64,000 bases of DNA from Sulfolobus sp. A20 (GTDB lineage Archaea > Thermoproteota > Thermoprotei_A > Sulfolobales > Sulfolobaceae), in NCBI RefSeq assembly GCF_001719125.1, contig NZ_CP017006.1:558001-622000 (forward strand), written 5' to 3'. This document shows positions 1 to 64,000 of this stretch, one piece after another. Position numbers and translations under genes: made by a program. The notes beneath the pieces were generated by a model. The model ran no database searches, had not been told where the DNA came from, and saw only the letters and a program-made list of their open reading frames with translations. Numbering within the stretch: position 1 is the stretch's first letter; each line of letters starts with the position of its first letter.

Positions 1-610
<610 letters not shown>

Positions 611-614
<4 letters not shown>

Positions 615-1192
615 AATACTCCCTTTGTGCTCCTTATTTCGTTATCGATAATCCTAGTTGCGTCATATAATGTCATCCCCAATCCTTTGAACGAGGCTTC
701 AATGATGTGATGTGTATTAAAACCATTTAATTGCATGATATGTAAGGTAATCCCGCTATTATAAGCAAAGGATTGAAAGAAGTGAAATACGTTTTCTATC
801 GCCATACCACCTATTTCCTCCCTCTTTAGATCAAGATTCACAGATGCCATACCTCTGCTAGAGATATCTATTGAAACTAATATTAACGCCTCATCCATTG
901 GAACTATAGCGTGAGAAAACCTCTTTATTCCTCTCTTATCTCCTAACGCCTCTTCTAATGCTTTACCTAATGTAATTGCAACATCTTCTATTATGTGATG
1001 ATCGTCATATGGTAACTTATCTATGGCGTTAACTGTGGCGGTACAGTTCATATAAGTGAATAAAGTTGAGAGCATATGATTGAAGAAAGGAATTGGAGTA
1101 GATACTTTAATTTCTCCTCTCTTATCTATATCAAGAAAGATTTCAATCCTAGTCTCCTTAGTTTCCCTTACTCGATTAGATATCCTCGCCAA
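611..1192 (-). CDS. hisB: Imidazoleglycerol-phosphate dehydratase
   Basis: This monofunctional dehydratase of 193 residues converts IGP to imidazole acetol phosphate in histidine synthesis. The metal-binding histidine motifs are both present: [20 protein letters not shown] around residues 61-80 and [13 protein letters not shown] around residues 160-172. The length fits the archaeal HisBd type, without the fused phosphatase of E. coli HisB. It overlaps hisA upstream by 17 bp and hisF downstream by 4 bp, so it is part of one tightly packed operon transcribed leftward from about 3820. Confidence 0.96.
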
Positions 1193-1883
1193 GTCTACCT
1201 TCCCTCAATTTATTTAGATAGAAAGCCATGCCAACTATCACATAATTAAAACCAATGCTTCCTAAAAACTGTATATCAGAAAGTGAGGAGACTCCTCCTG
1301 CGTATTCTCTTATTCCCTTTATTTTATCAACTAAAGTTTTAACTTTATGATCAACACCTTTAGCCGTTCCCTCATTGGTTATATATGTTAGTATTATTCC
1401 TAATACATTAAGACTATTTATAGTTTCTATAGCTTGTTCGGCATTAATACTCCTCTCCTTCCAACCTTTAATCAAAATTTTCCTATCGTTATCATAATCT
1501 ATAGATACTAGAACTTTATTCTCACCAATCTCATCGAGTATGTGTTTAAATTCCTTAAAATTTATAAATGGTAATGTGGAAAGTATTATTGCGGAAACTC
1601 CTAATGAAATTAGCTTTTTCGCTCTATCGAGGCTTCTGATGCCACCACCTACCTGAATCCACTTAAAACCTATTTTGCAAATATCCTTAATATATTCCTC
1701 ATTACTTCCAACACCTTCTGCCGAGTCCAAATCAATTACATGTATAGAGTCATATCCTTCTTCATATATGTTATATGCTATTTTTACCGGATCGCCTAGA
1801 ATCAGACCAGTACCTTTTACGCCCCTGATTCTTTTCACTGCTTTTCCTTCACTTATATCAATGCTTGGTAATACCTTAATCAT
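1176..1883 (-). CDS. hisA: ProFAR isomerase HisA
   Basis: HisA is the (beta/alpha)8 Amadori isomerase that converts ProFAR to PRFAR. The 235-residue protein shows the N-terminal catalytic Asp in VLPSIDISEGKAV, the phosphate-binding loop VGGGIRS around residue 78, SIDYDNDRK around residue 128 and the second phosphate loop EYAGGVSS. The second-half motif usually written T-x-I-x-x-D-G reads TYITNEGTAKG here, so the usual Asp after the strand is Asn-Glu. It follows hisG with no gap: its ATG ends at 1883 and the hisG stop begins at 1884. Confidence 0.94.
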   Translation of the reverse strand: MIKVLPSIDISEGKAVKRIRGVKGTGLILGDPVKIAYNIYEEGYDSIHVIDLDSAEGVGSNEEYIKDICKIGFKWIQVGGGIRSLDRAKKLISLGVSAIILSTLPFINFKEFKHILDEIGENKVLVSIDYDNDRKILIKGWKERSINAEQAIETINSLNVLGIILTYITNEGTAKGVDHKVKTLVDKIKGIREYAGGVSSLSDIQFLGSIGFNYVIVGMAFYLNKLREGRLGEDI

Positions 1884-2753
1884 TTACTTTATCACCTTCT
1901 CTATATCTATTACGACAATATCTCTTGCTCCAGCAACTTTTACCTTAGCGATTAATTCTGGTAACTCGTTTTCATCGGCTACTGTAATCACTTCCCACAT
2001 ATCAGCCCTGCTGAGTCTAGATATCGCAGGCGCTAACATAGCAGGTAATGAAGTTATCACTAGATTCAGTTTATCGTCAGGTACGTTCATAAAGATCATC
2101 TTTTTACCCTTTGCTGATAGAGCCCCCTTCATCATTGTAAGAACTAAGTTAATCCTCTCAGCTTCATCACTTTTCATCCAATTTCTGTTCCCTATTACTG
2201 TAGCATAAGATTCCATTACAACATCTATTGGCTTTAATCCATGTAACTTAAGTGTAGTGCCGGTACTCATAACGTCTATAATAGCATCAGCAGCACCTAA
2301 TGATGGCATCACTTCAGCTGCTCCGCTTATCTTAACTATTTTAGCATTTAATTCCTTTTTATTTACATATTCTTTAGCTATATTATAATATTTCGTTGCG
2401 ATTCTCAAATCTTTTTTTCTTAATTCTTCAACTGACTCTTCTCTCCATACTTGAGGAATAGCTAAGACTATTTTAGATCGTCCAAAGTCTAATTTTATTA
2501 ATTCCTCTACGCTGGCATTGCTCTCCACTACATAATCATGACCTGTCACTCCTAATTCTGATGCTCCACTCTCAACAATACTTGGAATGTCTTCCGTTCT
2601 TACCATTACTAGTTGAACTCCCTCCCAACTTGTCGGAACTATCAATGCCCTATCGTCACTTGCAGAGGGTTTTATTCCAACTGATTGTAAAAATTGAAGA
2701 GTTGGCTGTTGAAGTCTTCCCTTATTTGGTATTGCTATTTTCAAGTTCCCCAC
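1884..2753 (-). CDS. hisG: ATP phosphoribosyltransferase HisG (long form)
   Basis: HisG catalyses the committed first step of histidine synthesis, joining ATP and PRPP. The 289-residue protein has the periplasmic-binding-like catalytic domain ([19 protein letters not shown] at the start, [10 protein letters not shown] near residue 87, the PRPP loop [14 protein letters not shown] near residue 160). A C-terminal ACT-like regulatory domain (about residues 215-289) marks the long, hexameric, histidine-inhibited form. It overlaps the 3' end of hisC by 32 bp. Confidence 0.95.
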
Positions 2754-3816
2754 CCAATTTTTCTATTAACATATTACACTGCTCTTCCGTACCTACAGAT
2801 ATTCTGTAAAAATCGTCATATAGTTTCCTTATAGCAATTCCGTGCTTGATCAGCATTTTCCACAAATCTCTCTTATCTCTAACAAGGAGGAAGTTAGCTA
2901 ACGATCTATAAACTTTTAGATTCATTTTCTTTAAATTATTGTATAATATTTCTTTATTTCTATTTATCATTTCTACTACTTCTTTCACATAAGAGTAATT
3001 TTGAAGTGCTTCAATACCAGCTATTAAAGATGGTAAAGGTATATCAAACGGTGTAGCAGTCTTCATTAAAGCTTTGACTATTTCTTCATTAGCAATAAGG
3101 TAACCTAACCTAAACGATGCCAAGGAAAAAGCCTTACTTAGAGTTCTGACTACCAAAAGATTTGGATATTCGTATATTAAAGGAGATACAGTATAGTTGG
3201 CAAATTCATGATATGCTTCGTCAATTAACACAAAACCTTTAGTGTTTTCAGCTAATTGAGCTACTAAATCTTTTTTTCCTCCAAGCATTGGTGAACCCGT
3301 AGGGTTGTTTGGATCATCTATCACTACCAGTTCCGCATTCTTAGCTAGTTCCAAAACTTTTTCAAGGTTCATTCTCCACCACTCTTTATCTTCTATTAAA
3401 TCTACTCTAACGATTCTAGCTCCCCTAGCTTTTGTGTAAACTGAGTACATACTATAGGAAGGGAAATTAGTAACTACCAGATCTCCAGGCTCTAACAAGT
3501 TATAGAACACTGCCCTTAAAGACCCATCTGCTCCTACTGAAGGGTAAATGTTATCCAATTCTACCTTAGCGTACTCTGCAGCAAGCTCTCTATATCTTCT
3601 AATTAAGTCAGGGTGTTGATATCTATTTCCTTTATCAAGATAGTTTTTCACGGCTTCGATTATGAACTTAGGGGGCTCAAGGGGTGACTCGTTTAGATGT
3701 AATCTAGTTCCTTCCTTGATATCTGTAAAATCATATTCTTCTGCCGTTAATAACCAAGACTTTAATTTATTTCTAATTAAGTTGGTTGGTGCAATACAAA
3801 ACCCTATATAAGACAA
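2722..3816 (-). CDS. hisC: Histidinol-phosphate aminotransferase
   Basis: HisC is a PLP-dependent fold-type I aminotransferase of the histidine pathway. Seen are [11 protein letters not shown] (substrate and PLP contacts), DEAYHEF (Asp for the PLP pyridine nitrogen), [15 protein letters not shown] (Schiff-base lysine in SKA) and a C-terminal RISVGT. The only in-frame canonical start before the conserved region is a TTG at 3814-3816. A TATA-like element on this strand (3843-3849) puts transcription near 3820, which fits that TTG with a very short leader. It is the first gene of the hisC-G-A-B-F operon; the order matches the S. solfataricus his cluster as I remember it. Confidence 0.93.
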
Positions 3817-3825
3817 GTAAAAAAG

Positions 3826-3850
3826 GTAAATAAGCTTTGATGAAATATAG
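3826..3850. promoter_or_regulatory. Divergent promoters of the his operon and the 3857 gene
   Basis: Two TATA-like stretches lie within 25 bp. AAATAAG at 3828-3834 is about 26 bp before the GTG at 3857, consistent with a leaderless plus-strand transcript. TATATTT, read on the minus strand at 3843-3849, is about 26 bp before position 3820, just ahead of the hisC TTG. This is inferred from spacing only. Confidence 0.5.
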
Positions 3851-3856
3851 TATCCC

Positions 3857-4450
3857 GTGAATATTGTAGATTACATATTAAGTTTAAGAGGTAATAGAGT
3901 TTTAGTAGTCTCATACTTCATCAATGTAAAAGTTAATCTAATTTATAATATAATTAAAAAATTAAACAATTCCAACATATGTGTCATTAATTTTGAGAAG
4001 CTAATAAAGATAGTTAACTTTTCAATAAAACAAAGCTGTAATGAGAATTCATATGTAATAGTTTTTGAACCTAAAGGTGAAGACGATCTTACTATGAGGT
4101 ACGATCTAGTAATAAGTACCTTCGAGATCAAAGCTAACTTTGATGAGATAGTAAAAATAGAAAAGATTTCGCAAAGTATGTATAAGGCTAAAAACAAGGC
4201 AGGCAATATGTTTCTTTTTAAAATAGTAAATGACAACATAGTTGAGGAATCATTAAAGCCATTGCAAGAGACTATAGTTAGCTTATTGAAGGAGTATGGT
4301 GGAGAGGTTGATATGAGTGATGTGGTTAATATTATATCAAAAAAATACGGATTAAGTAAAGATGCAACTAGACAAGAATTGTTATTCCTTAAGCAACTAG
4401 GTATCCTAGATATAAAAAACAAGAAAGTGTTTCTCACTCAACTATTATAG
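3857..4450 (+). CDS. Uncharacterised protein with C-terminal winged-helix-like region
   Basis: I do not recognise this 197-residue protein. It starts with GTG and is probably leaderless. The first 120 residues look like a nucleotide-binding-style alpha/beta domain (hydrophobic strands [22 protein letters not shown]) without a P-loop. Residues about 130-195 ([20 protein letters not shown], then [20 protein letters not shown]) look like a winged helix ending in a short wing. It converges on leuS, overlapping the leuS stop by 17 bp. Function is unknown; a DNA-binding role is an inference from the C-terminus only. Confidence 0.75.
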
Positions 4451-7298
4451 CTGGTCTTAGAGGTAAAGCGTCTTTCTTATACAATTCCTTAATCTTTAAA
4501 TTATACTCATTAATCTCTACCTTAATTCCTAGCTTCTTCTCCATATACCTTGATAATTGACCTAATACTGATGTTTCATCTATATCAAAGTTTAGTGCTA
4601 ATTTTTTCATGTCATCATCAAGTTCTAAAGACTCATTAAATATTCTCTGAAAGAGCCTAGCTTCATCTTTGTTCTTAGGCCTATGTAAATCCATGAAAGT
4701 CTTAGACTGTCCATTCGATTTAATAGCATCTTTTAATAATTCTTTAATTTCTTTATCTCTTACACAATATAAGGAGACCTTTTTAGGTTCTCCTTTATAT
4801 ACGTTTAATATAGATCTTATATCCTCGATTATTCTGTTCATGTACTCATACTCTAGCAAAGCTAATTCATCTATCTTAGCCTTCTCCACCTCTGGCCATT
4901 TTTCATTAACTATGAATTCTTGCCTATGAAGAATCTCATGCCAAATCTCCTCAGCTAAGTGTGGAGCAAACGGCGTAATTAGCTTCAACCACGTAATTAG
5001 CACCTCTCTTAGGATCCTACCATTAGCGTTCCTATTTTCTGCAGAGACCATGTTAAAGTACTCGTCAAGATTAGACGTAAACATAAAGAGGATTTCATTT
5101 ATTGCATTTCTTAATTCAATGTTTTCCATATATTTTGTAACATTTTCAACCATCTTATAGGATATAGATAAAAGCCACTTCTCTGGAAAACCATGTGTTT
5201 CATCCTTATAGTTATCCAAATTATTAAATAGATCAAATATTTTTCTTACAGTTTCTCCAATAGTCTTAACTAGGGTTTCAGAAAAGTTAACATCAGAACC
5301 CATGTCAGCTGTGGAAGATAACGCTATTCTCATTATATCAATTCCAAACATCTTCAGACCTTTCCGCAATGGTATTATGTTCCTAAGTGATTTACTCATT
5401 TTCTTTCCTTCATATAACACTAAGCCGTTAACTGCGATAGCTTTAGGCCATAAGTTCTCTGGAAATATCGCAGCATGATTGAAAATGAAGAAGGTTAGAT
5501 GATTAGGGATCAGATCCTTACCACTATGTCTTATATCCAATGGATACCAATACAAGAACTCTTCTCTTAATTCTTTAAGTACATCTGCTGTTATACCAGT
5601 TCTCTTACTTACTTCTTCTACATTTCCTAATCCCAACATCACATAATCCCAGAACTCTGGGGTAAGATGGGATAAGGTTATTCTATATTTCTTAATCTTG
5701 TGAGCTATCGTGTAATAGGCCATGTATATTGTTGAATCGCTTAAACTTTCTATTATCCACTTCTTATCCCAAGGCAATGGAGTTCCTAGACCTCTAGTCC
5801 TCGCACATGCCCTCTTCTCTAACCATCCTATAGTAAATTCGAAATCTTTTCTTACCTCGTCAGGGATAATCCTCATGTTTCCTAATAATTTTCTAGCTAG
5901 CTCTTTCCAATCTGATCTGGAATAGTCAAGAAACCATTGGTCTTTGAGTAACTTAACTACGATCTCTGTACCACATCTACAGTACACTGGCTTATTCATT
6001 ATTTCAAAAATTTTTCTCCCTATGTTATTTGATATCATAAACTCTGTTATCGCCTCTCTAGCTTTAGGTACGGGAAGACCACTTAACTTCCTTAATTCCT
6101 CTTTATAATCTTCCTTAACCAATTTTTCTAGGTCACTTATCATTACTCCTTTATTATATTCTGTTCTATAGACATACTCAGTTAGTTTCTTTAGATCAGC
6201 ATCACTTTTAGGATTATTCTTCTCTACAACGTCCTTGCCTAATGTATTTCCTAATCCCTCTACAAAAATAACTGGGATTACTTCAACATCTTTATTATTT
6301 TTCTTCATATAGTAATAATCGAAAGGAGCATGAGCAGGAACACTCATCACAACTCCAGTTCCCAAATCAACATCAACAAAACTACCTCCGTAAACTTCTA
6401 TCTCCTTACCAGTGATAGGATTCTTTACCTTCATCCCTACTAGTTTAGAGCCTTTAACTTTCTCTATAATTTCTATGTCTTTATCTATTTGGAAGGAGAG
6501 CTTAAAGGCTGCCCTCTCACTTATTATCATCCTATTTCCAAAAATATTGGCTACAACGTAGTTCTCATTCGGGTTTACCCATATACCTATTGCCCCAAAC
6601 ACCGTTTCTGGTCTTAGCGTTGCAGCAGGAAATATTCCTTTATCTGAATTAAAGTATATTAATACAAACTCCCCAATTTCGGGTTCCACGTCACCCTTAG
6701 TATCGTGCATACCAACTGGAAGTTGATGGACTGGGCACCATCCGACTGGATGTGTATCCTTAACTACATACCCTTTGCTTTGTAACTTGTGAAACTGCCA
6801 AATAATAAATGAGGAGAACTCAGGGTCAATAGTAGTGAACTCCCTTCTCCAATCTATACTTAATCCTATTTCCTTCATAGCGCTCTTTATATCTTCTTTG
6901 AAGTAATTAGCCATGAATAGAGGGTCTGACATCTTAGGAATTACATCTGGGGAAATCTCATAAATGTCCTTAAATGTATCTATTAGATCTTTATCTCCTT
7001 TAGCTATCCCATCAGCCATAGCCATAATTGGAGTTCCCGTATAATGGAAACCCATGGGAAATAATACATTGTACCCTTGCATTCTCTTGAATCTCGCTAC
7101 AACATCAGCAGTGACGTACGTTCTACCATGACCAATATGCCAAGGACTATTCGGATAGGGAAAAGCTACTGTAGTATAGAACTTTGGTCTATTAGGATCT
7201 GGATTCGACTCATATATTTTAGCCTCCTCCCACTTCTTTTGCCACTTAACTGCAACAGTGTTCAGAAAATCAACAAAGTCCTTATAACGTGAGCTTAT
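4434..7298 (-). CDS. leuS: Leucyl-tRNA synthetase, canonical paralogue (LeuRS-F type)
   Basis: Class I synthetase that charges tRNA-Leu. The first in-frame ATG (7082) would delete the HIGH motif, which I find upstream: the frame reads [20 protein letters not shown] before that ATG. The frame is open to 7304. The only start-like codon there is ATA at 7296-7298, preceded at 6 nt by a Shine-Dalgarno-like GGTGA (7305-7309) and a TATA box at 7332-7341. This gives about 954 residues, normal for archaeal LeuRS. The CP1 editing domain keeps TLRPETVFG and the catalytic Asp in PAHAPFD; the KMSKS loop is present. Compare the paralogue at 55288. Confidence 0.93.
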
Positions 7299-7347
7299 CT
7301 CACTTCACCAAAAATGATATAACTAGGACTTTTTTAAATATTATTCA

Positions 7348-7872
7348 ATGTTTACTAGAACCGGAGATGATGGTAATACCAACGTGATAAATAAGCGTAT
7401 AGGGAAAGATTCTCCATTGGTAAACTTTCTTGGCGATATTGACGAATTGAATTCATTCATAGGGTTTGCCCTAAGTGTAATAAAATGGGAAGATATTAGA
7501 CAAGATTTGATGAGAGTTCAGCAAGAGCTATTTATAGTAGGTGAAGAGGCAGTAAAAAATGAGGGGAAGATTACAGAAGAGAGCGTTAAATGGATAGAGA
7601 AAAGGACTGTGGAGTACAGAAAGGAAAGTGGTCCAGTAAAATTATTCGTAATACCCGGTGGGTCGGAAGAAGCATCTAGGTTACACGTAGTTAGAAGTGT
7701 AGCAAGGAGAATAGAAAGAAATGCTGTAAAGTATTCTAAGGAAGTCCAGTTCAACAAGTGGATAATAGTTTATCTTAATAGATTATCATCCCTTTTGTTT
7801 GCCATGGCAATTGTTGCAAATAAGAGAAATGGTGTTGAGGAAAGAATTTATGATATAGGTAAGTACTTCTGA
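7348..7872 (+). CDS. PduO-type cob(I)alamin adenosyltransferase
   Basis: This enzyme transfers adenosyl from ATP to cob(I)alamin, making coenzyme B12. The 174-residue protein has the N-terminal ATP-binding motif TRTGDDGNT (residues 3-11), the helix [11 protein letters not shown], the RxxxRxxER stretch in [12 protein letters not shown] and the C-terminal [12 protein letters not shown] that are typical of PduO-type enzymes. A TATA-like ATATAA at about 7318-7323 sits about 26 bp before the ATG, so it is probably leaderless and divergent from leuS. It matches the B12-type importer at 51643-54239. Confidence 0.92.
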
Positions 7873-8825
7873 TATCCCTCTGAATGAGGTAATAGACTGG
7901 CTCTTATTAAGAGTTCACAATTCTTACAAATTTTTCTCCCTGGAGTTGTAGGTTCTCCACATATTATGCAATTCGGCAACTCACCAATTGTAGTATAATT
8001 CTTCTTAATTCTAGCTGAGATTTCATCAAATTCCTCAAGAATCTTGAGCAAACTGCCTGGTAACTTTTCCTCTAGCAGATATAATAGCTCTCTCACTTTA
8101 GCCCTTAAAGTTGGTCTTTCTGAAATGTGAGGGCATTCCACTTCTTGAAATTCAAAGCCCCTAGAATAAGCATACATGGTAGTTTCCCATTCATATATCT
8201 TCCTTAACGGCTTTACTCTGGTTACAAATTTGTTACTAACCTTTAGTGGTTTATCCCCAAGTCTCACTAGTCTGAGTAAATCCCCTCTAATTAAGTTAAT
8301 AATTATAGTTTGTACTTCATCATCCAAGTTATGCCCTGTAGCGACATAATCTGCATTAACATTTAAACCAGCTTCATTTATCAGCTTCCTTCTAAAACCT
8401 CCACAAAAAGTACATGCTGAAACCTTTAACCCTTTATTCTTTGACGCAATTACCATCTCATCAAGCGTAAAACCTACTTCTTTCTTAAAGCTCGTAGTAA
8501 TTAATTCAATTCCTAAATCTGTAAGATATTTCTCTAATTTTTTTGTCTGATCTTCCCTATTGTAATTATGAATCCCTTCATTAATATTAAAGGCTATCAA
8601 GTTAGATGGGTTGATAAAGGAAGATAACGCATCAGCTAAGACTAAACTATCCTTTCCCCCAGAGACAGCTAAGAGAACCTTGCCAGCTTTCAACAAGCCT
8701 TGTTTCTCAGCTTCAATCTTTATCCTATTTTTAACATCATCTATAAAACATTGTTTGCAAAGTTTTCTTCCAGTATGTGGTTGATATATTTCAGCTTCCC
8801 TTAACTTACATACTTGGCAAATCAT
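7848..8825 (-). CDS. tRNA thiolation PP-loop ATPase (NcsA/TtuA family)
   Basis: This 325-residue enzyme belongs to the TtcA/TtuA/Ncs6 group that thiolates tRNA. Order of features: N-terminal zinc site CQVCK plus CKQC (residues 3-26), PP-loop [11 protein letters not shown] (about 51-61), ACTFCGG and VECPH cysteines expected to hold a [4Fe-4S] cluster (about 136 and 227), and C-terminal zinc site CIICG plus CKNC. The dual zinc fingers plus Fe-S cysteines are the TtuA/NcsA signature. Whether it thiolates U34 or U54 cannot be read from sequence. It overlaps the 3' end of the cobalamin gene by 25 bp and the downstream gene start by 4 bp. Confidence 0.9.
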
Positions 8826-9097
8826 TTCTTTCCCTCAACTATCTTATTTCCACTTATTACTTCATCTATACTATGGATTGCACAACCCTCTTCCTCTAAC
8901 GTTTTCTTAATCTCATCGAAATTTATGTCAGTTCCTTCAATTATGATTAACAACCCCATCGTCTCTACATCCATATCAGTAACACTAATATTGACACCGT
9001 CTATCCCTTTCAAGAGGGATATTTTTTCCGCTAAATCAACTATTGACGTTCCCCTTATAGGTTTTAAAACATCTAAGACTAGTCGTCTAATAGCCAC
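8822..9097 (-). CDS. DUF211-family protein
   Basis: A 91-residue alpha/beta protein starting [20 protein letters not shown], which matches the small archaeal DUF211 family (ferredoxin-like or ACT-like fold). Its function is not established. [11 protein letters not shown] strand and an [12 protein letters not shown] segment are typical. It is followed by the tRNA thiolase with a 4-bp ATGA-type overlap, so the two are probably cotranscribed. Confidence 0.82.
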
Positions 9098-9169
9098 TCC
9101 TCATCAGATAAGATAGTATTTATCCATTAGCATTAAAAACTTGCTTTTAGCCCCACTCATGGGGAAATA

Positions 9170-9208
9170 AATTTATATATGATTAGATAGAGGGGTTTAA
9201 GTGGGGGG
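9170..9208 (+). promoter_or_regulatory. TATA box and Shine-Dalgarno of the pyruvoyl decarboxylase gene
   Basis: TTTATATATG around 9172-9181 is a strong TATA-like box. About 25 bp on lies the GTG at 9201 and a run of six G (9202-9207), which sits 5 nt before the ATG at 9213. I favour the ATG as start, with the G-run as ribosome binding site; a leaderless GTG start is the alternative. Confidence 0.5.
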
Positions 9209-9212
9209 TTTG

Positions 9213-9584
9213 ATGAGAGGGGTAAGTATATCTTTTCCGAAGGTAGTGGGAAAACAAGTTTATGGCAGTTTGTACGAGTGCGATGAGGATATCCTCAAGG
9301 ATAATAAGAAAATAGAGGAAATAATAAAGGGGGCAGCAAGAGAGGGTAACATGAATGTTCTTGATATAAAATCTTGGAAAATTGGGGAGGGCGCGAGTAT
9401 AGTAGCAATTATATTGGAAAGCCACATAACGGTCCATACGTGGCCAGAATATAAATTCGCCACTGTTGACGTATATTCGTGTGGAGCTCATACCGATCCA
9501 TATAGAGCATTTATGTATATTGTAGAAAAATTAGGGGCTAAGAGATATACAATCAACGAGGCTGATAGATCATCAGAGTTTTAA
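9213..9584 (+). CDS. AdoMet decarboxylase-family pyruvoyl enzyme (AdoMet or arginine decarboxylase)
   Basis: A proenzyme of 123 residues from the ATG at 9213. It self-cleaves between Glu and Ser in [12 protein letters not shown], turning the Ser into the pyruvoyl group; the [13 protein letters not shown] segment with the active-site Cys follows. In Sulfolobales one member of this family decarboxylates AdoMet and a close paralogue decarboxylates arginine. The neighbouring UbiA-type synthase, acetolactate synthase and Hjc resemble the S. solfataricus region that I remember as carrying the arginine decarboxylase. I cannot separate the two by motif, so substrate is left open. Confidence 0.85.
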
Positions 9585-10501
9585 TAATAGGTGGAGGTCT
9601 AGCTGGATTAATTTTAGCGTATAACTTGAGAGAATTTGATCCTATAGTTTTTGATAGAAGGAGGAAAGCTGGAAAGAAATGTACTGGAATAATAAGTTAC
9701 GATACTTTTTATTCTCTTAATATTAGTAGAGAATTCTTAGATAGAGAATTTAAAAATATTGAGATCCTTTACGATAATAAATATTCAGTTCATGTAAATA
9801 CTAATGTAACCAGACTCAATAGGGAAAAATTAGAAATTTGGCTTGATGAGGAAGTGAAAACTAAAAGGCCTAGGGATGCTGTTATCAAAGGGAATATTGT
9901 AATTTCAGAAAATGAAAAATATGAGGGAGTGATAATAGATTGTTCGGGTTGGAAAGGTAAAGCTAAGTGGTTAAAAGCAATAGAATATCTTACGGAACCT
10001 ATCAATGAGGATAAGATAATAGTCTATTTTGATAGTAGAAATAAGGGTGGGTTCAGTTGGATTGTTCCATTACCTTATGGCACGTTAATAGGTTCTATTT
10101 CTTATATTAATCCAGAGTTTTTTTTACCTAAGATCGAAAAGAGAGTCTTAGATAAACACGGAGGAGCAATTCCAAGAGTTTATCCTGAAAAGAAGATTTA
10201 CGATCTAAGATTAGGTGACTCTACGGGATTAATAAAGACTTTTACAGGGGGAGGTATATTTAGTATAGCTAAACTTCTATCCCCTCTTGTAGCTGGAATA
10301 ACTAATAATAATTTTGAGAAATATTTTTTTACGTACTCAAATATCGCTAGAGAAATAAGAAAGCAGTATCGAATAACAAATGTTTTGGAAGTGTTATGGA
10401 AATTTCTTCCTATATTATTTAGGATGTACAATGATAAGACAATTAATGTCTCAGAGGAATTCGATCTTCATTCACTTCTTTTCCGAAGGCTTCCTCACTA
10501 G
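9569..10501 (+). CDS. FAD-dependent reductase of the geranylgeranyl reductase family
   Basis: Members reduce isoprenoid double bonds, including those of archaeal lipids. The dinucleotide-binding motif [17 protein letters not shown] lies upstream of the first canonical start (TTG 9626), so the gene must begin earlier. The frame is open only from 9569, where ATC-ATC follow a GAGG (9558-9561) at 7-nt spacing, overlapping the previous stop by 16 bp. Further signs: [24 protein letters not shown] and the FAD motif [15 protein letters not shown]. At about 310 residues it is short for the family. A UbiA-type lipid enzyme lies just downstream, which supports a lipid role. Confidence 0.82.
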
Positions 10502-10702
10502 GTTATAACAGCCTTCTCCTCTCTCGATTATTCCCATTTCCAGTAATTTCGATATTGTGGATTCCGGATTGGATACTCCCCTAGCTTTCAACTCTATTGA
10601 AGCTATTATCTCCCCTACAGATAGATTTGCCTTGAAGTACTCTATTGCTATCTTAATGTCCTTCTCACTGACTGACATAAGATATTTTAATCTTAGATTC
10701 AT
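10472..10702 (-). CDS. Small winged-helix-like protein
   Basis: A 76-residue protein of unknown function. [42 protein letters not shown] looks like a helix-turn-helix plus wing and ends with a basic tail. A TATA-like TTTTAAA lies about 20 bp before the ATG at 10702, so that start is plausible; a second in-frame ATG is at 10678. It is convergent with the reductase, overlapping it by 30 bp, and divergent from the UbiA-type gene with only 11 bp between starts. Confidence 0.65.
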
Positions 10703-10713
10703 TTAACGTTATC

Positions 10714-11556
10714 GTGAGTTTAAAATCTTACATAGAACTAGTGAGAATACATAACGTTATAGGAGCATCGATAGGCGCGATCATGGGATTCTTAGTATCA
10801 TCGGGATGGCACATTGAACTCAAACAGTTAATTATTTCGGCAATAGTAGTAGGTTTAATTGCAGCAGGTGGTTATGTAATAAACGATATTTACGACATTG
10901 AGATAGATAAGATAAATAAGCCTTATAGGCCTTTACCATCTGGTAGAGTATCACTAAAAATGGCTAAAGTAGTTACAATTTTGACTTTCTTGACAGGTAT
11001 TTTTCTATCTATTTCCTTAGGGATATATAATTTCATTCTAGCCATATTGGTTTCAATAAGTCTTATATATTACGCGAAGAGCCTAAAGAAAACCGGAATA
11101 TATGGAAATATTCTAGTTGCAACTAATACTGCTCTCTCAATATTTTATGGCGGTTTAGCATATTTTTCTGGAGAATGGCTAATTAGAATAACTGTCCCTA
11201 CTTTTTACTCATTTTTTCTCACTTTATCGAGAGAAATAGTTAAGGGAATAGAGGATTATAATGGTGATTTAGCCTATAACGTTAAAACGTTAGCCACTAC
11301 ATTAGGGATTAGTAAAGCCTGGAAAATAGCCAAGGCGCTTCTAATAGTATTAATATTAATATCGCCAATACCTTATTTCTTGGGCTTTAATTTTCTTTAC
11401 CCTATATTGTTAGCAATAACCTTCTTACCTTTCGTTATACTCTCAATTACCCAGAAGGAGTCTATCGACGGTGCTTCTAGGGCGAGAACATATTTAAAAA
11501 TTTCCGCTATAAGTGGAATAATTGCCTTTTTAATTGGAAGTATTCCTTTCATTTAA
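10714..11556 (+). CDS. Digeranylgeranylglyceryl phosphate synthase (UbiA family)
   Basis: This membrane prenyltransferase adds the second geranylgeranyl chain to GGGP in archaeal ether-lipid synthesis. The 280-residue protein has about eight to nine membrane segments and both Asp-rich motifs: NDIYDIEIDKINKPYRPLPS (residues 57-76) and KGIEDYNGDLAYNVKTLA (about 178-195). The S. solfataricus enzyme characterised for this step is of this size and type. It starts with GTG and shares an 11-bp gap with the divergent small gene. The reductase upstream suggests a lipid gene cluster. Confidence 0.9.
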   Translation: MSLKSYIELVRIHNVIGASIGAIMGFLVSSGWHIELKQLIISAIVVGLIAAGGYVINDIYDIEIDKINKPYRPLPSGRVSLKMAKVVTILTFLTGIFLSISLGIYNFILAILVSISLIYYAKSLKKTGIYGNILVATNTALSIFYGGLAYFSGEWLIRITVPTFYSFFLTLSREIVKGIEDYNGDLAYNVKTLATTLGISKAWKIAKALLIVLILISPIPYFLGFNFLYPILLAITFLPFVILSITQKESIDGASRARTYLKISAISGIIAFLIGSIPFI

Positions 11557-12581
11557 AGGGTTATTTGTCTATCAAACACTCGTCTATAACTACCTTTTAT
11601 CCCTACGACTCTCATGTTTATTAATAATTTCTTGTTCTGTTGAGACTGTTGAAGAGGCAATTTTATAGTTAAATTGGAATCCTTTTCCATATTGTTGACA
11701 ATTCTAAAGTGCACTTGTGCTCCATTCACAAAAACATTTATGATGACCTTATCTAACTTGATCTCGCTAACGTTCTTTATGTCGAAGATTATAGAATTAC
11801 TATCTAACCTACTGTTTATATTCAAATCTATCCTTGGGGTTACCTCAACGAAACTGTATGAGGCTAAGATAACACCGTAATCTTTCTCGTTCTTTGAATC
11901 CAATGTAACAATCACTTTACGTTTCCCTTGAATCTCTAATTCTTCACTATCTGATGAAAGGTTGAAAACGTAAATCAAGTCACCTTTATCATCGATAAAT
12001 TTCAGATTGCCGAATTTGCTTTCATTTCTTGCAACTAAGAATGCCTTATTTAAGAGCTCTAATTCCACTCTCTCATTACAACTTAAAACAAGAGGGCCAC
12101 TACTTAACCTATATGTTGTGCTAAATCCATGTTGTCTATAGAACGATATTGTAGATACGTTAAGTAATTCAAGTGAATTTACTGATGAGTGAGAGATGAT
12201 TAATTCATGTTTCCCTTCCTTAATTATGGGAGTTAAATCATAAATTATAGTAGATATGACGTATTTATCATCAAGGTCCAACTCAACGTTTGGCTTAAAC
12301 TCCTTAGTCAAAGAGAAACTATCTAACCAAATTCTCCATCTTGGTTTGTATGATTTATTATACTTGGTTTGAATCATTACATAGAGTTTTTCCGGATTTG
12401 AGGACAACGTTATTGGAAAGCTAATTTCTCTATTATTTAAATCCAATCTTGATGTTTTTGTAAACATTTGATAATCTATAGTTCCTTCGAATGTGCCCTC
12501 ATCAAATATCGCTAGTTCTCCTTTAGGCATATATAAAAAGAGTAAACTCAAGAAAATAAAATGAATGCTAGGAAAGATCAT
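11553..12581 (-). CDS. Secreted or membrane-anchored protein of unknown function
   Basis: A 342-residue protein that I do not recognise. The N-terminus [14 protein letters not shown] is a signal peptide or anchor. The rest is beta-rich with many S/T/N residues and potential N-glycosylation sites (for example NKS, NVS, NLS), as in extracellular Sulfolobus proteins. No catalytic motif is visible. Its ATG (12579-12581) lies inside the first codons of the divergent GTPase gene, so the two 5' ends overlap by 17 bp. Its 3' end overlaps the UbiA-type gene stop by 4 bp. Confidence 0.75.
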
Positions 12582-13350
12582 TCAGTTAGTCAAGAGATCA
12601 GATATAGTAGCTGAGGTATTAGATTCGAGAGAGCCAAGCTTAACAAGATCTAAGAAGATTGAAGAAATTGTGTTAAAAAATAATAAAAAGTTACTATTAA
12701 TATTAAATAAAGGAGACTTAGTACCAGTAAGTGTTCTTCAAGAATGGAAAAAATACTTTGAAAGTGAAGGATTTAAAGCAGTATACATTTCATCCACTAT
12801 TCATCTAGGAACTAAAGTACTGCGAGACACTATGAAATCATTACTTAAGGGTAAAAAAGGTATCGTATTATTCGTAGGGTATCCTAAAACGGGAAAATCT
12901 TCAATAATAAATGCACTTAAAGGTAAACACTCAGCGTCAACTTCAGCGCATCCCTTGGAACACGGCTATACTAGGTCTATTCAATTATTCAAAATTGATA
13001 ATAAGTTATATGCTTGGGATACGCCCGGGATTATACCACCAGATGGTGAAGTGCTGGAAAGAATAATTAGGGGATATAATGTCGACAAGTTAGATGATCC
13101 AGTAAAGCCTGCAATACTCCTAATTCAAAGGATACTTGATTATTCTCCACAGTCTCTTAAAGATGTTTATAAGGTAGATTTTTCAGATCCTTACGACTTA
13201 TTAGTTAAGATAGCTGAGAGGAGGGGATGGTATTATAAGAGTGATAAAGAACCTAATATAGAGATGTCAGCAAAGACGATAATTAGGGATTATCATGAGG
13301 GCAAAATTGCTTATTATACCTTACCTCCTAGTCTTAATAAGAATGATTAA
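12565..13350 (+). CDS. Circularly permuted GTPase (YlqF/RbgA-like)
   Basis: Probably a ribosome-assembly GTPase. The 261-residue protein carries the G motifs in permuted order: G4 NKGDLVP at about residue 49, G5-like SSTIHLG, then G1 GYPKTGKSS at about 105, G2 and G3 DTPGIIPP at about 152. This G4-G5-G1-G2-G3 order defines the permuted family. It is slightly short and lacks an obvious C-terminal RNA-binding extension. The HAD phosphatase gene overlaps its 3' end by 8 bp. Confidence 0.88.
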
Positions 13351-13840
13351 AGTAGTAGTATTTGATGCTGATAAAACTCTTTGGGATCATCACAATATTT
13401 CCGAGTTCGAAGAGCCGTTAAAATTACTTGACGAGAATACGTTGGAAGACGCTAGGGGTAGAAGGCTTAATCTTTTTCCACATGTTAGAGAGACTTTGAG
13501 GGAACTGAAAGAACGAGGACTAATTTTAGCGGTTGCCACGTGGAATGTAGAAGAAATAGCTAAAAAAGTTTTTAATGTGCTAGACCTTTCGAAGTATTTC
13601 GATGTAATTGTAGCCAGGCCATATCCATACAAGTTCTTGATGATTAGCCAAATAATCGTAGAATTAGATAAGGTTGGGCTTAAAGTGAAACCAAATGAGA
13701 TACTTTTTGTGGACGATAGAAGAGGTCATTTTGGAAATGTGTGGCTATATTTAGGTGATGTAAAATGTTTAGAAATGTGGAAAGACATTATGGGTTATAA
13801 AGATATACTTAATATGATCACATACGTGAATGATAAATAA
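13343..13840 (+). CDS. HAD-superfamily phosphatase, MDP-1-like
   Basis: A 165-residue HAD enzyme. I chose the ATG at 13343 because the conserved strand [15 protein letters not shown] begins there. Motif I is DADKT (the nucleophile Asp plus the second Asp), motif II ATWN, and motif III/IV is [12 protein letters not shown]. Tryptophan after the nucleophile motif (TLWD) is typical of magnesium-dependent phosphatase-1. Natural substrate unknown. It overlaps the GTPase gene by 8 bp and is probably cotranscribed. Confidence 0.85.
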
Positions 13841-14047
13841 TTTTTAATCTAATCTTCATGTAATCTAAACGATCCTATAAAAAAGTTTAAAAACACTTAA
13901 ACTGAAATAAGTAGTCGTGAAAAAGATGATAGGTGATTTCTCCCTCCAAGTCGACTAATTCTTCTAAAGGATTTTTCGTTCAAGGTAAAAAAATTGTATA
14001 TTATGTTAGTCTTCCGTCTAGTAGTTGTGTTGAAAAGGTGATTATAA
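13841..14047 (+). promoter_or_regulatory. Promoter and long leader of the ilv operon
   Basis: A TATA-like TTTAAAAAC lies around 13885-13893, about 155 bp before the ilvB ATG, so the mRNA may carry a leader of some 130 nt. The leader includes a GTG-initiated 13-codon frame from about 13917 (ending in TAA near 13958) without a run of branched-chain codons. The ribosome binding site AAAGGTGAT (about 14035-14043) immediately precedes the ATG. A closer TATA is not obvious. Leader-based control is only a possibility. Confidence 0.4.
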
Positions 14048-15743
14048 ATGCCAACAGGAGCTAGAATTTTGGTAGATGCGTTAAAAAGAGAAGGAGTGAA
14101 GGTAATATTCGGAATTCCAGGATTATCTAACATGCAAATTTATGATGCTTTCGTAGAGGATCTACAGAATGGAGAACTAAGGCACGTATTAATGAGGCAT
14201 GAACAAGCTGCTGCACACGCTGCTGATGGATATGCTAGAGCTTCAGGCTTCCCTGGCGTCTGTACAGCTACGTCAGGTCCAGGGGCAACTAACTTGACTA
14301 CTGGATTAATAACTGCATATTGGGACAGCTCTCCAGTGATTGCTATAACTGGCAATGTACCTAGAGCTGTAATGGGTAAAATGGCGTTCCAAGAAGCGGA
14401 TGCTATGGGAATTTTTGAGAATGCTACTAAATATGTTATAGGTATCAAAAAGATAGATGAAATACCATTATGGGTGAAAAATGCCTTCTACATAGCCACT
14501 ACTGGTAGACCCGGTCCAGTGGTAGTAGATATTCCGAGAGACATCTTCTATGAAAAAATGGAAAACATAAAGTGGCCTGAGAGACCTATAGTTAAAGGGT
14601 ATAGAGAGTTTCCTACTAAGATAGATCCGTTAAGCATTAAGAAAGCCGCTGAAATACTTATTGAGGCTGAAAGACCAATAATTCTGGTAGGAACTGGAGT
14701 AGTTTGGGCAAACGCTACTCCGGAAGTTCTGGAGTTAGCAGAATTATTACATGTCCCTATAGTGTCTACTTTTCCGGGTAAGACTGCAATACCTCATGAT
14801 CATCCGTTATATCTAGGGCCAATGGGGTACTATGGCAGGGCAGAGGCATCTATGGCTGCTCTAGAATCTGATGCTATGCTAGCAGTGGGGGCTAGATTCA
14901 GTGATAGAACATTTACTTCATATGATGAAATGGTAGAAACGAGGAAGAAATTTATAATGATAAATATAGATCCAACCGATGGAGAGAAAGCAATAAGAGT
15001 TGATGTAGGCCTTTACGGAAATGCCAAAATGATATTAAGAGAACTCATAAAAGCAATTACTTATTTAGGGACTAAAAGAGATAGGTCAGCTTGGATAAAG
15101 CGAGTAAAGGAATACAAAGAGTATTATTCTCAGTTCTATTATAATGACGAAAACGGAAAACTTAAACCATGGAAGATACTAAAGACTATCAGGCAAACTA
15201 TACCAAGGGATGCTATAGTCACAACTGGTGTGGGTCAGCATCAGATGTGGGCTGAAGTTTTTTGGGAGGTATTAGAGCCTAGAACTTTCTTAACGTCTTC
15301 TGGTATGGGAACAATGGGTTTCGGATTTCCAGCAGCTATGGGGGCTAAATTGGCTAGACCGGATAAGGTGGTGGTTGATCTAGATGGTGATGGCTCATTT
15401 CTAATGACCGGGACTAATCTGGCTACTGCTGTAGATGAAAACATACCAGTAATAGCAGTAATATTTGATAACAGAACCTTGGGATTAGTAAGGCAAGTAC
15501 AAGATTTATTCTTCGGCAGAAGAATAGTTGGAGTTGACTATGGTCCCTCACCCGACTTTGTAAAGTTCGCTGAAGCTTTTGGAGCCTTAGGTTTTAATGC
15601 TACAAGCTATGAGGAGATTGAAAAATCTTTAAAGACTGCTATGAGAGAGAACATTCCTGCAATAATAAGAGTGCCAGTTGATAAGGAGGAATTAGCATTG
15701 CCAACTCTACCTCCTGGAGGGAGATTAAAACAGGTGATATTGC

Positions 15744-15766
<23 letters not shown>
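14048..15766 (+). CDS. ilvB: Acetolactate synthase, catalytic subunit
   Basis: This ThDP-dependent enzyme makes acetolactate or acetohydroxybutyrate for valine, leucine and isoleucine. The 572-residue protein has the catalytic Glu in LMRHEQAAAHAADGYARASG (about residues 46-65), a central FAD/DHS-like domain (ILVGTGVVWANA) and the C-terminal ThDP motif GDGSFLMTGTNLATA (about 451-465). Length is standard. It overlaps the small-subunit gene by 23 bp; ilvC follows, forming the ilvB-small subunit-ilvC operon. Confidence 0.96.
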
Positions 15767-17106
<1,340 letters not shown>

Positions 17107-17123
17107 TTTTCTTTATAATTCTT

Positions 17124-17558
17124 GTGAACATTAGAAAGAGTAAAGGCTCTTCTATAGAGCGAGAGGTAGTAAGTAAATTAAGAGATAAAGGTTTTGCTGT
17201 GATAAGGGCTCCTGCTAGTGGTAGTAAAAGAAAAGATCCCGTTCCAGATATAATTGCACTAAAGTCAGGTGTTATAATCCTCATAGAGATGAAAAGTAGA
17301 AAGGAAGGAGATAGAGTATATGTAAAAAGAGAACAGGCAGAGGGATTACTCGAATTTAAGGAAAAGAGTGGAGGGCTTTTATTTTTAGGAGTCAAGAAAC
17401 CTAAAATATTAAAGTTTATTCCATTTGATAAGTTAAGAAAAACTGAAGCAGGTAACTATGTGGCAGACCCGGAAGTGATCACTGAAGGTATAGATATAGA
17501 TGGGCTAGTTAGAATTGTAGAATCAAAGCTTAGTAAAACACTGGATAACTTCTTCTAA
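17124..17558 (+). CDS. hjc: Holliday junction resolvase Hjc
   Basis: Archaeal structure-specific endonuclease that cleaves four-way DNA junctions in recombination and fork repair. The 144-residue protein has the nuclease signature: the Glu of SSIEREVVSKL, RAPASGSKRKDPVPDIIAL (catalytic Asp) and IEMKSRKEGDRVYVKREQ (catalytic E-x-K). It starts with GTG shortly after ilvC. Its stop overlaps that of the convergent PINA gene by 4 bp; in S. islandicus PINA is reported to work with Hjc. Confidence 0.95.
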   Translation: MNIRKSKGSSIEREVVSKLRDKGFAVIRAPASGSKRKDPVPDIIALKSGVIILIEMKSRKEGDRVYVKREQAEGLLEFKEKSGGLLFLGVKKPKILKFIPFDKLRKTEAGNYVADPEVITEGIDIDGLVRIVESKLSKTLDNFF

Positions 17559-19078
17559 TCAGTTAACTTGATCTTTATCTTAATATTGTTCTTTCTTTCT
17601 AGTTTCTTTAACCTTTGTACTAGCTTCCTATTGTACTTTCCAATCTCCTCTTTAGGTATTATTATAACATACTCTCCATCTTCATATTTAACTGAGGCAT
17701 TAGGTATCACGTTATTTACTATCTTTGATATTCTAATCTCCATGTTAGAGGATGTTATTCCCCTATTAACTGGCACTATCATAGTTTGTTCTCCAAACAC
17801 ATAGATCTCGTACTCTGTATTACCAGAGATTAAATCTTTAATTTCTACAACTGGTCTGGCTAAATCAGCTTCCTTCAATCCCGCAGGAACTTTAACCGTC
17901 ATTTCTAGAGTGTAAACTTTTGCTACATTACCTGAATGTATGTAAATGACTGTGTCTAAGATGTTAGGTATAGTACCTATATCAACTCTATTAACAAACC
18001 TATGGATGGCATCTATTGGTGAAGTAGCATGAACCACACCTATCATTCCAACTCCGGCTAGTCTTAAGTCAACATAAAGTTTGAAGTCTTCATCATTTCT
18101 CATCTCGTCATAGACTGTATAATCTGGCCTACTTAATAATAAAATATCATGTAGTTCTCCTATCTCGGCATAATTCTTAGAATATTGTGTTATGTCTGGA
18201 GGTAAATGCATATCTCTCGGCGATTCTACAGTTTTAACTACTTTTCCTAGCTTCATATAATACTCAGCTAGGGCTTGAGCAAATGTAGTTTTGCCCATTC
18301 CCGGTGCCCCAGCTATAATTATGCCTTCAGCTCTTTCCTCTAGCCTTCTTAATAATTTATCGTCAAGATTATACTCCTCTAACTTCTTTCTTACGACTGG
18401 TCTGGTTATCGTAATTTCCCATCCATCACTTAATGGCGGTCTGGTTATTATCACCCTGTAATTGCCTAGCTGAATTATGAGTGAGCCTTTTCTCTCAATT
18501 TCTATAAAAGAACCCTTTACGAACCTAACTGCATTAATTATCTCATTCGCTATCTTCTTAACCTCGCTTGAGATGATAGGTCTGTCAGATAAATTAACGA
18601 ACATCCAATTACCGGGTTTACCCCTCTTCGCCTTCACTACGGTATCTTCCTTAATGTGAACACTCATGGTTTCGTTATCGAAGAAACTCTCAAAGCTGAG
18701 TTGTTGCTCTATTGGTTGGAGAAAATAGTGTTGCAATCCGGTTATCTCACATATCTTCTTCTGGACTTCATCAGCGGTTACGATAATACATCCCCTATCT
18801 AGACAATATTCCCTTATTACGTCATTCACCTCTTTTCCCCTAGAGTCATCATTTATTATTTCGAATCCAACCAAAATTCTCTCCGTAACTTCTTTTATCT
18901 TCTTTACTTCATCTAAAGCTATCTCTGAACTCACTAGTCCTTGATTACTCTCATCTTCTAACTGTTTTATTAAGGACTTGTGAATTAAGACATTACCATT
19001 TACTAATCCTCTTTCCAGATACCTTGAAAAACCATATAATAAGGCACTCTTATCAATCATTAAGTCATTCAAATCCAT
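17555..19078 (-). CDS. PIN-domain ATPase PINA (Holliday junction migration)
   Basis: A 507-residue three-part protein: an N-terminal PIN-like domain (about residues 1-135, acidic residues and IVTADEVQKKIC), a VirB11/PilT-type ATPase with Walker A IIAGAPGMGKTTFAQAL (about 255-271) and Walker B region PDYTVYDEMRN, and a C-terminal KH-like RNA/DNA-binding region. This matches the PINA branch-migration helicase described from S. islandicus as an Hjc partner, and it lies next to hjc here. Hexamer formation is family knowledge. Confidence 0.9.
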   Translation of the reverse strand: MDLNDLMIDKSALLYGFSRYLERGLVNGNVLIHKSLIKQLEDESNQGLVSSEIALDEVKKIKEVTERILVGFEIINDDSRGKEVNDVIREYCLDRGCIIVTADEVQKKICEITGLQHYFLQPIEQQLSFESFFDNETMSVHIKEDTVVKAKRGKPGNWMFVNLSDRPIISSEVKKIANEIINAVRFVKGSFIEIERKGSLIIQLGNYRVIITRPPLSDGWEITITRPVVRKKLEEYNLDDKLLRRLEERAEGIIIAGAPGMGKTTFAQALAEYYMKLGKVVKTVESPRDMHLPPDITQYSKNYAEIGELHDILLLSRPDYTVYDEMRNDEDFKLYVDLRLAGVGMIGVVHATSPIDAIHRFVNRVDIGTIPNILDTVIYIHSGNVAKVYTLEMTVKVPAGLKEADLARPVVEIKDLISGNTEYEIYVFGEQTMIVPVNRGITSSNMEIRISKIVNNVIPNASVKYEDGEYVIIIPKEEIGKYNRKLVQRLKKLERKNNIKIKIKLTD

Positions 19079-19125
19079 AATCCCCGTTGATACTGAAAAT
19101 AAGAATCAAGAGTACAAATAAAAAA

Positions 19126-19728
19126 TTACCCTTTAATAAAACTTATAAAATATTCATGGATAGCTGTACTGTTGGATAGTTCTGGATGGAAAGTAGTAGC
19201 TAAAATATTGTTTTGTTCTGCTAGAACTGTTATACCATTAAGTTTAGCTAGACTTTTAGCATTATCCCAAGTTTTCACAATTGCAGGAGCTCTTATGAAC
19301 ACAAACTTAGCCTTCTCCTTCCCAATCCCTGATAAATCTATAATAGTCTCAAAACTCTCCCTCTGCCTACCATAGTAGTTTCTTATAACTGATACGCTCA
19401 TTATGCCTATCAAAGGTTGTGAAGTTTTACCAACTTTAGCATCCACAACTTCTTTTGCTAACATTATAGCTCCCGCACAAGTTCCTAGAGTGGGCAATCC
19501 AGACTTGATCTTATCTTTAAGCTCATCCAATAAACCTAATCTTTTGGCAACCAAACCTATCGTGGTACTCTCTCCACCCGGTATAATAATACCATCCACT
19601 TTCTCCAAGTCCTTTTGTAGCTTTATCTCTACTATTTCACCATCTAATGATAGCTTATATAAAGCTCTCTTTAACTGAAGGGAGTGCTCTTCAAAACTAC
19701 CTTGATATGCTACTACTCCTACCTTCAT
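19126..19728 (-). CDS. pdxT: Pyridoxal 5'-phosphate synthase glutaminase subunit PdxT
   Basis: PdxT supplies ammonia from glutamine to PdxS. The 200-residue class I glutaminase shows [11 protein letters not shown] at the start, [11 protein letters not shown] (Gly-Gly-Glu-Ser-Thr), the nucleophile Cys in [11 protein letters not shown] at about residue 82, and the His-Glu pair of ATTFHPELS near the C-terminus. Its ATG overlaps the pdxS TGA by 3 bp. The pair forms the usual pdxS-pdxT operon. Confidence 0.96.
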
Positions 19729-20741
19729 ATTCCCCTCACCTGAAGGAGCTCCTCTGGTTTTAATGACTTTATATCAATGCCCATCATACTCTTCTGTTCT
19801 GATATCATCTTTTGAGCCTCCAATACTATTTCCGGATACTCCCAACACGAAGTAGCTAACACTACTGCTTTAGCCCTCTCTTGCGGGTCTTGGCTCTTAA
19901 AGATCCCAGATCCTACGAAAATACCATCTGCACCTAGCCACATCATTAAAGCAGCGTCAGCTGGAGTTGCTATTCCTCCAGCTGCGAAGTTGACTATTGG
20001 TAATCTCTTAAGCTTAGCAGTAAGTTCAACTATTTGATATGGAACTTGATACTCCCTAGCTTTCTTCATCCTATCCTCCTCAGCCATGTAAACTAAGTTC
20101 CTTATTTCGCTGTTTATTATCTTTATATGCTTAACAGCTTCACTCACATTACCTGTACCAGCCTCACCCTTAGTCCTTATCATAGAAGCGCCTTCTGATA
20201 TCCTTCTTAGGGCTTCAGCTAAATTCCTGGCTCCATTTACAAATGGAACTTTGAACTCCCACTTGTTTATGTGATGCTCTTCATCAGCTGGTGTTAACAC
20301 CTCACTTTCATCTATCATATCAACCCCTAAAGCTTCTAGCACCTTAGCCTCATAATAGTGTCCTATTCTAACTTTTGCCATAACTGGAATAGTTATTGAG
20401 TTCATAACTTCCTCAATTACTTTAGGGTCAGCCATCCTTGCAACTCCACCAGATTTCCTAACGTCATAAGGAAGCTTATCTAACACCATTACAGCTACAG
20501 CTCCAGCTTCCTCAGCTATTTGTGCTTGTTGTACGTTAGTCACATCCATTACTACGCCTCCTTTTTGGAATATCGGGAAAGCATGCTTAACTCTAGCAGT
20601 CCCTACTGCGATTTCTGGTAACTCCTTTTCTAATTCTGGAAGGAATTCCAATAATCCATCTCCTTTTAATGTGTCTTTGACTTCAGCTAATTTATAGAAA
20701 AATTCCTCTATTTCAGCAAAAGATAATTCGTACAGCCTCAT
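19725..20741 (-). CDS. pdxS: Pyridoxal 5'-phosphate synthase subunit PdxS
   Basis: PdxS builds PLP from ribose 5-phosphate, glyceraldehyde 3-phosphate and ammonia in a dodecameric (beta/alpha)8 ring. The 338-residue protein has [20 protein letters not shown] (first catalytic Lys), [19 protein letters not shown] (second Lys) and [20 protein letters not shown]. It is some 40 residues longer than most because of the N-terminal segment [25 protein letters not shown]-like TTTTTAA lies about 30 bp before the ATG on this strand (about 20768-20775). Confidence 0.96.
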
Positions 20742-20897
20742 TTCACGTATGATTATGTAATGTAAATTAAAAACTTATATTCTAACACTTTACGCCATCA
20801 TGATAAATAAAAAGCCGGGAGTAGTAGAATTTTAATCTGATATTAGTCGAATTAATAAGAGAAATAAATAAATATTCACACACAAATTTTAGTAATA

Positions 20898-21527
20898 ATG
20901 GATAGCCCCGAAATAAAAGGGTTAAGAGAAATTAGGAGAAGTTCTGCCTATTATATAATCTACGTAATACTAATGATGGCTATAGGGAAGTTATTATCTG
21001 ATGGAACCTATGGTCTTCTGAGAAGTCTCTTCGCCTCCTACTTAATCGCAATAGAAATAATATTAGCTGGACTTTTCGGCTTGAGCTTTAGGTCTTCAAT
21101 GCAATCGTTTGAAAAGAGATCAGTAAGGGAGTCTCTATTTCAGCTAATAATCCTGCTGGCTGGTAATTTAGCATACTTTTCAGTCATAGGGTTAGGTATT
21201 TCATCCTTTCCCAATTATTTTAATAACTTCGTTTTGACTAACACCACCTTTACATTCATTTTTATCATAGGAGGTCTTCTTCTGTTTGTAAGCCTTTTAC
21301 TGATTGGGATAGAGATTTCCAGAGTAGGTAGTGAATATAGTAATCTGCTGATTGAAATTGGCGCACCACTTATATTAGCCGCAGTAATACCTGCTGTTAG
21401 TTTTCTGTTTGGATTTAGTGAACTAACCATTGCATTAACTGCTGTTGGTATAGCTGGTAGTGTATTGATCAGCGTTGGTGCTTATCAAGTACAGAAAGTA
21501 TTAGAGAGAAAGCAAACAGGGGAATAG
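20898..21527 (+). CDS. Polytopic membrane protein, DUF973-like
   Basis: A 209-residue protein with a charged N-terminus (SPEIKGLREIRRSSAYY) and five hydrophobic segments at roughly residues 18-35, 43-62, 80-101, 118-140 and 152-197. The start pattern resembles the DUF973 membrane proteins common in Sulfolobus. No transport signature is seen. It lies just upstream of an ABC ATPase remnant on the opposite strand, so a lost transporter partnership is possible but unsupported. Confidence 0.7.
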   Translation: MDSPEIKGLREIRRSSAYYIIYVILMMAIGKLLSDGTYGLLRSLFASYLIAIEIILAGLFGLSFRSSMQSFEKRSVRESLFQLIILLAGNLAYFSVIGLGISSFPNYFNNFVLTNTTFTFIFIIGGLLLFVSLLLIGIEISRVGSEYSNLLIEIGAPLILAAVIPAVSFLFGFSELTIALTAVGIAGSVLISVGAYQVQKVLERKQTGE

Positions 21528-21572
21528 CACATTGGGAAGAATCAAGTCCAATCTAACTCTCAATTAAAAATG

Positions 21573-22080
21573 CTAATTTCTATTTTCAATTTTCTCTATT
21601 CTTCCCGCTCTCAAATACAATATTCTATCGCTTGTTTCTCTTAGTAAAAGGTCGTGGGAAGCAAAAATAACTGTTCCAGAATATTTTTTATTAAATTTTT
21701 AACTATTACAGAGTTTTCTATGTCTAAGTTCGACGTTGGTTCATCAAGTAAAAGTAACTTTGCTTCTGAATAGAAAGCTAATGCTCGCTTAAATATTCTC
21801 CTCTAACCTGAGCTAAGTTGGTAGGGCTTTTTACCCATTGGAAGGTTAAAATTTTTGAGTTACTCCAGTAAAGTATCATTATTAAAGTTTCTTAGGGATC
21901 TGATAAAGTTCAAGTTTTCTTCTAATGTGATGTTTTCTAGAAATATAAGGTTCTCTTCCAGCATATAGATATTATTTCTCCTTTTACTCGAAATCTATTG
22001 GCATAAGTTGGAATAAAGTTTTGTGGTGATGGATGAAATTGTTGTCCACACACTTCAACTATGTCGTTTCTTAACTTAAT
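21573..22080 (-). pseudogene. Decayed ABC transporter ATP-binding protein
   Basis: No long frame exists here, but translating the minus strand piecewise gives a clear ABC ATPase tail. One frame reads EENLNFIRSLRNFNNDTLLE, a stop, then LKNFNLPMGKKPYQLSSG and a second stop inside the signature motif. Then come FKRALAFYSEAKLLLLDEPT and SNLD (Walker B). After a frameshift comes [20 protein letters not shown], with a stop at 21573-21575. Walker A is not found, so the 5' part is probably lost. The upstream limit near 22080 is approximate. Confidence 0.85.
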
Positions 22081-22190
22081 TTGCTATTAATCTAATAAAT
22101 AGAATTGGATAAAGTTTTAATTAACATTAAAATGTATTTGTTAGTGTATGGATAAATTTTTATCTACAAAAAATTGCCAATCATGATGCA

Positions 22191-22478
22191 TTAGAATAGT
22201 TTAGCTCTTTGCTTTCTTTCATCTTCGGCTCTAATTCTAACTATTCCTAAGAACACTGCACAGTTAATACAATAACACTTAGTCACCGGATACCTAGCTA
22301 TTATAGCTCCTTTCTTTTCTAACTCTGAAGCTAAACTTGGGTCTACTGGACTATACATTTTGGTTACACATACAGCCTTATCTTCAGGTACTCTTGCACC
22401 ACATTGGTCACAAGATACGTAGCCTACGTGTCCTTTATCTCCTTTTCTTCTTCCCCTATTCTCTCTTTTTTTAGGCAA
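22191..22478 (-). CDS. rps26e: Small ribosomal subunit protein eS26
   Basis: A 95-residue archaeal/eukaryotic ribosomal protein. The basic start KKRENRGRRKGDKGHVGYVS, the zinc-type pairs CDQCGARVP and CYCINCAVFLGIVRIRA, and the C-terminal DERKQRAKLF match eS26. It sits downstream of proS on the same strand with a 33-bp gap. Confidence 0.95.
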   Translation of the reverse strand: MPKKRENRGRRKGDKGHVGYVSCDQCGARVPEDKAVCVTKMYSPVDPSLASELEKKGAIIARYPVTKCYCINCAVFLGIVRIRAEDERKQRAKLF

Positions 22479-22511
22479 ATTAGCACCCTATTTACTCTAA
22501 GCAAGTTATCT

Positions 22512-23957
22512 CTAATAAGTTTTTGCAACCCTCAGAACAGTTTTTGAGTTCATTTTACATATCACGCACTTATCATTAATCTTTTTATCCTCTATTGGAT
22601 AGCCTAAGACTCTAGCATTGGTTAGTTCCTCTATCTTTAGCCCGCATTCAGATTTACCGCACCAAGGTACTTCCACAACACCTAATTCGTTCTCGAGAAT
22701 CTTTCTAGCAGTATCTATATCATTACTATATTTTATTCGTGAATTTAAGAGATCCCATGCCTTCTGCTTTATACTTTGTTGAAGTATAATTAAAAGCTCA
22801 TTGACTTTTGCGCTTATCTCCTCTCTCTTAACCTTATAGAGCTCTAAAGTGTCTCTTCTCTTGATCGATACGGTTTTAGAGTCTAATTCTCTCGGTCCTA
22901 TCTCAATTCTCAAAGGAACTCCTTTAAGTTCCCAAATGTAGAACTTTTCCCCGGGTGTTTTCTCCATATCTTCGTCTACAACGCACGTTATGTTGTTCTG
23001 ATTTAAAACATTACAAATTTCACTAGAATAGTCTAATATACGCTTAGTATCTTCGTCGGTTTTACCTGGGATAGGAATTACAACAACTTTTATCGGCGCA
23101 ATTGTCGGAGGCAATATGGGTCCATGGTCATCTCCGTGTATCGAAATTACGCTAGCTATAGCCCTATCTGATATACCATAGCTAGTTTGGTGTGGATAGT
23201 CAAGACTTCCGTCTCTTTTCTGAATCTTAAAGTCCAATGCTTTACTGAAATTTTGACCTAGGTGATGGACAGTACCTATTTGCATTACTCTCCCGTCTGG
23301 CATTATAGTATCAAACGCGTAAGTATGTAGGGCACCAGCAAATCTATCCCATTCCGGTCTTTCAGATATCAAATAAGGTATTCCAAGTTCGTCAAAGAAT
23401 TGTTTATAAATACTAATCGCTTCTTCAACTTGTCTTTGAGCGTCCTCGTACGTCTCGTGAACAGTATGGGCTTCCTTAAAGGTCGAAATTTCTCTTAACC
23501 TTATTAGGGGTCTAGTCGCCTTAGTTTCATATCTGAATACACTAACTATCTGATAGTATTTTTTAGGTAATTGCTTGTAACTTTTAATCCATAAGTTTTC
23601 CATTAAAGTGATTGCAACTTCACTGGTAGGTCTTAGGGCTAATTTAACGTCTAAATCCTCAGAACCACCTTTAGTTACCCATAATACCTCGTTTTCAAAT
23701 CCTCTTATGTGAGTACTTTCTCTTCTCAGTAGGTCTTCAGGAATTAATAGTGGAAATAAAACTTCCTCATGACCGGTCGAGTCAAGTAGTCTTCTGATTA
23801 AGGTTACAGCATTTTGTCTTACTCTGAATCCATAAGGCATCCATACTCCCATACCTTTAACTGGATATCTTCCGTAATCATAAAATTCTCCTTCTCTTAA
23901 AACCCAGTCAAACCATTCACTGAAGTTTTTTGACCATTTTTCTCTGGGTAGTTGCAC
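22512..23957 (-). CDS. proS: Prolyl-tRNA synthetase
   Basis: Class II synthetase of the archaeal/eukaryotic type. I favour the GTG at 23955-23957 (giving a start [19 protein letters not shown]) over the TTG at 23978. The protein of about 481 residues has motif 2 around [20 protein letters not shown], motif 3 with [14 protein letters not shown], an anticodon-binding domain around [20 protein letters not shown] and a C-terminal zinc-like set (CGKSECG and CVICKM). No bacterial-type editing insertion is present. Confidence 0.95.
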
Positions 23958-23995
23958 AAGAAGGGAAAAACAGACCAAGTAAAAAACTTTAACTT

Positions 23996-24307
23996 TTAGA
24001 ATTTACCGAATAACATTAGTACTGCGAACAGAATTCCATATACCGCTATTCCTTCTCCTATAGCTACGAATATTAGTACTGTACCGAACATCTCTCTTCT
24101 TTCAGTTAACACACCAACTCCAGCAGCTGCAGCCATACCTACTGCTACACCAGCACCTATTGCCGCTAAACCTACTGCTAAACCAGCACCTATGTTTATA
24201 CCTTCAAAACCTTGAGCTGTGTCTGATGGAGCTTGTGCAGCAGCTAATATACCACTTACTAATATTGGTAAAAGAAGACTTAGGGCGAGTATTGACTTCC
24301 TAACCAT
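23996..24307 (-). CDS. atpK: A-type ATP synthase membrane rotor subunit K (c)
   Basis: A 103-residue proteolipid that forms the ion-translocating ring. The N-terminus ([20 protein letters not shown]) looks like a cleavable signal. The two following transmembrane hairpin helices are Gly/Ala-rich ([20 protein letters not shown]), and the carboxylate of [13 protein letters not shown] is the expected ion-binding Glu. It is the last gene of the atp operon, ending near the convergent-free gap before proS. Confidence 0.94.
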
Positions 24308-24329
24308 CTTTTAATTCCCCCCTCTTCTA

Positions 24330-24488
24330 TTATGACAGTTCCTTTAAAACCTTTCTTTTGATTTCCTCTAACTCATTAAGCCTATTCTTTAACAACTTTT
24401 CATATTCAGAGTTCAAACTCTTCAAAAGTTCACTTCTCTTCTCTTCTAGTGAGCTCTTTAAGTTATTTAAATATCTATCCAGCTCCAC
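24330..24488 (-). CDS. Small ATP synthase operon subunit (epsilon-like, 52 residues)
   Basis: I read this by hand in the gap between the D and K genes. GTG at 24486-24488, preceded by GGAGGGAAA, opens a 52-codon frame: [20 protein letters not shown] and on to VLKELS, stop at 24330-24332. It is highly charged, with heptad-like leucines, so one coiled-coil helix. It overlaps the D gene by 14 bp. S. acidocaldarius has a small epsilon gene at this place in its ATPase operon, which suggests the same here; its role in the complex is unclear. Confidence 0.82.
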
Positions 24489-25116
24489 TTTCCCTCCTCC
24501 TCTGTAGAACTTTCCTTATTGCCTTAAGTCTTGAAACTTCTTCTCTTTGTCTATCTTCTAAAATTTGTTTAATGAATTTTACTGACCTAGTATAGAATGG
24601 TAAAATATAGTTATCAATAGAGTTTATTAGCCTTTGAGTTTTCCTTAATTCAAGAACTAAAGATCTTATAGTTGACTCTAACTCAACCAGCTCTATTATT
24701 TTATTCATTGCTTCAGTCATTTGTTCATACGATTTAGATAAGTATGGGGAAGTCTCAACATCACTAAAGGGTTTTGGTGGAATACTATCCTTATTTAACC
24801 TAATTATTGGTATTCTGACACCGAAGATCACTCTTGTTGAACCTATAACCTCTAAACTAGGTTTTTGTGACAATGCTATCTCCTCAACGTTGGATATACC
24901 CTCAGCAGTAACTGCTCTAAGATAACTATCATAAACCTCTGCCATAACTTGATTTACTTCGTTATAAATCTTCTCGTATTGAGAAGCATAAGTTCTTAAA
25001 TATAATAAAAGAACTTCTCTTTTATTTTCCAGTAGCCTCTTTATAACCTTAATTAATGACAACTGTCTCCTAAACTGGATTAGGTTAATTTTAGTTGGCA
25101 ATACTTTTTGACTCAT
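24475..25116 (-). CDS. atpD: A-type ATP synthase central stalk subunit D
   Basis: Subunit D is the rotor shaft inside the A3B3 head. The 213-residue protein has the long N- and C-terminal helices expected of D/gamma-type stalks ([20 protein letters not shown] at the start; [20 protein letters not shown] near the end). Its ATG overlaps the B-subunit TGA by 4 bp. The small epsilon-like gene overlaps its 3' end. Confidence 0.94.
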
Positions 25117-26504
25117 TTCTTACCCCTATAGTTAGGATGATACTTCTGTATATACTGAGTCTTTATATTCGTTAACTCACTTTCCGGCAGTACTGATAGA
25201 ATCTCCCAACCAATATCTAATGTCGTCTCAATCGATCTATTCTCATTAAATCCTTGATTTACGAACTTCCTCTCAAAGAGCTCTCCAAATAAGAGATACT
25301 TTTTATCCACTTCTGAAAGAGAGTCCTCTCCTATTATGGCAGCCAATCCTCTCACATCGACAGCTCTAGCATAAGATGCAAATAATTGATTTGACACATC
25401 TTTATGGTCATCCCTAGTTTTTCCCTCACCTATACCGTCCTTTGCTAATCTGGATAAACTCATTAAAACGTTAATTGGCGGATATATGCCTTTATTATAT
25501 AATGATCTATCAAGTACTATCTGTCCCTCAGTTATATAACCAGTTAAGTCAGGTATAGGGTGAGTCATATCGTCGTTGGGCATAGTTAAAATTGGCATTT
25601 GTGTTATAGATCCTTTTTTGCCAATCACCTTTCCAGCTCTCTCATAGATGGTAGCAAGGTCAGTATACATATATCCCGGGTAACCACCTCTCCCCGGTAC
25701 CTCTTCCTTTGAAGCACTTATTTCTCTTAGTGCTTCACAATAGTTAGTCATGTCAATAAGTATTGCTAATACGTGAAGGTCTTGTTCAAATGCCAGATAC
25801 TCAGCTAGAGTTAAAGCAGTCTTTGGTGTTAGTGTCTTCATCACTGGTGGCTCATTGGCTAAACTAACTACCATTCCAACTCTATTGATAGCTCCAGTTT
25901 CTTCAAAGAACTTACGGAAGAATAAAGCGTCATCATATCTAGCTCCTATAGCAGCAAAAACTACTGCGAAATTACTCTCTTCTCCTCTCACTGTAGCTTG
26001 CTTCGCTATTTGAGCAGCTAGTAAGTTTGCTGGCAGACCGCTTCCGCTGAATATTGGTAATTTTTGTCCTCTCAATAAAGCGTTTAATCCATCTATTGCT
26101 GATATACCGGTTTGTATAAATTCCTCTGGATATTCTCTAGCTGAGGGGTTTAAAGGTGATCCGTTTATATCCCTTTTTTCGCCCTTAATTATAGGTGGAC
26201 CATTGTCTAAAGGTTCTCCTAGTGGGTTAAATATACGGCCTAGCATTTCCTCTGAGATCTTTACTTCTAAACCTCTACCTAGCATTCTTACTGTGGTTCC
26301 AGTTGGAGAAATACTAGTAGTTCCCTCAAAGACTTGGACAACTGCTATTCCCATCTGAGAGTCTACTACTAAGCCTCTTCTCCTCTCCCCATTTGGCATC
26401 TCGATCTCAACTAGCTCGTTATAGGCAGCGTCTGTTACTCCTTGGACATACATCAATGGCCCTTTAATCATAGAAATGTTTGAGAATTCTCTTACACTCA
26501 TCAT
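25113..26504 (-). CDS. atpB: A-type ATP synthase regulatory subunit B
   Basis: The 463-residue non-catalytic nucleotide-binding subunit. It has the beta-barrel N-terminus, the degenerate P-loop region ([19 protein letters not shown], without a true GKT), [18 protein letters not shown] and [13 protein letters not shown], all typical of subunit B. GGAGGT lies 9 nt before the ATG at 26504, itself overlapping the end of the A gene. It pairs with A in the A3B3 head. Confidence 0.96.
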
Positions 26505-28285
26505 TACGAACTTACCTCCTTCTCTAAACTATCAAATGCTGATATTAACTTTTTCTCTAGCTCGTCATATTTGTTTAATTCGTCGTTTCTTATTGATGCC
26601 TTTGACCTAATTATTTCTGGTAATAAATTGCCTAAATTGTCCATGATTTTCTTTACGGGTGTGCCTTTTTCTACTAACTTAGACGCTCTACTATTGAATA
26701 AATCAATTAACCTCATGATTCTAGCTTGCTTTTGAGGAGACGAGAAAGCATCAATATCATCGTATGCATTTTGCTTTAAGAATGCCTCCTTTATCAACCT
26801 CGCAGTCTCTAAAACCAATTTATCTTTCTCAGCTAAAGATTCTGGTCCCACTAGCCTAACTATTTGTCTTAACTCATCTTCTCTGATAAGTGTTCTAACC
26901 ATCATACTTCTGATATCCTTCCATCTAGGATCAATGTTGTTATTCCACCAATTAGCTACTAAATCAACATAAGCAGAGAATCCTAATAGCCAGTTAATTG
27001 CCGGATAATGTCTTGCTTGAGCTAGAGAGACATCTAATGGCCAGAATACTTTCACAAATCTGAGTGTATGGCTAGTCACTGGCTCTGTAAAGTCTCCTCC
27101 AGGCGGGGAGACAGCTGAAGCAATAGTAACTGAACCATATCTTTCTGGTCTTCCAATAGTCTTAACCCTACCAGCTCTCTCGTAATACTCTGCTAATCTA
27201 GATGGTAAATAGCTGGGATAACCTTCCTCTGCAGGCATTTCTTCCATTCTTCCTCCTAAGTCCCTTAATGCCTCAGCCCATCTTGACGTCGAGTCAGCTA
27301 CTAATAGTGTATCATAACCTTGATCTCTGAAGTATTCAGCCATTGTGACTCCTACATAAATGCTGGCTTCCCTAGCCGCGACTGGCATGTTACTTGTATT
27401 AGCAACTAGTATTGTCCTTTCTAGTAATGGTCTTCCAGTCCATGGATCCTTTAATTTAGGGAATTGCCTTAGCTCATCAGTCATCTCATTCCCTCTCTCG
27501 CCACATCCAACGTATATGACAATTTTTGCGGCGCTCCACTTAGCTAAACTCTGCAGAGTTACAGTCTTTCCACTTCCGAATGGTCCCGGTATCGCAGCTG
27601 TGCCTCCTTTAGCAATAGGAAATATAGTGTCTAATACTCTAGTTCCAGTTAATAATGGCTCAGTTGGTTCCAATTTCTCCTTGAATGGCCTAGGAATTCT
27701 AACTGGCCACTTTTGCATTAACTTAATTGGAATTTCATCTCCATTCATATCAACTACTCCTATATTGTCTTCAACTGTATAGTCTCCCTCTGGTACTATC
27801 TCCTTTAATGTTCCATGAACGTTAGGAGGTATGAGTATTCTGTGTTCTACTAAAGGAGTCTCATTTACGATGCCAATGATATCTCCGCTTTCTACCTTAT
27901 CTCCTTTCTTCAATTTAGGTATGAAATGCCATTTATTACTTCTATTTAGAGATGGTACCTTTATACCTCTAGCCACGAACGGAGAATTAGCTACATCCTT
28001 TATCTGATCCAATGGTCTTTGTATACCGTCGAATATTCTACCTATTAAACCGGGACCTAACTCTACTGAAAGAGGAGCTCCAGTTCTGTAAACTGGTTCA
28101 TTTGGCTTAATACCGCTTGTATCCTCGTAAACTTGAATATAAGCTCTGTCACCTTCTATTCTCGTTATTTCTCCCACTAGTCTTAATTCGCCAACTTCAA
28201 CTACTTCGTACATTTGAGAGTTTCTCATATTGTCTGCTACTACTAATGGTCCATTTACTCTAATTATTCTACCAGTTTTTTCCAT
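26504..28285 (-). CDS. atpA: A-type ATP synthase catalytic subunit A
   Basis: The catalytic ATP-binding subunit, 593 residues. Walker A is [14 protein letters not shown], the non-homologous region that identifies A-type rather than F-type subunits is present after the N-terminal barrel, and [19 protein letters not shown] and [20 protein letters not shown] follow. The start is decided by GGAGGTG (28292-28298), 6 nt before the ATG at 28283-28285; longer in-frame starts at 28300 (TTG) and 28294 (GTG) overlap the E gene. Confidence 0.97.
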
Positions 28286-28286
28286 T

Positions 28287-28862
28287 TTATGCACCTCCAA
28301 ACAATATGTCTGCTATTTTTCCTCTCATACTATCAAAAACTTGATCTAAGATAAGCTTTAATGAGAAATCTTTACTTAATCCGCTTTTCTCGTAATATAT
28401 CTTTATACCTCCTAGCATTTTATTATCAGTCTTTATGGTCACGTTCTTATTTTTAACTAGAGACCTAATCAACTTTTCATCAGATGATGAACAATATATG
28501 ACTATGGGCTCTCCTTCCTTTAGTTCCCTACTCAATATACTTTTAATGGAATCACTATATTCCTTTGATTTTGTAATATCAGATATTTTATCTAAAATTC
28601 TCTCATATACTTTGTTTATCCAATACTCCTTCTCTGCCAATATTGCTCTCTTATTCTCAACTTCTAATCTAGCCTTTTCTCCCTCGATTTCTTCCTTAGT
28701 TTTACTAACGTAATCTTGAAGCCTTTGAGAGAACTCTCTTATTGTATTCTGATAACCGTCTTCCAATAATTTTATAGACTCTTCTAAGCTCTTTTTCAAT
28801 TCGTTATCTATCTCTTCTTTAATCTTATTTATTGAAAGATTTAACAGATCCTCAAATTCCAT
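28287..28862 (-). CDS. atpE: A-type ATP synthase peripheral stalk subunit E
   Basis: A 191-residue peripheral stalk protein. The first 110 residues are one long charged coiled coil ([20 protein letters not shown] and onward), followed by a small globular C-terminal head ([20 protein letters not shown], then [20 protein letters not shown]) with the usual GG-I pattern. It lies between F and A in the operon. Confidence 0.92.
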
Positions 28863-28868
28863 TTCATT

Positions 28869-29171
28869 TCACCCGAAACCTAGTGCCCTCATGATCATCT
28901 TTCTTACGTCTATAGGTTTAGACTCGCTAAATGGTGATGGTATTATTGTTATTAAAGGTTTCCTTTGCTCACTAATTAAGGGATCTATCTTTTCCTTAAT
29001 TGGTTCATAAATGTCCTTTGTTATTAACATAAGTTCTAAGTCTTCCCTTTTCCTTAATTTCGAAATAATTTCTGGTAACTTGTAGGGGTCTTCAACTAGC
29101 TCTCCTTCAGCCCCTAACATTCTAAAAAGAGAAACAGTGTACTTATCCCCGACTACTACCATCTTACCCAT
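28869..29171 (-). CDS. atpF: A-type ATP synthase subunit F
   Basis: A 100-residue Rossmann-like protein that binds the D subunit and tunes ATP hydrolysis. It begins with a VVVGDKYTVSLFRMLGAEGE strand-turn-helix and ends with KPLITIIPSPFS, both family hallmarks. It is the first gene of the operon F-E-A-B-D-(epsilon)-K, transcribed leftward from a promoter shared with the divergent atpI. Confidence 0.93.
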   Translation of the reverse strand: MGKMVVVGDKYTVSLFRMLGAEGELVEDPYKLPEIISKLRKREDLELMLITKDIYEPIKEKIDPLISEQRKPLITIIPSPFSESKPIDVRKMIMRALGFG

Positions 29172-29196
29172 TGCATGTTATTTCTAAACGACAAAG

Positions 29197-29212
29197 ATTA
29201 AATACTTATAAG
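29197..29212. promoter_or_regulatory. Abutting TATA boxes of the divergent atp operon and atpI
   Basis: On the minus strand TATTTAAT (29197-29204) lies about 28 bp before the atpF ATG. Directly next to it, the palindromic CTTATAAG (29205-29212) lies about 26 bp before a site near 29235, ahead of the GAGGG and GTG of atpI. The two halves of the ATP synthase therefore seem to be driven from one 16-bp core. Inferred from spacing. Confidence 0.6.
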
Positions 29213-29248
29213 AGATTTCGCTATTTTACTTATTGCGAGGGAAAAAGA

Positions 29249-31354
29249 GTGCTTTTGCCAGAAAACATGGTGAGGTTACAGATAATTACAGATAAATCTA
29301 ATCTTAATCCTATAGTTACTAAACTTCTAAAATATGGGGTATTCCAGCCTGAAGATCCCCTTTACCCAATAGGAAATGGAAGAATTGACGAAGCGAGGAA
29401 ATTAATAACTCCTGTTCAAGATCATATATCAAAAGTAAAAATAATAATGGAACTTGGAGGTTTAATAATAGAGCCATTAGGAAAAATGAAAGTAGAGGAT
29501 TGGATAATTGCCTCAGACCAAACAAATAGTGAAGCTCTGAAACTGGAAGAGAGATATAAAGAGCTTCTAGAGGAGATAGGCAGACTCAGAGCTGAAAGGG
29601 ATTTATACTTGCAACAATTGAAAGATTTAGAGCCTTTTAAGACCATAACAGTTGAACTTAACACATTATACTCGTCAGAACTATTTAATGTAATCTTAGC
29701 TATAGTTAGTGAGGATAAGTTAAATTTACTAAATGAATCATTAAGGGATAAGGGTTTCGTATATGCAGTCAAGTCTGGCGAAAAAAGTTTTAGTGTCATA
29801 ATAATAACAAAAAAGGAAGTTGAACTTGACAAAATCCTTAAAGAAATAGGTGTAAGAAGATTTGAGTTACAAGAGGGAAAATCACCATACCAACTGTATA
29901 ATGATTTGCAAGAAAAGGTAAACCAGATAAACATTATACTAGAGAGGACTAGAGACGAGCTAGCAAAAAAGGTTAAGAGTGAAGAAAATTATATTAAAAA
30001 CGTATATGGTAAATTACTTACAGTAAGAGATGCTTTAAGTATTATGAATAAAGCTAGAGTTTCAGATTATTATTTGCAGATAGAGGGCTATGTTCCAGAA
30101 AAATATGTAAATACAATAAAGTCAGATTTAGGTAATTTAGGCTTTATTGACTACATAAGACCTAAAAGATATGAGGAAAAAGAGGAACCGCCTACTCTTG
30201 TGGAACTCCCAAAATCAATTAGAGTTTTGGAATCTTTAGTTGAAATATATGGAACTCCCTCTTACTGGGAGATCTCACCTATTGCGTTTTTAGTTTTTAC
30301 CTTCCCCATACTTTTTGGTCTAATGTTTCCAGATTTCGGTAATGCGTTAGTTTTATTAATATTTTCCATATGGTTTTACAGATATGGTAAGAAGACCGGA
30401 AGCCAGAATATACCTAAATTATCTATAATCTTAATATACTCATCGATTATTGCCATGGTTACAGGATTACTTGCTAGAGACTTCTTCGGACCGTTACCAG
30501 TTGGAGGATTAAGAGAAGTAATAGGTAGCGATTCTTATACAGTAGGTCCTCTATATAGTTTATGGCCAATTCCAGCTTCAGTATCTGAAGCCATAAGTTT
30601 CCTATTACCATTTGGTGAGTACAGCACTAGTATTAGTATAGAAAATACTATGATATTCTCTGTATTATTAGGAGCATTAGCTTTGTTTGTAAGCTCCCTA
30701 TTAGGCTTAGTGAATGCGATTAGGAAGAAGGACCCAGAATTCATCTTATTTGAAAAATTACCAATGTTCCTAATATATGTGGTTCCAATATTTATATTCA
30801 TGTATGGTATAAGTGATCCAAAGAATTTCTTCGCCTTAGATGAACAGGTTTTGGGTCAGATTTTAAATGCTGTACTGATGAAACCATTTAGTCAAAACGT
30901 TGTAGGATATGGGATAGTATGGTGGACTTCATTTGCTTTACTTTATAACTGGGCTTCACACTCAATTTTAGTTAAAAAGCATGAGGGCGGAGGGTTTGCT
31001 TCAGCAATTGCAATGGGTTTCATAGAAGGGGGATTTGAGGGAGCATTATTGTTGCTTTCTAATACAATATCTTTCATAAGAGTTTTAGTATTCGCTTTGT
31101 CTCACTATTATATACTTTATGCATTCTCTTATATGGCTTATCTCGTAGCCCCATCAATCAGTACAATCCATGTACTGATAAATCCAATATCTATAATAAT
31201 ATTGATAATAGGTAATTTACTAGCTATAGGTCTAGAAGGGCTAGTAGTGTTCATACAAGATATGAGGTTACACTTCTACGAAATGTTTAGTAAGTTCTAT
31301 GAAGGCAGAGGAAGAAAATTTGAGCCAGTTTTAGCTTATGTGTCACTTGAGTAA
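29249..31354 (+). CDS. atpI: A-type ATP synthase membrane stator subunit I (a)
   Basis: Subunit a/I forms the ion half-channels against the K ring. The frame is open upstream to 29171, but the TATA box at 29205-29212 makes that too early. I favour GTG 29249 (start [16 protein letters not shown], preceded by GAGGG). The N-terminal half is cytoplasmic and coiled-coil rich. The C-terminal half has about seven or eight membrane segments, including [10 protein letters not shown]-like [15 protein letters not shown] with the conserved Arg. It overlaps metG at the 3' ends by 12 bp. Confidence 0.92.
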
Positions 31355-33064
31355 GGTAGGCCTATTTTTTTCTATCCCTTTTCTTACCTCTTCTAGCCTT
31401 TTGATGATCTCAGACTCAAAATTAGGGGCTAGTTTTTTGAATAATGGTTGAGATTGTCCTATTCTATGTCCAGGCTTTAGGAGTAGTTGAGAAGCATTAT
31501 CCCACTTCTCTTCCTCTACATTACCTAAATTTAGCATGTCATATATTTTTTGAGAATATGAAGGCATTAATGGATAGAGTAATATTCCTATAGTTCTCAC
31601 TGAATTAATAGAAATATATAGCGTATTTGCCAACTCTCTTGTTTTTCCAACTTTATATAAATCCCATGGGGCTTTTATGTTAAGATAAGCGTTACACTCC
31701 CTAACTAATGTCAGTAGATCCTCAGTTCCAGCCTTTAATTTGCCTTTTTCAAATAAGCTAGCCATGTTTTGAGGTACTGTATTAATTAAATTTATTATTT
31801 TTTTATCATTTTCATCTAAAATATCTAAATAAAAGTCAGGAACAGTAGAGTTGAAATATCTGGAGATCATTGTAAGGACCCTATTAATGTAATTTCCTAT
31901 ATCATCATTAAGTTCAGTATTAACTATCCTCACAGTTTCCCTCCAAGTAAAGTTAGTATCTTTCTCCTCCGGTCTCAGTCTGATAAGGACAAATCTCCAG
32001 TACTCTACATCCATTAGATTAGGTGCTTCATCAATCCATACTCCAATTTTCCTACTTTTACTAAACTTTTGACCCTCATAGAGCAAATACTCTGTAGCAG
32101 CAATAACATTTGGTAGATTATACCCTTCTCCACTAGCCATTAGCATTGCTGGTAATATAACGGCGTGAAATGGAATATTGTCCTTCCCTATGAAGTAATA
32201 GCTTTTAACCTCATTCCCAAACCAGAATTCCTTCCACTTATCTGGACTCCCCTTTTTCTCAAAGTATTCAATAGTAGCTGAGATATACCCTAGAAGTGCT
32301 TCAAACCAAACGTATATTGTCTTATCTTCCGCATCTAGAAAAGGTGCTGGAATACCCCATTTGTTATCCCTAGTTATGCTTCTAGGCTTAAGACCCTCAC
32401 TAACCCAACTTAACGCTACTGATTTCACATTATCAGGCATCTCCCTTGAGTTAGTTATCCATTCCTTTATCTTATCGTTAAAAGCTGATAGATCAAAAAA
32501 CCAATGTTTTGTCTTTTTAAAAATTGGAGGCCTCCCACAAATAGCACATTTAGGATTAATTAGTGAGTTAGGTGTGAGCAATCTTCCACAATTATCACAT
32601 TGATCTCCTCTCGCATCCTCGAAACCACAGTAAGGGCAAGTACCCTTGATAAACCTATCTGGTAAGTAAATCTTATCGTTTTCACAATAAGGAATTTCGT
32701 CTTCATTAACTTTGATATATTTATTAAGTTTTAGAAGAAAATCTGAAACAAATTTTTTGTGAACTTCATTTTCTGTTCTACTATAATTGTCAAAGCTTAT
32801 CTTCCACACATTTAGAAATAAATGCTTATCATACTCATGTGCTTGATCTGTGAGCTCTTTAGGACTTACTTTTCTCTTTATCGCTTCAACTTCTATTGGA
32901 GTACCATGCTCATCACTACCGCTAACGAAAACTACGTTCTCTTTTCCATACTTTAACCTAGCGTATCTTGCAAATACATCAGCTGAGAGTATGGAGCCAA
33001 TCAGATTACCTAAATGCGGGACTGAATTGACGTAGGGCCAGGCTGAGGTGACTAAGACTTTCAT
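31343..33064 (-). CDS. metG: Methionyl-tRNA synthetase
   Basis: Class I synthetase, 573 residues. Seen: the HIGH variant HLGN in [20 protein letters not shown], two zinc knuckles [18 protein letters not shown] and CAICGRPP (about residues 137-178), the KMSKS variant [13 protein letters not shown] (about 338) and an alpha-helical anticodon domain. It lacks the C-terminal tRNA-binding domain found in some bacteria. It diverges from priL across a 74-bp gap that holds AT-rich TATA candidates. Confidence 0.96.
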
Positions 33065-33138
33065 TATATTTTGTGTTACAGTGAGCCTTTATTAAATATA
33101 ACTAAATTAAATATTCATGAGAAAGGAGAGACTAACAA

Positions 33139-34056
33139 ATGGTAATAGACGTAAAAAAATACCCCTTTGTAAAGAATATTAATGACGAACTTAAGAAATA
33201 TGGCGGAGGAGTAAACTTAATCGATTTATTGGTATCTAATACTAGCTTAATAGACCTTGCTAAGAAGAGAATAGAGAGTGTAAAGGCTAATGAGCAATTA
33301 GAACATTATACTAAATATACTGAACCCGTGTTGGTTTTTTATACAACGCTAATTATACTAGCCGTAATTAATAGCTCGCGATTAAACGCTAAATACGCCT
33401 ATTTAGAGAGTCAGCAGTTCAAGAAATTACTTACTAAAGAAGATGAAAGTGCATTATTAGAGCTCTCTAGTAATCTTAATATTAAGGTAAATAGGTGTAA
33501 TCCCATAAAACTACGTATAAGCGAGAGGAAAATTACGGAGGAGAGAGAGTATTGTATAAATTTCATTGAATTTTTAAAGCTTATAAAGGGAACTAATGAT
33601 CAGTGGAAGTTAAGTAAGCAAATTCTTTATAGAGGGAATGTTTATCTCAATAGGGAACAGCTGATACAACTAATTGCCGAGACTATTAGGAGAAAAATTT
33701 TGCAATTAATAAGACCGTTAAACTTGAAGGAAATACCAGAGAAATTAAGGGACTTAATAAATAAGGAGGGAAGAATTCCACCTTGTATTGAAGCTATTCT
33801 TAATAAAGATAAGATAAGTGAGGAGGAAGTAAGAATCCTTGTAACTTTCTATATTGATATCGGAAAGAGCTTAGGAAGCATTAATGCGGTTTTAAAGAAG
33901 TGGAGTATCACATCGATAAATGATTTATATAAAAGGTACTTAGGTAATAAGAAAACAAAATACATTATTTATTCATGCTATAGAATGAAGGAGCTCAACT
34001 TGTGCGTAAGCGAATGTAATGTAAGAAATCCCTTACAACTTTATTATAGATCATGA
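33139..34056 (+). CDS. priL: DNA primase large subunit PriL
   Basis: Non-catalytic regulatory subunit of the archaeal primase, 305 residues. The N-terminal helical domain is followed by a C-terminal Fe-S region; candidate cysteines are in NRCNPIK (about residue 120), PPCIEAIL (about 214) and CYRMKELNLCVSEC (about 283-296). The pattern and length fit crenarchaeal PriL. PolB1 (36081-38720) and a likely PriX (62991-63470) are in the same window. Confidence 0.9.
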   Translation: MVIDVKKYPFVKNINDELKKYGGGVNLIDLLVSNTSLIDLAKKRIESVKANEQLEHYTKYTEPVLVFYTTLIILAVINSSRLNAKYAYLESQQFKKLLTKEDESALLELSSNLNIKVNRCNPIKLRISERKITEEREYCINFIEFLKLIKGTNDQWKLSKQILYRGNVYLNREQLIQLIAETIRRKILQLIRPLNLKEIPEKLRDLINKEGRIPPCIEAILNKDKISEEEVRILVTFYIDIGKSLGSINAVLKKWSITSINDLYKRYLGNKKTKYIIYSCYRMKELNLCVSECNVRNPLQLYYRS

Positions 34057-34160
34057 TAAAGCCCCTCTTATTCCTAGTAACATCTAACGGAGTAACTCCT
34101 ATAAAGGGGAGTAACGCCCAAGATCTCAGCAGAATCCTAGCCCTTTAGACGGAGAGGAGG
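34057..34160. other. Structured intergenic stretch between priL and a convergent gene
   Basis: CCCCTCTTAT (34072-34081) can pair with ATAAAGGGG (34101-34109), enclosing a smaller hairpin GGAG-TAA-CTCC (34089-34099). It could be a 3' UTR/terminator structure shared by the convergent priL and CDP-alcohol transferase genes, or a small RNA. No box C/D motif is visible. Confidence 0.35.
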
Positions 34161-34745
34161 TCAGTTTAATGCACTATAAACTACATAGAACCTTTGGATA
34201 ACGGTAACTAAAGTAAGAACTAAGAATAGGTAGAACATGTATAATGACGCTATTTCTCCTAATATCAAGTAAATCAGTAGAATTAATAATACAAAAATTA
34301 TTCTCTCCCCTCTCTCTATAATCCCTCTTCCTTCCATCTTTAATCCTAAGGATTCAGCCTTAGCTCTAATATACGATATAACTAAAGATAGCCCTACACC
34401 AAAAGCTATTAAATATGATGGAAAACCTATGAAGATAAATCCAGTTATATAAAGTATGTCTTCAATCCTATCTAGAGTTGAATCTAAAAAGCTCCCGAAT
34501 TTTGAAACCTTATTAGATAGTCTAGCTACTTCTCCATCAATCGCATCCATCAGCGATGAGATGATTAAAAATATTATTGCAATTCCTACATTAAGTTTCA
34601 TCATAGTAAAAAAATAGATAAATGAAAATATTAATCCTAAAACTGTTATAAGATTAGGACTGAGATTAATTCTGAGAAAAGCCCTAGCAATAGGTGTTAA
34701 CACTCTTTTTGTTTGCTTCCTAATTTGATTCAGCATCTTTATCAC
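34161..34745 (-). CDS. CDP-alcohol phosphatidyltransferase family protein
   Basis: A 194-residue membrane enzyme with about six helices. The family motif D-x2-D-G-x2-A-R-x8-G-x3-D-x3-D is intact in [19 protein letters not shown] followed by SFLDSTLD. Archaeal members join CDP-archaeol to inositol phosphate, serine or glycerol phosphate; the Sulfolobus type is most likely archaetidylinositol phosphate synthase, but the substrate is not decided by what I see. Confidence 0.88.
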
Positions 34746-34781
34746 ATACTATTTTAAACTCTATTAGGTAGTAATAGGGGG

Positions 34782-35093
34782 ATGACAGCTAAAAAATTGA
34801 TTCTGGTAACCTCAGATTCACATCCACTACATAAGGTTTTTGTCGAAATACTAGAAGAACTTTCTAAAGAATTAAATATAGAAAAGGAGGTTAAAGTGGA
34901 GGACTATGGATTTCTAGCAGATTATGGCGAAAAGGATGAATTCGATATGCCATTTCTGCCTCAACTCTTCGCTATGTCTAATGATGGCAAGATATTCCCC
35001 ATATTGACAAGAATTCCATTAGACTCTTCCTTAAAGCCTGATAAAGAAAAAGGGAAAGAAGAGGCCATTAAAAAAATTAAAAATATCGGATAA
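34782..35093 (+). CDS. Uncharacterised small protein, thioredoxin-like start
   Basis: A 103-residue protein I cannot assign. The start KKLILVTSDSHPLHKVFVEI suggests a thioredoxin-like strand and helix but no CxxC is present. VEDYGFLADYGEKDEFDMPF and a following FAMSNDGKIFPIL look like the second half of such a fold. It precedes the lysine methyltransferase gene by 27 bp and may be cotranscribed. Confidence 0.7.
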   Translation: MTAKKLILVTSDSHPLHKVFVEILEELSKELNIEKEVKVEDYGFLADYGEKDEFDMPFLPQLFAMSNDGKIFPILTRIPLDSSLKPDKEKGKEEAIKKIKNIG

Positions 35094-35120
35094 GTAACAT
35101 TAATTTATAGAGTGGTCAAC

Positions 35121-35606
35121 ATGAGTTATGTTCCTCATGTACCTTATGTTCCAACTCCAGAGAAAGTCGTTAAAAGAATGTTAGAAATAGCAAAGGCTAA
35201 TCAAGACGATGTAGTGTATGACTTAGGTTGTGGAGATGGAAGGATTATAATAACAGCCGTGAAGGACTTTAATGTAAAGAAAGCGATATGCATAGAGATC
35301 AATGATGAGAGACTAAGGGATACCTATTCAAATATAGAAAAAAGCGGAGTAGTAGGAAGGGCTAATGCGGTAAAAGGGAACTTCTTTGAGGCTAACTTAT
35401 CTGAGGCTACTGTCGTCACTATGTTTTTACTAACTAATGTGAATGAAATGCTTAAACCTAAGCTCGAGAGTGAGCTAAAGCCTGGGACTAGAATAGTCTC
35501 ACATGAATTTGAGATAAGAGGTTGGGTTCCAAAAGAGGTAATAAAGGTTGAAGACGGGAATATGAATCATACAGTTTACCTTTACGTAATCGGTGAACAT
35601 AAATGA
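35121..35606 (+). CDS. Protein lysine methyltransferase, aKMT-like
   Basis: A 161-residue AdoMet methyltransferase. Motif I is VVYDLGCGDGRIIITAVKDF (about residues 28-47), the acidic motif II is ICIEINDERL, and the post-motif TMFLLTNVNEMLKPKLESEL is retained. The N-terminus MSYVPHVPYVPTPEKVVKRM matches my memory of the broad-specificity Sulfolobus lysine methyltransferase aKMT4, which modifies chromatin proteins such as Cren7. I prefer the ATG at 35121 to the in-frame GTG at 35112. It overlaps the next gene by 4 bp. Confidence 0.85.
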   Translation: MSYVPHVPYVPTPEKVVKRMLEIAKANQDDVVYDLGCGDGRIIITAVKDFNVKKAICIEINDERLRDTYSNIEKSGVVGRANAVKGNFFEANLSEATVVTMFLLTNVNEMLKPKLESELKPGTRIVSHEFEIRGWVPKEVIKVEDGNMNHTVYLYVIGEHK

Positions 35607-36046
35607 AAATTCTAGTCGTCAAAAGTGAGAATGGTAAAGTTACTTCTGAAAAAATAATGGAAGGAGAGATCGGTAAAGTTATCCGTGAAGTAGCCAAAAG
35701 TGCATTGGATGAATGGAATGAATTAACCTCAGATTTTATCATAATGCATGATTCACAAGAGGTAAGAGTTCCCCTTCCGTTAAAGCCAGATGTATACGAA
35801 GTATTGAAAAACTTCTTGGTTGGTAAGGATAAGAGAGAGGCAATTGCTAAAATACCCGTCTATATAATAAGCTATGAAAACGAATGGAAGGAGAGTGACT
35901 TCCAAGATAAGAAAGTGTATGTAATATCGTATTATATTAATGATGATATGAAAAAGGAGGTTATTTCTGACGCGACGCAGATGACTAGCGAACAACCGAA
36001 AGAAAAAGAAGAAGATTTAGAAGATATAGAAGAAGAGGAAGAATAA
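35603..36046 (+). CDS. Uncharacterised protein with acidic C-terminal tail
   Basis: A 147-residue protein of unknown function. The body is alpha/beta (KILVVKSENGKVTSEKIMEG, then AKIPVYIISYENEWKESDF) and the last 25 residues are almost all Glu/Asp (PKEKEEDLEDIEEEEE). Such tails occur on DNA mimics and protein-binding factors. It overlaps the methyltransferase by 4 bp and converges on polB1 across a 34-bp gap. Confidence 0.72.
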   Translation: MKILVVKSENGKVTSEKIMEGEIGKVIREVAKSALDEWNELTSDFIIMHDSQEVRVPLPLKPDVYEVLKNFLVGKDKREAIAKIPVYIISYENEWKESDFQDKKVYVISYYINDDMKKEVISDATQMTSEQPKEKEEDLEDIEEEEE

Positions 36047-36080
36047 GAAGTTTTTAAAACATTTAATCTTTATCATATTT

Positions 36081-38720
36081 TTAATTCTTTGTAGTAGAGA
36101 AGAAGGAATCTATAGAGATAGTTGAGGCTATCTCATCCCATGAGACTCCAAATGCCTTAAGTAATTGCTCAAATGTACTTCTTAAAGCTTCTAAATATTT
36201 CTCCACATCTATTTCACTTACCTTAGCTAACTGCACTGGCTTAACGCCATCTTTGGATCTAACTTTAACAAAAGATATTATATCCCTGGGCAATACATTT
36301 ACTCCATACGGCCTTAACTGGAGAGCAGCTTTAACATGCTGAGGTGTATTCTTAGTGTAAGAATCTAACGGTTTAGATAACATTATTCTAAACGCTAGTT
36401 CATCAAGATTATACTCCTTATTTTTCAACTTCTCATAAGATTCCTTTATCTTCTTTACAATCTCTCCCTTAATCTTCTTAATATCATCTGGAGAGTTTAT
36501 ATTAACCATCAAGTCTTTAACTTCATTAAACACTTTCTTTAGAAACTCCGGAGTGTTTCTCTTCTTCACCAACATACCTTTTATTTCCACCTTTCCGTCA
36601 GTATATACGCCAAAATAATTCTTCTTAAGTCCAGAAAACGCTACAAACCTATAACTCTTATCTATCTCTAGGTCAAGATTAAAATTGGACTTAACCCACT
36701 TTATAATTCCCTCAAGCCTCTCGGTAGAAGGATTTAAGAGAAATAACGAATCAGTATCTCCATACAATACTGTGAGACCTTCCTCCCTCGCCTTCTTAAC
36801 TGTGCTCGTTATTACATATCTACCCAATGCTGTAACACTCTCAGCTACTGCAGGAGCATAGAGCGGGAAAGTTTCAGCTCCAAATACACCGTATGTAGCA
36901 TTTATGAACACTTTCATAGCCCTTTGTACTACATCGTATAATATCCTTTGCTCTTCTCCTACGCTTTGACTCTTTGATTTCTTCTTATATACCTTTACTC
37001 TGAAGTCCCTCAATAAACCAGTTATGACTGCAGTTATTCCCGGTCTGTCCATACATACCGTGTGTAGCACTTCACCCGTCTCATCTTTTACTTCAACCGT
37101 TTTATTACATTGATTTAAATCGACAGTTTCATAACTTAAATTCCACGTCCTAATTATTGAAGGATACAGTGAGGCGAAGTCCAATACAGTTATGTAAAAG
37201 AATATCCCAGCTGGTGGATCAATAACGACAGCTCCCTTATACCCTTTACCCTTTATTAATGCCGATGTCTTGACGCTAGATGTTCTAGCTAAAATGTTTT
37301 CCTTTAAAGGTATTAACCAATTTCTCTTCCTATGCTCCCAATAGTATAGATTCTTTACCCACGTGGATATTTCACTTCTTGTTAGCTCCTCAATGCCTAG
37401 CCTGGATATCCTAGAGAATAGCACAATTAGCTTCATAGTTAACTCATTTCCAAAGGTGGTCAGTTGTAACGTTATGTCAGCGTCTCTGAAGTTATACTCT
37501 ATTAATTTCTGTATATCCAAAAACGATATCAGAGTATCTACCTTAACCTTTGATACTCCTAAAAGAGCCTTAGCTACGGAATCTAAGTTATATTCAGCGT
37601 ATTTTCCCTCAAAGGCATAATTCCTAACAGCCTTATTAAAGAAAAACTTGTATAAATCTATATGAAGCCCAATTAGATACTTAGCTTCATCTCCATGAAC
37701 ATCAAAAGGCAACTCATCTGGATAAAAGCCTAGTTTTAGGGCTCTATAATAAATATAAGGTATATCGAAATCATCACCATTAAAAGTTATTATCATTGGA
37801 TAATTGCTAAGTATCTCGAAAAATCTAACAAGTAGATCGTACTCAGAATCAAATCTCTCCACTGACAATCCATCGTTGTTAGTATTACCTTCTTGTACAT
37901 CACTTCTATTTAGAGCTAAGACCTTCTTCAATCCGTCATTTCCAGCTAATGCAATACTAATTATTGGAAATTCTGCTTTTTCGGGATCTGGAACTCTACC
38001 TTTTATTGGAGTATATACTTCGATATCAACAGCAACTCTCTTAATCTTTGGTACTTTAGTCTCAAATATTGGAAGCCAATCTATAGCCATCTGCTTAGTT
38101 AAATCATCAGAATCGGAGAATGCCCTTTTAATATCCTCTACATCTTTTTCATCAAGTTTTAGCCCAGCTGACATAAGTTTACCTTGTTTTACAATATAAG
38201 GCATTCCAGGAATTAATTCCATATCGTAAATATAATTATTATGATACTTTATATGAGCTTCATAAGCTTGAGGAACAGCATTTCTCAATCTTCTAACCGC
38301 TAAGGGATCTTTAACTACTATTTTCGTCATCCTTATATTTTCCCATGTATAAGGATCAATTTTCGTAACGGTTTCTATGTGATCAAAAGAAGGATCTCTA
38401 ATAATCTTAGGAATCTTACTGATCTTATCTGGCTCTAGGTCAACTAAGAAATAGGATTTATGTCCAGTGTTATCGTAGAGTACGTAAATTTTTTGAGTGT
38501 TCTCATCATATAATTTGCAGACTGCTTTACCCTTCTTACCATCATAATCAACTTGTAATAAGTAATATAACTTACCCTCCTCTGCTGGAGGAAGCCACTC
38601 CCTTCTTGTAACTCGCCTCCTTTCTTCTTCCTTAGTTTCTTGGACTTCCTGCTTATTTTCCTCAGTATTTTTAGCAGGCTTGCTAGAAGGAATATCAAAT
38701 AATGTAAGTTGTTTAGCCAT
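36081..38720 (-). CDS. polB1: DNA polymerase B1 (replicative family B)
   Basis: The main replicative polymerase of Sulfolobales, 879 residues. Exonuclease motifs: [10 protein letters not shown] (Exo I), [14 protein letters not shown] (Exo II), [12 protein letters not shown] (Exo III). Polymerase motifs: [18 protein letters not shown] (A), [18 protein letters not shown] (B), [11 protein letters not shown] (C), and KKRNTPEF. The N-terminus QLTLFDIP and C-terminus SIDSFF both resemble PCNA-interacting peptides. It shares a promoter region with the divergent tRNA-Arg gene. Confidence 0.97.
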
Positions 38721-38736
38721 ACTTAAACAAATATAA

Positions 38737-38758
38737 CTTTATAGGAAATACGATATAA
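38737..38758. promoter_or_regulatory. Promoter region of polB1 and tRNA-Arg
   Basis: CTTTATAGG (38738-38746) can act as TATA box in both directions: on the minus strand it is about 22-26 bp from the polB1 ATG and on the plus strand about 27-30 bp from the first base of the tRNA. GATATAAG (38752-38759) is a second plus-strand candidate. Confidence 0.4.
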
Positions 38759-38772
38759 GTTTTAGTGGTAAA

Positions 38773-38847
38773 GGACCCGTAGCTCAGCTAGGATAGAGCG
38801 CTGGCCTGCGGAGCCAGAGGTCCCGGGTTCAAGTCCCGGCGGGTCCG
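38773..38847 (+). tRNA. tRNA-Arg (anticodon GCG)
   Basis: A 75-nt intron-free cloverleaf. Acceptor GGACCCG pairs with CGGGTCC, the D arm is GCTC/GAGC, the anticodon stem CTGGC/GCCAG encloses loop CTGCGGA with anticodon GCG, and the T arm CCGGG-TTCAAGT-CCCGG is perfect. Discriminator G, no encoded CCA. The 3' part from 38805 is the attachment site of the integrated element, and the repeat restores the whole gene at the left end. Confidence 0.96.
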
Positions 38848-38848
38848 C
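38805..38848. repeat. Attachment site attL (44 bp, inside tRNA-Arg)
   Basis: The sequence from the anticodon loop to one base past the tRNA end is repeated exactly at 43081-43124. Flanking bases differ (38804 G against 43080 T; 38849 T against 43125 G), which fixes the length at 44 bp. On the minus strand it also encodes [15 protein letters not shown] of the integrase. Confidence 0.95.
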
Positions 38849-39040
38849 TGTGGGGGTATCCCCCACACCCCCACTTCCATTTTTCAATTTCATATACGTT
38901 TCAACTACGTCAACTAAAGGACCTACGTAAGTTTCCTTTATCTCACCGTTTATCGTTTCCAATTTATAGACGTAATACCGCCCTTTAATAGGGCGTATAA
39001 TATAGTCGCCATATTTATAACGCGTCTTCTCTTTCGTCAT
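38805..39040 (-). CDS. SSV-type integrase, N-terminal fragment int(N)
   Basis: The first part of a split tyrosine recombinase. From ATG 39038-39040 it reads [20 protein letters not shown], then [20 protein letters not shown] and ends in the att-encoded [14 protein letters not shown], closely matching my memory of the SSV1 integrase N-terminus. Beyond the att the frame runs antisense through the tRNA to 38762, with no meaning. The N-terminal piece holds the oligomerisation region; catalytic residues are on the other fragment. Its promoter lies between inverted repeats at 39060-39091. Confidence 0.92.
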
Positions 39041-39059
39041 TTTTACGCACTGTATTATG

Positions 39060-39091
39060 GTTACCAATTCGCGTTTATAAGCATTGGTAAC
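39060..39091. promoter_or_regulatory. Integrase promoter flanked by a 9-bp inverted repeat
   Basis: GTTACCAAT (39060-39068) and ATTGGTAAC (39083-39091) are perfect inverted copies with a 14-bp spacer that contains TTATAAAC when read toward int(N). The TATA-like box is about 34 bp before the int ATG. An operator that brackets the TATA box is a natural repressor site. A third copy of ATTGGTAAC is at 43035-43043. Confidence 0.65.
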
Positions 39092-39157
39092 TCGTAAAAA
39101 GTTACGGGGTCTCGCGTGAGTTTGAAAGGTAGCGGTAAAAGTTCCTCATTTGGAAAA

Positions 39158-41236
39158 TTAACCCCGAGTTGGGCTAAACTCTGAGTATAGCTCTGCAAAC
39201 CTATCTAACTCCTCACCCTTTATCCTCAGCCTATGTATCATACGCGATAGTACTGGCGGTCTGACTTGTACGCTCTCAACGCCTCTATCAGCCTTTCCGT
39301 CGCTTTTTCGCATTCTTCCTTTGTCATCTGACACGGCATTTTTCTTATCGCCTCTTCCGTCAGACCCTCGAAAAAAGTCTTTATCTGCGATAACTTCGCC
39401 GTCTTGCGTCTTCACTTTGATTAAATCGCCCTCTACCTTAACGTCGGGCTTGATTACGCCCTCTACGTATTCGAGTATTTCCTTCCCTAAGTCAGTCAAC
39501 CCCCATCTGAAAGCGTTGTCTGGTTTTTCGCTATAGACTAACCCTTTACGCTCTAAGTTCTTCAACACGCTAATCACATATTGTTTATGCACTTTTGCTA
39601 TAGCCACTATGTCGTCAGTCTTAGGCTCACCGCTGACCCTAGCCTGAGCGTCTCTCACATACTGCAGAAACTCTATGTCCCTCTCGCTCAGCCCTAACGC
39701 GTCGAACAGTACCTCTTTGCGGAACTTAGCCATTACATCGTTGAAGTCGCTTATGTCGGCGACGCTCTTGAGCTTTAACCCCGCATGTATCCTCACGAGT
39801 ACCATTAGTCGCGATATCGCCCTAACTACTACACCAAAGTCCTTGGCATGCCCCAACACTTGATTGCCGAAGGCGGTTATCTCGTTTATTACATCTTGGC
39901 TCAGCTTAACGTCTTTGGGCATTTTGCTTATGAAACACGCGATTACCGCCTTGACCTCAAACGGGTATTCTAACTCGCCCCTATTCGCCATCTTTTCAAC
40001 GACCTTGCCTAGGTCTATCCCGCGTGAGTTGATGTAGACTTTGAAGAGCCTATTCTCTATCTGTGCCTTTACCGCGTCGGTAATGTCTACTACCGACGTC
40101 GTGATAAACACCGGTCTGTGCTTAATCGTTATGGTACGTGCTGTGAGTTTGCCGTCTTCGTTCTTCTCTACTGTGCCCGTTACTATCCTATCTTCGCTCA
40201 TGTATTCGCGTGCATAGTTTATGTTCTGCCCATCGATCTGTTCAAAAAATACAATCGGTTTGTTGAGGTCTGTGCTATAGCCTAAGAAGTTTGTAGTGAC
40301 CCTAGTGAATACCGCAACCATGTCATCGGGGAACTGGTAGAGTATACTCTTCACGATTGTAGACTTACCCGCACCAGACCCGCCTATCAGCATTAGGGAT
40401 AGTCTCGATGTCCCGTACGACGGGTCAAGGAAGGCTGAGAAAGCTGAGTAAGCGACTAACTCCCTCGGCTTTTCATAACCATGCACAAACTTGTCGGAGT
40501 TCCGCAACATAAAGCCGATTATGTTCCTCTCAGCCTCTCTGTACAGATCTGGGTAGTGCGTCATGACGTATTCACAGACCGGCGTCTCTTTTGTGAGAGA
40601 CTTCTTGATACCCTCTATCGCGTCTAATAACGCGTGCTTTGGCGGGTGATAGTCGGTGAGCTTAGCGACCTCTGAAATAACCTCTTCACATTTATCGCCG
40701 ACGCATTTAAACTCTTTATCTTTATATCTAAATATGATATTTAGTGAGGGTACCTCGACCACTTTACCGCCTTCTAAGCGTTTCGTATAGCCAACGACCT
40801 CATAGCAGACGTCGACCACTTTACCGTCTTTGACTTCTACACACTTTACGTGCCCTTCCGAAATTGAATTTATTTCTTTCGTTTGCGGTTTAATTTTTTC
40901 ATTTTTGTCGACAACTGACTGAGCGTTTTTCTGTTCATTGTTTGCAAAGGGTTCCGCTATTTCCGCTATTTCCGCCATTTTTTGCATTTGAGTGAGATAA
41001 TCGGCGGATTTGGCGGATTTAGCGGAACCCTTTGCAAACGATGTTTGAATTTTTCCCGCGTCTGTGATGCTATTTTCAGCTTTTTCTTTCGCGTCTGTTG
41101 TACTTTTTTGAATTTTGTTATCGTCCGTACCGAGTTTTCCTGCCGTATTGTAACTCGACTGAGCGTTTTCTTTAACGACTACCCACTTCCCGTTACGCCT
41201 TACTACTTTCACCGCTCTCAAACCCCACTTGTACAA
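39158..41236 (-). CDS. P-loop ATPase with C-terminal winged helix, putative replication protein
   Basis: A 692-residue protein, the largest of the element. Residues 1-150 are low-complexity (NAQSSYNTAGK, SAKSAKSADY, MAEIAEIAEPF). The ATPase core has Walker A MLIGGSGAGKSTIV (about 286-299), Walker B-like PIVFFEQID (about 331), a sensor-like RPVFITTSVVD (about 374) and a possible arginine finger QIENRLFK. Residues about 520-600 (DIVAIAKVHKQYVISVLKNL, then ERKGLVYSEKPDN) form a winged helix. An AAA+/SF3-like initiator helicase is likely. No primase domain is seen. Start: TTG 41236; a later GTG at 41212 is possible. Confidence 0.75.
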   Translation of the reverse strand: MYKWGLRAVKVVRRNGKWVVVKENAQSSYNTAGKLGTDDNKIQKSTTDAKEKAENSITDAGKIQTSFAKGSAKSAKSADYLTQMQKMAEIAEIAEPFANNEQKNAQSVVDKNEKIKPQTKEINSISEGHVKCVEVKDGKVVDVCYEVVGYTKRLEGGKVVEVPSLNIIFRYKDKEFKCVGDKCEEVISEVAKLTDYHPPKHALLDAIEGIKKSLTKETPVCEYVMTHYPDLYREAERNIIGFMLRNSDKFVHGYEKPRELVAYSAFSAFLDPSYGTSRLSLMLIGGSGAGKSTIVKSILYQFPDDMVAVFTRVTTNFLGYSTDLNKPIVFFEQIDGQNINYAREYMSEDRIVTGTVEKNEDGKLTARTITIKHRPVFITTSVVDITDAVKAQIENRLFKVYINSRGIDLGKVVEKMANRGELEYPFEVKAVIACFISKMPKDVKLSQDVINEITAFGNQVLGHAKDFGVVVRAISRLMVLVRIHAGLKLKSVADISDFNDVMAKFRKEVLFDALGLSERDIEFLQYVRDAQARVSGEPKTDDIVAIAKVHKQYVISVLKNLERKGLVYSEKPDNAFRWGLTDLGKEILEYVEGVIKPDVKVEGDLIKVKTQDGEVIADKDFFRGSDGRGDKKNAVSDDKGRMRKSDGKADRGVESVQVRPPVLSRMIHRLRIKGEELDRFAELYSEFSPTRG
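40941..41038. repeat. 36-bp imperfect inverted repeat inside the ATPase gene
   Basis: Left arm 40941-40976 and right arm 41003-41038 match at 31 of 36 positions; the outer 19 bp are perfect (TTTGCAAAGGGTTCCGCTA). The spacer is 26 bp. The arms also hold short tandem units (TATTTCCGC repeated). In the protein this covers about residues 67-98, giving FAKGSAKSAKSAD on one side and MAEIAEIAEPFAN on the other. A cruciform or strong RNA hairpin is expected. Confidence 0.9.
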
Positions 41237-41537
41237 AATCGCTATCGCTAAAGCCCCATAACACGACCACGCCTTTCTTAACCCACTCCGCGTTTTCCTT
41301 TAGGTTGAGGTACACGTTATAACCGCGTAACTCCTCAGCCTTATACGACTTCTTCTCTTTAGCGTCGTAAAAGCGACCATAAAGCGGTAATATCTTCACG
41401 CCATAGGAGTACTTACCCTTTTTAGGCTCAGCGAGTACGACGAAGATAGAGCGTTTTGTGGCGTAGACGTATTTCGCGTTACCCTTATTAACCCCGTCGC
41501 GTTTAGAGTTATTTGATATAACGACCTTCGTCTTGTC
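41195..41537 (-). CDS. Small element ORF with no canonical start near its ribosome site
   Basis: The minus-strand frame is open from 41537 to a stop near 41195 (up to 113 codons). It reads KYVYATKRSIFVVLAEPKKG and later KILPLYGRFYDAKEKKSYKA, then EELRGYNVYLNLKENAEWVK. The first canonical start is GTG 41399, leaving 68 residues. A strong GGGGG (41541-41545) lies further upstream, 4 nt before the open frame, with only ACG or GTC codons at usable spacing. The 3' end overlaps the ATPase start by about 40 bp. The length and regular strands suggest a small beta-rich protein. Function unknown. Confidence 0.55.
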
Positions 41538-41550
41538 TCACCCCCTTTTT

Positions 41551-41844
41551 TCACTCTATCTCTTCTAGCAAAACATCAACCCTTTCTACGCCCTTCAGTC
41601 TGTCACTATACTTTGCCGGTACCGTTATCGCTAGCTTACCACTAACATAGATTACTTCAACGCCGTGTACCCTTAACTCGCCGTCTGGGAGTAGTAGGGT
41701 CGCGTCTAGCGTCTTGCCTATTAGTTGCTTAGCTATACGCCACGGTATCGAGACGCCGTAGTACTCCTTCCCTTTGTGCTTACCATATAAAAAAACCTTA
41801 GAATTAACTTTTATGACTTGTTTTTGTTCACTTATTGTGGGCAT
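41551..41844 (-). CDS. AbrB-like small DNA-binding protein candidate
   Basis: A 97-residue protein. Two stretches resemble the swapped-hairpin pattern: EYYGVSIPWRIAKQLIGKTL (about residues 27-46) and LAITVPAKYSDRLKGVERVD (about 71-90), the V-[ST]-[IV]-P-x-[KR] theme of AbrB/SpoVT proteins. It could be the element's copy-number or integrase regulator. A TATA-like TTTTTTTAAAAC (about 41849-41860, on this strand) and a palindrome GTTCCGGAAC (41862-41871) lie just upstream. Confidence 0.6.
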   Translation of the reverse strand: MPTISEQKQVIKVNSKVFLYGKHKGKEYYGVSIPWRIAKQLIGKTLDATLLLPDGELRVHGVEVIYVSGKLAITVPAKYSDRLKGVERVDVLLEEIE

Positions 41845-42312
41845 TACAAGTTTTAAAAAAAGTTCCGGAACATTTAATAAGCATTAAGTCATAAAAAAAC
41901 ACGTTTCCATATACGGAACATTTATAAACATTAGGGACATAAAACACGTTTCCGTATACGGGGTATCTCTCTGTATGCTAAGTGAAATTTACCGGGGTTC
42001 ACGCAGTATTCACGCCGTAAAAGTTTCACATACGGGGGGTATACTGAAAAACTATAGCTTTCATGTAAATCCATGACCTAAAAATTCCGTATACGGGGGT
42101 TGTCTATAACAGAGTGTAAATGGGTATCAAGTGTTTTAGTGGGCTTTACGTTTTCTGAAAGCGTAAAATGTCTTGATACGGGGGTTATACTGAAAAACTA
42201 TAGCTTTCACGTGAATTCACGACATAAAAATTCAGCATACGGGGGTTATCTATCGCATACTGAAGAGCTATAGCTCTCAAGTAACGCCGTAAAATTATGT
42301 CATACGGGGTCT
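41845..42312. repeat. Iteron-like region, seven degenerate repeats; candidate origin
   Basis: About 455 bp without a gene, running just into the int(C) end. Seven copies share a taaaa block, about 10 bp, then ATACGGGG: 41890-41919, 41938-41965, 42014-42041, 42075-42101, 42161-42187, 42221-42248 and 42286-42312, spaced 48, 76, 61, 86, 60 and 65 bp. Between copies are inverted repeats such as GAGCTATAGCTC (about 42265-42276) and TTTACG...CGTAAA (about 42145-42167). The longest units (42031-42101 and 42177-42248) are near-copies of each other. This suits initiator binding at a replication origin. Confidence 0.7.
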
Positions 42313-43124
42313 GTTTTTCTAAGCCACTCCGCGTATTTCTTGTACTGCTCTTTCGTGATACCAAATAGCGAAACGTAGTGTTGGGTCAGTACGCGTGTAG
42401 GTTTTCGACCTTGTATGAAGTCTATGACGTCGAAGGGTATGCCTAAGCTAGCCATCTGCGTTGAAACAAACTTACGGAAGTATTTAATGGCGACGGCGTC
42501 TTTATGACGTCTCTCAAAGTCGTGAATGGCGTAACGTGTGATATCTACCTTTCTTAGCGGAGTGGCATGGAACAAGTAGTAACTACCCTTATACCCTCTA
42601 GTCCACGCGAGTGGGTAGTAACATATGTCGCCCTCACAGACGTCACGTTCTGGCTCTGATAACGCCTTCAGTATCTCGCTTAACCTAGCCCCACTCTCTA
42701 ACGCCAGACGGTAGACGAGATACACGTTTTCGCTATACTCTTTAGCCAACATTAGCGTTTTTCGCACTTCTTCTAACGTAGGCACATATAGGTCGGGGTT
42801 TGAACGCTTTACCTTAATAACGCTCAATATTTTATCGCGGAAGTCCTCAGTGATTATCCCCTCTTCGGCGAGGAACTTGGCGAAAAGCCTTATAGCCTTC
42901 CTGTCGTTATTTGTGTCGCCGTAAGACAGAACGCCAGATATATAGCTCTTCGCAGTCGCCTCTGAGATTTTTCGTTTAGTTAGCAACCATTCATAGAACG
43001 CCTTAACGTTACCGGAAGTGGCGAATTGGCGTAAATTGGTAACTAACGCTATTTTACGCCTCTCAAAGTCGATTTTTCGTCCTGCGGAGCCAGAGGTCCC
43101 GGGTTCAAGTCCCGGCGGGTCCGC
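42300..43124 (-). CDS. SSV-type integrase, C-terminal catalytic fragment int(C)
   Basis: The frame is open through attR, reading [15 protein letters not shown] then [20 protein letters not shown] before the first canonical start (TTG 42986). Joined to int(N), the protein would be about 338 residues, near the size of SSV1 integrase. Catalytic tyrosine-recombinase residues: the Arg of [20 protein letters not shown], the [15 protein letters not shown] region, the [11 protein letters not shown] with the His/Arg box and the nucleophile Tyr just after. It should not be expressed as a whole while integrated. Confidence 0.93.
43081..43124. repeat. Attachment site attR (44 bp)
   Basis: Exact copy of 38805-38848, comprising the 3' half of tRNA-Arg but lacking the 5' half, so it is not a tRNA gene. 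It keeps the integrase reading frame on the minus strand. Confidence 0.95.
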
Positions 43125-43466
43125 GAATTTACGATTAATTGAAAATTAGTCTTTACTATGCTCTTAATTTAACACTCATGTAAAACCTTTATATTGAGGT
43201 AGAACTACATTTAGAGGTTAGTAAATATATTGTAAGTGATGGAAAAACTATTCCCTAATGGTACCTTGAAAGGACAGGAGTCATATAATTATTTATGATT
43301 ATCCTCTTTTTGCCTCTTAACTAATTAGCGTTGATACGACACTTAGCACTTACTGCTCCTAGTATATATATTGCAAATAGTTATTTAGTTTAGACTAATT
43401 ATAGACGTAAATGCTATTTGCATGATGAAGACTAACATTATTCACGTGCAAAGGAAGATGGAGAAA
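43125..43466. other. AT-rich intergenic stretch right of the element
   Basis: No supported gene, RNA or clear repeat. It holds several short TATA-like stretches (for example TATATATTG near 43370) and no further copy of the att. It corresponds to what lay directly downstream of tRNA-Arg before integration. Confidence 0.5.
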
Positions 43467-44588
43467 TCACATTTCTTTTTTTCTTGATAGGAAGAAAATA
43501 ACCCATACGACTAGATTAATTATACTAAATAAACTAAGGGAATAAGCTCCAAGTATGGGATAAAAAAGGGCAGTAAACCCATCAGCTATTAAGGTGGAAA
43601 CATCAGTGATCGTAGCCAAAACACCGCTTTCTACTACTGGATAATCAGACCTAGACATCATATTACCTATCATAATAGGCCATACTATTGAATTACCTAC
43701 TTGAGAAAATATACCATAAGCTACCAACACGTAAAGTTGGGGAGTTAAGGGGAATAGAAACTCACTAATCGTTGCAATAGTTACACCTAACACTAAATTA
43801 AACGATATTTTACTTTTAGGAAAATACAAAGGAATTATGGAGCCAGCCACGTTAGCGAGTATAAATGATACACTAAACCAACCCGCGGAACTAACTTTAC
43901 TAAAGATTAATGGTTCAATTAAACCCCCAACAGTGGCTAAAGACATACTAAGCATGAATGAAAGTAGAAAGAATGGAGAAAAGGCACTAAAGACCTTTCT
44001 TACCTCTAGAATGCTGGGCTTTGATACTTTTCCTTTCTTTGTATCTAGAGCAAATATCAAAGGAATACAGATTAACCAAACTATTAATGAGGCCAGAAAG
44101 AGATCGTTTATACCTTTCAAGAGAAATAAAAGGATTAATATGGTTATTAAACTTCCCACTACGTATCCAAGGAACTTAGAAGAGATGAAAAAATTAGCCC
44201 TTTGATACCTTGAAGATAAGTTTGGTTCGGAATAAGAAAAGAAGATTGCATTTAAGAAGAGGAGTAGAGAGGTTACGAGCCCATTTATTGCTCCAACTAA
44301 TGCAACGACTACTATATTGAGGGGAAGTAACTTAAAAAAGAGAATCCACGAGAGGATTGCTTGATAAGCAAAGGCTATAAAGAGTGATGATTTAGGTCTG
44401 TTTTTTAATACTTCAGCAATAAAAGGTGAAACTGCAGCTCTAAGACTTACGCTCGCAGTGGAAAATATAAATGAGTATTCTGCACTCCTTAAATAATATT
44501 CGAAATATACGGGCAAGTAAAAGTACTGAGAAGATGCTACATTTATGGAAATAAGTAAAATGTAAGATATTATATCATTACGCCTCAT
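43467..44588 (-). CDS. Major facilitator superfamily-type transporter
   Basis: A 373-residue membrane protein with about eleven to twelve hydrophobic helices in two halves (SYILLISINVASSQYFYLPV at the start, central loop DTKKGKVSKPSILEVRK around residue 180). The two-half layout with a polar middle loop is typical of MFS carriers, but the signature between helices 2 and 3 is weak (EVLKNRPKSSL). Substrate unknown. Confidence 0.75.
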   Translation of the reverse strand: MRRNDIISYILLISINVASSQYFYLPVYFEYYLRSAEYSFIFSTASVSLRAAVSPFIAEVLKNRPKSSLFIAFAYQAILSWILFFKLLPLNIVVVALVGAINGLVTSLLLFLNAIFFSYSEPNLSSRYQRANFFISSKFLGYVVGSLITILILLFLLKGINDLFLASLIVWLICIPLIFALDTKKGKVSKPSILEVRKVFSAFSPFFLLSFMLSMSLATVGGLIEPLIFSKVSSAGWFSVSFILANVAGSIIPLYFPKSKISFNLVLGVTIATISEFLFPLTPQLYVLVAYGIFSQVGNSIVWPIMIGNMMSRSDYPVVESGVLATITDVSTLIADGFTALFYPILGAYSLSLFSIINLVVWVIFFLSRKKEM

Positions 44589-44803
44589 AAAATTTTATCT
44601 ACATGAAGTCATAAAACTTTTTCTTTGCAATAAGTTGAGTAGTTAAGAATAATTTTCATACTTAAATCTTAGCAATTGATAACTCTATAAGAATAATTAC
44701 AGAATACAAGTTTTTATAATAAATCAAGGTGGTTAGTCTAAAAGCTCTTTCGTGAATTATAATGAGACTAACTTTTATTGGTTAACTATAAAAAGTAAAG
44801 TAG
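44589..44803. other. Promoter-containing gap before the HxlR gene
   Basis: An inverted repeat GTTAGTCT (44732-44739) and AGACTAAC (44765-44772) is separated by 25 bp, and TATAAAAAG lies at about 44788-44796, only about 10 bp before the HxlR ATG. The repeat could be an autoregulatory site; this is weak. Confidence 0.35.
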
Positions 44804-45157
44804 ATGAATTCAAATACATTTCGAGAGCAGGAAGAGAAGAAAATTTGCCCAATAGTGGAAACAATAAAGATAATCGGTACAGAACCTAGGTTACTCGTAC
44901 TAAGATATCTTTTTGATGGACCTAAAGGGTTTAATGAATTATTAAGAGAAACGAAACTAAGTTCAAAAACTTTATCCTCAACTTTAAAGTTTCTTGAAAA
45001 TACAGGTATAATTGAAAGAAAAATAGCGAGCACTAGACCGTTTAGAGTCGAGTATGTGTTAACCGATAAGGGAAAAGAATTAGAAAATCTTTTTAAAATA
45101 ATGAAAGACTGGGGAGAGAAGTGGGTTTTAAGATCTGCTGAGTTTCAAAAAAAATGA
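44804..45157 (+). CDS. HxlR-family winged-helix regulator
   Basis: A 117-residue transcription factor. The N-terminal Cys in KICPIVETIKIIG matches the conserved redox-sensing position of HxlR proteins; the winged helix follows (LRYLFDGPKGFNELLRETKL, then SSKTLSSTLKFLENTGIIER, wing PFRVEYVLTDKGKEL). Such regulators often respond to aldehydes, quinones or disulfide stress. Its neighbour, convergent, is a DoxX gene, a common HxlR partner. Confidence 0.88.
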   Translation: MNSNTFREQEEKKICPIVETIKIIGTEPRLLVLRYLFDGPKGFNELLRETKLSSKTLSSTLKFLENTGIIERKIASTRPFRVEYVLTDKGKELENLFKIMKDWGEKWVLRSAEFQKK

Positions 45158-45185
45158 ATAGTATAACTTTTTGCTTACTTCCGAT

Positions 45186-45590
45186 TTAGAGATTTGGACC
45201 TGGCAATATAGCTATTGATCCCGGGCCTAAAAGTAATAATAAGATTGAGCCAGCTAGAAATAAAATATCGAGGTCGTACCCAGGATTTGTAATCGATGGG
45301 AGTGGTTTCTTCATTTTGGTAATACTAGTGATAACCGTACCCAAGAAGAAAAGGGTTAGTATTGAATCTACCAGTACGTAAAACGTTCCCAGTATTACAA
45401 GTATTCCTCCTACGAGCTCTATGAGCATAGAAAGATCCACAAAAATTGTAGGTATTCCTATTTGCTTCATAAATCCCTTTAATTGGATGCTCGTGTTTTT
45501 GTTTATTTTGGGAAACGAATGAGGTATTAGTGATATTCCGAAGAGTATTCTAAATATTAATAAACCTATTGCTTCCAATGTTCCATTCAT
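45186..45590 (-). CDS. DoxX-family membrane protein
   Basis: A 134-residue protein with four predicted membrane helices (LEAIGLLIFRILFGISLIPH, FVDLSMLIELVGGILVILGT, LVDSILTLFFLGTVIT and LDILFLAGSILLLLLGPGS). The LLIFRILFGISLIPHSFPKI start and MLIELVGGILVILG are typical of DoxX/quinol-oxidase-like proteins. Role undefined; possibly redox detoxification together with the HxlR regulator. Confidence 0.88.
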   Translation of the reverse strand: MNGTLEAIGLLIFRILFGISLIPHSFPKINKNTSIQLKGFMKQIGIPTIFVDLSMLIELVGGILVILGTFYVLVDSILTLFFLGTVITSITKMKKPLPSITNPGYDLDILFLAGSILLLLLGPGSIAILPGPNL

Positions 45591-45613
45591 TACTTTATCA
45601 CTTACTCTAAGTT

Positions 45614-45636
45614 TACTTAGTAAAGCATATAAATTA
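45614..45636 (-). promoter_or_regulatory. Palindrome and TATA box of the DoxX gene
   Basis: TTTACT-T-AGTAAA (45614-45626) is a perfect 13-bp palindrome just downstream of a TATA-like AATTTATATGC (45627-45637) on the minus strand, between the box and the expected start of transcription. This is a classical place for a repressor, with the HxlR regulator a candidate. A second palindrome, GTTTCATGAAAC, is at 45688-45699. Confidence 0.5.
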
Positions 45637-45782
45637 GTAAGAGAATTGAAAGCAAGTAAATTACCCTCTAGAAACCAAATTTACTAGGTTTCATGAAACA
45701 TAAAAATTCGGAACCTTGAACTTCGAAAAGTAGCTCATACGCAATAGTTAAGTAAAATATCCTTTATCTATATATTTGGTAT

Positions 45783-46880
45783 ATGATGAAAGAGACTGTT
45801 AATTATCATGAGGAAGTTATTGAAGCTGAATATTCTAGTGAGGGATATGTTATCGTTAATTACGCTCGTTCATATAACTTAAATAGAATACTAGTAAATG
45901 GAAAATGGGTAATTGTAACTGACTTAGGGAAAACAATAAATGAAGTTACTCCTGGCAAAGAATTCGAGCCATGCGAAAGTTATGTTCATACCTCAGTTAA
46001 GATGTGGATAGAAAGTGAAAAACTATTAGAAATTTTGAAAGGAATAGTTGACTCTTCTGATATTGATATAAAGTTAGTAAGCAAGAAGGTTAGTAGAAGA
46101 ATAAATATGCATGATATAAAGGAATGCAAGGAAGAGAAGGTGGTAAATTACGTCAGATATAATGATATGAGCTTTGCATATACTGGTGATCCTCATGATA
46201 TACCGTCAATAATAGAATATTTAAAGACCAGTATAGTGAACATACCTTCAAAAAGATTGTTAACTGAAAGTGGTAGAGTGACCTTCATATTAGATCCTGA
46301 GGTAGCTGGTCACGTTTTTCACCATCTTGTACTTAATTACATGAGGGGAAATGCGCCAGCATTTAAAATTAATGAAAAGATATTTGGAGAAATCACAATT
46401 TATGATAATCCTTTAAATCCTTTTTCACATTCATTTTCATATTTCGATGATGAGGGAGTAAGAACACGGAAGAAGGAACTTATAGGAGATGGGATTATTA
46501 TTAATTATTTAGGTACCTTAACCTCAAAATTTGGCAATGCTGGGAATGCTAGGGGATTATTACCTAAACCCGATTATTTTACACTAGAATTTAAGACTGG
46601 AGATTGGAAACTTGACGAAATGATTCAAGAAAGTAAGGGATCCTACCTAGCAATTGGCGTAAAGAGATCTGAAATGGTCCAAAATAGTGTGAGAATATAC
46701 CCTAGAAGTGTTATAAAGGTTGGTGAAGGTAGAGTATTTATTAGGGAAGTTGCAATTCCACTTCAAGATTTATTAAGTATCGATGCAATTACCAGAGAAA
46801 CTAAGGGGGTATTTATTGATGAAGAGCATGGAGGTGTGATGCCATACATAAGAATGAAAGCGAGAGCAATACTTTATTAA
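45783..46880 (+). CDS. TldD/PmbA-family protein, TldE-like
   Basis: A 365-residue member of the TldD/TldE family, whose pair forms a protease that matures peptides. The family traits are there: [20 protein letters not shown] and [10 protein letters not shown]. The metal-site helix that reads HExxxH in TldD is [14 protein letters not shown] here, so the first metal His is Pro and this is TldE-like, without its own zinc. No TldD partner is in the window. It starts with two adjacent ATGs. Confidence 0.82.
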
Positions 46881-46882
46881 AA

Positions 46883-47467
46883 ATAGCAATTAAAGAGGCG
46901 TACGAAAATATAATTTATAGAAGAAAACCCATTGAATTTTTAGATCTAATAAAAGGAAAAATAGTAGTAGATGTAGGATGTGGCTCTGGACAGAATTGCT
47001 TAGAGTTACAAAAAAGAAGTAAACTAGTTATATGCTTAGATTTAGCATTAAGGCAAATAACTGAAGCAAAAAAGAGAGGTTGCGAAAATCTTATCCAAGC
47101 CGACATGGAGTATTTACCACTTAGAGATTTTTCCATGACCTCACTCTTATACATAGCTTCAATACACCATTTAATGGATCCTCATTTAGCATTAAATGAA
47201 GCGAAGAGAGTATTAAAGGAAAACGGTGAAATTCTAGTTACAGTATGGTTAGTTCAACCAAGGTTTATGTTCAGAAGATACGTATTAACGAAGAGTTACC
47301 TAAATGGTAAAGAGGTCAGAAGATACTATAGATTATACTATCCTAATGAGTTGAAGAAAATAATGCAAAAGGTGGGGTTTAAGAAAGTTAAGTATAAGAT
47401 ATACAGAGTTAAGAGTTTTCTTCCAAACAATGCAATGTTTTATGGTATTAAATCCTTAGCCATATAA
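46883..47467 (+). CDS. Class I SAM-dependent methyltransferase with unclear start
   Basis: The frame that ends at 47467 is open back to 46820 and contains the AdoMet motif [20 protein letters not shown] and [14 protein letters not shown] upstream of the first ATG (47105), so the gene must begin earlier. No ATG, GTG or TTG is in frame there; ATA 46883 or 46910 and ATT 46889 or 46913 are the candidates, with GAGG at 46895-46898. Motif III-like [20 protein letters not shown] and a C-terminal basic domain follow. It resembles Trm9-type tRNA methyltransferases. It follows the TldD-family gene directly. Confidence 0.78.
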
Positions 47468-48867
47468 GGTCCTTCCTTAACATATCCCTTCTTTCTATAA
47501 TACTCCCTCGCGCCAATTCCCGATAGCACCAAAATCTTCTTGGCGTCGAATTCCTCCCTAGATATCCTCTCAGCTTCACTTAGTAACTTACTACCATAAC
47601 CCTTATGTTGGAATCCAAAATCATCCCACATTCCCACTGGAACTTCAATGCCATAAACGTGTAGCTCTCTAACGATAGCGACTCTTTTGTTTTTTATCTC
47701 ACTTCTATGTGCTTTATCAGAGGGTATCCTTAACCTTAAATAGCCGATTAGGATATTCTGATCATCTTCAAAGGATAAGAATACTTCAGTTCCTCCACTA
47801 GCTTCATATACTTCCTTATTTAACCTTATTTTATCATCATGAGGCGTTAATCCTTTATGTTGCCACACCATTCCTACTTCCCTATACCTTATCTCATTTA
47901 TCATAATTCCCTTTTCAATAGCCCTCTTCTCCACTAATTCCCTTAAGTTACCTTTCCTATTACCATCTAAGATTATGGTTGCTGGAATGTCCCTTTGAAT
48001 TCTCATTACTCTAACCCACTTTGGAATATATCTATACATTTCTGATATCAGTTCTACTAAAGTATCAGTGTCATAAGGCTTATAAAGACCCCTCTTCCAT
48101 AAGTGTACTAAAGGAGCTGTCTCGACTACTAACGTGGGATAAATCTTCAGCATGTCTGGTCTAAAAGAGGGATCTTGGAAAATGGTCTTAAGTGCTTCTA
48201 AATCCTTATCCGGATCTGATTTAGGCAAGCCTAACATTAAGTGATATACAACTTTAAAGCCAGCGTCCTTTAATATTCTGGTAGCTTCAATTGAGTCATT
48301 TACTGAATGTCCTCTGTTCGTAAACCTTAATATATCATCATAAATAGTTTGAACCCCTAATTCCACTTTAGTAGCTCCTAATCTTAGTAGTTGATCAGTG
48401 TGAGGTTCTTTAGCCCAATCGGGTTTAGTCTCAACCGTCATTCCTACACATCTAACACTTGCATTTTCGTTCCTTAATTGGGCATCTTCTAAATAAGTAA
48501 AAGTTTTTTTATTGGCTTCTGGGAACTGATTCATCCCCTCTAGAGCTTGCGTTACAAACCACTCTTGATAGTCCAAGGGCATAGCCAAGAACGTACCGCC
48601 CATGATTATCAATTCAACTTTACTAGGCGTGTGCCCATTTTCAACGTATTGCTTTAGTCTAGATTGAACTTGATAAAAAGGGTCATAATTATTTTCTACA
48701 GCTCTCATTAACGTGGGTTCCCTTCCATAATAACTTTGAGGAGTTCCTACTTCAACTCCACCCGGGCAAAATATGCACTTTCCGTGAGGGCACGGATAAG
48801 GATGCGTCATTACCGCTACTATAGTTACTCCAGATAACATTCTCGTTGGCTTTCTTATTACTTGCAT
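47440..48867 (-). CDS. Elp3-type radical SAM tRNA acetyltransferase
   Basis: Elp3 modifies wobble uridine of tRNA (cm5U family) using acetyl-CoA and AdoMet. The radical SAM part shows [20 protein letters not shown] with three cysteines (about residues 21-40), and the C-terminal GNAT domain has [22 protein letters not shown] and [15 protein letters not shown]. The start ATG 48867 has a stop two codons upstream, so the protein (475 residues) lacks much of the N-terminal tRNA-binding extension of other archaeal Elp3. It overlaps the methyltransferase gene by 28 bp. Confidence 0.93.
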
Positions 48868-49187
48868 TATTCTTTACCTTTATGTCAGAGCTTATTATTT
48901 TTTAAGGAAGCAAAGTTACTTTCTTAATGTTTCGTTATGTTTGATCTGATCTCCTCTATGCTCTAAGGCGAAACAAAATATTTTATTGCTAAAAGGTCAC
49001 TTGTTCCTTTTCTAACTTTTCTCCCTTAGAAGGTTCTCCTCATCGATTCTCGTCTAAGGGATAATCGAGAGGCTCAGAAAACTCCCTCCTATTGTTAGGA
49101 AATAAATACTTTACAATCCCGCCTTTAAGGGAGAGGCTTTCTTCATTTTGTAAAACTTTTATTCTAAGTTTGATAACTCACTATCGA
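48868..49187. other. Intergenic gap with two alternative stems
   Basis: About 320 bp without a recognised gene. CCCTTAGA (49023-49030) pairs with TCTAAGGG (49053-49060). Within it, ATTCTCG (about 49046-49052) can instead pair with CGAGAGG (about 49065-49071), so the two folds exclude each other. AAGGGAGAGG recurs near 49127. A promoter for the HAD gene (TATA-like in TAAAACTTTTATTC, about 49151-49164) is at the right end. A small RNA is possible. Confidence 0.35.
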
Positions 49188-49814
49188 ATGAAAGCTGTTA
49201 TATTTGATTTAGATGGAACTTTAGCAAATACTGAAGAAATCCATAGAGAAGCATGGGAGTTAGCGTTGGAGAGATTAGGATTTAAAGTTAACGTGGATAT
49301 AAGGCAACTCTTAGGCAAGAAAACTATTGACATAGCTCGGATTTTGGTAGGGAATGAAAACGCTGAAAGATTAGCCTTAGTTAAAACTCAGATTTATTCA
49401 GAGCTAATAAAGATAAAAGCTAAACCTAAGCCTTGCGCAATTGATTTAATAGGGAAGCTTAAAGAGAAAGATATTAAGATTGCTGTAGTGACATCATCTA
49501 TGAGATCTTCAGCAACTGAAGTACTAGAAATTATCAGAGTTAAACCAGATGTTTTGGTCGCCGGGGATGATGTAAAAATCGGTAAACCAAATCCTATGCC
49601 GGTAATTAAGGCTTTGGAATTGATTGGTTCTGAACCTAAAGACGCAATAGGAATTGGGGATACAATTTATGATGTAATGGCATATCACTCTGCAGGTATT
49701 AAGAAGATATTTCTAGTTAAAAGTAGTGTGCCAGTTAATGAAGATGAAATTAAGAGATATGATGCAATGATTTTGCACACTTTATGTGAATTGGTTTTTA
49801 AAAATACATTATAA
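49188..49814 (+). CDS. HAD-superfamily hydrolase, beta-phosphoglucomutase/phosphatase-like
   Basis: A 208-residue HAD hydrolase. I chose the ATG at 49188 because KAVIFDLDGTLANTEEIH, with the nucleophile Asp, begins there; a longer frame upstream lacks support. Motif II is VTSSMRS, motif III Lys in IGKPNP, motif IV IGIGDTIYDVMAY. The helical cap (HREAWELALERLGFKVNVDI) is a class C1 type. Probably leaderless. Substrate unknown. Confidence 0.88.
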   Translation: MKAVIFDLDGTLANTEEIHREAWELALERLGFKVNVDIRQLLGKKTIDIARILVGNENAERLALVKTQIYSELIKIKAKPKPCAIDLIGKLKEKDIKIAVVTSSMRSSATEVLEIIRVKPDVLVAGDDVKIGKPNPMPVIKALELIGSEPKDAIGIGDTIYDVMAYHSAGIKKIFLVKSSVPVNEDEIKRYDAMILHTLCELVFKNTL

Positions 49815-49901
49815 AAATAATGATTACATATATCTCTTCATTTTATCGAAAGCAAGATTTTTAAATGTGGTAAATGAGAATATATTTAAAGGGGTATTAG
49901 A

Positions 49902-50198
49902 ATGCTTGGTAGTCCATATGATTGGATAATAATACTTGTTGTGGTAGCTGTGGTGTTCTTCGGTGCTTCAAAAATACCGGAGATATTTAGATCAATGGGT
50001 AGGGCTGTTGGAGAGTTTAAGAAGGGTAGGATTGAATCTGAATTAGAATTGCAACAAATGCAACAAGCTTTCACTCAACAGTCTTTAAACCAACCATTGG
50101 TAAAGCAAGAGCCTCAAGATAAGGCTAAAGAATTAGAACAAAAAATTCAGGAACTACAAAAACAGTTAGATGAGTTAAAGAAGCAGTCCAATAAATAA
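49902..50198 (+). CDS. tatA: Sec-independent translocase subunit TatA
   Basis: A 98-residue Tat subunit: a short membrane helix DWIIILVVVAVVFFGASKIP, the amphipathic helix after the hinge (EIFRSMGRAVGEFKKGRIES) and a long Gln/Glu/Lys-rich tail. It exports folded proteins with twin-arginine signals. A second TatA-like gene and tatC follow. Confidence 0.92.
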   Translation: MLGSPYDWIIILVVVAVVFFGASKIPEIFRSMGRAVGEFKKGRIESELELQQMQQAFTQQSLNQPLVKQEPQDKAKELEQKIQELQKQLDELKKQSNK

Positions 50199-50250
50199 TA
50201 ATCTTCTAAAGTCACATATTTTTTGAAAATAATAATTAAGGGGGAGAGTA

Positions 50251-50574
50251 ATGCTTAACAATGTAAATGACTTCCTAGTAGTGTTAGTAGTATTCGTATT
50301 ATTAATGGCTGGGCAAAAAGACGTAGGAAATACTGCGAAATCAATAGGGAGATTTATAGGAGAATTAAAGAAAAGACAAGAGGAGTTTAGAACTGAACTA
50401 ATGAGAGAACTAAATTCAGCTTCATTAGAAGATGAAAAAGTTAACATCCCCACTAAATATGTCAAAAGTGTAAATAATACAAATAATGATGAAAAAGTTA
50501 AAGAAATAGAGATGAAAATAAGACAGCTCCAAGAGGAACTGAAAAGGTTGAAGAACGATGGTGGAAAGAACTAA
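50251..50574 (+). CDS. Second TatA/TatB-like protein
   Basis: A 107-residue protein with a TatA layout: membrane helix NDFLVVLVVFVLLMAG, hinge QKDVGNTAKSIGRF, and an amphipathic helix FIGELKKRQEEFRTELMREL. The usual hinge FG/GP is weak (AGQKDVG), so it may play a TatB-like role. Preceded by AAGGGGGAG as ribosome site. It overlaps tatC by 17 bp. Confidence 0.82.
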   Translation: MLNNVNDFLVVLVVFVLLMAGQKDVGNTAKSIGRFIGELKKRQEEFRTELMRELNSASLEDEKVNIPTKYVKSVNNTNNDEKVKEIEMKIRQLQEELKRLKNDGGKN

Positions 50575-51430
50575 AGAAGAATATATGGAGGAGAAGCCTT
50601 TAATCGAACACTTAAGAGAGTTAGCATACAGATTAAGACGAATGTTAATATCATTATTTGTTACTTTCTTGATTTATTTCATGATTGGTATCCAAACTGT
50701 TGAAATTAATCTCCCTTTTCCCTTTTTTGGGTTAAAGGTTTTACCAGCTATAGTACCTTTTCCTTATCCATCCTTATTTGATAGTATATCCGTTCAGCTC
50801 ACTCAAATTTTTATATATAATGAGCTCCCAAAGGGCGTAAAATTAATAATAATAAATTTATTTGACCCGCTATTTGCTTCATTTTATATTTCTTTATATC
50901 TAGCATTGTTCACTTCAATACCTATTATAATAAGGGAGATCTGGGCGTTTGTGTCTCCGGGTTTATACGAACATGAGAAAAGAACGGTGAGAAATATAAT
51001 AGTTCCTGGTTTTATATTGTTTGGACTAGGCTCTTCCTTTGCGTATTTCATTATGATACCTTTGATGTTAAGAATAATCCTCCTATATGCTGATTCATTA
51101 GGTTCAGCTGTTGAGCCAACATTAGGATTAAGATCATTTGTATCGACAGTTATGACTTTAATGATGGCTACCGGACTATCATTTGAGCTTCCACTGATAA
51201 TGGTTATGTTAACTTCGATAGGCTTAGTGAAATCCACTACATGGATGAAGAACTGGAGATGGGGAGTTCTAGTCTCTTTTATAATAGCCTGGATCATTTC
51301 ACCAGGGACTACGGGTGGAATAATGGAAACCATAATAGGCTTGACTCTTTCATCATTATATTTTGTGGGAGCTATAGTTACTAGAAGCTTGGAAAATAAG
51401 CGTAAAACAAAAACATTAGTTAATAGGTAA
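50558..51430 (+). CDS. tatC: Sec-independent translocase subunit TatC
   Basis: A 290-residue six-helix membrane protein, the receptor for twin-arginine signal peptides. KPLIEHLRELAYRLRRMLIS at the start and WAFVSPGLYEHEKRTVRNII (about residues 129-148) are the TatC signatures; the following helices carry the GLSFELPLIMVMLTSIGLVK motif. The start GTG lies inside the upstream TatA-like gene. Confidence 0.95.
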   Translation: MVERTKEEYMEEKPLIEHLRELAYRLRRMLISLFVTFLIYFMIGIQTVEINLPFPFFGLKVLPAIVPFPYPSLFDSISVQLTQIFIYNELPKGVKLIIINLFDPLFASFYISLYLALFTSIPIIIREIWAFVSPGLYEHEKRTVRNIIVPGFILFGLGSSFAYFIMIPLMLRIILLYADSLGSAVEPTLGLRSFVSTVMTLMMATGLSFELPLIMVMLTSIGLVKSTTWMKNWRWGVLVSFIIAWIISPGTTGGIMETIIGLTLSSLYFVGAIVTRSLENKRKTKTLVNR

Positions 51431-51608
51431 ATTATTATTGTTGACTTATTTTGTTTTTCATCTGACCTTCCTACTCTACCTAGAATCTCAAGCTTTCATT
51501 TTTCTTTTGATTCATTTGTTGAAATTTAGCTATTTGGATTATTCTAAAATGAAAGATTTGACGTCATGAATTTACGATATTGATGGATTACATGAGTTAG
51601 TCTACGAA

Positions 51609-51618
51609 AATTTTTTAT
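51609..51618 (+). promoter_or_regulatory. TATA box of the metal/B12 importer operon
   Basis: TTTTTATATA at about 51609-51618 is 25-30 bp before the ATG at 51643, the spacing for a leaderless transcript. Inferred. Confidence 0.5.
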
Positions 51619-51642
51619 ATATGGATAACCCATCCAGTTAGT

Positions 51643-52608
51643 ATGGAGAAACTTAATTTAATTGCAGTAGTTTTAGGATTGATTATAATTGTAGGAATCA
51701 TTTCGGCTATATTCTTTTATTATGGGAGAAACTCAAATAATTCCATAACATCCACTGAGGTTAATCAGAAATTACGAATAGTCTCATTAGCTCCTAGTGA
51801 CACGCAAATTCTAATTTCATTAGGTTTAGGAAAATACATCGTAGGTATAGACTACTATTCTTATCAGTTGTTGAAATATCTTAATATGACAAGTTTATTA
51901 CCTAAAAATGTTACAGTGTTCTCGCAGATAACACCGCCTAATGTTTCTGGGCTCCTATTACTACATCCCACAGTAGTTGTAGTAGAAAAAGGTCTTATAG
52001 GAAATTATGTGTCAGAATTGCAAAGCGCCGGTATTAATGTGTTCTTGACTAATAACGATTTTGCATCTTCATTCTCTCAGATAGAATATTGCATAACTAA
52101 ACTAGGGGAGTACTTTAATCAAACGCAAAACGCTAATAAGATTATTAATTGGATGAATGAGAAAGTTTCTAATTTCTCCAGCTCTGGAAATGTGACTGTA
52201 GGATACTTATTGTGGATTTGTCCGAATCTAGATTTCTATACTGCAGGAGGAAATGTGTTCATCAGTTCTATAATAACCTTGGCGGGAGGAGTAAACGTAT
52301 TCGCAAATTACTCGGGTTATCCACTATTATCAGCTGACAAACTAATAGTATCTAAACCATCTATAATAATTGCTCAAGAAGAGTATAATTTGAGTTACAC
52401 GAATTATCTTATATCGCAATATCCGTACATTAACAAGTCTAATGTTTATATAATGGGGAATTTCGCAACTAGTCTATTTAATGAACCTGGACCTCTTTCA
52501 GTATATTCTATAGAAATAATACACATGATCATTACGGGAAGTGCCCCAAAGTATATTAATTATTCTTGGGTTATGGCTCATCTTAACGTGACTTTACCGG
52601 TGTATTAG
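51643..52608 (+). CDS. ABC importer substrate-binding protein, BtuF/FepB-like
   Basis: A 321-residue lipoprotein-like or anchored extracellular binding protein. The N-terminal helix LIAVVLGLIIIVGIISAIFF anchors it. The type III binding-protein fold is supported by RIVSLAPSDTQILISLGLGK, VGIDYYS, a long linking helix and a Thr/Asn-rich surface. Typical ligands are B12, Fe(III)-siderophore or heme. The permease and ATPase genes follow directly. Confidence 0.88.
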   Translation: MEKLNLIAVVLGLIIIVGIISAIFFYYGRNSNNSITSTEVNQKLRIVSLAPSDTQILISLGLGKYIVGIDYYSYQLLKYLNMTSLLPKNVTVFSQITPPNVSGLLLLHPTVVVVEKGLIGNYVSELQSAGINVFLTNNDFASSFSQIEYCITKLGEYFNQTQNANKIINWMNEKVSNFSSSGNVTVGYLLWICPNLDFYTAGGNVFISSIITLAGGVNVFANYSGYPLLSADKLIVSKPSIIIAQEEYNLSYTNYLISQYPYINKSNVYIMGNFATSLFNEPGPLSVYSIEIIHMIITGSAPKYINYSWVMAHLNVTLPVY

Positions 52609-52609
52609 T

Positions 52610-53593
52610 ATGAATAAATTTGGATTTTTTTCGATATTTCTACTTATTTTTTTAACATTTCTCTCACTCGTGTATGGGGAGGTTAAAATACCGCTACATG
52701 ATATATTTAGTCCAAGAGGGGTTTATTCATATATATTGTTTAACATAAGATTACCAACAATAGTTGCTACGTTTTCAATCGGTATAATTTTATCAGTTTC
52801 TGGAGCAATATTACAAATGTTATTAAGGAACCCGTTAGTAGATTCATATATTAGTGGTACAGCCTCTGGAGGGGCTTTTGGTGCAGTATTGAGTTACTTC
52901 TTCTTAGTTTTTAACTTGCCTTTTAGCTGGATAATTTATTTTCAACCCTTTTTCGCGTTTATCACTGCTCTCTTAGCAACTTTTATAACTGTGGTCATAG
53001 GGAGAAAAACAGGAATTTTAGGGCTCGTTATAGGCGGGGTATTAGTATCTTTTATTTTCTCCTCTCTCATGACCTTACTTTTATCTGTATTGAGTATAAA
53101 ATATCCACAGATACCGCCTTTAACGTTCTGGCTCTTAGGAGATATAAGTGTAGTTGGTTGGACTAATGTTATAATATTGTTAATTTTATCGATTATACTT
53201 ATTTATTTCAGCGTTAAGAAGTCTAGGCTGATAGATTTAGTTTCTATTAGTGATGAGATCTCATTTGCTCATGGAATAAATCCTAGCAAGGAGAGGATAA
53301 TATGGTTAGTTATTATTAGCCTCATGGTAGCATATTGCGTTTCTGTAGCAGGAATAATTGGATTCTTAGGAATAATTGTTCCCCATATAGTACGAAGGTT
53401 AATTGGAGGAAATACTAGAGTTCTAATATTGTACTCGTCTGTACTGGGTTCTGAAATTCTATTGATAAGTAGATTGATAGCTGAAGGAACATTTGGATAT
53501 TTCATTCCATTAACCGCTATAATGTCTATAATTGGAGCACCAATAATGATATCAGCTTTGGTGAAAAGGAATGTTAGCACTGAAGAACATTGA
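52610..53593 (+). CDS. ABC importer permease, BtuC/FecCD family
   Basis: A 327-residue polytopic protein with nine or ten membrane segments. FNIRLPTIVATFSIGIILSV, GAILQMLLRNPLVDSYISG, IGGVLVSFIFSSLMTLLLSV and AGIIGFLGIIVPHIVRRLIG are FecCD signatures, the last being the coupling region. It starts one base after the binding-protein gene and overlaps the ATPase gene by 23 bp. Confidence 0.93.
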   Translation: MNKFGFFSIFLLIFLTFLSLVYGEVKIPLHDIFSPRGVYSYILFNIRLPTIVATFSIGIILSVSGAILQMLLRNPLVDSYISGTASGGAFGAVLSYFFLVFNLPFSWIIYFQPFFAFITALLATFITVVIGRKTGILGLVIGGVLVSFIFSSLMTLLLSVLSIKYPQIPPLTFWLLGDISVVGWTNVIILLILSIILIYFSVKKSRLIDLVSISDEISFAHGINPSKERIIWLVIISLMVAYCVSVAGIIGFLGIIVPHIVRRLIGGNTRVLILYSSVLGSEILLISRLIAEGTFGYFIPLTAIMSIIGAPIMISALVKRNVSTEEH

Positions 53594-54239
53594 GGTAAAA
53601 ATAGGTAAGAAAACAATACTAGATAATGTAACATTCGAGGCAGACAAAGGGATAAACGTTATTTTAGGACCTAACGGAAGCGGAAAGACAACCATCTTGA
53701 GAAGTATTATAGGAGTAATAAAGGTTGTAAGGGGAGAGATAATTATAAAAGGAAGTTTATCTTACGTACCTTCTGAGTTCTTCTCTCCGTCTATGAGGGT
53801 AATAGATGTTATTTTATCAGGTAATAAAAGGGTAGATTATGATTATTATATAAAACAATTAAACATAGAGGACTTCCTAGAACGGGACTTTTCAACTTTA
53901 AGTTCAGGTGAGAAAAAGCTGGTTTTAATCGCAAAAGCCTTGGCTGAGGGGGATAACGTATTAATGGATGAACCCTTAGCTAATTTAGACGTTAAAAATA
54001 GGCTAAGAATATTAAAGACCCTTAAAAAATTTGATAAAACTTTCTTAATAACGTCTCATGAACTAGATATATTGAACTATTCTAATAAGGTAATTTTAAT
54101 TCGAAAAGGTAAGATAATTTATGAGGGAAGTGTTGATAAATTGGAGACAGACTTACTCTCTGCTACTTATGGTGTTTGTGTTAAGAGAGTAGGTAATGGA
54201 GAGGGAATATATTATAAGTTTGAAGAAGAATGTATCTAA
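53571..54239 (+). CDS. ABC importer ATPase, BtuD/FecE-like
   Basis: A 222-residue ATPase. Walker A LGPNGSGKTTIL (about residue 33), signature TLSSGEKKLVLIAKAL (about 112), Walker B VLMDEPLANLD (about 130) and switch His ITSHEL. It is shorter than most BtuD proteins because of a compact C-terminus. With the two preceding genes it forms a complete importer. Confidence 0.93.
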   Translation: MLALKNIEVKIGKKTILDNVTFEADKGINVILGPNGSGKTTILRSIIGVIKVVRGEIIIKGSLSYVPSEFFSPSMRVIDVILSGNKRVDYDYYIKQLNIEDFLERDFSTLSSGEKKLVLIAKALAEGDNVLMDEPLANLDVKNRLRILKTLKKFDKTFLITSHELDILNYSNKVILIRKGKIIYEGSVDKLETDLLSATYGVCVKRVGNGEGIYYKFEEECI

Positions 54240-54312
54240 TCATCACTTAAGACTTTCATCACTCTTCAGACGCTGGCGAATTAATCATTTACATGAATTA
54301 ATGGAAGAAAAA

Positions 54313-54339
54313 TTTAAATTTCGGTTAGGGTTACCCTAA
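54313..54339 (+). promoter_or_regulatory. TATA box followed by a perfect 15-bp palindrome
   Basis: A TTTAAATT TATA box (54313-54320) is followed by TTAGGGT-T-ACCCTAA (54325-54339), a perfect 7+1+7 inverted repeat that ends two bases before the possible TTG start at 54342. It overlaps the expected start of transcription, so it looks like a repressor operator. The regulator is not known. Confidence 0.65.
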
Positions 54340-54341
54340 TA

Positions 54342-55229
54342 TTGATGAACATGTTAAATATAGAGACCTTGTTAAATCCTCCCAACGGTCTTTCCATAAC
54401 TGAAATAATCATAATCTCGTTGATTTTAGGAATGCTACATGGTATAACGCCAGACGAGCATACTTGGCCTATAACGTTTAGTTATGCTGTAGGGAAATAT
54501 AGTACAAGAGGTGGTATGAAAGCAGGATTTCTATTCTCATTAGGTTTCACCATTCAAAGAGCATTTTTGACGACATTGGGATTCATTGGGCTAGCAGCAA
54601 TATATAATAAATATAACTTGGACGGTCCAGTTTACGCTATCGTAGGAATTGTAATGGCAATTGCTGGATCTTATATATTAAAAGGAAAGTATTTACACGT
54701 ACCTATTGATGCTTTGATGAGAAGTAGACAGCATAGTAGTGAAATAGGAGGAGTTAAAGACGTTCCACTGAAAATGACTGTTGTCCATGGTTTAATTGCT
54801 GGATTTGGATTTGGAGCATATGCCTCAATTATAACTTTTGTGCTAGCTCCACAATTACCGTCAGTAATTTATGCACCACTACCTGGCCTATTCTTTGGTC
54901 TAGGTACGATGTTGATGCAAATAATCTTCGGTTCAATATTTGGTAATATACTACGTTTAAAGAAGCTTACTGAAGAACAAATTTCATATATTGCTAAGAA
55001 GACTGCTGGGAGAGTTCTATATTATGGAGGAATAGTATTTGTCATAGTGGGTTTGCTAATAATTGCGTTCCCTATAATTGATAACTTTGCTATCCCTACT
55101 GGAAATCCAATACCTAATCTAGATGCAATAGATATTGGATTTTTACTGGTAGTATCAGTAGTAGGATTAATCGGTATAAGTAGCATAATTTACGGCTTTA
55201 AGGAAGCAGTGAAATTAATAAAGAAGTAA
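54342..55229 (+). CDS. Polytopic membrane transporter, NicO/UreH-like
   Basis: A 295-residue protein with about six membrane segments. Near the N-terminus LILGMLHGITPDEHTWPITF recalls the HX4DH metal motif of NicO/RcnA nickel-cobalt carriers, though here it is H-x4-D-E-H, with one extra residue. A Gly-rich VHGLIAGFGFGAYASIITFV follows in the second half. Starts are TTG 54342, ATG 54345 or ATG 54351. The operator upstream fits metal control, and the preceding B12-type importer fits a cobalt theme, but the ligand is inferred. Confidence 0.65.
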   Translation: MMNMLNIETLLNPPNGLSITEIIIISLILGMLHGITPDEHTWPITFSYAVGKYSTRGGMKAGFLFSLGFTIQRAFLTTLGFIGLAAIYNKYNLDGPVYAIVGIVMAIAGSYILKGKYLHVPIDALMRSRQHSSEIGGVKDVPLKMTVVHGLIAGFGFGAYASIITFVLAPQLPSVIYAPLPGLFFGLGTMLMQIIFGSIFGNILRLKKLTEEQISYIAKKTAGRVLYYGGIVFVIVGLLIIAFPIIDNFAIPTGNPIPNLDAIDIGFLLVVSVVGLIGISSIIYGFKEAVKLIKK

Positions 55230-55287
55230 CGGGCTTTTTACTTTCACACTTTATAACATTTTTAAGTTACGTCTTTTATTTTATTCT

Positions 55288-58077
55288 ATGAGCAGTGATT
55301 TCTTTAATTCGATTGCTCATAAATGGCAAGAAGCGTGGGAGAGAAGCAAGATATTTGAAGCTAATGTAGATGAAAATAAACCTAAATTTTTCATTACTGT
55401 CCCATTTCCTTATACTAATAGTCCAATGCATGTAGGACATGGTAGAACTTATATTACTGCTGATATTTACGCCAGATACTATAGAATGAAAGGTTATAAT
55501 GTGTTGTTCCCGTTTGCCTTTCAGTTTACCGGAACCCCAGTCTTAGCAATTGCTGAGTCTATAAGGAGGGGAGATCCAGATATGATAGAGTTCTTCAAAA
55601 CCGTTTATGGTATACCAGAAGAGAAGGTAAAGGAACTTAGTGACCCTTATAAACTAGCTGAGTACTTTAAGGGAGAAATGACTGATACAGCTAAGAAAAT
55701 AGGTTTAAGTATTGATTGGAGGAGAAGCTTTACTACTATCGATAATAGGTTCGAAAAGTTCGTACAATGGCAATTGCGAAAACTAAAAGAATTAGGATAT
55801 TTAGTTACTGATGAGGGCATTGTAGGATATTGTCCACATGATAACTTCCCAGTTGGAATGCATGATACAAGGGGGGATATAGAGCCCGAAATAATTCAAA
55901 TGTCAGTAATAATGTTTGAAGGTGAGCAAGGTTATAACTTTATGGTCGCTACTTCAAGACCCGAATTAATATTTGGAGTAGTGATGTTAATCATTAACCC
56001 AGAATCTAAATATGTTGTAGTAGAGTATAGAAACAAAAGGTTCATTATATCTGAAAAAACTTATTTAAAGTTATCCTATCAGAAGGAAATGAAACTCGTT
56101 AACGACATAGCTGTTCACGATATTTTAAAATTAAGTGCAATCAATCCAGTGACTAGAAAGAGGATTGAAGTAGTTCCTAGTAAGTACGTTGATCCCTCTT
56201 TAGGAACTGGTGTTGTTATGGGATATCCAGCTCATGATCCTTTCCACTATCTAGCCTTGGTCGAATCTAATAAAAACTTAGACGTAATACCAATTATAAT
56301 TACTGAAGGATTAGGAGAGATCCCAGCTGAGGAAATAGTAGTTCAAACTAGAGATCCAGCTGAATTGAAAGATTTCGTTGAAAGTATTTACAGAACCGAA
56401 TACTATAAGGGATACGTACGAGAAGAAGTATTATCAATAGTTCCTGACTTTTTAAAGCAATTTGTAAGAGAAAAGATTGTGAACAAAAGTGTACAAGAAG
56501 CTAGAAGAACTACGATAGAGCTACTTAAGATGCTGGACTCGTATGATACTATATTCGAGATAAGTAATGGCCCAATCTATTGTAGATGTGGTACTGAAAT
56601 AGTTCTAAAGAAAGTTGATAAGCAATGGTTCATCACATATGATAATCCTAAATGGAAGTCCAATACAATAAAGGTATTAGGTAACATCGATTTTGTTCCG
56701 AAAGAGATGAAGAGAGAAGTTGAAAAGATAATCTTTAACACTAGGAGAGAAGCTATAAGCAGGTCAAGAGGATTAGGTGCTAGGTTACCTTGGGATGAGT
56801 CTCAAATAGTAGAAAGTCTAAGTGACTCTACGTTATATACTTTGCTATATACCGTAATCCACAAGATGAACTTTATGCCTAACGACGAGATATTCGATTA
56901 TATATTTTTAGGTAAAGGTAACCCGTCTTCAGATATTGAGGGTCTTAGGAAGGAGTTCATGTATTGGTATCCTGTTGATCAAAGACATACGGGTAGGGAT
57001 TTAATACAGAATCATATCCCATTTTACATCTATAATCATTTAGCGATCTTGGGAGAGAGATACTTACCGAGAAGGATCGTTACTAACGGTTTCGTTAGAG
57101 TGGGAGGTAGGAAAATGAGTAAGAGTTTAAGGAACATATATCCTTTATCTAAGGCTATAAAGGAGTTTGGAGTCGATCCGGTCAGGGTTTCTTTAGCTTG
57201 TAATACCGATTTGTCTCAAGATCTAGACTTCAACGTGAACCAGGTGACATCTTATGCTGAGCAGTTGAAGAGGTTATATGATCTAATTAGTACTCTCTTG
57301 TCAGTCAAGAGCGGATTAAAAGAACTGAGAATACCTGATAAGTGGCTGTTATCGAAGTTAAGAAGCTTAATATCCTCACTTAACCAGGCTATGGAAAACT
57401 TCGAGATAAGAAAAGCGGCTAACATAATTCTCTACGATATCTATAATGCACTTAAAGATTACTTTGATATGGTTGAAGTACCTAATGATGAGGTGATTTA
57501 TAAGGTTTTATCTGTATGGATAAGAGCTCTGTCTCCATTCGTTCCGCATACTGCTGAAGAATTGTGGAGTAAGATCTCAGATTCGTTTGTATCATTAGAA
57601 AAATATCCCACTGAGCAAGAAGTTCAAAGCTATCCTGAGGCATTATTTGAAGTTAACTATTTGAATCAGATCGTAGAGAATGTAAGAGAGTTAGAGGATA
57701 TCTTAGGTAAAAAGGCAGATAGGGTAATAATATATGTTGACAATAGCCCTAGGGGAAAGATGCTAATTAAGAAGGTAATCGAATATATTGATAAGGGAAT
57801 ACCGATGAGAGAATTTGTATCAGAGGTTGGGCAAAACGAGAAGGCTAGTGAAAAGCTTTACGTAACTCTATCCAAGCTTGATAAACCTATAAGGGATTTA
57901 ATATATAGCACCAATATAAATGAAGAAGAAATAATATATAGAAATATGAACTATATTCTAAAGAAGTTAAAAGTTAGTGAGATAGTAGTTTATGATTCTA
58001 GTCAGCCAGATACGCCAGACATAAAGGGTAAGAAGGCTCAAGCGATACCTTTAATTCCATCAGTAATTGTATTCTAG
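55288..58077 (+). CDS. Second leucyl-tRNA synthetase paralogue (LeuRS-I type)
   Basis: A 929-residue LeuRS relative. HVGH replaces HIGH in [11 protein letters not shown] and the KMSKS loop [12 protein letters not shown] is intact. The editing domain differs: TSRPELIFG in place of TLRPETVFG, and PAHDPFH in place of PAHAPFD, so the catalytic editing Asp is His. Sulfolobales are known to have a duplicated LeuRS, with one copy (LeuRS-I) altered; this fits. It may keep altered or lost editing and a special role. The canonical copy is at 4434-7298. Confidence 0.9.
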
Positions 58078-58078
58078 C

Positions 58079-59014
58079 ATGAGACATTTTATTATAGATT
58101 GTGATACAGCGGAGGATGATATATTAAGCTTATATATGCTGATAAAGAATGGAGTGAATGTTGAAGGTATAACGATAGTTGAAGGAAATATTTCTTTTGA
58201 ACAAGAAGTATCAAATGCCCTATGGGCCTTGGAGCAAATAGATAAAGATATACCAGTTTTCCCTGGATCAAGAAAACCCTTAATAAAAAACTTTATGACA
58301 GTTGAAAAAGTGCATGGTAAGGGAGGAATTGGAGATATTATTGCTAAGCCGCAGAGACTAAAGGCCCAAAATAAGCATGCTGCGCTTGCGATCACTGAGT
58401 TAGCGGATAGATTTAGTGGTGAGCTAGAGTTCTTAGCAATTTCTCCACTCACGAACTTAGCATTGGCATACCTGCTAGATAATTCAATTGTAGATAAGAT
58501 TAAGAAGGTGTGGATAATGGGGGGTTCAGTTTATAGTATAGGAAATATAACACCAGTAGCTGAATTCAATATTTGGGTTGATCCAGATGCTGCTAAAATA
58601 GTTTTTAACGCTGGATTCGATATTACTATGGTACCATGGGATGTTATAATTAATTATCCAGTGACTAATGAGGAATGGGATAGAATAAATAAGATGAACA
58701 CGAAGATGAGCAGATTATATGTGTCAATGTATAAGCATTACAGAGAATATTCTTCTTCAGTTCAAAGGATTAATGGTCACCCTCATCCTGATGCAATTAC
58801 TACAGCAATTGCTATAGATAGTACAATAGCTACAAGGAAAGAGAAAAGATACGTAGTAATCGATAATACGGATGGTTATACTAGGGGAATGACTCTGGTT
58901 GATAGATTTGATGCAGACACTAGTTGGTCTGATAGCCCTAATGCAGAAATAATATATGAAATAGATAAAAATAGATTTATGGAAAAAATCTATGACTTAC
59001 TTAACTGGTTTTAA
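58079..59014 (+). CDS. Inosine-uridine nucleoside N-ribohydrolase family
   Basis: A 311-residue hydrolase. The N-terminal calcium motif is [11 protein letters not shown] (DxDxxxDD); [15 protein letters not shown] (about 162-176) supplies another ligand set, and a C-terminal [10 protein letters not shown] contains the catalytic His/Asp. I chose the ATG at 58079, starting right after the LeuRS-I TAG. It cleaves nucleosides in purine/pyrimidine salvage; the substrate range is not predictable. Confidence 0.92.
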
Positions 59015-59166
59015 GTTTTAAGAACTTGTATCTTAACTACTCCTTCATTTTCATCGTAAATTACCTTTACTAAATCTCCTTCTTTAATCTGGAACTTCTG
59101 CCTAACTTTTGCCGGTATTGTGACTTGATAGTTGCGAGAAACCTTTACAACTTCTTCTACTGCCAT
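59011..59166 (-). CDS. Sso7c4-like AbrB-family DNA-binding protein
   Basis: I read this 51-residue gene by hand on the minus strand. From ATG 59164-59166 it is [20 protein letters not shown], then [20 protein letters not shown] and a short tail, ending in TAA at 59011-59013. The swapped-hairpin pattern ([10 protein letters not shown]) is a textbook AbrB/SpoVT motif, and the sequence is close to my memory of Sso7c4, a chromatin protein from S. solfataricus that bends DNA. It overlaps the hydrolase stop on the other strand. Confidence 0.88.
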
Positions 59167-59209
59167 AAAAATGTATTAGTAAAAAAGGGTTTAAATATTT
59201 TATCAAATG

Positions 59210-61195
59210 CTATGAAAAGACAATCCTACTATCGACTGCAAAAGCACCTTTTTCATTAACTATAATTGGATTTATATCCATTTCCTTAACATTTAAGTCA
59301 ACGATAAGCCTTGAAACTATAGTAATTGCTCTAATTAAGGAACCTACGTCATAATTTCTTTTCCTAGTAGTCAACATTTGATATACCTTGCTCTCCTCAA
59401 GCATTTCCATAGCTTCTTCTTCATCAATTGGTGATAATCCATAACTCACGTTCTTTAAGACTTCAACATAAACTCCTCCACTACCTATGATGACAGTATG
59501 ACCAAAAACTGGATCTTTAATACCACCAATGTATGCTTCAAGCCCTGTTAATTGTTGTTGAATTAAAACCCTCTTCGTAATAGATGATAATCTCTTAAAA
59601 ACGTCCTTAACCATGTCTCTTTCCACGTTCATGATAACTCCTTTCATTTCAGTCTTATGCATTGGCTCGTCCGGAGAGATCTTCATCACTACTGGATATC
59701 CTATATTATCAGCTATTTTTTGGGCATCCTCCTCAGATTCTGCAACACCCCACTGAGGTGTCATAATCCCATAAATTTCCATTAGTTTTAAAGCTTCAAA
59801 GTCTTTTAGATATTTTTTATCTTTTATTAAGTAGTAAGCGTCTCTTATTGGTTGGGATATTCTAATCTTTTTCTTAGGTTTAGGTCTAATAGTTACGTAT
59901 TTAATCGATTTTATTGCATCCTCTGGGAAACTAAAATATGGTATGTTAGCTCCTTCTAATAACCTAGCAGAAAAATCTTCGTCCTCGCCCATTAATACTC
60001 CTATTATACCCTTTCCCTTAAACTGTAATAATGCTTTAGCAACTTCAGTAGTGCTCAAAAAAGGTAACGCTTCAGCTATTACGACCTTAGTACAATCTAA
60101 ATCTGATACTATCTTTAAAGCGTTAACGTACCTATCTCTGCCTGCATCACCAGTTAAATCTAATGGATTCCTTATTGTGCTGGTTAAAGGTAAAACTTTT
60201 CTTAATTCTCTCTTTATCCTCTCTGGTAAGTCTATTAGAGTTAACTGATTTCTTTCAACTGCATCTGATGCCAAGACTCCATGACCTCCAGAGTTAGTTA
60301 TTATCAAAATCTCTTGCCTTATTGGTTCAGAAGTTGATAATATTCTGCTCAAATTTAGAAATTCCCTTAGGTCTTCTACAAGTATACCTCCAATAGTTTT
60401 AACTGCAGCTCTAAATACCTCATAAGAACCGGCTAAGCTACCAGTATGAGTGCTAACTGCCTCAGAGCCTTTAGAAGTTACTCCACCTTTTATGAATACT
60501 ATTGGTTTTCTTTCAGATGCTTCTGGTAAAACCTCTAAGAATTTATTTCCATCAGACACTCCTTCAATGTAAACAAATATTGCTCTAGTTTCTGGATCTT
60601 CCGACAAATATTCTATTACCTCATATTCCTTTACATCAGCTTGATTTCCCAGACTGACTAGATAACTTATGCCAGTCCTAGTCTTCCTAGCCCAGTCTAG
60701 CATGTATGCCCCTATTCCTCCACTCTGAACTATTAGCGCAATATTTCCTCTTCTAACGTCTCCAAAAGCAAAAGTTGCATTATAATCCGGTGAGATAATT
60801 CCCATAGTATTAGGACCTAGAAATCTAATTCCACCCTTACTGGCAATGCTAATCAATTTTTTCTCCAATTCCTCCCCTTCTCTACCCACTTCTCTAAAAC
60901 CGGCTGTAATTACAATGGCACTTTTAACGCCTTTCTCTACCATCTCTTCCATTACCGGAATTACGTATTCCCTAGGAACTACTATTATACCTAGATCTAT
61001 GTCTTCATGTATTTCTTTAACACTCTTGTAAGCCTTTATACCTTCAACGCTTTCTGCCTTGTTATTTATAGGATAAACGTTACCTCTAAATGTACTAATT
61101 AAATTTCTAAATATAACATTACCTACTTTTTCCTTATTTCTAGAAGCTCCAATAACTGCAATATTTCTAGGTTTGAATAGCGGATTTAATGACAT
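59210..61195 (-). CDS. ADP-forming acyl-CoA synthetase (fused alpha and beta)
   Basis: A 661-residue NDP-forming acyl-CoA ligase. The CoA-binding domain begins IAVIGASRNKEKVGNVIFRN; the phosphohistidine loop is SEAVSTHTGSLAGS (about 244-257). The C-terminal ATP-grasp part has VMKISPDEPMHKTEMKGV and IIGSGGVYVEVLKNVSYGLS. Alpha and beta are fused, as in many crenarchaea. Substrate (acetate, propionate or hydroxybutyrate) is not decided. Confidence 0.88.
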   Translation of the reverse strand: MSLNPLFKPRNIAVIGASRNKEKVGNVIFRNLISTFRGNVYPINNKAESVEGIKAYKSVKEIHEDIDLGIIVVPREYVIPVMEEMVEKGVKSAIVITAGFREVGREGEELEKKLISIASKGGIRFLGPNTMGIISPDYNATFAFGDVRRGNIALIVQSGGIGAYMLDWARKTRTGISYLVSLGNQADVKEYEVIEYLSEDPETRAIFVYIEGVSDGNKFLEVLPEASERKPIVFIKGGVTSKGSEAVSTHTGSLAGSYEVFRAAVKTIGGILVEDLREFLNLSRILSTSEPIRQEILIITNSGGHGVLASDAVERNQLTLIDLPERIKRELRKVLPLTSTIRNPLDLTGDAGRDRYVNALKIVSDLDCTKVVIAEALPFLSTTEVAKALLQFKGKGIIGVLMGEDEDFSARLLEGANIPYFSFPEDAIKSIKYVTIRPKPKKKIRISQPIRDAYYLIKDKKYLKDFEALKLMEIYGIMTPQWGVAESEEDAQKIADNIGYPVVMKISPDEPMHKTEMKGVIMNVERDMVKDVFKRLSSITKRVLIQQQLTGLEAYIGGIKDPVFGHTVIIGSGGVYVEVLKNVSYGLSPIDEEEAMEMLEESKVYQMLTTRKRNYDVGSLIRAITIVSRLIVDLNVKEMDINPIIVNEKGAFAVDSRIVFS

Positions 61196-61261
61196 TTAAG
61201 CCTATTAGCAATTTAGCTAATAAAAATTTTAACTGGTTTGTAATAATGAAAGAATAATAAA

Positions 61262-62263
61262 ATGGAGATAGAGAGAATAATAAAGCTCGAGGAGGAGTTT
61301 AAGAAGGAGAAAAGTTCGTCTAAAAGGAACGTAATTTTGTCTACGTTAATTTCTGAATACTATAATCTTTACGTAAAGAGTAGGAATAAACTATTTTTAG
61401 ATAAGATAATAGATTTATCCAAAAATTTACCTAAGAAAGATTATAAATCAATGAACGTACTCGGGTTAGTTCATCTGGAAAAGGAAGAGTATGATAGCGC
61501 AATAAATATATTTAAAGAGATAATTAATGAGTTTAAGCTGCCGGAAGACGATAAAAATGTAATATTATATAACTTGTCTCTGGCCTATTTTAACAAGGGA
61601 GACTACTATGTGGCATATGAGACTCTAAAAGATGTCATCTCTAACTCTAGGGGAGAAATTAACGTTTTGTCAAAAAAATTACTAGCAAAAGTTTGTCTAA
61701 AGCTAGGTGCGGAGAACATTAAATATGTTGAAGAAGCTAAGAAAGTTCTTGAAAGTTTAGATATGCCTTCTGAGGAGTTGGCAATAGCATATGCAATCTT
61801 ATTTAAATATTATAACGATTTTAAATTATTAGGTAAGGCTAAGGAATTGGCTAACAATCTAGGTGATGAGAGAGTTCTAGCTGACGTTTTAAGTGTTTCT
61901 GAACAAGAAGATGACTTAAGAAAAGCCCTTGATATATACGTCAAATTAAATGACAAGAAAGGAAAAATAAGGGTCTTATATAAGTTATCTAAGAAATATT
62001 CCGATCTAATATCTGAAATAATAGATGGAATCAGTGGGTTAGAGGATAGCAAGGATAAATTGACTATATTATATGACCTATACGAGAGAACTAAATTGGT
62101 TCATTTCTTAAAAGAGGCAATCAAGTGTGCTGAGAATATTAATGATTATTTATTTCTAGCCAGAGGATATGCTGAATTAGCCAACTATGAAAACGAAGTA
62201 ATTAATCTAAGACTTTCCATAAAATACTACGAGAAGTACATAGAGGCTAATGTCAAAAAGTAG
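61262..62263 (+). CDS. TPR-like repeat protein
   Basis: A 333-residue all-helical protein. Repeats of about 34 residues with the A-x-x-L-G-x-x-x-Y pattern are visible (MNVLGLVHLEKEEYDSAINI, ILYNLSLAYFNKGDYYVAYE, LFLARGYAELANYENEVINL). These are scaffolds for protein-protein contacts. No catalytic domain. The next small gene follows by 13 bp, suggesting an operon. Confidence 0.82.
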   Translation: MEIERIIKLEEEFKKEKSSSKRNVILSTLISEYYNLYVKSRNKLFLDKIIDLSKNLPKKDYKSMNVLGLVHLEKEEYDSAINIFKEIINEFKLPEDDKNVILYNLSLAYFNKGDYYVAYETLKDVISNSRGEINVLSKKLLAKVCLKLGAENIKYVEEAKKVLESLDMPSEELAIAYAILFKYYNDFKLLGKAKELANNLGDERVLADVLSVSEQEDDLRKALDIYVKLNDKKGKIRVLYKLSKKYSDLISEIIDGISGLEDSKDKLTILYDLYERTKLVHFLKEAIKCAENINDYLFLARGYAELANYENEVINLRLSIKYYEKYIEANVKK

Positions 62264-62276
62264 TCGGTAGTTATTA

Positions 62277-62624
62277 GTGATAAAAATAAAATTTCGACTA
62301 ACCGATAATTATGTCATGATAAAGCACGCGGAATATACTAGGCACGGAATAACCGAACCAATAATGCTAGTTATGGTTTATAAAAAGGTAGAGGATGGAA
62401 AAATAATTTCTGCATTTAGATTTTCCATATATAAGAATATGATAATTACGGTATATGAAGACGATAAACTTCAAGGGGGAGAAGTTATAGATTTTGATAT
62501 ATTCAACATGGTAAACTTGATAAATAAGGTAAGAAAGTATTATGATGACAATATAGATGATTTAGTAATATTCGGAGAAAAACAATATGTAGATGACTTC
62601 CTAAATAAGTTTTTAGAAGAATAA
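62277..62624 (+). CDS. Uncharacterised small protein
   Basis: A 115-residue alpha/beta protein, start GTG. No motif is recognised; strands such as IMLVMVYKKVEDGKIISAFR and MIITVYEDDKLQGGEVIDFD alternate with a C-terminal helix. It follows the TPR gene and may work with it. Confidence 0.65.
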   Translation: MIKIKFRLTDNYVMIKHAEYTRHGITEPIMLVMVYKKVEDGKIISAFRFSIYKNMIITVYEDDKLQGGEVIDFDIFNMVNLINKVRKYYDDNIDDLVIFGEKQYVDDFLNKFLEE

Positions 62625-62674
62625 TGATGAGAAAAATGGGACAGCAGATAAGTGAAGACCCATTCATGCTCTGA

Positions 62675-62890
62675 CTAGAATACGATTTTCCCTAGCTTAG
62701 CCCTTATTAATACTCCTAACGCTAAAAACACAACCGCGAATCCAATAACAATAGGAATAGCAGGATACCATGGTGGAGCTTTAGCCAATAACTCGATCAC
62801 CCAAACCGTAATTACTAAGAACACAGCAAGAGGACCCAATATGAGAATCCACGTGGAAGTTGAGTAGTTCATAAATACCATTTTTCCCAC
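62675..62890 (-). CDS. Small membrane protein with two helices
   Basis: A 71-residue protein with two transmembrane helices (TWILILGPLAVFLVITVWVI and PAIPIVIGFAVVFLALGVLI) and a Pro-rich turn (AKAPPWY). Small Sulfolobus membrane proteins of this kind are often accessory; function unknown. Confidence 0.65.
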   Translation of the reverse strand: MGKMVFMNYSTSTWILILGPLAVFLVITVWVIELLAKAPPWYPAIPIVIGFAVVFLALGVLIRAKLGKIVF

Positions 62891-62990
62891 CTACTTTTTA
62901 TATTTTACTCTAAATATACTTCATACATTTATTTCTTGGTTTACTATAAAGTTATTTTATAGATAAATCTAATCGAATTAATTAAATAAA

Positions 62991-63470
62991 TTATGATTTT
63001 AAAATCTTAATTATCTCATTATACATTTCTTTATCTTTCTCGCTTATCTTTTCTAATGACCAAGGTAATAAACCCTTATTTTTAACACCGTTTACTACAG
63101 ATTTTAACCAAGAGTCATAAATCTTACCAGTTGGAACCTTGTAATAAAATTCTTTAAGTGCTTGTATTGCTTCCTCATCACCTAATCCTTTTATGTTCAC
63201 TAAATATCGTGAAGCTACGTAAAGAATAAACCTTTTCCTACCATCTTGAATACCTTTCTCTAACACTTTATCGATCCATGAGAAATCAGAAGAGGATTTA
63301 GGTTTAGGGGGAAATATTCCATTAACCTCGAACAAAAAGTTATCATTTTCATCATAGACTTTTGATGAATCTCCGTTGTATTCTATATAACCTGCTGGAG
63401 TATCATCTGGATAATGTAAGATTATCTTCCTCCTCTTTGATTCAATGTGTTCATCCTCCTTTTTCTTCAT
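62991..63470 (-). CDS. Probable primase subunit PriX
   Basis: A 159-residue protein. The C-terminal helical domain (DGRKRFILYVASRYLVNIKG, DEEAIQALKEFYYKVPTGKI and SWLKSVVNGVKNKGLLPWSL) matches the pattern of PriCT/PriX-type domains, and the length fits PriX, the essential third primase subunit of Sulfolobus. The N-terminal IILHYPDDTPAGYIEYNGDS adds a beta part. I rate this as probable, as it is from memory of the family. Confidence 0.62.
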   Translation of the reverse strand: MKKKEDEHIESKRRKIILHYPDDTPAGYIEYNGDSSKVYDENDNFLFEVNGIFPPKPKSSSDFSWIDKVLEKGIQDGRKRFILYVASRYLVNIKGLGDEEAIQALKEFYYKVPTGKIYDSWLKSVVNGVKNKGLLPWSLEKISEKDKEMYNEIIKILKS

Positions 63471-63534
63471 GACATAATGTAGAGAAGAATATAAAGAAAA
63501 AAATTTAGCTCATAGATTAACTATGTAAGATTAA

Positions 63535-64000
63535 ATGGAAATATTAGTGGAGATTCATCCTAAGAAAAAAATTGAAAAGATTATAGATGAGATTAAAACG
63601 TTGTCGTCGTTTGATGGATTTAACATACCAGACTCTCCGTTAGGTTACCCCGCTCCATTACCATCTTCTATAGCATCCATAATAAGGTATTTGCTTAATT
63701 TAAACAATAAAGTAATAATAAATCAGAGACTATATGATGTTAACGAGCTATTCGTACATTCTCTATCTATAACCGCAAGAATGATGAATGTAAGCGTCGC
63801 TTTTACTAAAGGTGATAAGCCAAAATACGGTAAGGAAGTCGGATATCTATCCTCCGAAGAGGCTGTAAACATAGCTAAAGGGTATGGGATTCAAGCTGGT
63901 ATGATGATAAGTTTAAGAAGAAATGAAAACGAGATTAAAGCTAGATTAAATTCCAATGCAGATTTCTTCTTAGTTCTAAGAATGAGAAGAGTTGATGAAC
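63535..64000 (+). CDS. MTHFR-like protein, 5' part (cut by window edge)
   Basis: From ATG 63535 the frame is open to the window end (about 155 codons): MEILVEIHPKKKIEKIIDEI, then FNIPDSPLGYPAPLPSSIAS. A (beta/alpha)8 start with an N-terminal EIHP and a PDSPLG loop is typical of methylenetetrahydrofolate reductase-like proteins. Substrate and completeness cannot be judged. Confidence 0.6.
   Translation, partial: MEILVEIHPKKKIEKIIDEIKTLSSFDGFNIPDSPLGYPAPLPSSIASIIRYLLNLNNKVIINQRLYDVNELFVHSLSITARMMNVSVAFTKGDKPKYGKEVGYLSSEEAVNIAKGYGIQAGMMISLRRNENEIKARLNSNADFFLVLRMRRVDE

Follow-up and report, generated by a model that had tools for sequence, protein, structure and literature searches.

A 4.28-kb integrated element of Sulfolobus sp. 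A20 belongs to the pSSVi plasmid family and carries a conserved +1 frame in its replication gene

An SSV-type element occupies a tRNA-Arg gene

The window analysed here is the 64,000-nucleotide stretch at bases 558001-622000 of the single 2,688,317-bp contig of Sulfolobus sp. A20, a hot-spring archaeon from Costa Rica whose genome paper mentions just the presence of integrative elements (PMC5127849). It harbors an SSV-type element (Table 1) that is bounded by two att repeats identical at 44/44 bases and 4276 bp apart, which is also the span of the element when circularized. The GC content of the element is 44.4%, against 34.8% for the remainder of the window. Put in register with the att site of SSV1, which is likewise annotated as 44 bp long, the repeat agrees at 40 of 43 bases. 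The tRNA-Arg(GCG) is the sole tRNA found by ARAGORN in the window, and an Rfam scan added only sub-threshold chance matches. No capsid or virion genes were found among the ORFs of the element, none of which gave a viral structural match in Pfam or PHROGs. The anatomy first noted for this locus, an SSV-type element integrated in a tRNA-Arg gene with exact 44-bp repeats, an intact tRNA at its left end and no capsid genes, is thus confirmed.

Table 1 Features of the integrated element (window coordinates)
Feature	Position	Strand	Remarks
Intact tRNA-Arg, anticodon GCG	38773..38848	+	attB target; 3′ part is attL; ARAGORN; Rfam tRNA 68 bits
attL	38805..38848	+	44 bp
Int(N), first part of SSV-type integrase	38805..39040	-	ATG at 39040, runs into attL; Pfam SSV1_ORF_D-335, E 8e-35
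rep, frame 0, 684 aa	39158..41212	-	likely GTG start at 41212; AAA+ ATPase of MCM-like type, winged helix at C-terminus
+1-frame tail EGLTEEAIRKMPCQMTKEECEKATERLIEALRAYKSDRQYYRV	39238..39369	-	43 codons and stop; conserved across 13 elements, with codon-position signature
Predicted +1 frameshift site TTT_C	39370..39373	-	context GAC TTT TTT CGA; in 13/13 close rep genes
Inverted repeat in rep linker	40936..41043		arms 40936-40976 and 41003-41043; 85% complementary; TCCGC iterons of about 9 bp
Small conserved ORF	41193..41537	-	upstream of rep and overlapping it; fused to rep in L026
97-aa protein, possibly AbrB-like	41551..41844	-	found only in closest relative, L026 (60%)
Non-coding region, six direct ATACGGGG repeats	41845..42309		copies at 41956, 42030, 42091, 42176, 42237 and 42302
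Int(C), catalytic part of integrase, 274 aa	42300..43124	-	runs from attR; Pfam Phage_integr_3, E 5e-57
attR	43081..43124	+	44 bp

The initial annotation had also recognized both halves of a partitioned SSV integrase, and here the joined frame and the Pfam matches agree: closure of the circle would give a protein of 338 residues, counted from the ATG, and a full-length alignment with the SSV1 and pSSVi integrases shows conservation of the recombinase box residues as well as of the tyrosine region. Its Int(C) is the only one in the A20 genome. Every one of the seven genomes of the genus keeps the polB1-tRNA-Arg neighbourhood. The polB1-linked tRNA-Arg carries no integrase fragment in four sister species, where it represents the unoccupied site, and in two genomes of the genus (L058 and L061; G151, G131) an Int(N) relic lies at this tRNA gene, so that the attachment site has been used repeatedly within the genus. 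At least six further tRNA genes of the A20 genome (G000) itself carry, or lie near, Int(N) relics (at about 706357, 714877, 811217, 818915, 1275051 and 2196396), two of these relics with decayed rep remnants close by. These true relics carry stops and lack an Int(C); they show that related elements integrated into this genome repeatedly in the past.

The element belongs to the pSSVi family

The gene set had been described as unusual, and the element as possibly a new minimal integrative plasmid or virus satellite. The first description does not hold, since pSSVi and six other complete integrated relatives share the small ORF, rep and an SSV-type integrase, which is therefore the standard backbone of a family; the A20 element consists of this backbone plus one 97-aa protein. 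It has the features that mark the pSSVi type, namely an att-split SSV-type integrase in a tRNA gene, a large Rep without a primase-polymerase (prim-pol) domain and a small ORF overlapping rep, and its identity to pSSVi is 68% for the integrase, 33% (over 75%) for the replication protein and 41% for the small upstream ORF. Among plasmids its rep matched the pSSVi Rep only, with further matches in SSV10 and other fuselloviruses. The A20 element is an integrated pSSVi-family plasmid and not a new kind of element. What stands of the second description is that it is plausibly a minimal plasmid or satellite; its family was already known, and pSSVi is, to that extent, a known larger relative (5.7 kb). 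The element was correctly noted to be the smaller of the two (4276 against 5740 bp).

Nor is the gene set confined to A20: the rep protein was present in nine of 197 genomes of the order Sulfolobales, and seven complete integrated elements were found, A20 included (4276, 4660, 5271, 5655, 6293, 6402 and 7590 bp), each in a tRNA-Arg or tRNA-Gly gene and flanked by att repeats that are exact or nearly so. The A20 element is the smallest of these seven and has the fewest genes. A scan of genome contigs with the rep alignment, which may leave out near genomes, returned no relative. Two IMG/VR contigs, L042 (4318 bp) and L043 (5098 bp), have terminal repeats that imply circles of 4203 and 4971 bp; both encode the small ORF and a pSSVi-type rep, gave no integrase match and are probably non-integrating cryptic plasmids. 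The 4203-bp circle, which lacks an integrase, is slightly smaller than the A20 element.

Counting against assignment to the pSSVi family, the A20 element has neither a copG ORF nor the typical family AbrB gene, although pSSVi has both. However, copG was also undetected in several relatives; it is therefore not universal and was not taken as defining. The small ORF noted initially is present and conserved, but has no ATG, GTG or TTG at the conserved start where its relatives begin, and the A20 copy may be partly decayed. Its structure model is of low confidence (pLDDT 55). In L026 (L026:6445-9030) small ORF and rep form one continuous frame of 862 aa, a fusion which suggests that the two proteins may act together. 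The AbrB-like label given to the 97-aa protein is weak: the protein has no Pfam or PDB match, and its comparison with the family AbrB proteins gave an hhalign probability of 6%.

The replication protein resembles MCM helicases

The listed rep ORF runs from a TTG at 41236 (692 aa), but the GTG at 41212 is the most likely start. Pfam shows no prim-pol domain in the A20 Rep. A structure model built from window and viral-contig sequences has a mean pLDDT of 79, and the 40 best fold matches of its core in the PDB are all MCM proteins, at modest TM-scores (0.39-0.47 of query). Profile-profile comparison (hhalign) with MCM gave a probability of 96.6% over 333 columns that include Walker A, the arginine-finger region and the winged helix, whereas the controls gave 0.8% for MoxR and 70% for Cdc6, the latter at the C-terminal winged-helix end only. 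Against pRN RepA the probability was 40% over 47 columns around the P-loop only, which bears out the initial statement that the replication gene is unlike pRN RepA. By contrast with MCM, whose Walker B reads DE[FI]D, the rep family has EQ[ILM]D, in which 12/12 sequences keep the Q and the final D (EQID at about residues 324-327 of 684 in A20); ATP hydrolysis may be altered or lost. The MCM N-terminal tier was not seen, the N-terminal half of Rep being unaligned in the profile comparison. Judged from profiles and the model, Rep is a diverged AAA+ helicase with a winged helix, and the unseen N-terminal tier and the deviant Walker B are the reasons for calling it ‘MCM-like’ rather than MCM. The product originally called a P-loop ATPase is indeed an ATPase, but more exactly a pSSVi-type, MCM-like Rep whose gene carries a conserved +1-frame tail. 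The rep homologue of SSV7 (L045) has an in-frame stop (7906-7908) inside the conserved domain, with homology continuing to 8301, and is annotated as two ORFs.

A conserved +1 frame overlaps the 3′ end of rep

Codon identity in rep is 0.39 overall and rises to 0.71-0.77 near the 3′ end because of an overlapping +1 frame. All 13 close rep homologues, SSV10 included, have an in-frame TTT followed by C and then 37-49 open +1 codons, encoding a tail of about 38 conserved residues (consensus LTEEEIxKMPCxxMTxEECxxATxKLIxLLR). The open +1 length alone is not significant for any single element taken by itself (P 0.03-0.49), but its conservation is: over the overlap stretch identity is 0.49 in the +1 frame against 0.36 in frame 0, and 40 synonymous recodings of frame 0 gave a +1 identity of 0.20 (maximum 0.226). 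Across these 13 rep genes, which are not independent of one another, nucleotide differences at the three frame-0 codon positions are 0.43/0.33/0.65 in the core and 0.45/0.33/0.30 in the overlap. The overlap pattern also holds for the A20/G159/G042 subset (0.41/0.36/0.27). Past the +1 stop the ordinary pattern is back in a six-element subset (0.23/0.18/0.49), which argues that both frames are translated in the overlap; the return is weaker in the A20 subset (0.56/0.45/0.67). Translation of the +1 frame in the overlap is thus strongly supported by these comparative patterns, and a programmed +1 frameshift at TTT_C, which in A20 would yield a product of 657 aa besides that of 684 aa, is their best reading.

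Two other causes were considered and rejected. RNA polymerase slippage on a T6 run was set aside: 7/13 elements have AAATTTC only, so that the T-run is unneeded. Structured RNA as the cause of the 3′ nucleotide conservation was discarded because single-sequence folds disagree between elements and the +1 frame explains the conservation.

Repeats lie within rep and upstream of it

An inverted repeat in the first 600 bases of rep outscores all 60 dinucleotide shuffles in 16/17 genes, against 1/17 for mid-gene control segments. The arms of the dyad are themselves built up of direct repeats at intervals of 9 bases (identity at lag 9 is 0.42, against 0.29 for the control), and the sequence is specific to each element (core TCCGC in A20, TCCCCT in SSV10, TCCCGCG in G175) while complementarity is retained. 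An Rfam match to MIR4239 at the dyad was sub-threshold, reflects the hairpin and was dismissed. The dyad is most likely an iteron-type origin or Rep-binding site. It is absent from the distant SSV rep genes NL24, NL05 and SSVK1, and a search for the +1 tail in L044-L047 gave no match; both features are therefore confined to a subset of rep genes.

The second array, of ATACGGGG, has all six copies on one strand, the last overlapping the int stop, and occurs nowhere else in the window; in simulation, six copies of any 8-mer were reached in 3 of 2000 sequences. Sought in the relatives, the array was found in none and is known from A20 only. It is a candidate operator or second origin element. AGCTATAGCT palindromes lie between some of the ATACGGGG copies.

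Proposed life cycle and alternative explanations

The anatomy shows that an SSV-type ‘suicide’ integrase placed the circle within the 3′ part of tRNA-Arg(GCG), an integration that restored the tRNA and divided the integrase gene, giving Int(N) and Int(C). Once free, the circle would depend on one rep gene encoding an MCM-like helicase, and since Rep has no prim-pol domain, priming and DNA synthesis would have to come from the host. The iteron-type inverted repeat lying in the linker ahead of the helicase would, to judge from its conserved architecture, serve as origin or Rep-binding site, and the predicted +1 shift at TTT_C would give Rep a second, short, Cys-containing C-terminus. With no capsid genes, the element would presumably spread inside SSV particles, by analogy with pSSVi, or by uptake. 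Taken as a whole, an integrated pSSVi-family plasmid with an MCM-like Rep, a rep-embedded origin, a +1 shift and SSV-borne or uptake spread is the likely explanation of the locus.

The A20 copy appears dormant. The assembly contains no free copy, and no homologue of SSV VP4 or C166 was found in the A20 genome, whereas the same search found VP4 in sister genomes; no resident helper is therefore evident. pSSVi was reported in 2007 to spread packaged with SSV1 or SSV2 as helper. SSV2 infection raises free pSSVi through replication of rare episomes (PMC8371274).

It is very unlikely that the conserved +1 frame constitutes a small gene of its own, started independently inside rep. An ATG or GTG does follow TTTC shortly in pSSVi and a few others, and many elements have an ATG about 11 codons into the frame; but eight of the 13 (A20, G159, G175, pSSVi, SSV10, UV31, G136b and G096) have no ATG, GTG or TTG between the upstream +1 stop and TTT_C, even though four of these eight have an ATG or GTG no more than about three codons past it. 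The conserved LTEE residues, moreover, lie before the common ATG, a codon that is ATA or ATC in pSSVi, UV98 and G096, and TTT_C is invariant in 13/13 although TTT makes up 46% of Phe codons. A less remote, if still doubtful, reading is that the linker repeat is a regulatory mRNA hairpin or arises incidentally from a low-complexity linker in the protein. The arms would pair strongly as RNA, the protein sequence of the linker is poorly conserved, and the sequence data on this repeat do not separate a role in RNA from one in DNA; yet a hairpin has no need of 9-base direct repeats within each arm, nor does a protein linker demand complementary arms that covary between elements.

The locus might also have decayed from a larger pSSVi-like plasmid or SSV-type provirus, having lost genes once integrated and ceased to move. 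Among the complete integrated elements it is the smallest; copG, the usual AbrB and further genes of the family are missing, the small ORF has no standard start, and Int(N) relics at tRNA genes abound in the genome around it. We nonetheless regard such decay as unlikely, because the element is structurally intact apart from the small ORF start: the two att copies do not differ, rep and the two halves of the integrase have open frames, the dyad, the +1 tail, the TTT_C site and the motifs of the helicase are all intact, and gene order is the same in the closest relative (5271 bp), whereas the true A20 relics have stops and no Int(C).

As an integrated pSSVi-family plasmid, the A20 element sets a lower bound of four genes and 4.28 kb for a plasmid with an SSV-type integrase, and the family now counts at least seven complete copies in integrated form. 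It is reasonably probable, on sequence comparison, that rep of pSSVi-type plasmids and some fuselloviruses combines a programmed +1 shift at UUU_C, two Rep C-termini and an internal iteron origin. One review names a single reported case of programmed frameshifting in archaea (-1, fucA1) and an apparent or predicted +1 shift in the haloarchaeal virus HSTV-2 (PMC8211752). If the proposal is true, a crenarchaeal replication gene would use +1 frameshifting, whereas a single -1 case is otherwise all that is known of recoding in archaea, and a rep-embedded, element-specific origin would explain how plasmids this small fit an entire replicon into one gene. The comparison makes these two points testable, and with them whether an MCM-like Rep is the kind of replicase that pSSVi-type satellites use.

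Comparison with known systems

pSSVi (NC_013777, 5740 bp, Saccharolobus solfataricus P2) shares with the A20 element the SSV-type integrase, a rep without prim-pol, the overlapping small ORF, TTT_C with the +1 tail and the rep linker dyad; it differs in its copG, AbrB-type gene and further ORFs, is 1.5 kb larger and was isolated as a free plasmid. L026 (5271 bp, in tRNA-Gly) has the A20 gene order, with the 97-aa protein at 60%, rep at about 51% and the integrase at 73-76%, but is distinguished by its small ORF-rep fusion and about 1 kb extra, in which a possible regulator is encoded. SSV10 (MK054236, Alphafusellovirus) resembles A20 in the order small ORF-rep (36%)-int and in the frameshift site, tail and dyad, whereas it is an 18.5-kb virus with many further genes and an integrase of just 34%. 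Fuselloviruses (SSV) carry virion protein genes, which the A20 element lacks. The plasmids pRN1, pRN2, pDL10 and pHEN7, together with pSSVx, a fusellovirus satellite, are likewise small cryptic Sulfolobales plasmids; RepA of the pRN family and pSSVx, however, joins a prim-pol to an SF3 helicase, and only its P-loop aligns with the A20 Rep. With the archaeal MCM helicase the alignment extends over the AAA+ core, arginine-finger region and winged helix, at 17% identity over the 333 columns.

Beyond archaeal plasmids, the lambda O gene contains ori as iteron-type repeats in its linker. Lambda O and A20 rep are alike in having such repeats within the linker of a replication gene, whereas protein and host are unrelated and the A20 origin is a candidate. 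The shift motif of influenza PA-X has the context TTT_CGN, which the predicted rep site shares. PA-X arises by a +1 shift at a site without a stop codon, which gives an alternative C-terminus of 41 or 61 aa (PMC5009743). The predicted rep shift, in an unrelated gene of archaeal plasmids and viruses, would likewise be +1, with no stop at the site and a short tail (37-49 codons).
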